A DNA stretch of 33,664 nucleotides. It comes from an uncultured Bacilli bacterium. Its GTDB lineage: Bacteria; Bacillota_I; Bacilli_A; RF39; UBA660. The notes beneath the pieces were generated by a model. The model was not told where the DNA came from and did no database searches. It was given only the letters and a program-made list of their open reading frames with translations. This document shows, in pieces, positions 1 to 33,664 of the stretch. A program made the position numbers and the translations under genes. Location of the stretch: contig CANQNL010000007.1 of NCBI GenBank assembly GCA_947625215.1, forward strand, positions 1-33,664, read 5' to 3'. Positions within the stretch are counted from its first letter, which is position 1, and each line of letters opens with the position of its first letter.

Positions 1-2
1 TA

Positions 3-74
3 TATCTAAAACCTGATATAGAATTATCAGGTACTGGTACTGGGGGAGATCCATTTACAATTGAAAATTATTAA
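3..74 (+). CDS. C-terminal end of a truncated surface-type protein
   Basis: An open frame runs in from the left edge and stops at a TAA at 72-74, giving only the last 23 residues. They include a Gly/Thr-rich stretch, GTGTGGDPFTIENY, at the very end. I recall tails of the form G-x-G-(S/T)-x-x-x-P-(Y/F)-x-(I/L) at the ends of exported proteins in uncultured gut Bacilli, but that is memory and not a search. Too little is present to assign a function. The open frame without internal stops and the tail composition make a real gene end likely. Confidence 0.5.
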   Translation, partial: YLKPDIELSGTGTGGDPFTIENY

Positions 75-122
75 AAAGATTAATGTTAAAGCTAATAAGC
101 TAAGAATGTATTTCCTTTTTAA

Positions 123-150
123 CACCATCTATTCATTTATTCATATACTA
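123..150 (+). promoter_or_regulatory. Candidate sigma-K-type promoter of spoVIF
   Basis: CACC at 123-126 and CATATACTA at 142-150 are separated by 15 bases. This fits the known sigma-K pattern mACm, about 15-16 bases, CATAnnnTA. The same layout recurs upstream of the next gene at 442-469. The -10 words are AT-rich and such matches arise easily here, so this is inference only. Confidence 0.4.
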
Positions 151-169
151 AATGTAGGGGGAGATGGAT

Positions 170-412
170 GTGCGATTTTCAGATAACTTTTTCAAAAGAG
201 TAGAAAGTAAAACTAATGTAGGTAAACAGACTATTTTAGATTTAGCTGCTAAATTACAAAAGAGTGATTTAAAAAATGAAAGTACTTTAAGAGAGGTTAT
301 ACAAGAATTAGGTCAAATGACTGGCAAAAGTGTTTCAAAAGAAAAAGAAGATAAAATAATTGAAGCAGTTGTTAATGATAAAGTACCTAATGATATAGAT
401 AAAATGATTTAA
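170..412 (+). CDS. spoVIF: Stage VI sporulation protein F (SpoVIF/YjcC family)
   Basis: This is an 80-residue acidic and basic helical protein. It matches the SpoVIF family of spore formers along its whole length: FFKRVESKTNV near the N-terminus, then a REVIQELGQM helix, then a VSKEKEDKIIEAV block. In Bacillus subtilis SpoVIF is a late mother-cell factor needed for proper coat assembly through GerE-dependent genes. An in-frame ATG exists at 164, but the SD AGGGGGAG at 156-163 abuts it. GTG at 170 has the right spacing and is chosen. The gene is followed at once by a terminator and lies beside spoIVA, so this is a sporulation neighbourhood. Family assignment is confident; the exact start is moderately so. 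Confidence 0.82.
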   Translation: MRFSDNFFKRVESKTNVGKQTILDLAAKLQKSDLKNESTLREVIQELGQMTGKSVSKEKEDKIIEAVVNDKVPNDIDKMI

Positions 413-436
413 ACTATCTTTGGATAGTTTTTCTTT
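411..436 (+). terminator. Terminator after spoVIF
   Basis: AAACTATC (411-418) and GATAGTTT (423-430) form a perfect 8-bp stem with a 4-base loop, followed by a T-rich run. The stem begins inside the stop codon of spoVIF. Confidence 0.8.
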
Positions 437-441
437 TTACT

Positions 442-469
442 AACATACTTTATTAATTTTCATATAGTA
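442..469 (+). promoter_or_regulatory. Candidate sigma-K-type promoter of the dehydrogenase gene
   Basis: AACA (442-445), a 15-base spacer and CATATAGTA (461-469) repeat the mACm-15-CATAnnnTA layout seen upstream of spoVIF. The match is to a degenerate consensus in AT-rich DNA, so confidence is limited. Confidence 0.35.
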
Positions 470-487
470 TAAAAGGGAGTGATACAA

Positions 488-1408
488 ATGGATTATGATT
501 ATAAATTCGGAAATACCTTTTATAATTATTATAATGATTTAGGTATAGAAAGTAAGGAATATGATATACTTGCGCCTGAGCAGTCACAAGATAGGCAGCC
601 AGGTTTTGAATATTTAATGGTACCAAGACCAGTATTTGACAATCCTAATTATATAGGTACAGGGAAATTAAAAGATAAAGTTGCGATTATAACAGGTGGT
701 GATAGTGGTTTAGGTAGAGCTGCAGCAGTAGCATTTGCTAAAGAAGGGGCAAAACTGGTAATTCCTTATTACGATGAACATATAGATGCCGAGGAAACAA
801 AAGAATATATTAATGCCTTGGGCGGTGAATGTATTTTATTATCAGGAGATATAAGTGATAGAAAATTTTGTAAAAAAATTGTAGATACAGCTATTCAAAA
901 CTTTGGCAAGATAAATATTTTAGTCAATAATGCTGGAGTACAATATCAGCAAGATAGTTTAGAATGTATAAGTGATGAACAATTTGATAGAACAATGAAA
1001 GTTAATATATATGGAATGTTTTATTTAACGAAAGAAGCTTTACCATATATGAAATCAGGAGATTCTATTATTAATTTATCATCAGTTACTACTTTTTATG
1101 GTGACCCACAATTAATTGATTATGTAACAACTAAAGGAGCAATTGTCGGATTTACAAGAGCTTTAGCCAGAAATTTGGCTTTAAAAAATATTAGAGTTAA
1201 TGCTATTGCGCCAGGTTTTTTCTGGACACCATTACAACCTGCTTGTTGGGTAAAAGAAAAAATACCTTCATTAGGAGCTAATGCGGCAATGGCTAGAGGA
1301 GCAAATCCTTATGAACTTGCGCCAACCTTTGTCTTTTTAGCTTCAGATGATTCAAGCTATGTAACAGGTCAGGTACTTCACAACAATGGTGGCGAAGTAA
1401 TGGGCTAA
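488..1408 (+). CDS. Short-chain dehydrogenase/reductase, general-stress type (YdaD/YhxC-like)
   Basis: The product has 306 residues and is a classical-fold SDR with a roughly 60-residue N-terminal extension typical of the YdaD/YhdF/YhxC group. Visible motifs are the cofactor loop TGGDSGLG (69-76), NNAG (147-150), catalytic Ser at 198-199, and Tyr212 and Lys216 in YVTTK. The PGFFWTPL segment and the C-terminal YVTGQVLHNNGG are also characteristic. It should be a cytosolic NAD(P)-dependent oxidoreductase; the substrate is unknown. ATG 488 is chosen over an upstream GTG at 479 because the SD AAAGGGAG (472-479) overlaps that GTG and sits 8 bases before the ATG. Its position between spoVIF and spoIVA and its sigma-K-like promoter suggest use in sporulation, which is inference. 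Confidence 0.88.
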   Translation: MDYDYKFGNTFYNYYNDLGIESKEYDILAPEQSQDRQPGFEYLMVPRPVFDNPNYIGTGKLKDKVAIITGGDSGLGRAAAVAFAKEGAKLVIPYYDEHIDAEETKEYINALGGECILLSGDISDRKFCKKIVDTAIQNFGKINILVNNAGVQYQQDSLECISDEQFDRTMKVNIYGMFYLTKEALPYMKSGDSIINLSSVTTFYGDPQLIDYVTTKGAIVGFTRALARNLALKNIRVNAIAPGFFWTPLQPACWVKEKIPSLGANAAMARGANPYELAPTFVFLASDDSSYVTGQVLHNNGGEVMG

Positions 1409-1437
1409 TAAATTAGGATGATATTTCAAAAAATTGT

Positions 1438-1466
1438 TCATATAACTAATTATTTCCACATATATT
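1438..1466 (+). promoter_or_regulatory. Candidate sigma-E promoter of spoIVA
   Basis: TCATATA (1438-1444) and CATATATT (1459-1466) are 14 bases apart. The -10 matches 7 of 8 positions of the sigma-E word CATACAHT, and the -35 resembles KMATATT. spoIVA is a sigma-E gene in B. subtilis, which supports the call; no experiment is available. Confidence 0.5.
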
Positions 1467-1494
1467 TAAGTAAATTATGGAAAGTAGGGATTAT

Positions 1495-2970
1495 ATGGAA
1501 AAAATTGATATCATCAAAAGTATTACTGAAAGAACAGGTGGGGATATATATTTAGGTGTAGTAGGAGCGGTTAGAACAGGTAAATCAACATTCATAAAAA
1601 GATTTATTGAAAACCTAGTTGTTCCTAATATTGAAGATGAGTATGAAAGAAAAAGAACCTTAGATGAAATTCCTCAGTCTGCCCAAGGGAAAACAATAAT
1701 GACCACAGAGCCTAAATTTGTCCCTGGTAATGCGGCTAAAATAAAAATTGATGATTTTACAGCTGATGTAAGATTAGTAGATTGCGTTGGCTATGTTATA
1801 AATGGCGCTAAAGGATATGAAGATGAAAATGGTCCTAGAATGGTAAGAACTCCTTGGTATGAAGAGGAAATACCATTTATTGAAGCAGCTGAAATAGGCA
1901 CTGAAAAAGTTATTAAAGATCATTCAAGTATTGGGGTATTAATAACTTCTGATGGTTCAATAGGCGAATTTTCAAGAAGTGATTATGCTCCAGCTGAAGA
2001 GCGAATAGTAAGTGAGTTATCAGAAATAGGTAAACCATTTATTGTTATTATGAATTCGACTAAACCGATGATGCCAGAAACAGAAGCTTTAGTAGAAAAA
2101 CTAAAAGAAAGCTATAAAGTGCCAGTTATTCCTATGAACATTGATAATATGAGTGAAAGAGATGCTTATAATATTTTAAGAGAAGCTTTATATGAATTCC
2201 CAGTAGTCAGAATTAATGTTGAAATGCCTGACTGGGTAGCTTGTCTTGCGCCTAATAACTGGCTTAAAAAATCATATATGGATACTATTAGAGAAAGCAT
2301 ATATGAAATTGATAAGTTAAGAGATATTGATAATATTACTAAGGGTCTTGAAACTTGCGAAAATATAAAGAAAGCTTATTTATCAGAAGTTAATACATCA
2401 ACAGGAGAAGTTAATGTTACGTTAGAGGCACCTAATGAACTTTATAATGAAGTTCTAAAAGATATAATTGGCATCGATATTACAAATCGTTCGCAGTTAC
2501 TTACGCTTTTCCAAGATTATAATGAGGCTAAACAAGAATATGATCAAATTAAAGATGCTCTTAAAATGGTTAAAACTACAGGTTATGGAGTTGCCAGCCC
2601 AACTTTGGCTGATATGACTTTAGATAATCCAGAAATAATTAAACAAGGAAGTAGATATGGTATAAAACTAAAAGCTGTTGCGCCCTCTATACACATGATT
2701 AGAGTTGATGTAGAAAGTACATTTGAACCAATAATTGGATCAGAACTTCAAAGTAAAGAGCTTATTAATTATTTAATGAAAGATAGAGAAAGTGATACTT
2801 CAGATATTTGGAAAAGTGAAATATTTGGTCGCAGTTTAGATGTTATAGTACAAGAAGGAATTCAAGCTAAATTATCACTTATGCCAGAAACTGTTAGATT
2901 TAAATTACAACAGACATTATCAAAACTTGTCAATAAAGGATCAAGTAATTTATTTGCCATTGTTATTTAA
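1495..2970 (+). CDS. spoIVA: Stage IV sporulation protein A, coat-basement ATPase
   Basis: This 491-residue protein is nearly the same length as the 492-residue B. subtilis SpoIVA and similar throughout. SpoIVA polymerises on the outer forespore membrane by ATP hydrolysis, forming the platform for coat and cortex assembly and anchored by SpoVM. The Walker A motif GAVRTGKST contains Lys30. The DCVGY segment, the KGYEDENGPRM and TPWYEE blocks, and the SRYGIKLKAVAPSIHMI region are strongly conserved. The hydrophobic end NLFAIVI matches the C-terminal membrane and SpoVM contact region. ATG 1495 gives the conserved MEKIDI start and follows AGGGA at 1486-1490; ATG 1477 would add six residues not found in the family. 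hup follows, as in Bacillus. Confidence 0.97.
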   Translation: MEKIDIIKSITERTGGDIYLGVVGAVRTGKSTFIKRFIENLVVPNIEDEYERKRTLDEIPQSAQGKTIMTTEPKFVPGNAAKIKIDDFTADVRLVDCVGYVINGAKGYEDENGPRMVRTPWYEEEIPFIEAAEIGTEKVIKDHSSIGVLITSDGSIGEFSRSDYAPAEERIVSELSEIGKPFIVIMNSTKPMMPETEALVEKLKESYKVPVIPMNIDNMSERDAYNILREALYEFPVVRINVEMPDWVACLAPNNWLKKSYMDTIRESIYEIDKLRDIDNITKGLETCENIKKAYLSEVNTSTGEVNVTLEAPNELYNEVLKDIIGIDITNRSQLLTLFQDYNEAKQEYDQIKDALKMVKTTGYGVASPTLADMTLDNPEIIKQGSRYGIKLKAVAPSIHMIRVDVESTFEPIIGSELQSKELINYLMKDRESDTSDIWKSEIFGRSLDVIVQEGIQAKLSLMPETVRFKLQQTLSKLVNKGSSNLFAIVI

Positions 2971-2995
2971 GAATAGTAATTTTACTATTCTTTTT
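2971..2995 (+). terminator. Terminator after spoIVA
   Basis: GAATAGTA (2971-2978) pairs with TACTATTC (2983-2990) around a 4-base loop, followed by five T. Confidence 0.85.
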
Positions 2996-3067
2996 ACATA
3001 GAAAGTAAGAAAAGGTAATAAAATGCCCAGAAAATAATGAAAATATGTAAAAAATGTATTAAATATA

Positions 3068-3096
3068 TTGATTTTTAATACGAAAAATGATATTCT
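3068..3096 (+). promoter_or_regulatory. Vegetative promoter of hup
   Basis: TTGATT (3068-3073), a 17-base spacer and TATTCT (3091-3096) fit the housekeeping sigma consensus. The roughly 40-base leader ends at the SD GGGAGG before ATG 3145. Confidence 0.65.
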
Positions 3097-3144
3097 GGAA
3101 ATGTAAGCAAGGTAGCTTAACAAAATTAAGGGAGGTATTTAGAC

Positions 3145-3417
3145 ATGACAAAACAAATGCTAGTTAATTACATTGCAGAAGAAACAGGATTAACTAAAGC
3201 TGATGCTACTAGAGCATTAGATGCTGCTATGAGCGGAATCGTTAAAGGACTTAAATCAGAAGGAAAAGTTGCCTTAACTGGTTTCTGTACTTTTGCAACT
3301 CAACACAAAGCTGCAAGAACTGGTCGTAACCCAAGAACTGGTGAAGCAGTTAAAATTCCTGCAAGAACTGCAGTAACTATTAAAGCTGGCGCTAAATTAA
3401 AAGACGCTGTAAACTAA
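3145..3417 (+). CDS. hup: DNA-binding protein HU
   Basis: This is a 90-residue bacterial histone-like protein of standard HU length. The N-terminal helices, the ALTGFCTF saddle segment, and the DNA-binding arm with TGRNPRTGEAVKIPARTAV are all present. It bends and compacts DNA as a dimer. It has its own promoter, a strong SD (GGGAGG) and its own terminator, so it is probably an abundant monocistronic mRNA. Its codons are richer in C and G than those of its neighbours, consistent with high expression. The spoIVA-hup order matches Bacillus. Confidence 0.97.
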   Translation: MTKQMLVNYIAEETGLTKADATRALDAAMSGIVKGLKSEGKVALTGFCTFATQHKAARTGRNPRTGEAVKIPARTAVTIKAGAKLKDAVN

Positions 3418-3439
3418 GGCTTTTTATAGCCTTTTTTTT
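3416..3439 (+). terminator. Terminator after hup
   Basis: AAGGCT (3416-3421) and AGCCTT (3428-3433) form a stem overlapping the hup stop, followed by a run of T to 3439. Confidence 0.85.
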
Positions 3440-3462
3440 CTGCTAAGTATGGAGGGATTATA

Positions 3463-4554
3463 TTGTATAGTACCGCATTAAAAGTTTTAAATAAAATAAC
3501 TGAATATGGATATAAAGCATATATTATAGGAGGTTATCCAAGAGATTTATATTTAAAAAGAAGTTCAATTGACGTCGATATTTGTACTGATGCTACACCG
3601 ATGGAAATTATGAGTATTTTTGAAGAGGTTGTAACTACTAATACAGAATATGGGTCAGTTGTTATTATGTATGAAAAAATGAGCTTTGAAATTACGACTT
3701 TTAGAACGGAAGGCAAGTATATTAATTTTCGAAAACCAACTGAAGTTAAATATGTTGATTCTTTAGAAGAAGATTTAAAGCGAAGAGATTTTACGATAAA
3801 CACTTTATGTATTGATAAAGATGGAAGAGAAATTGATTTATTAAATGCTAAACAGGATTTAGATAATCGCATAATTAGAATGATCGGAAATCCAAAAGTT
3901 AGACTTAGAGAAGATGTGCTTAGAATTTTAAGAGCTGTTAGATTTGCTACCGTCCTTAATTTTGAACTAGAACCTGTTTTAAAAGCCTATATTAAAAAAT
4001 ACGCTCCATTAGTTAAAAAGCTATCAAAACATAGAAGGCGTGAGGAATTAGATATTATTTTTGCTAGTCCAAACAAAGAATATGGAATTAAATTATTATG
4101 TGAACTTAGATTAGCTGATAATTTGGATATTCCTAATTTAAAGAAAATAAAAATGACGCCATCAATGATTGTAACCTGGGCTCAGTTAAATGCTTTAGAT
4201 AAATATACCTTTAGTCCTAGTGAAAAAGAAACTATTTCATTTATTTTAGAATTAAAAGATAAAAATTTATTAGATAAAAAAATCTTGTATAAATATGGAC
4301 TTTATGTATGTTCTTTAGCTAGTGAATTATATGATGTTGATAGAAAAAAATTAAATAATGTTTATTCTAATCTGCAAATTCATAGTAAACTAGATATTGC
4401 TTTAAGTCCAATGGAAATATGTGAAATTTTAAATAAAGAGCCAGGTAGTTTTCTTAAAGATTTAATCAATGATTTAGAAGAAAAACTTATATATGATAAA
4501 CTTAAAAATACTAAAAAAGATTTAACAGATTATATTACTAATAAATATTTATAA
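3463..4554 (+). CDS. cca: CCA tRNA nucleotidyltransferase
   Basis: This 363-residue enzyme of the class II poly(A) polymerase/CCA family adds or repairs the 3' CCA end of tRNAs from CTP and ATP. The nucleotidyltransferase core is clear: GGYPRD at 23-28 and the metal ligands D37 and D39 in SIDVDICTDA. These are followed by KRRDFTINTL and the EDVLRILRAVRFA motif of the head and neck domains. It starts at TTG 3463, six bases after the SD GGAGGG (3451-3456); no better start exists. It is slightly shorter than the about 400-residue Bacillus enzyme, the difference lying in the variable C-terminal body and tail. It sits upstream of dnaD-nth, broadly as in Bacillus. Confidence 0.93.
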   Translation: MYSTALKVLNKITEYGYKAYIIGGYPRDLYLKRSSIDVDICTDATPMEIMSIFEEVVTTNTEYGSVVIMYEKMSFEITTFRTEGKYINFRKPTEVKYVDSLEEDLKRRDFTINTLCIDKDGREIDLLNAKQDLDNRIIRMIGNPKVRLREDVLRILRAVRFATVLNFELEPVLKAYIKKYAPLVKKLSKHRRREELDIIFASPNKEYGIKLLCELRLADNLDIPNLKKIKMTPSMIVTWAQLNALDKYTFSPSEKETISFILELKDKNLLDKKILYKYGLYVCSLASELYDVDRKKLNNVYSNLQIHSKLDIALSPMEICEILNKEPGSFLKDLINDLEEKLIYDKLKNTKKDLTDYITNKYL

Positions 4555-4557
4555 AAC

Positions 4558-4582
4558 ATACCCTTTAATAAGGGTGTTTTTT
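4558..4582 (+). terminator. Hairpin after cca overlapping the next ribosome binding site
   Basis: ATACCCTT (4558-4565) pairs with AAGGGTGT (4570-4577) around TAAT, followed by T to 4582. It looks like a terminator. However, the 3' arm AAGGGTG is also the only SD of the next gene, whose ATG is at 4583, so folding would block translation of any read-through mRNA. Confidence 0.65.
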
Positions 4583-5182
4583 ATGAAAAAAATATTTTTG
4601 TTATTAATGATAGTTGTGATAATATTTATCCATACAGGCGCAAGAGCTTTTGTTGTTAAAAATATTGACTTAAAATTAAAAGATAATGAAACTAGTATTG
4701 TTTTTTTAAAACTTAAAAGTAGTACCTCACTTCTTATTTCTACAAATAATAGTAGTGATTTATTTATTTTAGATTATAAAAATTTAGATAATCTTGATGA
4801 AGCTTTAAAAATTTTTAAAAGTAAACCAAGTTTATTTTATTTAAAAAATGATATTGATAGAAAAATTGATAATATCCATATTACTAAAGAAAATGACACA
4901 TTTAAATTTCAAATAGCTAATTATATGCTTTGTATATATAATAGAGCTCAAAAAAATAGTTGTGATTTTGTTTATCTTAGAAATTTAGATAAAGAATTTA
5001 CCATTAATGATAATATCTCAGCTATTTTTTACGATGAAGACATCGATAAAAAATTTCTTAAAGAGGTCGAAGAATCTTGGGTTGAAAGCAATATTGTAAG
5101 TAAGGAAAGTTTTACGATATTAAAATTAAATGAAGAATCTTATAATGTGGTAATTGTCCCATCGACAAATTTAAATAATTAG
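4583..5182 (+). CDS. Secreted protein of unknown function
   Basis: The 199-residue product starts with a signal peptide (MKKIFLLLMIVVIIFI) and a good type I cleavage site after ARA near residue 22. The mature part is rich in Asn, Asp, Lys and Ser, with no Cys at a lipobox and no second membrane segment. A region near STNNSSDLFILDYKN and KSKPSLFYLKND faintly recalls beta/alpha alternation, but I recognise no family. ATG 4583 is preferred to GTG 4574, which lies inside the SD and hairpin. It sits between cca and dnaD with no promoter visible apart from the hairpin-covered leader, so expression may depend on read-through from cca. Confidence 0.75.
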   Translation: MKKIFLLLMIVVIIFIHTGARAFVVKNIDLKLKDNETSIVFLKLKSSTSLLISTNNSSDLFILDYKNLDNLDEALKIFKSKPSLFYLKNDIDRKIDNIHITKENDTFKFQIANYMLCIYNRAQKNSCDFVYLRNLDKEFTINDNISAIFYDEDIDKKFLKEVEESWVESNIVSKESFTILKLNEESYNVVIVPSTNLNN

Positions 5183-5208
5183 TTTATAATAATCATTAGG
5201 TGATTTAT

Positions 5209-5835
5209 ATGACAAGTAAAATAATTGATATTTTAAAAGATGGTAGTATTACTTTTCCTAAAAGTTTACTTACTAATTATAAAAAATTAAAAATCACAGA
5301 TAAAGAACTTATTATTTTAATTTATTTAATTAATAATAATGAATTTGATCCTGAACGCATTTCTAAGGATTTGGATATGAAAAATGTCGATGTTCTTACA
5401 ACTATTAGTAATTTAACTAAGAAGGATATGATTTCTTTAAATAATATTACTAATAATCATATTACCGAGGAATATGTATGTTTAGATAATTTATATAGTA
5501 AACTTGCTTTATTATTTATAGAAACAAAAGAAGAAAAAACAAGTAATGTGTTTGACTATTTTGAAAAAGAATTTGGCCGTACTTTAAGTCCAATGGAATA
5601 TCAAATTATAGGTGCTTGGCTTGAAGATGGATTTAATGAAGAACTTATTCATTTAGCTTTAAAAGAAGCAATATATAATGGCGTTAGAAATTTAAGATAT
5701 ATTGATAAAATTTTATATGAATGGAAGAAAAAGGGAATTAAATCTAAAGCTGATATTGAAAAAGCTAGAACTAGTATAAAAAAGCGCAAAAAGGAAGAAG
5801 TGTTTGATTATGATTGGCTCAATGAAGAAAATTGA
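5209..5835 (+). CDS. dnaD: Replication initiation protein DnaD
   Basis: The 208-residue protein has the DnaD layout. It has an N-terminal winged-helix DDBH1 region (about 1-100, with ITDKELIILIYLINN) and a C-terminal DDBH2 region with the hallmark FGRTLSPMEYQIIGAWLEDG. The end is lysine-rich, with YIDKILYEWKKKGIKS and then KKRKKEE. In Bacillus, DnaD works with DnaB and DnaI in loading the replicative helicase. The start ATG 5209 follows AGGTG (5198-5202). It ends with TGA, which shows that TGA is a stop here. Adjacency to nth matches Bacillus and supports orthology. Confidence 0.9.
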   Translation: MTSKIIDILKDGSITFPKSLLTNYKKLKITDKELIILIYLINNNEFDPERISKDLDMKNVDVLTTISNLTKKDMISLNNITNNHITEEYVCLDNLYSKLALLFIETKEEKTSNVFDYFEKEFGRTLSPMEYQIIGAWLEDGFNEELIHLALKEAIYNGVRNLRYIDKILYEWKKKGIKSKADIEKARTSIKKRKKEEVFDYDWLNEEN

Positions 5836-6430
5836 AGATTATTTAGATGAATTGTTTCCTAATCCAAAATGTGAATTAAATTATAATAAAGATTATGAGC
5901 TTGTTTTAGCCGTTATGTTAAGCGCTCAAACGACTGATAAAAGGGTTAATATGGTTACTGATGTTTTATTTAAAAAATATCCAAATCTAACTGCTTTAAG
6001 TAAGGCTAGTTTAGAAGATATTATTGATATTATAAGACCAATTGGTACATTTAATAAAAAAGCTAGTAACGTTATTGAAATAGCTACTAAATTACTTAAT
6101 GAATGTGAGGGAAAAGTTCCTAACAACCGTGAATATTTAGAAGCTCTTCCTGGAGTTGGAAGAAAAACAGCTAATGTAGTTTTAAGTAATCTATTTAATG
6201 AACCTTGTATTGCCGTTGATACACACGTATCTAGAGTAAGCATTCGTTTAGGCTTAGCTAAAGAAGGAGATGACCCTTATACTATTGAGAAAAAATTAAC
6301 TAAAAAATTCAAAAAAGAAGATTTGTGTAAGAGACATCATCAAATGGTTTTATTTGGCAGATATTATTGTATGGCTAGAAAGCCAATGTGTGAAACCTGT
6401 AAATTAAAAGATATATGTAAAAATAAGTAG
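5810..6430 (+). CDS. nth: Endonuclease III (DNA glycosylase/AP lyase)
   Basis: This is a HhH-GPD base-excision repair enzyme for oxidised pyrimidines, 206 residues and close to family length. The helix-hairpin-helix LPGVGRKTANVV contains the catalytic Lys, and VDTHVSRV contains the catalytic Asp. The C-terminal [4Fe-4S] ligands follow the standard C-x6-C-x2-C-x5-C spacing (CMARKPMCETCKLKDIC). The gene overlaps the end of dnaD and is probably translationally coupled. ATG 5810 sits 12 bases after AAGGAAG; TTG 5804 and ATG 5822 (MKKIED) are real alternatives, so the start is uncertain by a few codons. A strong terminator follows. Confidence 0.95.
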   Translation: MIGSMKKIEDYLDELFPNPKCELNYNKDYELVLAVMLSAQTTDKRVNMVTDVLFKKYPNLTALSKASLEDIIDIIRPIGTFNKKASNVIEIATKLLNECEGKVPNNREYLEALPGVGRKTANVVLSNLFNEPCIAVDTHVSRVSIRLGLAKEGDDPYTIEKKLTKKFKKEDLCKRHHQMVLFGRYYCMARKPMCETCKLKDICKNK

Positions 6431-6450
6431 AAGCACCTACTTATTTTTTA
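6422..6450 (+). terminator. Terminator after nth
   Basis: AATAAGTAG (6422-6430) pairs perfectly with CTACTTATT (6437-6445) around a 6-base loop, followed by a T run. The nth stop codon is in the stem. Confidence 0.9.
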
Positions 6451-6452
6451 TA

Positions 6453-6478
6453 TTAAAAAAGCGACTTAACTGTCGCTT
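6453..6478 (-). terminator. Minus-strand terminator of the recU-PBP operon
   Basis: GCGAC (6461-6465) and GTCGC (6472-6476) form the stem. The A run 6455-6460 is a U run on the minus-strand transcript. The penicillin-binding protein stop codon is in the loop. Confidence 0.75.
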
Positions 6479-9477
6479 TCTTCACTAATTTTTACATATC
6501 TGGTTAATTCTCCGATATTTATATTATTATAAGAAACTTTGTATTTTATTTCATATTCTCCAGGCTCGGTTAACGTTATTGTTTCGCCTGATTTATAATT
6601 CTTATATGGCGCTTTATCTTTAGTAACAGTGGCAGTTACAGTTACTTCAGAAGATAAGTCTTCACCATCTAGTGTTACATTAATAGGATGTTTAACATCT
6701 GTCCAAGTTGTAATTTCCTTATTCTTTCCGATGTTTTCTTCACCTACTAACTTTTTTTCAAAGTTGTTAGCATTAAGCCCATTATAATTAACTTTAACTT
6801 CAACTCCGCTACTTTCACAGCCACCATAACCAGAATAACTAGTTTTAATAATATATGATGGTGAAGCGGTAATTGGAAGTCTAATAGTTGCAGTATTTTT
6901 ATCGGTAGAAGTAACTTTGGTTAAACCGCTACTAGTTTTTAGATAAATATTATAGATAACTTTACCAAGAGTTCTTTCATTTATTCCCATTATGTAATTT
7001 AAGTATGTTGTTTGGTCTTTTGAAATAGCAAAGGCTTTATTAACAATTGGACTCCAATATGTTCTATTTAAAGCATCAGGTGTACTTATTGCTTTCCAAG
7101 AAAGAACAACATCACGGCCACCTTTAACTTCACCACTAACGTTAGTTACATTAGTAAGTTTATTATATCTATTTGATACTTCAGTAGGAACACTATCTTG
7201 AGTAAATAGTTCTTTTGTCTTCATACCATCAGGTGTTCCAGAACTTGGAAGTAATGGATAACCACAATATTTTTCAACAGTAACTTCTTGGATTGTATCA
7301 GGTTTTGTGAATTTAACATCTGATTTAAAGAAGTTTTTAGCTACTGCCTGGAATAATTTAGAGTTTTGGCTAGAACCAAATCTGTTATATCCTTTATTAA
7401 GATCTTCATAACCATACCATACAGCTATAGAATACTCATCATTATAACCAGCTACCCATAGGTCATTAACGGCACTATTTGGTAGTCTTCTAGCTTTAAT
7501 TGTTTTTTCATCGAAGTTAGATGTACCGGTTTTAGCAGCAAACTCGGAACCATTAATATTATTGTATTTACCTAAAGCGTTTTGACCAGTATCAACAAGC
7601 ATATCTGTTACCATATAAGCGGTATCTTTACTCATAACTTTAGTTTTATCGCCATCTACTTCAATTGTTTCATCATCTTTATCGAATACTACTTTTGTAA
7701 AACTATGGGGATCATTGTAATAACCATTATTAGCAAAAGCGGCATAGGCGGCAGCTACATCTAATGGTGATTCTCCAGTATAACCACCAATGGCGTGAGC
7801 TTCGTGTAATTTGCCATCAGACATAACTTCTGGATGTAAGCCTAAGCTAGTTACAAAATTTTTAATATCAGAATTTTTAAGACTTTGGAATGTTTTTAAA
7901 GCTGGGATATTTCGTGAATCAACTAAAGCTTCACGAATAGTAATAATACCTTTATATCTTCCATCCCAGTTATTAATTTCTGTTCCATCACTATAAGTGT
8001 GTTTATTATCGATAATTGGATGATAAGGGTTCCAACCTAAATATTCTACGGCAGGGCCATAATCGAATAATGGTTTAGCTGTTGAACCAATTTGTCTTTT
8101 CATCATTGTTGCTTTATTATATCCTTTGGCTCCTGTACTATTACGTCCAGCACCAACGGCAACAATTTCTCCGGTTTTTGTTTCTACGACAGCTACACCA
8201 GCATCAACACGATCATTTTCCCAACTATAATTTGTACCGTTCATAATTTTATTAACTTCATCTTGTTTAGCACGATCCATAGTTGTATATATTTTCATTG
8301 AGTATGAATAAGGATCATACCCAGTTCTTTCCTTAACCTCAACAGCAACAGTATCAATAAATCCTTGATATTGTGATGAATCGGTATAAGCAGAACCACC
8401 TTTAATAACAATTCTATCAACAGTCATTTTTTTAGCAATTTTATATTCATTTTCATTAATATAACCGTGACGTTTCATTAATTTTAAGACCGTTAAACGT
8501 CTTTTCTCTGTTTTATCAGGATTAAGATTAGGATCATAAGCTACTGGTGATTGGAATAATCCAGCTATCATTGCGGCTTCAGATATATTTAAATCTTTAG
8601 CAGATTTTTTAAAGTAAGTTTTAGCTGCTTGTTCAACACCATATGCTCCACTACCTAAATAATATGAGTTAGCATAAAATTCTAGAATTTCTTCTTTAGT
8701 ATAATTACTTTCAATTTGGAAAATTGAAGAATAAATATCCGTGAATTTACGTTTAATACCAGCAAATCCACTTGATGTTGTAGAAGTTAATTGGTTTTTA
8801 GAAACCTGCATTGTAAGAGTAGATGCACCACCAGCTCCAGAGTTACCAGCTACTTGTCCTAACGAAGCTTTTAAGAAACGTGGTAAGTCAAATCCATTGT
8901 GTTGGAAAAATCTAGAATCTTCAGTTGCTACAATAGCATTTATTAGTGATTCAGACATTTCATCATATTTGATTTTTTCACGCATTTCACTACCTAACTG
9001 GGCAAATTGTTTTCCGTCACTATCATATAAAGTACTTGCTTCTTTAGTATATAGTTTATCAGGATCAAATTTATCAGCACTTACTGCGATGTAAATAACA
9101 AAAGCAATGCCTAGTAGAAGTATAAAAATGAATATGCTTAATAGAACTAATAAAATAATTTTTCCAATTTTCTTCTTATTAACTTTTTTCTTTTTAGCCA
9201 TATTATCACTACTTTCCATTGGCTTATATAAATCTGGTTTTTCTATATTTTTTTCCTTTTTTGGTTTTTCTTTAGTTTTTTCTTTTGGCTTTTTCTTAGC
9301 TCTTTTAATGTATGGAATAATCCATAGTAAATTGATTAAAATTGCGGCTATTAAAACGATAAAGAAATTTATAATAAATGAACCAACAATTAAAATAGCA
9401 ATACTTAAAAGTATCATAATAATAATTTTAGGATTATGTTTAATATAGTTTATCATATCTAATATTTTATTTTTCAT
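6466..9477 (-). CDS. ponA: Class A penicillin-binding protein (PBP1-type glycosyltransferase/transpeptidase)
   Basis: This 1003-residue bifunctional enzyme polymerises and cross-links peptidoglycan. The GT51 domain shows EDSRFFQHNG (catalytic Glu186) and GGASTLTMQ (216-224). The transpeptidase shows STAK (Ser465), SRN (521-523) and KTGTS (649-653). After about residue 800 come an Fn3/Ig-like region and a second Ig-like domain. Unusually, the canonical lysine-rich tail and membrane anchor (about 94-133) are preceded by 92 extra residues. These contain a long hydrophobic stretch (17-57, perhaps two helices) and a KPKEK-type linker. ATG 9477 has the SD GGAGGGG and overlaps the recU end by 11 bases. 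An internal ATG at residue 93 would give a normal-looking PBP. The recU-ponA pairing matches Bacillus. Confidence 0.95.
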   Translation of the reverse strand: MKNKILDMINYIKHNPKIIIMILLSIAILIVGSFIINFFIVLIAAILINLLWIIPYIKRAKKKPKEKTKEKPKKEKNIEKPDLYKPMESSDNMAKKKKVNKKKIGKIILLVLLSIFIFILLLGIAFVIYIAVSADKFDPDKLYTKEASTLYDSDGKQFAQLGSEMREKIKYDEMSESLINAIVATEDSRFFQHNGFDLPRFLKASLGQVAGNSGAGGASTLTMQVSKNQLTSTTSSGFAGIKRKFTDIYSSIFQIESNYTKEEILEFYANSYYLGSGAYGVEQAAKTYFKKSAKDLNISEAAMIAGLFQSPVAYDPNLNPDKTEKRRLTVLKLMKRHGYINENEYKIAKKMTVDRIVIKGGSAYTDSSQYQGFIDTVAVEVKERTGYDPYSYSMKIYTTMDRAKQDEVNKIMNGTNYSWENDRVDAGVAVVETKTGEIVAVGAGRNSTGAKGYNKATMMKRQIGSTAKPLFDYGPAVEYLGWNPYHPIIDNKHTYSDGTEINNWDGRYKGIITIREALVDSRNIPALKTFQSLKNSDIKNFVTSLGLHPEVMSDGKLHEAHAIGGYTGESPLDVAAAYAAFANNGYYNDPHSFTKVVFDKDDETIEVDGDKTKVMSKDTAYMVTDMLVDTGQNALGKYNNINGSEFAAKTGTSNFDEKTIKARRLPNSAVNDLWVAGYNDEYSIAVWYGYEDLNKGYNRFGSSQNSKLFQAVAKNFFKSDVKFTKPDTIQEVTVEKYCGYPLLPSSGTPDGMKTKELFTQDSVPTEVSNRYNKLTNVTNVSGEVKGGRDVVLSWKAISTPDALNRTYWSPIVNKAFAISKDQTTYLNYIMGINERTLGKVIYNIYLKTSSGLTKVTSTDKNTATIRLPITASPSYIIKTSYSGYGGCESSGVEVKVNYNGLNANNFEKKLVGEENIGKNKEITTWTDVKHPINVTLDGEDLSSEVTVTATVTKDKAPYKNYKSGETITLTEPGEYEIKYKVSYNNINIGELTRYVKISEESDS

Positions 9478-10048
9478 TTTCCCCTCCGTCAAAATATAAT
9501 TTATTTATAATTTCTAAATAATCTACCCTAGGATTATATCGGTCTTTAATTATATAACCATTTTTTTCAAAATACTCAAGAGGAATAGATTTCCTTTTAC
9601 TATTATTTAGAAAATTTAATAAGCATTCAATAGTGAGTAAAAATGTTTTGTTTAAAGTTGTAAATCTAACAATTATAAAACCAATCCCACCGTGTCTATA
9701 AATGTTTTCTAGATGCTTAATTTGGTGATCGTGAATATTATAAAGTGGGAATGCGGTTTTACTGGCTACTTCTTTAGCTTCAAAGTCAATGTATTTCCCT
9801 TTATAAATTCCATTATAATCTGTTGTCGATGGTGTCCTAAAATAACCTTCTTTAATTACCGCTTCTAATCTCGATGGATAATCAACTTTTGAGATAGTAA
9901 TAGGAGTAGGTTTTTTATATATGATAGCAATATCATTTAAACGATAAAATTCATTAGTAGTACTTAAATCATTTTCCAGTCCCATACCTCTATTACCATA
10001 TGAATTATATTTGTGTATGCTTTTTTTTACGCCTGTAGGATATTTCAT
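9467..10048 (-). CDS. recU: Holliday junction resolvase RecU
   Basis: The 193-residue protein matches RecU along its length. It has the N-terminal SYGNRGMGLENDL, the KKPTPITI segment, and the nuclease core STTDYNGIYKGKYIDFEAKE with the PD-(D/E)xK-type acidic and Lys residues. HDHQIKHL and the C-terminal NPRVDYLEIINKLYF are also there. It cleaves Holliday junctions in recombination and chromosome segregation. ATG 10048 (MKYPTG) is preferred because GGTG lies just upstream. ATG 10060 has no SD, and a TATAAT at 10070-10065 on the minus strand would place the transcript start near it, giving a short leader. No good -35 is visible. It is the first gene of the recU-PBP operon. Confidence 0.94.
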   Translation of the reverse strand: MKYPTGVKKSIHKYNSYGNRGMGLENDLSTTNEFYRLNDIAIIYKKPTPITISKVDYPSRLEAVIKEGYFRTPSTTDYNGIYKGKYIDFEAKEVASKTAFPLYNIHDHQIKHLENIYRHGGIGFIIVRFTTLNKTFLLTIECLLNFLNNSKRKSIPLEYFEKNGYIIKDRYNPRVDYLEIINKLYFDGGENEK

Positions 10049-10182
10049 ATTAAACACCATTATAATTATACTATAAAAGAAAGAAATTTTCTATATAAAA
10101 TGATAAAGTTCTAATTTTGATAAGTATTGTCGAAAGTAATGAAAAAAAATAAGGTAAGTATTAGAATATGAATGGTGACAAT

Positions 10183-10272
10183 ATGAATATATATAAAGTT
10201 TATAAACTATTTGATGAAATGACAGAAAATATTGAAAAATTAAAAACGGCTACTTATACCAAAATTAAGTAG
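10183..10272 (+). CDS. Possible 29-residue small protein
   Basis: ATG 10183 follows GGTGA (10173-10177) with good spacing and opens a 29-codon frame ending at TAG 10272. The product (MNIYKVYKLFDEMTENIEK at its start) is predicted helical and charged. A hairpin with a short T run overlaps its end. It lies between recU and the G-run promoter. It could equally be chance coding in AT-rich DNA. I recognise no family, and the rest of 10061-10303 shows nothing else clear. Confidence 0.3.
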   Translation: MNIYKVYKLFDEMTENIEKLKTATYTKIK

Positions 10273-10283
10273 TTTAATTTTTT
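10262..10283 (+). terminator. Weak AT-only terminator before the G-run promoter
   Basis: AAATTAA (10262-10268) pairs with TTAATTT (10274-10280), followed by T. The stem has no GC pairs. It would insulate the downstream switchable promoter from upstream transcription. Confidence 0.4.
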
Positions 10284-10303
10284 ATAGAAACCGGTGAAAA
10301 TAC

Positions 10304-10333
10304 TTGTCAAAACCTGGGGGGGGGGGGTATAAT
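10304..10333 (+). promoter_or_regulatory. Poly-G-spacer promoter of a surface protein, probably phase-variable
   Basis: The -35 is TTGTCA (10304-10309, 5 of 6 matches) and the -10 a perfect TATAAT (10328-10333). The 18-base spacer between them is AAACCT plus 12 consecutive G. Gain or loss of a G by slippage would change the spacer by one base and so the promoter strength. The next gene starts at 10366 with AGGGTGA as SD. A near copy ends the window (33631-33662). Confidence 0.85.
10316..10327 (+). repeat. Homopolymer run of 12 G inside the promoter spacer
   Basis: This run and the one at 33644-33656 are the only G runs longer than a handful of bases in a window that is otherwise extremely AT-rich. 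Its exact length in any assembly is a consensus of possibly mixed reads. Confidence 0.9.
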
Positions 10334-10365
10334 ATACTTAAGATGAATTAAATAGGGTGATTAAT

Positions 10366-11394
10366 ATGCTTGAAAAGAAAAAAAGAAATATAATTATATT
10401 CACGTTGTGCACAGTCTTACTCCTTATGACTATTGGTTATGCCGCCTTTAACACCTTTTTAAATATAAATGGAACAACAAGTATAACCAGTAACTGGGAT
10501 ATAAGAATAACAAATATTACTAGTAAAGCTAAAGAAGGCGATGCTTATGATATTGAAGAGCCAAGTCACACAGATTTAGAAGCTACATTTAAAACAGGAT
10601 TAAAAAGCCCAGGTGATTCTATTACTTATGATATAACCGTCGAAAATAAAGGTACTTTTAATGCTTATTTAGAAAAAATAACTATCAATAAAAAAGATAA
10701 TCCAGCAATTATATTTGAATCAAGTGGTTTAAAGGAAAATGATGAACTTGCGCCAGATACATCAAAAATATTAACTATAAAAGTGACATATAATCCTGAT
10801 ATAACTGAAGACCCAGAAGATAAAAGTGCAGATTTTACAGTAGAACTTGATTTTGGACAAGATATATTTGCTAAAGAAACTGTTACTTGGAAGTGCCCAA
10901 ATAGTTATAGTTCTAAAGATGAACCAGGACCTGATATGAATTGTACTAAAGAGACTTCTGGAACTGTAATTACAACTTGCCCAAGTGGATGTTCTGTAAG
11001 TGGTAAAAGCTGCACAGGTACAGTTAAGTCTCAGCCTGTATGTTTAGTCGGTTATGTTATGGCTCTTGGTATAGGATGGACTTGTTGTAATCCATCTAGT
11101 CCCTTTGGTGAAACGCAAATGGCTTGTAATCATCCGCAAGCTTACGGTGTTGTTACCTCACAAACATACAATTGGAGTTGCGGTGGCTATAGTGTTGTAT
11201 CACCGTGTGGCTATTGTCAATTAAATTGTAGTGATGTTACACCAACATTTTCGTGTCAATCAGGTTATACCCCAAATGGTAGTGGATCTTCAATGACCTG
11301 CATTAAAACAGAAACAGCTAAGCCAGAGCAAGTAACTACTTATACTTGCCCAGATGGATATAGATTAGAAGATAAAAAATGTTATAAAGAATAA
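10366..11394 (+). CDS. Exported Cys-rich surface protein with TasA-like N-terminal domain
   Basis: The 342-residue product begins with a signal-peptide-like segment (IIIFTLCTVLLLMTIGYAAF). A beta-rich domain to about residue 170 follows, with TSNWDIRI and SPGDSITYDITVENKGT. These are also seen in the protein at 19202, and are of the TasA/camelysin, SipW-cognate type. The remaining half is a tail with 17 Cys, many in C-P-x-G-(Y/C)-like units such as TCPSGCS and YTCPDGYRLEDKKCY, suggesting disulfide-knotted modules outside the cell. There is no LPXTG or membrane anchor at the end. ATG 10366 follows AGGGTGA; GTG 10357 lies in that SD. Transcription is from the poly-G promoter, so expression is likely switched on and off. 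The function is unknown; adhesion or surface variation is inference. Confidence 0.85.
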   Translation: MLEKKKRNIIIFTLCTVLLLMTIGYAAFNTFLNINGTTSITSNWDIRITNITSKAKEGDAYDIEEPSHTDLEATFKTGLKSPGDSITYDITVENKGTFNAYLEKITINKKDNPAIIFESSGLKENDELAPDTSKILTIKVTYNPDITEDPEDKSADFTVELDFGQDIFAKETVTWKCPNSYSSKDEPGPDMNCTKETSGTVITTCPSGCSVSGKSCTGTVKSQPVCLVGYVMALGIGWTCCNPSSPFGETQMACNHPQAYGVVTSQTYNWSCGGYSVVSPCGYCQLNCSDVTPTFSCQSGYTPNGSGSSMTCIKTETAKPEQVTTYTCPDGYRLEDKKCYKE

Positions 11395-11418
11395 AAACTT
11401 ACAAATATATATTATAAA

Positions 11419-11450
11419 AAGTACCTAGCGAAAGCTAAGTACTTATTTTT
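11419..11450. terminator. Bidirectional terminator between convergent genes
   Basis: AAGTACCTAGC (11419-11429) and GCTAAGTACTT (11434-11444) pair around a GAAA tetraloop with one C/A mismatch. An A run lies on the left and a T run on the right, so it can end both the surface-protein mRNA and the minus-strand acyltransferase operon. Confidence 0.85.
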
Positions 11451-12030
11451 TTAAATTTTCTTCCATTAGGGTTTTAACTTCATTATATAGCTTTTGATTA
11501 GCTTCTTCTAGTGACATATTATCAACCTTAAAAGGAGTTCCAAATCTGGCGACTAAATTTTTACTTCTAAATTTATAATCACCTGTTAAACCGAATGGTA
11601 TAATAATTGCTCCGGTTTTTTGGGCCATTGAAACAGCGCCAAACTTGAAAGGAAGCAAAAATTCTTTAGTTTTATTTCTTGTTCCCTCAGGAAAAATTCC
11701 AATTGCTCCTTTATTTTTTAAAACTTCAAGAGCTTTATTAACAGCATTTTCATCTTTGATATTTCTATCAACCGGGATACAACCGACAGCTTTAAAAAAC
11801 CATCTTGTTTTTGCACTATCAAAGTATTCCCTTTTAGCCATATATCTAATTTGCCTTTTAGTTGAGACAATACATAAACATTGATCAAATAAATGTTTAT
11901 GGTTACCCGCAATTATAATTGGGCCTTCCTTAGGGATTGCCTCTTTATTTATAACCTTTGGATTATACCAAAAAATGAAAATTGGTTTTAAAATGAATTT
12001 AAATACTGTATACCAAAAATAATTCTTCAT
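11443..12030 (-). CDS. 1-acylglycerol-3-phosphate acyltransferase (PlsC family), copy 1
   Basis: The 195-residue protein has both key motifs. They are H-x4-D in GNHKHLFDQ (about residues 42-50) and FPEGTRNKT, followed by PFKFGAVSMA. It would acylate the sn-2 position of lysophosphatidate or a related lysolipid at the inner membrane face. An N-terminal hydrophobic or amphipathic stretch (YTVFKFILKPIFIFWY) probably contacts the membrane. It is last in a tight minus-strand operon, starting 5 bases after the acyl-activating enzyme, so donor and acceptor enzymes are made together. It is as short as bacterial PlsC proteins usually are. The family is confident; the exact lysolipid substrate is not visible. 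Confidence 0.9.
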   Translation of the reverse strand: MKNYFWYTVFKFILKPIFIFWYNPKVINKEAIPKEGPIIIAGNHKHLFDQCLCIVSTKRQIRYMAKREYFDSAKTRWFFKAVGCIPVDRNIKDENAVNKALEVLKNKGAIGIFPEGTRNKTKEFLLPFKFGAVSMAQKTGAIIIPFGLTGDYKFRSKNLVARFGTPFKVDNMSLEEANQKLYNEVKTLMEENLKK

Positions 12031-12035
12031 AATAC

Positions 12036-13763
12036 TTATTCCTTATTTCTTTTTTTCTCTTCTTCTTCTATTAATTTTTTGAAATCAACTTTACCAATTA
12101 AGGTTCTAGGAAGTGATTTTCTAAATTCGAATTCATATGGGACTGAATGCTTAGATAAATGTTTTTCACAGAAAGATTTAATACTACCTTTGACATTAAT
12201 ACCAAGATAATCGCTTTTTAAAACAATAAAAGCTTTTGGAACTTCAACTTTATATGGATGCGGAATTCCAATAACTGTACAAGATAATACGGCTGGGTGC
12301 TGGGAGATAATATTTTCAATATAACTTGGATAAACATTATATCCAGAAGATACAATCATTCTTTTAAGCCTAGAACGGTAGAAAATAACTCCATCTTCAT
12401 CCATATAGCCAATATCTCCAGTATGAAGCCAAATAAGTCCATCATCGTGAATTCTTAGAACGTTATTAGTTTCGATTTCATTATCTAAATATCCAAGCAT
12501 AACTGTTGGACCATTTACGCATATTTCGCCATCTTCATTTGGACCTACCTCTTTATTAGTATCGGGGTCAACAATTTTAAAATAGTTACCTAAAAACGGA
12601 ATTCCCACACTTCCTTTTTTATTGCCAGGTCCTGGTGTATAAGAAGTAGCCGCTAATGATTCGGTCATTCCATAACCTTGTCCTAAATTTATAGGACATC
12701 CGTGGTCTTTAAGATATTTATTTATTTTATCAATTTTTGAAAGGCTTAAAGAATCACCGCCAGAAATAATATATTTTATTCTACTTAGATCTAAATTTGG
12801 AACATTATTACTAGTTAGTAAAGCTTCAAATAAAGTAGGAACACCAATAACCACAGTAGGTTTTGTTTTATCAAGTAATTTATCAAATGTTTTCGCACTA
12901 AATTGGGGAACTAATATTGTTTTGACACCAATACATAAAGGTGTATGAGTACAAACTCCTAGTCCAAATCCGTGGAAGAAAGGCATAATTGTTAAAATTG
13001 AATCTTCATTAGGATCGAGCCTATTAAATGTAACAAATGATTGATGAACTAAGGCATTAAAATTTCCATTTGAAAGAACAATACCTTTAGGTACACCTGT
13101 AGTCCCACCACTATGCAAAATGACAGCTGGAGTATCTTTATGGTTACTTACGGTTTTTACAGTTTCATACTTTCCTCTATTAATAAAATCTTTATAGTAA
13201 ATATAATCTGGATGATTTATTTTTTTTATTTCTCTTCCTTGCGTTAAACTATAACCAATACCTAATAGTAAAGGCATTGAATCCTTAGCTGAGGCAATAA
13301 TTACTTTGGTTACTTTAGTTTCATTTAAAATATTTTGAATTTTCTCTAAAGCAATATCAATTGTAAGTAGCAGTTTAGTATGGTTGTTAATTAAATATGC
13401 TTTAATTTCTTCTTCTGCAGATAAAGGATGAATCATATTTGCAATGGCGCCAATTTTATTTACGGCATAAAAACAGATAATAGCCTCAGGCGTATTAGGC
13501 ATACAAATAGTTACGACATCCTTTTCTTTAATGCCGATATTTTTTAAAGCTTTCGCACAACTATGGATTTTTTCTAAAAAAACTTTAAAAGTTGTTTTTT
13601 TACCAAAATATTCAATTGCTGGATTATTTGGATATTTTAAGGCGGCTTTTTCCATCATTTCATATATGGTTTCATCGCCAACGTTAATCTCTTCTACATC
13701 ATAATATTTCATCCAAGGAGCATTTGGTTTATTGTGTTTTTTAAATTTTCCCAAAACTTTCAT
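12036..13763 (-). CDS. Acyl-CoA/acyl-ACP synthetase-type AMP-dependent ligase
   Basis: This 575-residue adenylate-forming enzyme has ILHSGGTTGVPKG (the P-loop-like A3 motif), GYGMTE, LHTGDIGYMDEDG, and the hinge and lysine region ending in PRTLIGKVDFKKL. It should activate a fatty acid with ATP and pass it to CoA or a carrier protein. It is flanked on both sides by PlsC-type acyltransferases with gaps of 3 and 5 bases. Escherichia coli Aas is a fusion of a PlsC domain and an acyl-ACP synthetase, so this operon looks like its unfused counterpart, for taking up fatty acids or recycling lysophospholipids. That role is inferred from context. ATG 13763 has AAGGT as SD. Confidence 0.9.
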   Translation of the reverse strand: MKVLGKFKKHNKPNAPWMKYYDVEEINVGDETIYEMMEKAALKYPNNPAIEYFGKKTTFKVFLEKIHSCAKALKNIGIKEKDVVTICMPNTPEAIICFYAVNKIGAIANMIHPLSAEEEIKAYLINNHTKLLLTIDIALEKIQNILNETKVTKVIIASAKDSMPLLLGIGYSLTQGREIKKINHPDYIYYKDFINRGKYETVKTVSNHKDTPAVILHSGGTTGVPKGIVLSNGNFNALVHQSFVTFNRLDPNEDSILTIMPFFHGFGLGVCTHTPLCIGVKTILVPQFSAKTFDKLLDKTKPTVVIGVPTLFEALLTSNNVPNLDLSRIKYIISGGDSLSLSKIDKINKYLKDHGCPINLGQGYGMTESLAATSYTPGPGNKKGSVGIPFLGNYFKIVDPDTNKEVGPNEDGEICVNGPTVMLGYLDNEIETNNVLRIHDDGLIWLHTGDIGYMDEDGVIFYRSRLKRMIVSSGYNVYPSYIENIISQHPAVLSCTVIGIPHPYKVEVPKAFIVLKSDYLGINVKGSIKSFCEKHLSKHSVPYEFEFRKSLPRTLIGKVDFKKLIEEEEKKRNKE

Positions 13764-13766
13764 TGG

Positions 13767-14348
13767 TTACCTTCTCTCTAAAATCATTTTACTTATTTTT
13801 TCTTCTAATATGCGATTTTCTATTTCTAAATCTTTATTTTTTACTTCATATGGCTTTTCAAACACGATAGTTACTGACTTTCCAAATATTTTATATTTAC
13901 CTGTAATTGAAAAAGGAATAATTTGGGCTTTAGTTTCATAGGCCATTTTAACTGCGCCTTTTTTAAAGGGCATAATTACATTGTTCGTTCTATTAATTGT
14001 AGATTCAGGAAAAATTCCAATTAATTTATCGTTATTTAAAAATTCAATAGCCGTATTAGTTGCTGTTTTATTATGGCTAGCTTTTCGGTCGACTGGGATT
14101 ATACCTAAATTTTTAAAAATAATTCCTAAAGGTCCTTTCGTAAGTTCTATTTTAGCTAAAAAATGAACAGTTCTTTTAGTTGATGAAAGGAGTAAAACCG
14201 GATCAAAATAGTTGGTGTGATTACCCGCTAAAATTATTTTGCCAGTTTTTGGTATATTTTCTTTACCTATTATATGAGGGTGAAATACTAGTTTAAAAAG
14301 AAATGTGACAATCGGTCTTACAATTCTATATAAAAGTGGTTCAGTCAT
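13767..14348 (-). CDS. PlsC-family acyltransferase, copy 2
   Basis: The 193-residue protein has the catalytic H-x4-D in GNHTNYFDP. The second signature, normally FPEGTR, reads FPESTIN, so the usual Gly and Arg of that motif are replaced. The first copy in the same operon keeps FPEGTR. The altered motif could mean a different acceptor or reduced activity. It is followed by MPFKKGAVKMAYE, typical of the family. Similarity between the two copies (PVDRN/PVDRK, FGL/FSITGKYK) suggests duplication. ATG 14348 follows AGGTGAT, and a consensus promoter lies just upstream. It is the first gene of the operon. Confidence 0.88.
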   Translation of the reverse strand: MTEPLLYRIVRPIVTFLFKLVFHPHIIGKENIPKTGKIILAGNHTNYFDPVLLLSSTKRTVHFLAKIELTKGPLGIIFKNLGIIPVDRKASHNKTATNTAIEFLNNDKLIGIFPESTINRTNNVIMPFKKGAVKMAYETKAQIIPFSITGKYKIFGKSVTIVFEKPYEVKNKDLEIENRILEEKISKMILERR

Positions 14349-14365
14349 AGTATCACCTATACTTA

Positions 14366-14394
14366 ATTATACAAAAAATTAAGCTATATATCAA
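14366..14394 (-). promoter_or_regulatory. Promoter of the acyltransferase/ligase operon
   Basis: Read on the minus strand: TTGATA (14394-14389), 17 bases, TATAAT (14371-14366), then AGGTGAT before ATG 14348. Confidence 0.7.
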
Positions 14395-14449
14395 TCAAAA
14401 AAACAAATTAAATCATTTAAGAAGTATTTTATAGCTTTTGCTTTCGATA

Positions 14450-14478
14450 TTGACAAAGATGCATTTTTACTTTAAAAT
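14450..14478 (+). promoter_or_regulatory. Promoter of gpsB (and probably rnpB)
   Basis: A perfect TTGACA (14450-14455) is followed after 17 bases by TAAAAT (14473-14478). Confidence 0.75.
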
Positions 14479-14504
14479 GTATTATAAAGAAAGAGGGGAT
14501 ACCG

Positions 14505-14825
14505 GTGTATCAAGAAAGAATTATCCTTACTCCAAAAGATATATTAGAAAAAGAGTTTAAAATCGATACTCGTGGTTATAGACCACAAGAGGTCGATAAA
14601 TTTTTAGACACAGTTATTAGTGATTATGAGGAAATGTTTGCTTTAATGCGTGAAACCGAAAGAGATAAGAAAGCTATAATTGATGAAAATATGCGTTTAA
14701 AACAAGAAGTTAGAAACTTACGCACAAAGTTAGAAGTAGCTTCTGAATCTAATGGTGGCGTTAGTAACGTTGATTTACTTAGAAGACTATCTAATTTAGA
14801 AAAAATCATATATGGAGAAAAATAG
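14505..14825 (+). CDS. gpsB: Cell division regulator GpsB (DivIVA family)
   Basis: The 106-residue protein has the DivIVA/GpsB N-terminal membrane-binding domain, with LTPKDILEKEFKIDTRGYRPQEVDKFLDTVISDYEEM read across positions 14523-14636. A coiled coil (about 36-80) and a short C-terminal trimerisation segment (LLRRLSNLEKIIYG) follow. GpsB couples septal and peripheral wall synthesis by binding class A PBPs. It starts at GTG 14505, six bases after GAGGGG. The stop codon lies within the first stem of RNase P RNA. The gpsB-rnpB order is the Bacillus order. Confidence 0.94.
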   Translation: MYQERIILTPKDILEKEFKIDTRGYRPQEVDKFLDTVISDYEEMFALMRETERDKKAIIDENMRLKQEVRNLRTKLEVASESNGGVSNVDLLRRLSNLEKIIYGEK

Positions 14826-15175
14826 TATTTTGACAAACGCTGCATTCTTTGTAATGTAGAGGAAAGTCCATACTTGCACAACCTGTGATGGTTGTAGTGT
14901 TTGTGCATAGGGAAAAAATAACCTATGGCAGATTTTATCTGACGACGCTTAATTGACCTAAGGGTAACTATGGTCAAAAGCATAAAGTGCCGCAGTGACG
15001 ATGCTTTCAGAAATGGAAGAGTGAAACGTGGTAAACTCCGCAAGCAAGAAACCCAAATTATGGTAGGGGAACCTAATAAAAAAGAAAAGAATTTTTTATG
15101 GGACCAGGTAACTGGTAGATAAATGTTTGTCGCCTAGTAATAGGTACAGAATATGGCTTATAAAATATTATTTTA
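14821..15175 (+). ncRNA. rnpB: RNase P RNA (bacterial type B)
   Basis: The catalytic RNA of RNase P, which matures tRNA 5' ends. The conserved cores are present in order: GAGGAAAGTCC near 14859, AAAGTGCCGCAGTGACGA near 14984, GAAACCCAAATTATGGTAGG near 15047, and ACAGAATATGGCTTA near 15146. The organisation resembles the B. subtilis (type B) RNA. AATAGTATTTT (14821-14831) can pair with AAAATATTATT (15162-15172) as helix P1 with one G-U pair, so the 5' end overlaps the gpsB stop codon. The ends are estimated from this pairing. Confidence 0.95.
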
Positions 15176-15194
15176 TTTATAAGGAAGGTAGCTT

Positions 15195-15662
15195 ATGAAA
15201 GAAATAGGACAGCAGCTTAAAACGGCTCGTGAAAATATGAGTGTGTCGATCGAAGAAGTCGCTGAAGACTTAAAGGTAAGACCAACTCAAGTTGAAAATA
15301 TTGAAGCTGGCAATTCTGAAGCTTTTGATGATGTATTTTATCTTAAGTACTTTATCAGAGATTATGCGAAATATTTAGGTTTAAATAAGGAAGATTTAGT
15401 TGATGAATTTAATGAATACTTATTTGATTATACTTCGAGATTATCGCTAGATGATATCAAGGTAGCCGTTAAAGAAAAGAAACCTGAAAAGGCAATTAAA
15501 TCACCATATACCAAAGAAAAAAGAGGAAAGTTTCCAATTCTCCCAATTTTAGTGTATAGTTTAATTATTGTGTTAATTGGAATTGTCATTTATTTTATAA
15601 TGAACATAAGTGACGATAGTGATAATTTTGAAGAAGGAACTGTCATATCTGACAGAAAGTAG
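15195..15662 (+). CDS. ymfM: RodZ-like membrane-anchored HTH protein (YmfM type)
   Basis: The 155-residue protein has a RodZ-type helix-turn-helix domain (1-70, with IGQQLKTARENMSVSIEEVA and YLKYFIRDYAKYLG). A basic linker (about 93-112) and one membrane segment (about 114-136) follow, with a short outside tail. RodZ links the MreB cytoskeleton to the wall-elongation machinery. The extracellular domain is nearly absent, as in some Gram-positive forms. It precedes pgsA by 8 bases, matching the ymfM-pgsA pair of Bacillus. The start ATG 15195 has an AAGGAAGG-type SD. Confidence 0.88.
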   Translation: MKEIGQQLKTARENMSVSIEEVAEDLKVRPTQVENIEAGNSEAFDDVFYLKYFIRDYAKYLGLNKEDLVDEFNEYLFDYTSRLSLDDIKVAVKEKKPEKAIKSPYTKEKRGKFPILPILVYSLIIVLIGIVIYFIMNISDDSDNFEEGTVISDRK

Positions 15663-15670
15663 GAGGAATT

Positions 15671-16273
15671 ATGAATACGCCAAATAAATTAACAATGTTT
15701 AGAATCTTTTTAACATTTGTAATAATTGCTATTTTATTATTTCCATTTTCAGCTATGGGAATAACTATTCCACAAATATTTATTAATGAGACTTTAGTTA
15801 TTGATATTCGCTATTTAATTGCGGGAGGATTATTTATAATCGCTTCCCTTACTGACTGTTTAGATGGATATATTGCTAGAAAGTATGATATGATTACCGA
15901 TTTTGGGAAAATGATGGATGCTATTGCTGATAAAATTTTAGTTAATGCCGTACTTATCATATTATGTGCCCAAGGATTTATTCATCCAATTATTCCTGTA
16001 GTTATTATTTTAAGAGATACAGCTATTGATTCAGTTAAAATGATCGCTGGTAATAAAGGTAAAGTTATTGCTGCCAGCAAATTAGGTAAAGCTAAAACAA
16101 TTGTAATGATGATTGGTTTATCCCTTACTTTATTCTATAACTTACCATTTGAATTATGGAATTTAAGAATAGCAGACTTCTTATTAATATTAGCGGCAAT
16201 TCTTTCAATTGTATCAGGCGTTCAGTACTATATGGCAAATAGAAAAATAATATTCGAAGATGATAGGATTTAA
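15671..16273 (+). CDS. pgsA: CDP-diacylglycerol-glycerol-3-phosphate 3-phosphatidyltransferase
   Basis: This 200-residue integral membrane enzyme makes phosphatidylglycerol phosphate, the first step to phosphatidylglycerol and cardiolipin. The CDP-alcohol phosphotransferase signature D-x2-DG-x2-AR-x8-G-x3-D-x3-D is complete: D62, D65, G66, A69, R70, G79, D83 and D87. Several hydrophobic helices surround it. The SD AGGAGG lies right after the stop of the RodZ-like gene. The gene ends in a terminator, so recA is transcribed separately. cinA, which lies between pgsA and recA in Bacillus, is absent here. Confidence 0.95.
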   Translation: MNTPNKLTMFRIFLTFVIIAILLFPFSAMGITIPQIFINETLVIDIRYLIAGGLFIIASLTDCLDGYIARKYDMITDFGKMMDAIADKILVNAVLIILCAQGFIHPIIPVVIILRDTAIDSVKMIAGNKGKVIAASKLGKAKTIVMMIGLSLTLFYNLPFELWNLRIADFLLILAAILSIVSGVQYYMANRKIIFEDDRI

Positions 16274-16290
16274 TCCTATTTTTTCTTTTT
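16263..16290 (+). terminator. Terminator after pgsA
   Basis: ATAGGAT (16263-16269) and ATCCTAT (16273-16279) form a stem around the stop codon, followed by a long T-rich run. Confidence 0.85.
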
Positions 16291-16312
16291 TTAAAAGAAT
16301 TTTACATTTTTT

Positions 16313-16326
16313 TGAACAAATGTTCG
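16313..16326 (+). promoter_or_regulatory. LexA (SOS) box of recA
   Basis: GAACAAATGTTC at 16314-16325 is a perfect palindrome, followed by G. It matches the Gram-positive LexA box CGAAC-N4-GTTCG except for the first base. It ends 10 bases upstream of the recA -35, so LexA repression of recA is expected. Confidence 0.85.
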
Positions 16327-16335
16327 TAAAAAGTG

Positions 16336-16364
16336 TTGACAAGATAATTTTTATAGGTTAAAAT
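16336..16364 (+). promoter_or_regulatory. recA promoter
   Basis: A perfect TTGACA (16336-16341), 17 bases, and TAAAAT (16359-16364). A TATAAT at 16364-16369 has poorer spacing. Confidence 0.8.
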
Positions 16365-16399
16365 ATAATTGTAGGAATCAAAAAATAAGGAGGAAAAAT

Positions 16400-17425
16400 A
16401 TGGCAAAAACTACAGCCGATAATGATCAAAATTTAAAAAGTGTCTTAGCAGATATAGAAAAACAATTTGGAAAAGGTTCAATTATGCGTTTGGGTGACGA
16501 TGAAAAACGTGAAATTGATGTTATTCCAAGTGGTAGTATAGCTTTAGATATCGCTTTAGGAATAGGAGGATATCCAAAAGGAAGAATTATTGAAATATAT
16601 GGACCTGAGTCAAGTGGTAAAACGACTTTTGCACTTCACGCAATTGCTGAAGCCCAAAAACTTGGTGGCAAGGTAGCCTTTATCGATGCCGAAAACTCAT
16701 TAGATCCACAGTATGCTGAAAGATTAGGAGTTAATATAAATGATTTACTTCTTTCACAGCCAGATAATGGTGAACAGGCTTTAGAAATAACAGAAGCTTT
16801 AGTTAGAAGTGGGGCTATTAGTGTTATTGTAATCGATTCAGTGGCTGCTTTAGTACCACAAGCAGAAATCGAAGGAGAAATGGGTGATTCACACGTTGGA
16901 CTTCAAGCAAGACTTATGAGCCAAGCTTTAAGAAAACTTGCTGGAATTATTAATAAGACGGGAACAGTCGCAATTTTTATTAACCAATTACGTGAAAAAG
17001 TCGGAGTAATGTTTGGTAATCCTGAGGTTACACCTGGAGGCAGAGCTTTAAAATTTTACTCTTCAATTAGACTTGAAATTAGAAGAAGTGAACAAATTAA
17101 ATTAGGTACTGAAATTATTGGTAATAAGACAAGCGTTAAAGTTGTTAAAAATAAAATGGCCCCTCCATTTAAAACTTGTTCAGTTGATATTATGTATGGA
17201 ACAGGCATTTCAATGGAAGGTGAATTAGCTGATTTAGGCGCTGAAGCTAATATTGTTGAAAAATCAGGTGCTTGGTATGCCTATAAAGGTGAAAAAATTG
17301 GCCAAGGTAAGGAAAACGTTAAAGAGTATTTTAAAGCTAATCCAAAGGTTAGAGATGAGATTTTAAAACAAGTTCGTGATTATTATCACGTTAGTAAAAA
17401 TACCGAAAAACCTAAAGAAAAATAA
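16400..17425 (+). CDS. recA: Recombinase RecA
   Basis: The 341-residue ATP-dependent strand-exchange protein activates LexA cleavage. Walker A is GPESSGKT (68-75), and Walker B lies in [13 protein letters not shown]. The DNA-binding loops are [20 protein letters not shown] read across 16864-16923 and the [15 protein letters not shown] segment. The usual DAEHALDP reads DAENSLDP (His to Asn99, Ala to Ser100), a mild departure from the common form. A strong SD (AAGGAGG) and a LexA box indicate an SOS-regulated single-gene unit, ending in a clear terminator. Confidence 0.98.
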
Positions 17426-17428
17426 TTT

Positions 17429-17455
17429 AAAGTGACTATAGAAGTCACTTTTTCT
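17429..17455 (+). terminator. Terminator after recA
   Basis: AAGTGACT (17430-17437) pairs with AGTCACTT (17443-17450), followed by T. Confidence 0.9.
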
Positions 17456-17483
17456 TGACTTATTTTCTAGTCGCTTGTACAAT
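17455..17483 (+). promoter_or_regulatory. rny promoter
   Basis: TTGACT (17455-17460), 17 bases, TACAAT (17478-17483). It begins within the T run of the recA terminator. Confidence 0.75.
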
Positions 17484-17489
17484 ATAGGT

Positions 17490-17506
17490 AGTGATTAAAA
17501 ATCACT
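17490..17506 (+). other. Stem-loop at the predicted 5' end of the rny mRNA
   Basis: AGTGATT (17490-17496) pairs with AATCACT (17500-17506) around AAA, starting about 7 bases after the -10. A 5'-terminal stem of this kind can protect an mRNA from 5'-end-dependent decay. There is no T run, so it is not a terminator. Confidence 0.5.
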
Positions 17507-17528
17507 AAATAGTTATGGAGGTAATAAT

Positions 17529-19082
17529 ATGTCAAGTACTATTTTCTCCATTTTGCTAGTTGTTATTGGACTTTTTGTAGGTATTATCGCAATGATAATT
17601 TTAGGTTATGTTAGAGGCTTTTCCGCATCTAGAAAAGCCAATTCAATAATTGAAAAAGCCAAAAAAGAAGCTGATAAGGCTAAACGCGATAGCGTGCTTG
17701 AGGCTAAAGAAGAAGCACATAGAATAAAAAACGAAACTGATAAAGAAATTAAAGAAAAAAAACAAGAAATAATTGAATCAGAAGGACGCCTTTTAGCCCG
17801 TGAAGAAAGTATGGATAGAAGGGATCAGAACCTTCAAAATCGTGAACAATTATTAGATGAAAAAGAAAACAATTTAAACCAAAAGCAAAAAGATCTTCAA
17901 GATAAGCAAGTGGAGCTTGAAAATGCAAGAGAAGAGCAAATAAAAGAATTGGAAAAAATTTCCGGATATTCTAAAAAAGAGGCTCGCGAAGAAATAATGA
18001 AAAAAACTGAGGAAATGATGGATTTAGAAATTGCCTCATATATTAAAGATCGCGAAGCTGAAGCAAAATTAGATGCTGATAAAAAAGCTAAATCATTAAT
18101 GGTATCAGCGATGCAAAAATATGCATCCGATGTAGCCAATGAACAGACAGTTACGGTTGCTACTTTACCTAACGATGAAATGAAAGGCCGTATTATTGGT
18201 AGGGAAGGACGAAACATTAGAACCATTGAAGCAGTTACAGGAGTGGATTTAATTATCGATGATACTCCTGAGGCTATTGTTTTATCTAGCTTTGACCCTT
18301 ATCGTAGAGAAATTGCGAAAATTACATTAGATGCACTTATCAAGGATGGAAGAATTCATCCTGGTAGAATTGAAGAAGTTTATGATAAAACAGTTAAAGA
18401 AATGAAAAGCAAGTTGATGGAATATGGTGAAAATGCTTTATTCGAACTTGGAATTACTAAAATGGATAATGAGTTAATTGAAACATTAGGAAAACTACAT
18501 TTTAGAACTAGTTATGGTCAGAATGCATTAAAGCATTCATTAGAGGTTGCCCATATTGCGGGGTTATTAGCTGGTGAACTTGGCGAAAATGTTAGTGTTG
18601 CTAAGCGCGCGGGATTACTTCACGATATTGGAAAAGCAATCGACCACGAAGTTGAAGGAAGCCACGTTGAGATAGGCGTTAAGCTTGCTCAAAAATATGG
18701 TGAAAATGACATAGTTATTAATGCAATTGCTTCTCATCACGGTGATACTGAACCTACTAGTGTTATTTCGGTATTAGTAGCTATTGCGGATGCTTTATCA
18801 GCATCAAGACCTGGTGCAAGAAATGATTCATTAGAAAACTATGTTCAAAGATTAACTGAACTTGAAAAAATTGGTAATGAAATTCCTGGCGTTGAAAAAT
18901 CATTTGCTGTTCAAGCGGGAAGAGAATTACGAGTTATTGTTAAGCCTGAAGATATTAGTGATACTGAGAGCGTTAAAGTCGCAAGAGAAGTTAAAGATAA
19001 AATCGAAACAACATTACAATATCCAGGAACAATTAAAGTTGTTGTTATTAGAGAAACCAGAGCTACGGAAGAAGCTAAATAG
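17529..19082 (+). CDS. rny: Ribonuclease Y
   Basis: This is the 517-residue membrane-anchored endoribonuclease that starts bulk mRNA decay in Firmicutes. It has one N-terminal membrane segment (about 5-28) and a long charged coiled coil (about 35-190). A KH domain follows with [15 protein letters not shown] near 220. The HD domain carries [11 protein letters not shown] (His365, Asp366) and later IASHHGD. The length is the usual one. It has its own promoter and an SD (GGAGG) before ATG 17529, and follows recA as in Bacillus. The 5' stem-loop hints at control of its own mRNA stability, which is inference. Confidence 0.97.
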
Positions 19083-19096
19083 GTTTCTTTTTTTTA
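19052..19096 (+). terminator. Probable terminator of rny
   Basis: AGAAACC (19052-19058) can pair with GGTTTCT (19082-19088), followed by eight T. The loop is long (23 bases) and contains the stop codon, so it is less certain than the others. Confidence 0.5.
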
Positions 19097-19201
19097 TTAG
19101 CGGCAAAGATAATACGAAGTAATTTTAAAGAATCATATAATATATTAGAATAGCAAGCTTATGTCTTTATTCATTAGTAATATAGAATAAGGAGGCGAAA
19201 T

Positions 19202-19687
19202 ATGAAAAAAAGAAAAACTATTATGATATGTTTTTTAATATTCATACTATCGATGATGGTGCCTAGCTATTCTGCTTATATGGCTAAATTTGAGTTTGAT
19301 GGAACAGCCACAATCACTAGTAAATGGGATGTTGAAATAGTAGATGTTGAAGTGGTTAGCTTTAGTGATGGTTGTGATGCCGGCACACCAACATACACGA
19401 ATAATTCCGTTTCATTTGATGCTAAATTAAATAAACCTGGCGATAGTATCACTTATAAGGTTAGTATAGAAAATAAAGGAACCTTAGATGCCGTTTTAAA
19501 AAATTTTATATTTAAAACTAACAATGATTCTATAATTAAGTTTGAAACGACGATGATTGATGAAAAATTAAAGGCAGGAAATTTAACCACATTTAATATT
19601 ATCGTAACTTACGATAATAAAATTACTGAAATGCCTGAAAGCACCACTGACCATATTGTTGGAATTATTGAATATGGACAGGAATAG
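19202..19687 (+). CDS. Exported TasA/camelysin-like protein without a Cys tail
   Basis: The 161-residue protein has a signal-peptide region (TIMICFLIFILSMMVPSYSAY) and a single beta-rich domain. It shares with the protein at 10366 the pattern TITSKWDVEI, then KPGDSITYKVSIENKGT, then an aliphatic-rich end (IIVTYDNKITEMP). These fit SipW-processed TasA/CalY-type exported proteins, which form or decorate extracellular fibres. No signal peptidase gene is next to it. The SD is the strong AAGGAGG before ATG 19202. It is followed after 39 bases by a DUF5305-like membrane protein, which I take to be a partner. TATAAT at 19136-19141 may be its -10, but no -35 is clear. Confidence 0.82.
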   Translation: MKKRKTIMICFLIFILSMMVPSYSAYMAKFEFDGTATITSKWDVEIVDVEVVSFSDGCDAGTPTYTNNSVSFDAKLNKPGDSITYKVSIENKGTLDAVLKNFIFKTNNDSIIKFETTMIDEKLKAGNLTTFNIIVTYDNKITEMPESTTDHIVGIIEYGQE

Positions 19688-19726
19688 AAATAGGATAAGC
19701 TGCTATTCAAAGAAAGGTGACTAACA

Positions 19727-20701
19727 ATGATAAGGCTTAGTAAACTGCTGGAACTTATTTTAAAAATTGTTTTTGTAATTGGATTATGTTTAGTAATTGC
19801 ATATTTTATGGGCTTTCAAGAAAGAAACGAGCCAATATATGAATATACTATTAATAAAGACACTAATAGTGCCGTTTCATTAAAAGCCAATGATTTTTAT
19901 AACAATAATTTTTACAGTGATTATTATGTAGCTTCAGCTATTGATCTAGTAAATACTAATTTTAAATATAAATTTGTTGGTAGTAAAAAAGCTGATATTA
20001 ATTATGAATACAATATAACCGCTACCTTAATAGGAAACTTTAATGATAATGAAAAAACAGAAGAAGTATGGCGACAAGATTTTATTATAAAAGATAAGAA
20101 AAATAAAAATACTAACAAGGATTTTATGATTGATGAAAATTTCAAAATTAATTTTGATGATTATTACAAGTTAGTAAAAGAGTATGAAAAAGCCTATCAT
20201 ATAGTAATAGATGCACAATTAGAAGTGAAATTAAATGTTATTTATAAAATCAATGTAGCTAAAAATCATTCAATAAAAATCAAAGACAATATTGAACTTG
20301 TAATTCCCATTAATAATACGGTAGCGCATATCGATAAAAATCACAACAAAAAAGTAACCAAAGAGTTATTACCTAAGGTTGAAAATAATATAAATGCTTT
20401 ATATATAAGTGGTATTGTAATGATGCTTATATCGGTATTTATTTATATGATAAAAATAGTGCTTGATAAAAATAATCGAAACAATGATAAATATTTTAAA
20501 CATTTTTTATATAGTAACCGCGATTTAATTGTTACTGTTAAAAATAAACCTAATATTGATAATTTAAAAATAATGCATTTAGATATTATTGACGATTTAA
20601 TTGATATAGCTGAGCAAAATAATTCTAATATCATTTATTATGCGAATGAAAAAATTTTATATGTAATTATCGGCAGTTATGTTTATATCTATAAATATTA
20701 A
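19727..20701 (+). CDS. DUF5305-type membrane protein
   Basis: The 324-residue protein has an N-terminal membrane helix (about 9-28), an outside domain of about 190 residues, and a second helix (about 227-246). A cytoplasmic tail of about 75 residues ends in NIIYYANEKILYVIIGSYVY. This arrangement and tail fit DUF5305, a family I associate with signal peptidase and TasA-like genes in archaea and Firmicutes. The molecular role is unknown; a chaperone or export partner for the protein upstream is inference. The SD AAAGGTGA precedes ATG 19727. Confidence 0.75.
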   Translation: MIRLSKLLELILKIVFVIGLCLVIAYFMGFQERNEPIYEYTINKDTNSAVSLKANDFYNNNFYSDYYVASAIDLVNTNFKYKFVGSKKADINYEYNITATLIGNFNDNEKTEEVWRQDFIIKDKKNKNTNKDFMIDENFKINFDDYYKLVKEYEKAYHIVIDAQLEVKLNVIYKINVAKNHSIKIKDNIELVIPINNTVAHIDKNHNKKVTKELLPKVENNINALYISGIVMMLISVFIYMIKIVLDKNNRNNDKYFKHFLYSNRDLIVTVKNKPNIDNLKIMHLDIIDDLIDIAEQNNSNIIYYANEKILYVIIGSYVYIYKY

Positions 20702-20765
20702 AAAGCCCTTTGGGCTTTCAGCTTGATAAATTGATATATCGAAATTGATATATCAATTTTTAGTT
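20702..20765 (+). terminator. Two successive hairpins after the DUF5305-like gene
   Basis: AAAGCCC (20702-20708) and GGGCTTT (20712-20718) form a short GC-containing stem. Next, AAATTGATATATC (20728-20740) pairs perfectly over 13 bp with GATATATCAATTT (20747-20759), followed by T-rich DNA. The pair separates convergent transcripts. Confidence 0.75.
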
Positions 20766-20777
20766 TTGACTTATTAA

Positions 20778-21155
20778 TTATTCTGGATTTTCAATATCCG
20801 TAAATCCATTTCCTATAAATGCAACATATAAAACTATAATTGTCGAAATAACCGTTAAAATACCTGCATATATTTGAAGTTCAGCAGTTTTCGTATTTAT
20901 ATTATTTTCTTTTTTTATTTCTCTATCTATAAGATCAATTAATAAAAAACCTAAAGCAATAATAAAACCAGCTACTCTATAAAATTTTAAAACAGTATTA
21001 GAAGTTTTTTTATTATATAAAGGCTCTTTGTTTTGAAATTTTAATATTTGATTATAAGTTAAAGTTAATGAAATGAATAAAAGAATAATAAATAAAACTG
21101 TAAGCCCAAACTGCCATTTGGATAGTTTTAATTCCTCTAAGTTATAATTTCTCAT
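20778..21155 (-). CDS. Small integral membrane protein of unknown function
   Basis: The 125-residue protein has three hydrophobic helices (about 14-34, 60-80 and 93-115) and a charged segment (DREIKKENN) between the second and third. I recognise no family. Its ATG overlaps the TGA stop of the upstream polysaccharide deacetylase by 4 bases (ATGA), so the two are translationally coupled. That suggests a cell-envelope role, but no motif supports a specific one. Confidence 0.75.
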   Translation of the reverse strand: MRNYNLEELKLSKWQFGLTVLFIILLFISLTLTYNQILKFQNKEPLYNKKTSNTVLKFYRVAGFIIALGFLLIDLIDREIKKENNINTKTAELQIYAGILTVISTIIVLYVAFIGNGFTDIENPE

Positions 21156-22363
21156 TCGCTTTCTCTAAGCTCTTTTAATTCTAAAAGTTCACTTACAGTA
21201 ACAAATTTAAAGCCTTTATCTTTTAACTTCTTAATTACTTCTTCAAGGGCATTAACCGAATAGGAATGGTTATCGTGCATAATGATAATACTTCCATCTT
21301 TAACGTTTGGTACAATATTATTTATAATGGCATTTGTATTTTTGACTTGCCAGTCTCTAGAATCGACATCCCATAAAACAAAGGTTAAATCAGTATATGA
21401 TTTTAATCTGTCAGAATATCCACCATAAGTTGGTCTAAATAATTTTGGTGTAAAGCCAGTTGCTTTTTTAACTTCTTCCTGTGTTTTGTTAATTTCTTCC
21501 TTAAACTCGGCTTCTGACAATCTATTTAACCATTTGTGACTATAAGAATGATTACCTATTTCATTTCCATTTTGAACCATCCTTGTTAAAACCTCATCAT
21601 AGAAATCCACTTTATTGCCAATGACAAAAAATGTTGCGTAGGCATCATTTTTCTCTAAAATGTCTAGAATTTTAGAAGTATATTTACTTGGACCATCGTC
21701 AAAAGTTAAAGCAACAATTCTATCAGTTGAACTAATGTTTTTCTTTTTAATGCTGATGTAGCTATCACTATCTTTTGATTTATCAATATCAATTAATAAT
21801 TTAAGTGAATTAAGTGGAATATCTAGATATACAATGTTACTATTGCTTTTTAAAATATCAGGTCCAAAATAAATAGTAAGGTTTTCATCATCGATAGTAA
21901 AATATTCATAACTTACATTAGCTAAAAATTCTATGTCAGCTTCTCTATATTTTTCTAAAAGTTTTTGCTTAATATCATAATCTAAAACATCAAGATCACT
22001 TACAATGTCTTCCATACTTAAAAACTTTTTTGTGTTTTTATCATAAGTAAAAGTTTTTATTTTATTAATTGTTTTATTAGCTGTTATTTCTGTAGTCAAA
22101 CTAATATTAACAACCGCATTATTGAGCTCTTTATAAGTATATGAAATATTAAGTTCAGGTTGTTTTAGATTACTATAATCTTTTTTAAAGGAACTATAAG
22201 TCCTATTAACATAAGAACTTATGGCATCATCCAAAGGGCCAATATTCGTAACTGGGTAATTAATGGCAACTAACTCTTTTTCATCTTTGATTATTGTTTT
22301 AATTTCTTTATCACAACCAGTAAAAAGGATTAATAGTGTTAGTAGTAAAAATAATTTTTTCAT
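21152..22363 (-). CDS. Lipoprotein polysaccharide (peptidoglycan) deacetylase
   Basis: The 403-residue protein has a lipobox LFTGC (Cys17) for membrane anchoring. A 180-residue domain with DUF3298/RsiV-like character follows (TYDKNTKKFLSMEDIV, EYFTIDDENLTIYF). The NodB deacetylase domain lies at about 215-400. Catalytic and metal motifs are intact: TFDDGP (220-225), HSYSH (272-276), RPTYGGYS (310-317) and the IIMHD pair (363-364). Proteins with this layout, such as PgdA, remove acetyl groups from wall GlcNAc and confer lysozyme resistance, which is the likely function here. The SD AGGTGAC precedes ATG 22363. It is the first gene of a two-gene minus-strand unit. Confidence 0.92.
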   Translation of the reverse strand: MKKLFLLLTLLILFTGCDKEIKTIIKDEKELVAINYPVTNIGPLDDAISSYVNRTYSSFKKDYSNLKQPELNISYTYKELNNAVVNISLTTEITANKTINKIKTFTYDKNTKKFLSMEDIVSDLDVLDYDIKQKLLEKYREADIEFLANVSYEYFTIDDENLTIYFGPDILKSNSNIVYLDIPLNSLKLLIDIDKSKDSDSYISIKKKNISSTDRIVALTFDDGPSKYTSKILDILEKNDAYATFFVIGNKVDFYDEVLTRMVQNGNEIGNHSYSHKWLNRLSEAEFKEEINKTQEEVKKATGFTPKLFRPTYGGYSDRLKSYTDLTFVLWDVDSRDWQVKNTNAIINNIVPNVKDGSIIIMHDNHSYSVNALEEVIKKLKDKGFKFVTVSELLELKELRESE

Positions 22364-22412
22364 AATGTCACCTAGCTAATTATATGCTTGGGAACATTAA
22401 TTATGTATGTGT

Positions 22413-22755
22413 AAAAAGCGAACATATTACCTTTTGCTTCAGTATTAAAAGTATGTTATTTTTAGAATAGATAAAAAGTAAAAAAATAGAAAAATCAAAA
22501 AACTGAAAAATTCAAAAAAATTAAAAAAACGTTTTTTATAAAAATAATTATTTTTAACTATAAAAACGTTTTCCCTTGAAATTAAAGGCAAAAGTCTGAA
22601 TAATAGTCAAAATAGCATTATAAACAAAAAACTAAAAAAATTAAAAAACTAGAAAAATGTAAACTTGATAAAAATTATTTTTTGGCAAAAATGTTATAAT
22701 TAAAGGGTTTGTTTAAACTGACTAAAAAAAGTTTAAAAAAAGCGAACATTTTATA
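22413..22755 (+). repeat. Direct repeat of AAAAAGCGAACAT flanking the A-rich region
   Basis: AAAAAGCGAACAT occurs at about 22413-22425 and again at 22737-22749, each followed within 5-12 bases by ACCTTTT. The second copy abuts the -35 of the nrdD promoter. It contains CGAAC but no GTTCG half, so it is not a LexA box. Confidence 0.55.
22524..22571. repeat. Two AACGTT palindromes around a third palindrome
   Basis: AAAAAACGTTTTTT (22524-22537) and AAAAACGTTTT (22562-22572) flank an 18-base perfect palindrome, TAAAAATAATTATTTTTA (22539-22556). The second AACGTT site resembles a CcpA cre box with two mismatches. The arrangement looks like a protein-binding region, but the regulator is unknown. 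Confidence 0.5.
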
Positions 22756-22785
22756 TTGACCTTTTACCACTATAACGTGTATAAT
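22756..22785 (+). promoter_or_regulatory. Promoter of the class III ribonucleotide reductase operon
   Basis: TTGACC (22756-22761), 18 bases, and a perfect TATAAT (22780-22785). The sequence from 22769 to 22784 (CACTATAACGTGT core) matches about 11 of 16 positions of the NrdR box, a possible but weak NrdR site over the -10. Confidence 0.7.
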
Positions 22786-22817
22786 TGAAGTACAAAGTAG
22801 GAAGGAACATAAAAATT

Positions 22818-25121
22818 ATGGTAGACACAGAAGAAACTTTAGCAACTTTAACAGTTGTAAAACGTAATGGAAAAAAGGTAGAATGGAACGGGACTAAAAT
22901 TGCTGTTGCAATAAAAAAAGGCTTTGACAGTATTAAAGATGAAAATGAAGAAAACAAATATACTGAAAAAGATATCAATACAATTTTTAATTCAGTAGTT
23001 AAAAGAATTGAAAAAGAGTATTTACCTTTGGAAAAAATTAAAATAGAACAAATTCAAGATTTAATCGAAGATGAGCTTAAGAAAAAAGGCTATGAAGATG
23101 TTTATAAATCATTTTCGGAATATCGCGAACGTAGAAATGTATCAAGACAAATGTTTTTTGGCGAAAAGAAACAACATAAATTTTTAAAGGCGATTGAAAG
23201 TTTAGGACTTAAATCAGCTAATGAGGAAGATGCCAAGAGAGAAAACGCTAATGTTGATGGTGATACGGCAATGGGAACTATGCTTCAGTATGGTAGCACG
23301 GTTTCAAAAGAATTTGCTAAATCATATTTAATGAAAGCTAAATTCGCTGAAGCTCACGATAATGGTGATATTCATATTCACGATATGGACTTTATGCCAA
23401 TGGGAACTACAACTTGTTGCCAAATTGATTTAAAAAAATTATTTGATGGTGGTTTTTCAACTGGACACGGTCATTTAAGAGCGCCACAGGGTATTATGAG
23501 TTATTCAGCTTTAGCAGCTATTGCTATTCAGTCTAATCAAAATGATCAACACGGTGGACAAAGTATCCCTGCCTTTGATTATTATTTAGCGCCAGGCGTA
23601 CTTATTACATTTAAAAAACATTTTAAACAAATGATTTGTGATTTCCTAGATTTTACTGAATTTGGTAAATTTATCAATATGGATAGAATTGCTAAAGATA
23701 TAGATAAGTTAAAATCAATTGAAGTAGATTTAAGTATGTTTGATGTTTATACTAAGGATTCAGATGAAGTAAAACGTTTATTTAAAACTAGCTATGATAA
23801 AGCTTTAGCTAAAACTGATAGAGAAACTTATCAAGCAATGGAAGCATTTATTCATAATTTAAATACAATGCATTCCCGTGCTGGAGCTCAGGTTCCATTT
23901 TCTTCAATCAACTTCGGAACTGACACTTCACCAGAAGGAAGAATGGTATCTCGTAATTATTTACTAGCGACTGATGCTGGTTTGGGTAATCACGAAACTC
24001 CAATATTCCCAATTTCAATTTTTAAAGTAAAAGAGGGAGTTAACTATAATGAAGAAGATCCAAATTATGATTTATTTAGATTATCTTGTGAAGTATCAGC
24101 TAAGAGGTTATTCCCTAATTTCTCATTTATAGATTCAACTTTTAATATTGCAACTTATAATCCTGATGATTATAGAACTGAAGTTGGATATATGGGATGT
24201 AGGACAAGAGTACTTACTGATGTTACTGATCCAAATAATCAAGTTACTCCAGGCAGAGGAAACTTATCATTTACATCTATTAACTTACCAAGACTTGGTA
24301 TTAAACACGGTATTGTTAGTGGAAAAACTGATTTAAAAGGTTTCTATAAAGAGCTTGAAGAACTTATGGATTTAGTCAAAGATCAATTACTTGAAAGATT
24401 TGAAATCCAATGCTCAAAACACGTTTATAATTTTCCATTTTTACTTGGACAAGGAGTATGGATTGATAGTGAAAGACTTAAAAATGGTGATAGATTACGT
24501 AAGGTACTTAAGCACGGCACTTTAACCGTTGGATTTATTGGACTTGCTGAATGTTTAAAGGCTTTAATTGGGAAACATCACGGTGAAAGTGAAGAAGCTG
24601 AAAAATTAGGATTAGAAATAATCAAGTTTATGCGAAAGAAAACTGATGAATATACAAAAGAATATAATTTAAATTTTTCATTAATTGCTACTCCAGCAGA
24701 AGGTTTGTCTGGAAGATTTACAAATATTGATAAAGCAATTTATGGTAAATTAAAAGGTATTACTGATAGAGATTATTATACTAATTCATTTCACGTACCA
24801 GTTTATTACAACATTACGGTTGCGAGAAAATTGAAAATTGAAGGACCATATCACGCCCTTACTAATGGCGGACATATTAGTTATGTTGAGTTAGATGGAG
24901 ATACAGCAATGAATATTGATGCTTTTGAAAAAATTGTTAGACTTATGCACGATAATAATATCGGATATGGAGCTATTAACCATCCAGTAGATAGAGATCC
25001 AGTTTGTGGATATACTGGAGTAATTGGTGATGTTTGTCCAGGATGTGGTCGTAAGGAAGGCGAAGGCGTTCCAATGGAAAGAATTAAAAACGCAAACTTA
25101 ACTTGCGGTTTAGGAAGATAG
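22818..25121 (+). CDS. nrdD: Anaerobic ribonucleoside-triphosphate reductase, catalytic core without the glycyl-radical loop
   Basis: The 767-residue class III reductase core makes dNTPs from NTPs without oxygen. An ATP-cone lies at the N-terminus (VVKRNGKKVEWNGTKIA). The barrel includes NLNTMHSRAGAQVPFSSINF, the finger-loop Cys in YMGCRTRVL, and NVNGDT-like segments. The end has Cys residues in DPVCGYTG, DVCPGCGR and LTCGLGR, a likely metal site. It stops right after LTCGLGR and lacks the expected RxxGYL glycyl-radical loop, which is encoded by the next gene. ATG 22818 is chosen because the -10 lies at 22780-22785, so the longer frame from 22785 cannot be on the mRNA. The stop is followed by a clean SD, which argues against a sequencing error. 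Confidence 0.93.
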   Translation: MVDTEETLATLTVVKRNGKKVEWNGTKIAVAIKKGFDSIKDENEENKYTEKDINTIFNSVVKRIEKEYLPLEKIKIEQIQDLIEDELKKKGYEDVYKSFSEYRERRNVSRQMFFGEKKQHKFLKAIESLGLKSANEEDAKRENANVDGDTAMGTMLQYGSTVSKEFAKSYLMKAKFAEAHDNGDIHIHDMDFMPMGTTTCCQIDLKKLFDGGFSTGHGHLRAPQGIMSYSALAAIAIQSNQNDQHGGQSIPAFDYYLAPGVLITFKKHFKQMICDFLDFTEFGKFINMDRIAKDIDKLKSIEVDLSMFDVYTKDSDEVKRLFKTSYDKALAKTDRETYQAMEAFIHNLNTMHSRAGAQVPFSSINFGTDTSPEGRMVSRNYLLATDAGLGNHETPIFPISIFKVKEGVNYNEEDPNYDLFRLSCEVSAKRLFPNFSFIDSTFNIATYNPDDYRTEVGYMGCRTRVLTDVTDPNNQVTPGRGNLSFTSINLPRLGIKHGIVSGKTDLKGFYKELEELMDLVKDQLLERFEIQCSKHVYNFPFLLGQGVWIDSERLKNGDRLRKVLKHGTLTVGFIGLAECLKALIGKHHGESEEAEKLGLEIIKFMRKKTDEYTKEYNLNFSLIATPAEGLSGRFTNIDKAIYGKLKGITDRDYYTNSFHVPVYYNITVARKLKIEGPYHALTNGGHISYVELDGDTAMNIDAFEKIVRLMHDNNIGYGAINHPVDRDPVCGYTGVIGDVCPGCGRKEGEGVPMERIKNANLTCGLGR

Positions 25122-25132
25122 GAGGAATTAAA

Positions 25133-25294
25133 ATGAAAGCAGAAGAAAGAAAAGTAGGAGAAGGAGTAAAATTCGAAAGAATAAGAAGAATTACAGGATA
25201 TTTAGTAGGAACTACTGATAGATTTAACAATGGTAAAAGAGCAGAAGAACACGATAGAGTTAAACACGATGCTTCTAAATTAATGGCTAAATAA
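25133..25294 (+). CDS. Separate glycyl-radical domain of anaerobic ribonucleotide reductase
   Basis: The 53-residue protein consists almost entirely of the NrdD C-terminal radical segment: FERIRRITGYLVG, with Gly22 the expected radical site, then DRFNNGKRAEEHDRVKH. It has its own excellent SD (GGAGG, 25121-25125) 7 bases before ATG 25133, and its stop overlaps the ATG of nrdG (TAATG). Residues RKVGEGVKFERI near its start resemble RKEGEGVPMERI at the end of the core (25050-25085 against 25148-25183), as if the junction had been duplicated. It must dock on the core and be activated by NrdG in trans. A role as a replaceable radical part, as YfiD is for pyruvate formate-lyase, is inference. Confidence 0.88.
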   Translation: MKAEERKVGEGVKFERIRRITGYLVGTTDRFNNGKRAEEHDRVKHDASKLMAK

Positions 25295-25845
25295 TGGAAA
25301 TTCGTTTAGCAAGTGGCCTTCAACCGGATAGTATTGTTGATGGCGAAGGTATAAGAACGGTTATATGGACTCAGGGCTGTAGTCACAAATGTCCAGGGTG
25401 TCATAATCCATCAACCCACGATTTTAAAGGCGGTTTTATAACTACGACTGAAGAAATAAATAAGGAATTATCTAAGTTAGAAGGTCAAACGGGAATTACT
25501 TTTTCTGGAGGGGACCCTATGTTTCAATCAGATGCCTGTTTAAAAATCGCGGCATACGCTAAAAAAATCGGTTTAGATGTATGGTGTTATACTGGATTTA
25601 CTTTTGAAGAACTGATAACAAATAAAAAAAATATAGAATTTTTAAAGTATGTTGATGTTTTAGTAGATGGTAAATTCATAATGAAACAAAAAAGTTTGAA
25701 TGTTGATTTTAGAGGTTCGCTCAATCAAAGAATTATAGATGTTCCTGCATCTTTAAAAGAAGGAAAAGCTGTTCTAATACCAAAGTATGTTAAACCACGT
25801 TATGTTGATGTAAACATACCAAAGCATAAGCATATATATATTTAG
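25294..25845 (+). CDS. nrdG: Anaerobic ribonucleotide reductase activating protein (radical SAM)
   Basis: This 183-residue radical SAM activase has C-x3-C-x2-C (CSHKCPGC) for the [4Fe-4S] cluster near residues 29-36. GEGIRTVIWTQGC comes just before it, and TFSGGDPM binds S-adenosylmethionine. It generates the glycyl radical, here presumably on the separate 53-residue protein. It starts at ATG 25294, overlapping the stop of that gene by one base, so the three genes form one coupled operon. A strong terminator follows. The C-terminus (about 150-183) is a little longer than usual, with KPRYVDVNIPKHKHIYI of no clear meaning. Confidence 0.95.
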   Translation: MEIRLASGLQPDSIVDGEGIRTVIWTQGCSHKCPGCHNPSTHDFKGGFITTTEEINKELSKLEGQTGITFSGGDPMFQSDACLKIAAYAKKIGLDVWCYTGFTFEELITNKKNIEFLKYVDVLVDGKFIMKQKSLNVDFRGSLNQRIIDVPASLKEGKAVLIPKYVKPRYVDVNIPKHKHIYI

Positions 25846-25877
25846 AAAATAGTAGCGGGTAAAACTGCTACTATTTT
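25846..25877 (+). terminator. Terminator after nrdG
   Basis: AAAATAGTAGC (25846-25856) pairs perfectly with GCTACTATTTT (25867-25877) around a 10-base loop, followed by T. Confidence 0.92.
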
Positions 25878-26186
25878 TATAAATAACTTTTCAAAATTTA
25901 AAGAAGCATAAATATACATAACTTAAATGATATATAAAAATATCTATAAAGTAAAAAATATCGGTTTATAGTTTTACATAATTTTATATAAAACGCATAT
26001 ATCTTGCAATAATATTACCTTTATTTATTTAAAAAATATATTTTATTACCTTTTGATAAATATTTCCAAATTTTTCTAATGTAAAATATATGTTTAGATA
26101 ATTAAAAACAAAGTATAATAATAAATGTAGTATCTATGAAAATTTTAGCAAATATGTTAAAATATTATTATAAAGGAGCTGTTAAT
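25878..26186 (+). other. AT-rich gap before the repeat surface protein
   Basis: There is no gene or structured RNA that I can support. TATAAT at 26114-26119 is a possible -10 for the next gene, but the -35 position (TGTTTA, 26091-26096) is poor. The leader after it is about 65 bases. Confidence 0.4.
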
Positions 26187-27512
26187 ATGAAAAGAACAAG
26201 CTATATTGATAAATCCGGAAATCCAGTTAGTGAAACATTTGAAAGTAAAAAAATATTTTTAAATATATTTTTGGTGATTGGAACTATTGTACCAATAGTA
26301 TTACTTGGTTTTATTGTTTATACAATAGTTGAAAATAACGGATGTTCAAAAATATATAGTAGTATTAAAACTGCTACCTTAGATTATATAAAAGATAATG
26401 ATCAAATGCCAGCATATGATGGCGAAAGTGAAACTATTAGTATAGATAGATTATATTCTGATGAATATTTACGAAGAATTAGTACCAATAACTTAAAATG
26501 TTCAGGTGAAGTTAAAGTAACAAAATATAAAGGTAAATTAGTTTATACAATTGACGTTAAAGGTTGCGGAGTTTGTTCTACTAAAACGCGTTATGGTGCT
26601 TGGAGTAAAGAAACTTCTACTTTCCCATCTGGTAAGGGAATTGTTGATGTAGTGCCATACTATAATTATTATGAAAGAGAAGTATCAGCAACCGATTGGT
26701 CTGGTGAATTTTTAGATGAAGAACTTCAAGATGAAGAATCTGAATATGGTGTAAGACTTCCACTCGAGGAATATGAACAAAGAATGCCTGAGGTTCCAAC
26801 TGAAGGAAATATTGTAGATATACAAGCATCTGAAAGCTATCAATATCATTATAAAGATAAGCAGTGGTTATGGTATGATGCACCAAAAGATTATTCTGAA
26901 TTTTCTTCAGAGCAGCCAGCTGGATATACTAATAAAGATGAAGCGACAAAACAATATACTGAGTGGACTGAATATTCATTAAACCATCCAGAAGAAAAAG
27001 ATTATCGTGAAATTACGCAAGTTACAGGAATGAAGTACTATTATTTAGATAATGGTAAAAAAGTGTATGCCAATAATGGAAAATATACGGCGCCTGATGA
27101 TGTTGATAGAAAAAAATATAATCGTTATGATGAAGATAAAAGTCCTCTTTATCGCTATCGTGATGCTCAGTGGCGTTGGTATAATGGCGAAAGAAGGAGA
27201 TATTCATCATATTCTTCAACACAACCAGCAAGGTATCCATATCGTGATGATGAAACAGTAAGAGAAACAAATTATACTTCTTGGTCAAATAGTTCAAGTA
27301 TAAATGCCTCTAATGAAAGTTACCGAACTGAAGAAAGAAGAACATTAACCAAATTGCGTTATGTTTATGAAATTTTATCACTTCCAGTATTAAAAAAACC
27401 ACTTAATAAGGAAAAATTTACTGATGAAATTGATATGACAGTTCCAGAATTTGCTGAACTTGAAGAATATAAATTAGATATTACATACAAATTTATATAT
27501 AGAAAAAGATGA
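26187..27512 (+). CDS. Membrane-anchored surface protein with two Trp/Tyr-rich repeats
   Basis: The 441-residue protein has a short basic N-terminus, one membrane helix (about 25-48, IFLVIGTIVPIVLLGFIVYT), and a large outside region. A globular segment with paired Cys (NGCSKIY, NLKCSG, CGVCSTK) covers about 50-150. Then come two copies of a module: (Y/H)YKDKQWLWYD...EWTEYS...YYYL and YRYRDAQWRWYN...YTSWSNSS...YVYEI. The module resembles W/Y-rich repeats I have seen in surface proteins of uncultured gut Bacilli, but I cannot name a Pfam family. ATG 26187 follows AAAGGAGC; ATG 26136 has no SD. A role in adhesion or matrix binding is a guess. Confidence 0.8.
   Translation: MKRTSYIDKSGNPVSETFESKKIFLNIFLVIGTIVPIVLLGFIVYTIVENNGCSKIYSSIKTATLDYIKDNDQMPAYDGESETISIDRLYSDEYLRRISTNNLKCSGEVKVTKYKGKLVYTIDVKGCGVCSTKTRYGAWSKETSTFPSGKGIVDVVPYYNYYEREVSATDWSGEFLDEELQDEESEYGVRLPLEEYEQRMPEVPTEGNIVDIQASESYQYHYKDKQWLWYDAPKDYSEFSSEQPAGYTNKDEATKQYTEWTEYSLNHPEEKDYREITQVTGMKYYYLDNGKKVYANNGKYTAPDDVDRKKYNRYDEDKSPLYRYRDAQWRWYNGERRRYSSYSSTQPARYPYRDDETVRETNYTSWSNSSSINASNESYRTEERRTLTKLRYVYEILSLPVLKKPLNKEKFTDEIDMTVPEFAELEEYKLDITYKFIYRKR
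26833..27373 (+). repeat. Two degenerate coding repeats, about 220-230 bases each
   Basis: Copy 1 spans roughly 26833-27051 and copy 2 roughly 27143-27373. Both encode Y-x-Y-(K/R)-D-x-Q-W-x-W-Y, then SS-(E/T)-QPA-(G/R)-Y, then a T-x-W-x-x-(S/Y)-S segment, then a Tyr-rich strand. The copies have diverged at the DNA level. Confidence 0.7.
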
Positions 27513-27529
27513 TTTAAAGTCATCTTTTT
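27503..27529. terminator. Bidirectional terminator between convergent genes
   Basis: AAAAAGATGA (27503-27512) pairs with TCATCTTTTT (27520-27529) around a 7-base loop, with A and T runs on the two sides. It serves the surface protein and the minus-strand CBS gene. Confidence 0.88.
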
Positions 27530-27974
27530 ATAATGGAAAATCATCGACATCAGTATCAAATTTATTTTCATTTCGGTTTATTTCATATATTGATTTTAAG
27601 GTTTCTAAAATAGTTTTAGAATCTATATCCGTATTAAAAATATCAGATAAAGATAGTACCCCAGTTATTTTATCTGCATTAGTAACTACAAGCCTTTTAA
27701 TTTTATGCTTCTTCATAAGCTTTAAAGCTTCATCAGGACTTTTATTTTCATCAATTGTAATAACTTTTTTAGTCATATAACTTTTAATTTGTGAAAGCTG
27801 ATTTGCCATATCACAAACTAAATCACGATCAGTCACAACACCATATAATTTATTTTTTTCCATAATTAAAATAAAACCTACATCCCAGATGTTCATTAAA
27901 TTAGAAACAAAAAGAATATTATCATCAGGAGCACAGGTAATTAATTTTTTTGACATAATTTCTTTTATTTTCAT
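27528..27974 (-). CDS. Two-CBS-domain protein
   Basis: The 148-residue protein is made of a tandem CBS pair: MSKKLITCAPDDNILFVSNLM with YGVVTDRDLV, and YMTKKVITIDENKSPDEAL with ITGVLSLSDIF. There is no attached enzyme domain. Such stand-alone Bateman modules usually bind adenine nucleotides and act as sensors; the partner is unknown. The C-terminal 25 residues are acidic and probably unstructured. The SD GGTGAT precedes ATG 27974. It diverges from yunB. Confidence 0.88.
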   Translation of the reverse strand: MKIKEIMSKKLITCAPDDNILFVSNLMNIWDVGFILIMEKNKLYGVVTDRDLVCDMANQLSQIKSYMTKKVITIDENKSPDEALKLMKKHKIKRLVVTNADKITGVLSLSDIFNTDIDSKTILETLKSIYEINRNENKFDTDVDDFPL

Positions 27975-28029
27975 ATTATCACCATTTATATCTTGGACTT
28001 AATTTATATTATTATTCATATAAATTAGT

Positions 28030-28800
28030 ATGAAAAGGATTAAATTAAAAAAGGAAAACAACTTTAAATTAAATAAAAGTAGCTTATTTATAATAAGCAT
28101 AGTTTTAATTATTATTTTTGTTATTTTAGGATTTAATTTCTTAAATAAAAAAGCTTCTCCATTAATTATGACGTATGCTGAGATGGAAGCTAAGAAGTTA
28201 TCAAGTATTATTATAAATAAAGCTATTTCTAAACATATTACGGAAAAAACATCAGGAGATGAATTATTTGCGATTACAAAAGAAAGTAGTGGTGAAATAC
28301 GCGCAATTGATTTTAATACCGCGCTAGTTAATAAGTTTTTAACAGAAACTACTAATAGTGTTCAAATGAATCTAAGAAATATTGAAAAGGGAAACGTCGA
28401 GGCCTTAGAATTTTCTGATAGTATATTAGTTGATTATGATAAAGAGACTTTAGAAAAAGGAATCATCTATGAGGTTAATAGTGGAGTTATATTTGGTAAT
28501 CCTTTGCTGGCAAATGTAGGACCAAAAGTACCAGTTAGGATAAATATAATTGGCGATGCTACTAGCTACGTTTCGACTGAAGTTAAAAATTATGGTATTA
28601 ATAATGCCTTAATTGAAGTGTATGTTAATTTAAAAATAAGTGAAAAAGTATTTTTGCCTTTTTATAATAAAATAATAAATGTAGAAAGTAAAACACCAGT
28701 TGCAATGAAAGTGGTGACAGGAAGCGTTCCTAAGTATTATTCAAATGGATTAAATCAAAATAGTCCATCGGTAGTAGCTTCAGTTGAGGAAAAAAATTAA
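28030..28800 (+). CDS. yunB: Sporulation protein YunB
   Basis: The 256-residue protein has one N-terminal membrane helix (about 19-38) and an outside domain. It contains the YunB-family features SPLIMTYAEMEAKKLSSIIINKA, read across 28156-28224, VNSGVIFGNPLLANVGPKVPV, read across 28468-28530, and the late YGINNALIEVYVNL. In B. subtilis yunB is a sigma-E-controlled gene needed for normal sporulation. No SD is evident before ATG 28030. A CATATAAA word at 28017-28024 is too near to be a clear sporulation promoter, so the start signals are atypical. The following yutD also keeps company with it in Bacillus. Confidence 0.88.
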   Translation: MKRIKLKKENNFKLNKSSLFIISIVLIIIFVILGFNFLNKKASPLIMTYAEMEAKKLSSIIINKAISKHITEKTSGDELFAITKESSGEIRAIDFNTALVNKFLTETTNSVQMNLRNIEKGNVEALEFSDSILVDYDKETLEKGIIYEVNSGVIFGNPLLANVGPKVPVRINIIGDATSYVSTEVKNYGINNALIEVYVNLKISEKVFLPFYNKIINVESKTPVAMKVVTGSVPKYYSNGLNQNSPSVVASVEEKN

Positions 28801-28812
28801 TTTTGGTATAAT
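28784..28812 (+). promoter_or_regulatory. yutD promoter inside the end of yunB
   Basis: TTGAGG (28784-28789), 17 bases, TATAAT (28807-28812). It lets yutD be expressed apart from the sporulation gene upstream. Confidence 0.6.
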
Positions 28813-28827
28813 ATAAATGGTGATTTG

Positions 28828-29109
28828 ATGAAAAAACAACATATTAATGGTAAAGACTATGAGCTAATTAAAGATTACCGTGATGGTTTTGATTTAACTG
28901 AAGTGTCAGAAAAACTTACTGAGTATTTTGATAACTATGATTATATATTAGGTGATTGGGCATATGGTAAACTTCGTTTAAAAGGTTTTTGTGATAAAAA
29001 AAATAAAATATTTAAGCCAATAAATGATTATGAGGAAATAGAATCATATATTAAAGATAATTGCGCTTATAATTGCCGATATTTTATTTTAAAAAAAATA
29101 AATAGCTAA
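28828..29109 (+). CDS. yutD: YutD family protein (DUF1027)
   Basis: The 93-residue protein matches YutD: YELIKDYRDGFD, YDYILGDWAYGKLRLKGF and a C-terminal CAYNCRYFILKK with two Cys. The biochemical function of the family is unknown. ATG 28828 lies 4 bases after GGTGA and is preferred to the TTG at 28825. Confidence 0.88.
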   Translation: MKKQHINGKDYELIKDYRDGFDLTEVSEKLTEYFDNYDYILGDWAYGKLRLKGFCDKKNKIFKPINDYEEIESYIKDNCAYNCRYFILKKINS

Positions 29110-29111
29110 AA

Positions 29112-29140
29112 TTGACAAGTGTAGAACATACACATAAAAT
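29112..29140 (+). promoter_or_regulatory. Promoter with inverted repeat in its spacer
   Basis: TTGACA (29112-29117), 17 bases, TAAAAT (29135-29140). The spacer holds GTGTA (29119-29123) and TACAC (29129-29133) as an inverted repeat with a 5-base centre, a good operator position. The downstream NrtR-like regulator may bind it. Confidence 0.65.
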
Positions 29141-29156
29141 GTAATTAGGTGGTAAA

Positions 29157-29828
29157 ATGGAAATAAAAAATTCTCTTTATAAAAATATTGGTGTGCACGC
29201 TATCAATACAATTTTTACAATTGATAAAGGAACAGTAAAAGTTTTACTTATTAAAAGAACGAATCAGCCATATAAAGATATGTGGTCATTAGTAGGCGGG
29301 GCAATGTATAATAATGAATTAATTATCGGTGCAGCTAAAAGAGAACTAAAAGAAAAGGCTAATCTTGAAAATATTGAATTAATTAAATCAGAAATATTTG
29401 ATAAAGTAGATCGTTCACCACTTTTAAGAATGATAGCAGTAAATTATATTGGAATGGTGGATATTGATAAAGTAAATATTATGAAAAAGACGGCTAAAAC
29501 AAGTGATGCAGAATGGTTTGCGATTGATAATGTGCCAGTGCTTGCATATGATCATAATGAAATACTAAAATCTAGTATAGAAAAATTAAAAGAACTTATT
29601 TTAACTTCAAATATTTTGAAAACTTTTTATCCTAAAGGTTTTACAATCCCTGAAATCCATAAAGTATATGAAAGCTTATTAGGAAAAGAAATTGATAGGC
29701 GAAATTTTAGGAAAAAACTTCTATCTTCAGGTTTAGTTATTGATACTAATAAAACAATTAATTTTGAGGGTCGTAAGCCGGCAAAGTTGTATAAGTTTAA
29801 AACTAAAAAAAATAAAAAATTATTTTAG
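29157..29828 (+). CDS. NrtR-like regulator (Nudix domain plus winged helix)
   Basis: The 223-residue protein has an N-terminal Nudix fold (about 10-145) and a C-terminal winged helix (about 150-215, with FTIPEIHKVYESLLGKEIDRRNFRKKL read across 29640-29720). This matches the NrtR class, in which the Nudix part senses ADP-ribose-type ligands and the protein represses NAD metabolism genes. The Nudix box is degenerate. It has G-x5-E, but the REUxEE segment reads RELKEK and the late Gly is Asn, so hydrolysis is probably lost. The SD TAGGTGG precedes ATG 29157. The regulated genes are not next to it; autoregulation through 29119-29133 is inferred. Confidence 0.85.
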   Translation: MEIKNSLYKNIGVHAINTIFTIDKGTVKVLLIKRTNQPYKDMWSLVGGAMYNNELIIGAAKRELKEKANLENIELIKSEIFDKVDRSPLLRMIAVNYIGMVDIDKVNIMKKTAKTSDAEWFAIDNVPVLAYDHNEILKSSIEKLKELILTSNILKTFYPKGFTIPEIHKVYESLLGKEIDRRNFRKKLLSSGLVIDTNKTINFEGRKPAKLYKFKTKKNKKLF

Positions 29829-29856
29829 ATTAATAAAAACGAAGTTTGAAAAAGGT

Positions 29857-29880
29857 GGCTAGGTATTTCTAGCTATTTTT
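29857..29880 (+). terminator. Terminator after the NrtR-like gene
   Basis: GGCTAG (29857-29862) pairs with CTAGCT (29869-29874) including one G-U, followed by an A and five T. Confidence 0.75.
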
Positions 29881-29964
29881 CTTTGCTAAATTTATTAAAC
29901 TTAATGGATAAGCTTTTAAAAAAATAAAGAAAATGTTATAATGAATAAAGATAGGAGAGGGAAA

Positions 29965-31051
29965 ATGGAACTTAAAGAATTATTAGATATTTATAATGAC
30001 TATAATAAAAGAATAAATGATTTATGGAGGTCTCTTTGACCCACTATCTATGCAAAAAGAAATTGACAAGTTAGATGCTCTTATGAAAGAAGAAAATTTT
30101 TGGGATGATAAAAGATCTAGTGAAAAGGTTATTTCGGAATATAATTATCTTAAAAATTTATTAGAAAAAACTAAAAATTTAAAAGAAGAAATCGAATTTT
30201 ACAATGAAACATTAAATGAAAACCCAAATAGTGAAACTTTAAAATACACTGAAAATGAGGTTCAAAATTTTGATGCTAGTTTATCTGAATTAGAACTTCA
30301 AATTCTTCTAGATGGACCATATGATAAAAATGATGCTGTTTTAGAAATTCACTCTGGGGCCGGTGGAACTGAAGCCTGTGACTGGGCAAATATGTTATAT
30401 CGTATGTACACCAGATGGTGTGAAAAAAAAGGATATAAAATCGAAGAAATTGATAAACAAGAGGGCTTAGAAGTAGGCATAAAAAGTGTTTCAGTTATTG
30501 TTAAAGGGCATAATGCTTTTGGTTATCTTCAAAGTGAAAAAGGAATTCATAGACTAGTTAGAATTTCTCCATTTGATAGTAACTCTAGGAGACACACTTC
30601 TTTTGCCGCTGTTGAAGTAACGCCTGTTATTGAAGAAAATAATGATATCGAAATTGATGATAAGGATTTAAGAATAGATGTATATCGTAGTTCAGGACCT
30701 GGTGGACAGGGAGTGAATACTACTGATAGTGCTGTTAGAATTACTCATTTACCGACGAAAATAGTTGTAACTTGTCAAAGTGAAAGAAGTCAAATTCAAA
30801 ATAAAGAAAGATGTATGCAAATACTAAAAAGTAAATTATTAAAATTAAAGCAAGATGAAAAAGAAGATGAAATGAAAAAACTTAAAGGTGAACAAAGTTC
30901 TATTAATTTTGGTTCACAAATTAGAAGTTATGTTATGTGTCCATATACTTTAGTTAAAGATCATCGAACAAACGCTGAAGATGTTAATGTAAATAAAGTA
31001 TTAGATGGCGATTTAGATAAATTTATTAAGGAATATTTAAAGGGGAAATAG
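29965..31051 (+). CDS. prfB: Peptide chain release factor 2, with programmed +1 frameshift
   Basis: The gene is read in two frames. Frame one starts at ATG 29965 (SD AGGAGAGG) and runs 24 codons to an in-frame TGA at 30037-30039. A +1 shift at CTT-TGA continues as Asp 30038-30040 to TAG 31051. The full product has 361 residues, the normal RF2 length. The tripeptide anticodon SPF lies in VRISPFDS, and the peptidyl-hydrolysis motif GGQ in SSGPGGQGVN. RF2 recognises TGA and TAA; low RF2 allows the shift, giving autoregulation. An extended -10, TGTTATAAT, ends at 29942. It is followed after 1 base by a YitT-family gene. Confidence 0.97.
30026..30039 (+). promoter_or_regulatory. prfB recoding site
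   Basis: GGAGG (30026-30030), the spacer TCT, then the slippery CTT and TGA, followed by C. The internal SD is 3 bases from CTT, the same spacing as in E. coli prfB. Confidence 0.95.
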
Positions 31052-31052
31052 T

Positions 31053-31931
31053 ATGTTACTAAAAAATACATTCGATGACAATAAAGTCATTCAAGAAATT
31101 TATAATAATGACAAATTAAAACGTTATTCGATATTTTTTATCGGCGTTGTAATTCAAGCCTTAGCATTTAATGTTTTTATCTTGCAGAGTAATATGGCCT
31201 TTGGGGTCAGTGGTATTGGTGTTGTTCTAAATAGTTTATTTGGTATTGCACCATCATATACAATTTTAGTGGCAAATGTGCTTTTAATAGTTGCTAGTTT
31301 TGTATATTTAGGTAAAGATGTAACTAGTAAAACAATAGTAGGAGCGATTCTTTATCCAGTATTAGTTCAGCTAACAGCAGGCGTTCCTGAAATGATTAAT
31401 TTAGGAAATACTGAACCTGTAATAATTGCTCTTTCAGGAGCTGTATTATATGGTTTTGGAACAGGGCTAGTCTTTAAAGTTGGATATACTACTGGGGGCT
31501 CTGATGTTATGAAACAAATAATTTCTCAGTATGGCAAAACATCAGTTGGCCAAGCAACTATTTATGTCGAGGGACTTATTGTTCTTTCGTGTTTATTTGT
31601 CTTTGGATGGCAATCATTTATTTATTCAATTATTTCATTATATTTAGTTGGCTTTTTCACTGACAAAGTAATTTTAGGAATTTCTAAATATAAGACATTC
31701 CAAATTGTGACAAAAAAAGAAAAAGAAGTTAAACAGTTTATTTTAAATCAGTTGCACCACGGCGTAACTATTTTAGATAGTCACGGTGGATATACTGATA
31801 ATAAAAGAAGAATATTACTTTGTACAGTTCCAACTAAACAATATTTTCTTTTAAAAGAAGGTATATTGCAAATAGATGAAGATGCATTCTTTATCATAAC
31901 TGACACCTATGAAGTTAAAGGTGGCGCATAG
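31053..31931 (+). CDS. YitT family membrane protein (DUF2179)
   Basis: The 292-residue protein has about five or six membrane helices (25-205), including GIGVVLNSLFGIAPSY, and GYTTGGSDVMKQIISQY. A C-terminal soluble DUF2179 domain follows (about 210-290, with GVTILDSHGGYTDNKRRILLC). Members are widespread in Firmicutes; their transport or sensing role is not settled. It starts 1 base after the prfB stop with AAAGGGGAA as SD, so it is cotranscribed with prfB and probably with ftsEX. Confidence 0.9.
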   Translation: MLLKNTFDDNKVIQEIYNNDKLKRYSIFFIGVVIQALAFNVFILQSNMAFGVSGIGVVLNSLFGIAPSYTILVANVLLIVASFVYLGKDVTSKTIVGAILYPVLVQLTAGVPEMINLGNTEPVIIALSGAVLYGFGTGLVFKVGYTTGGSDVMKQIISQYGKTSVGQATIYVEGLIVLSCLFVFGWQSFIYSIISLYLVGFFTDKVILGISKYKTFQIVTKKEKEVKQFILNQLHHGVTILDSHGGYTDNKRRILLCTVPTKQYFLLKEGILQIDEDAFFIITDTYEVKGGA

Positions 31932-31946
31932 AAAGAAGGGTGATTT

Positions 31947-32630
31947 ATGGAGTTAATAAGACTTGCTAATGTTAAAAAAACATATAAGACTGGTGTAACT
32001 GCAATCCAGGATTTAAACCTATCCATTGAAAAAGGACAGTTTGTCTTTATTATTGGTTCTACTGGTTGTGGTAAAAGTACACTTATAAAAATGCTTTATC
32101 GTGAAGAAAAACCGACTTCAGGTGAAATAATTGTTGGTGGAGTAAATGTTGGAAAACTTCGTAATGGTAAAGTATATAAAATTAGAAGAAAAATAGGAGT
32201 AGTATTCCAAGATTATAAACTACTTCCTAAATCAACAGTTTATGAAAATGTTGCTTTTGCTTTAGAAATATTTGGTGTTCCAAAAGACGAAATTCATTCT
32301 AAAGTTATTAAGGTTTTAGATTTAGTTGGATTAAAGCATAAAATAAAAAGTTATCCAGCTCAACTTTCAGGTGGTGAACAACAACGTGTGGCTATTGCAA
32401 GAGCAATTGTTAATGGTCCGAAGTTACTTATATGTGATGAACCAACTGGTAATTTAGACCCATCTACAAGTATGGAAATAATGAAAGTACTAGAAGAAAT
32501 CAATAGATTAGGAACGACAATAATAATGGTTACACATAGTATTGATATAGTTAAGGCTTTAAATAAAAGAGTTATTGTATTAGATTCAGGAAGAGTTTTA
32601 AAAGATTATCCAGAAGGGACGTATAAATAA
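31947..32630 (+). CDS. ftsE: Cell division ATP-binding protein FtsE
   Basis: This 227-residue ABC ATPase has Walker A GSTGCGKST (about 37-45), the Q-loop VVFQDYKLLP, the signature LSGGEQQRVAIARA, and Walker B LLICDEPTGNLDP. The sequence IRRKIGVVFQDYKLL is typical of FtsE. With FtsX it transmits ATP hydrolysis to wall hydrolases such as CwlO in Bacillus. Its stop overlaps the ftsX start (TAATG). The SD AAGGGTGA precedes ATG 31947. Confidence 0.96.
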   Translation: MELIRLANVKKTYKTGVTAIQDLNLSIEKGQFVFIIGSTGCGKSTLIKMLYREEKPTSGEIIVGGVNVGKLRNGKVYKIRRKIGVVFQDYKLLPKSTVYENVAFALEIFGVPKDEIHSKVIKVLDLVGLKHKIKSYPAQLSGGEQQRVAIARAIVNGPKLLICDEPTGNLDPSTSMEIMKVLEEINRLGTTIIMVTHSIDIVKALNKRVIVLDSGRVLKDYPEGTYK

Positions 32631-33529
32631 TGAAAGCATTAAGAATTATAGGTAGAAATTTTAGAGATGCCTTTAAAGGTGTATTTAGAAACTTTTCCTT
32701 ATCGCTTGCCTCAATATCTTGTATAACTATAACTCTAGTTGTTGTTGCTGTATCAATTGTACTTTCATATAATGTTGATAATTTCACTAATTTAGTTGAA
32801 AAAGATGTTACGATTGTAGCTTTTCTAGATAATAAATTAGATGATGAACAAATTGATGACATTAAAGATCAAATAAGTTTAATTAATAATGTTGAAAAAT
32901 ATGAATTTATTTCTAAAACTGATATTACTAAAGATATGATGGAATCATCAGAAATATTTGATAGTATTATGAAAGACTGGTCTGATGATGAAAATCCAAT
33001 CCAAAATACTTTCCAAATTAAAGTAGATGATATTAAAGTTATCGATAAAGTTGCTAAAGAAATTAAAGAAATTGAAGGTGTTACTTTAGTAAAATATGGA
33101 GAAGGAATGGTTGAACAATTAATATCAGTATTTGATATTGTTCATAAAGTATGCATTATATCAGTTATTGCTCTTGTTTTAGTAACAGCATTCTTAATTT
33201 CAAATACTATTAAGATTACTATTAATTCAAGACAAAGAGAAATAAGCATTATGAGACTTATTGGTGCTTCTAACTTAAATATTAGAATTCCATTTATTAT
33301 TGAAGGCTTGATTTTAGGTGCTTTAGGAGCGATAATTCCAATTATCCTTACTATTTATGGCTATGATGCTTTATATCATAACTTTAATGGACAATTATTC
33401 TCACCATTTATTAAATTAATTGAACCAACACCATTTGTTTATACTATTTCACTTATATTACTTGGTATTGGTGTTCTAGTAGGTATGTTTGGTTCTTGGA
33501 GAGCAGTTAGAAAACATTTGAAAATTTAA
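32630..33529 (+). CDS. ftsX: Cell division protein FtsX
   Basis: The 299-residue ABC permease partner has four membrane helices (about 22-43, 172-194, 220-245, 265-290). A large extracellular loop after the first helix (about 45-165) contacts wall hydrolases or their regulators. The conserved INSRQREISIMRLIGAS segment, which docks on FtsE, follows the second helix. It is coupled to ftsE by a one-base overlap and ends the operon with a strong terminator. Confidence 0.95.
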   Translation: MKALRIIGRNFRDAFKGVFRNFSLSLASISCITITLVVVAVSIVLSYNVDNFTNLVEKDVTIVAFLDNKLDDEQIDDIKDQISLINNVEKYEFISKTDITKDMMESSEIFDSIMKDWSDDENPIQNTFQIKVDDIKVIDKVAKEIKEIEGVTLVKYGEGMVEQLISVFDIVHKVCIISVIALVLVTAFLISNTIKITINSRQREISIMRLIGASNLNIRIPFIIEGLILGALGAIIPIILTIYGYDALYHNFNGQLFSPFIKLIEPTPFVYTISLILLGIGVLVGMFGSWRAVRKHLKI

Positions 33530-33533
33530 AAAT

Positions 33534-33563
33534 AAAACTTCAGTTAATCCTGAAGTTTTTATG
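33534..33563 (+). terminator. Terminator after ftsX
   Basis: AAAACTTCAG (33534-33543) pairs perfectly with CTGAAGTTTT (33550-33559) around a 6-base loop, with five T at the end of and after the stem. Confidence 0.9.
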
Positions 33564-33630
33564 TGTCATTTTATAAAAAAAGTGAAATATACCGGAGAGT
33601 AAATTTTTCTTCCAAAAAGTCCGAAAACAC

Positions 33631-33662
33631 TTGCCAAAAACCTGGGGGGGGGGGGGTATAAT
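33631..33662 (+). promoter_or_regulatory. Second poly-G-spacer promoter, at the window end
   Basis: TTGCCA (33631-33636) and TATAAT (33657-33662) are 20 bases apart. The spacer is AAAACCT plus 13 G. Flanks match the first copy closely (AAAACCTG after the -35, TATAATAT at the -10). At 20 bases the spacer is longer than optimal, so this copy may be in a low-expression state. The gene it drives lies beyond the window. Confidence 0.82.
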
Positions 33663-33664
33663 AT

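Follow-up and report, generated by a model that had tools for sequence, protein, structure and literature searches.

Poly-G promoter spacers as probable phase-variable switches of a dispersed surface-protein family in an uncultured Bacilli genome

Described promoter switches and the G12 promoter

Transcriptional phase variation by slippage within the promoter spacer is textbook biology in Neisseria, Bordetella and some mycoplasmas, where it usually concerns one or a few genes. In Neisseria meningitidis, surface expression of porA is high with 11 G in the promoter spacer, about twofold lower with 10 G and 13-fold lower with 9 G (PMC3639595). In Mycoplasma hyorhinis, a poly-A tract occurs in every vlp promoter, and transcription is switched ON or OFF (reviewed in PMC10502178). 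Mycoplasma bovoculi possesses a five-gene array, vpbA-E, with a T tract in each putative promoter (PMC3931370), and in Mycoplasma mycoides a change of repeat length inside the promoter spacer switches the surface protein Vmm (PMC10502178).

The promoter described here lies in what we call the window, the whole stretch of DNA that was analysed: 33,664 nucleotides from an uncultured member of the Bacilli. Like porA, it has a poly-G tract of similar length (9-11 G in porA) between its -35 and -10 elements, and precedes the gene for a predicted surface protein. Unlike porA, which is a single gene of a Gram-negative pathogen, it is one of at least 30 such loci in one 1.2 Mb uncultured Bacilli genome, known from sequence alone. 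With vlp it shares membership of a multigene surface family in which each gene has a homopolymer promoter of its own, but the tract there is poly-A and here poly-G (poly-T in congeners), and the loci here are scattered over many contigs. The vpbA-E genes, too, are paralogous surface genes with homopolymer promoters, and of the known systems they are the one that the poly-T promoters of the congeners most resemble; however, they are five genes in one array, the likeness drawn here is one of promoter layout, and the effect of the vpb tracts is also putative. Vmm is comparable in having a repeat in the promoter spacer, although a dinucleotide repeat rather than a homopolymer. In common with this class of spacer-repeat phase-variable promoters, the window system has a tract between the -35 and -10 elements, a tract length that is polymorphic between paralogues and species while the flanks are constant, and products predicted to be exported; we propose membership in the class for anatomy only. 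The earlier note on this DNA was not aware that any such case had been reported for this group of Bacilli. A search of open-licence papers likewise turned up no account of one in these Bacilli, but the Mycoplasmatales, which are placed in class Bacilli by GTDB (PMC10868615), do have poly-A and poly-T promoter switches (vlp and vpb), and to that extent the statement calls for qualification.

The features of the window to which we refer are the following:

10304-10309, + strand: -35 element TTGTCA (TTGCCA or TTGTCA at the equivalent place in paralogous promoters)
10310-10315, + strand: AAACCT, the constant part of the spacer (own-genome consensus AAAACCT, species-specific in relatives)
10316-10327, + strand: run of 12 G, proposed to act as the slippage dial (paralogous copies have 9-17 G)
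10328-10333, + strand: -10 element TATAAT (adjoined, as TATAAT or ATATAAT, by 30 of the 36 G runs of the genome)
10334-10365, + strand: leader, with ribosome-binding site AGGGTG at 10354-10359 (paralogues keep the leader TATAATATACTTAGAGTAAACTAGGTAAGGAG)
10366-11394, + strand: coding sequence, 342 aa, for a predicted exported, membrane-anchored surface protein
10372-10458, + strand: N-terminal signal/anchor helix, residues 3-31, found family-wide (paralogue alignment, structure model)
10495-10863, + strand: predicted Ig-like beta-sandwich domain, residues 44-166, common to the family (pLDDT by block about 77-93 for most of the domain)
10864-11391, + strand: variable Cys-rich C-terminal module (from comparison with paralogue L047)
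33631-33662, + strand: second promoter, TTGCCA-AAAACCT-G13-TATAAT (L038), at the contig end, with the same layout as the G12 promoter

The earlier note's description of TTGTCA and TATAAT around an 18-base spacer with 12 G is exact by coordinates (10304-10333). This promoter, with its 18-bp spacer between the -35 and -10 elements, is the top promoter match (11/12) in the 5 kb that were scanned, and its transcript would start a few bases past the -10 box. Under an i.i.d. model, 2.9e-5 runs of G12 are expected in the window, both strands counted; G12 and the G13 of the second promoter (33644-33656) aside, the window has no G run longer than 5. Several contigs of this genome, like that of the window, stop at or near such G-tract promoters.

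A dispersed family of promoters and surface proteins

The window genome is AT-rich (1.206 Mb in 73 contigs, 92% complete) and contains, on either strand, 36 runs of at least 8 G. Thirty of these directly adjoin TATAAT or ATATAAT, five are truncated by contig ends and one (L048) is unrelated. The count of such promoters is a lower bound because copies with 7 G are also present (L369 and L373). The earlier note spoke of a single switch; the switch reading stands, and its scale was understated, at least 30 such promoters being found genome-wide. Each copy precedes a different gene for a predicted surface protein, and promoter, leader and first codons are near-identical between copies. The near-constant flanks can be given in short form as TTGCCAAAAACCT[G]TATAAT...AAGGAG...ATG, and in fuller context as AAAATACTTGCCAAAAACCT[G]TATAATATACTTAGAGTAAACTAGGTAAGGAGAAAAATGTATGAG. 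The number of G is what differs, 12 being the mode. Among 24 complete copies, for which TATAAT was the inclusion criterion, tract length varies more than anything else in the block (2.23 bits vs 0.25-1.6 bits for the upstream columns). Four pairs of copies have identical flanks (14 bases upstream and 24 downstream), and in three of them the number of G differs nonetheless (17/12, 9/13 and 12/11).

For the gene behind the G12 promoter, ATG 10366, 32 bases past the -10 box, is better placed as the start than GTG 10357 of the open-reading-frame list because paralogues align from that methionine. The earlier note had called the product an exported Cys-rich protein, which agrees with its hydrophobic N-terminal helix and Cys-rich C-terminal half. 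In the structure model of the 342-aa protein, the N-terminal helix is followed by an Ig-like beta-sandwich, predicted with confidence, and by the Cys-rich half, for which the prediction is poor. Residues 44-166 give weak matches, below the cut-off, to DUF7507, DUF11 and HYDIN-Ig, and fold comparison of the model returned generic beta-sandwich matches only, none at E <= 0.001. Over the first ~490 nt, the gene is 98.4% identical to L047 (window 10366-10860, L047:1552-2046), after which identity drops abruptly. This drop after 10860 indicates that genes of the family are mosaics, formed by recombination between members.

The products encoded behind the tracts are paralogous: a common anchor, IIIxSLCGVLLLMTIGYAAF, and a shared domain are followed by C-terminal modules that differ. 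By inspection, the anchor contains no lipobox. Mycoplasma Vlp proteins are lipoproteins; the window family has G in place of poly-A in its tracts, and an anchor without a lipobox cysteine. The N-terminal domain has 64 matches in the genome, and since these exceed the tracts, not all copies of the family lie behind a tract; several are preceded by ordinary promoters. Domains found in further proteins behind tracts, both in this genome and in its congeners, are Pretoxin-HINT, BspA-type leucine-rich repeats, Laminin-G-like lectin and glycine-rich ALK/LTK-type domains. Three tract-driven members of the family (L327:143-1672, L327:1876-3393 and L328:3053-4591) end in a Pretoxin-HINT-like self-processing domain, with only a short tail after a VHN motif.

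Recurrence in relatives, with G or with T

Of the 44 genomes of the genus, 11 contain the pattern G8TATAAT; in a set of 395 genomes taken from the class, 30 do, with 78 sites outside the window genome. The reversed pattern, used as a control, gave one match in the 395 class genomes; poly-C instead of poly-G was found in 0 of the 44 congeners, and among 2.9 million viral contigs there were four matching stretches. A scan of named genomes returned, among the matches listed, metagenome assemblies of Bacilli and Clostridia, many from animal gut, together with an assembly of Anaeroplasma bactoclasticum, Streptococcus and Lactococcus. In the relatives, as in the window genome, the constant flank is species-specific and the number of G variable. 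G030, for example, has CTTGAAATTTTGAT[11-14 G]TATAATATAATTGGTGAATAATATG, with TATAAT directly after the tract. In the comparison of related assemblies that the earlier note proposed, the G number varies between paralogues and between species, in flanks that are near-constant. One genome, G416 (C6; L242, L243), has an array of seven different exported-protein genes, each with a TTGACA-10 nt-G8/9-TATAAT promoter, and here the short tracts hardly differ between paralogues.

Of 133 tracts, 125 have a -35-like TTG hexamer that gives a spacer of 14-27 bp. Across 36 genomes, the length of the constant part is negatively correlated with the number of G (Spearman -0.64, p 2e-5). The total spacer is mostly 17-20 bp, and none of 20,000 permutations gave so small a variance. 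These figures indicate that the tract is a promoter spacer, in which constant part and G number compensate for each other. Promoters without G tracts in DNA of the genus have a 17-bp peak (14 vs 5-7 at 16 and 18 bp), and a control with reversed sequence shows a weak 17-bp peak as well (7); a local spacer optimum of 17 bp is weakly suggested. A secretion-type hydrophobic N terminus is predicted for 49 of 61 ORFs behind tracts vs 111 of 471 other ORFs at the same loci (Fisher 5.5e-18, a value that is optimistic because paralogues from the same species are not independent). The remaining 12 of the 61 are not secretion-type. In G007 (L071, L169), the gene behind the sole G13 spacer promoter encodes a 226-aa protein that lacks a secretion signal, which shows that the device extends beyond surface genes.

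The base of the tract is not always G. G032, which is without G8TATAAT, has at least six family members preceded by TTACTTG[15-20 T] and then (G)ATTTATACT, in near-constant flanks (L382, L384, L385, L387, L389 and L392; further congener loci are L401-L430). TTACTTG followed by ten T, in a promoter-like position, occurs in 26 of 44 congeners, and in none in the reversed control; the very long T runs (35-66) seen in some congeners may be assembly errors. Sixteen of the 17 readable genes behind poly-T are secretion-type, and most belong to the same surface family as those behind poly-G. Poly-T is apparently a T-based version of the promoter switch. That the base should be swapped and the position kept would be hard to explain unless slippage itself were selected.

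The slot beside recU (window 9467-10060) is occupied by tract-driven promoters in the window genome, G016 and G025, by a G19 run at a contig end in G021, by tract-less surface genes in G005 and G022, and by other genes in most congeners. Comparison of orthologues by way of this neighbour found that the slot is not ancestral, and yielded no clean orthologous tract pair.

Proposed switching and its alternatives

Recurrence, length variation, compensation and surface targets all point to a phase-variable surface-protein promoter, and we consider it very probable that the G12 promoter is subject to slipped-strand phase variation of transcription, within a large multi-locus surface repertoire. G12 would be the variable part of the spacer of a sigma-70-type promoter. 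During replication, slipped-strand mispairing would add or remove G bases within a clone; the change in G number would alter the distance and the twist between -35 and -10; and the altered geometry would raise, lower or shut off transcription of the gene at 10366-11394. By analogy with porA, changes in tract length should adjust the level of transcription. A spacer of 18 bp, as in the window copy, is close to the usual optimum and probably corresponds to the expressed state; the 19-20 bp of many sister copies probably mean weak transcription or none. Metagenome assemblies can miscount a homopolymer by one base. Were each promoter to switch independently, the surface of a clone would become combinatorially mixed, and the purpose might be host immunity, phage escape or diversity of adhesion. 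The earlier note had proposed a probable phase-variable switch of a surface protein, and the comparisons give this its support: at least 30 paralogous promoters, the layout in relatives, the compensated spacer, the enrichment of secretion-type products and the interchange of T and G.

Three other explanations of the G runs merit consideration. The run might be a static spacer, kept by descent and by copying of a promoter-plus-signal-peptide cassette, with no role in switching. Duplication of such a cassette fits the near-identical promoters, leaders and first codons, and the short G8-9 tracts of the G416 array are indeed nearly invariant. Tract length, however, outvaries every flanking column, the same layout is seen again in many genera, where the flanks are unrelated, and in congeners, where T replaces G, and a static spacer would need no long homopolymer each time; the interrupted tracts of G013 and G023, moreover, imply that an uninterrupted run is not the sole form tolerated. 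We regard a static spacer as unlikely. The mosaic genes (98.4% identity between the window gene and L047 over ~490 nt, then divergence) and the size of the family, with its 64 N-terminal copies, would instead suit a recombination or G-quadruplex element, like the pilE G4, that drives gene conversion between paralogues rather than tuning a promoter. Yet the run sits between -35 and -10, in a spacer whose length is compensated; most tracts have 9-14 G, which is short for a three-layer intramolecular quadruplex; and the congeners use poly-T, which forms no quadruplex, all of which makes this explanation highly improbable.

Finally, the runs might be artefacts of sequencing or assembly. Two-colour sequencers are known to produce erroneous poly-G, and many contigs break off at tracts or close to them, but such breaks are to be expected where the same promoter and signal-peptide DNA occurs about 30 times over. 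Tracts also occur inside contigs, in one precise promoter context and in independent assemblies from different projects, and the reversed pattern and poly-C give essentially nothing; that all of this should be artefact is scarcely credible.

Compared with the known switches of one or a few genes, three things are new in the promoters described here: their scale (at least 30 poly-G promoters, dispersed over a single reduced genome), the fact that G and T replace each other within a genus, and their wide spread in uncultured Bacilli and Clostridia. Taken together, we think it likely that they form a genome-wide engine of surface diversity: at least 30 independent switches in 1.2 Mb, with a spacer base that is interchangeable between species, modules shuffled by recombination, and a device widespread in uncultured gut Bacilli and Clostridia. 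Gene content would then not suffice to predict which surface proteins a strain of such a microbe expresses. The naturally occurring range of tract lengths and bases amounts to a ready-made experiment on the rules of promoter spacing, and the switch reading is directly testable on existing metagenome reads. There is a practical warning, too, in that tracts and repeated leaders fragment assemblies of such genomes.

Loss of mismatch repair was considered as a general cause of slippage and rejected, MutL being present in 44 of 44 genomes of the genus and MutS in 42 of 44. In the window genome (92% complete), MutL is present and MutS (domain I) was not found, which could be an assembly gap or a real loss. 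G tracts interrupted by A (GGGGGGGAGGG and similar) occupy the same promoter position at L396 and L399 (G013) and at L378 (G023), and are possibly locked or decaying switches.
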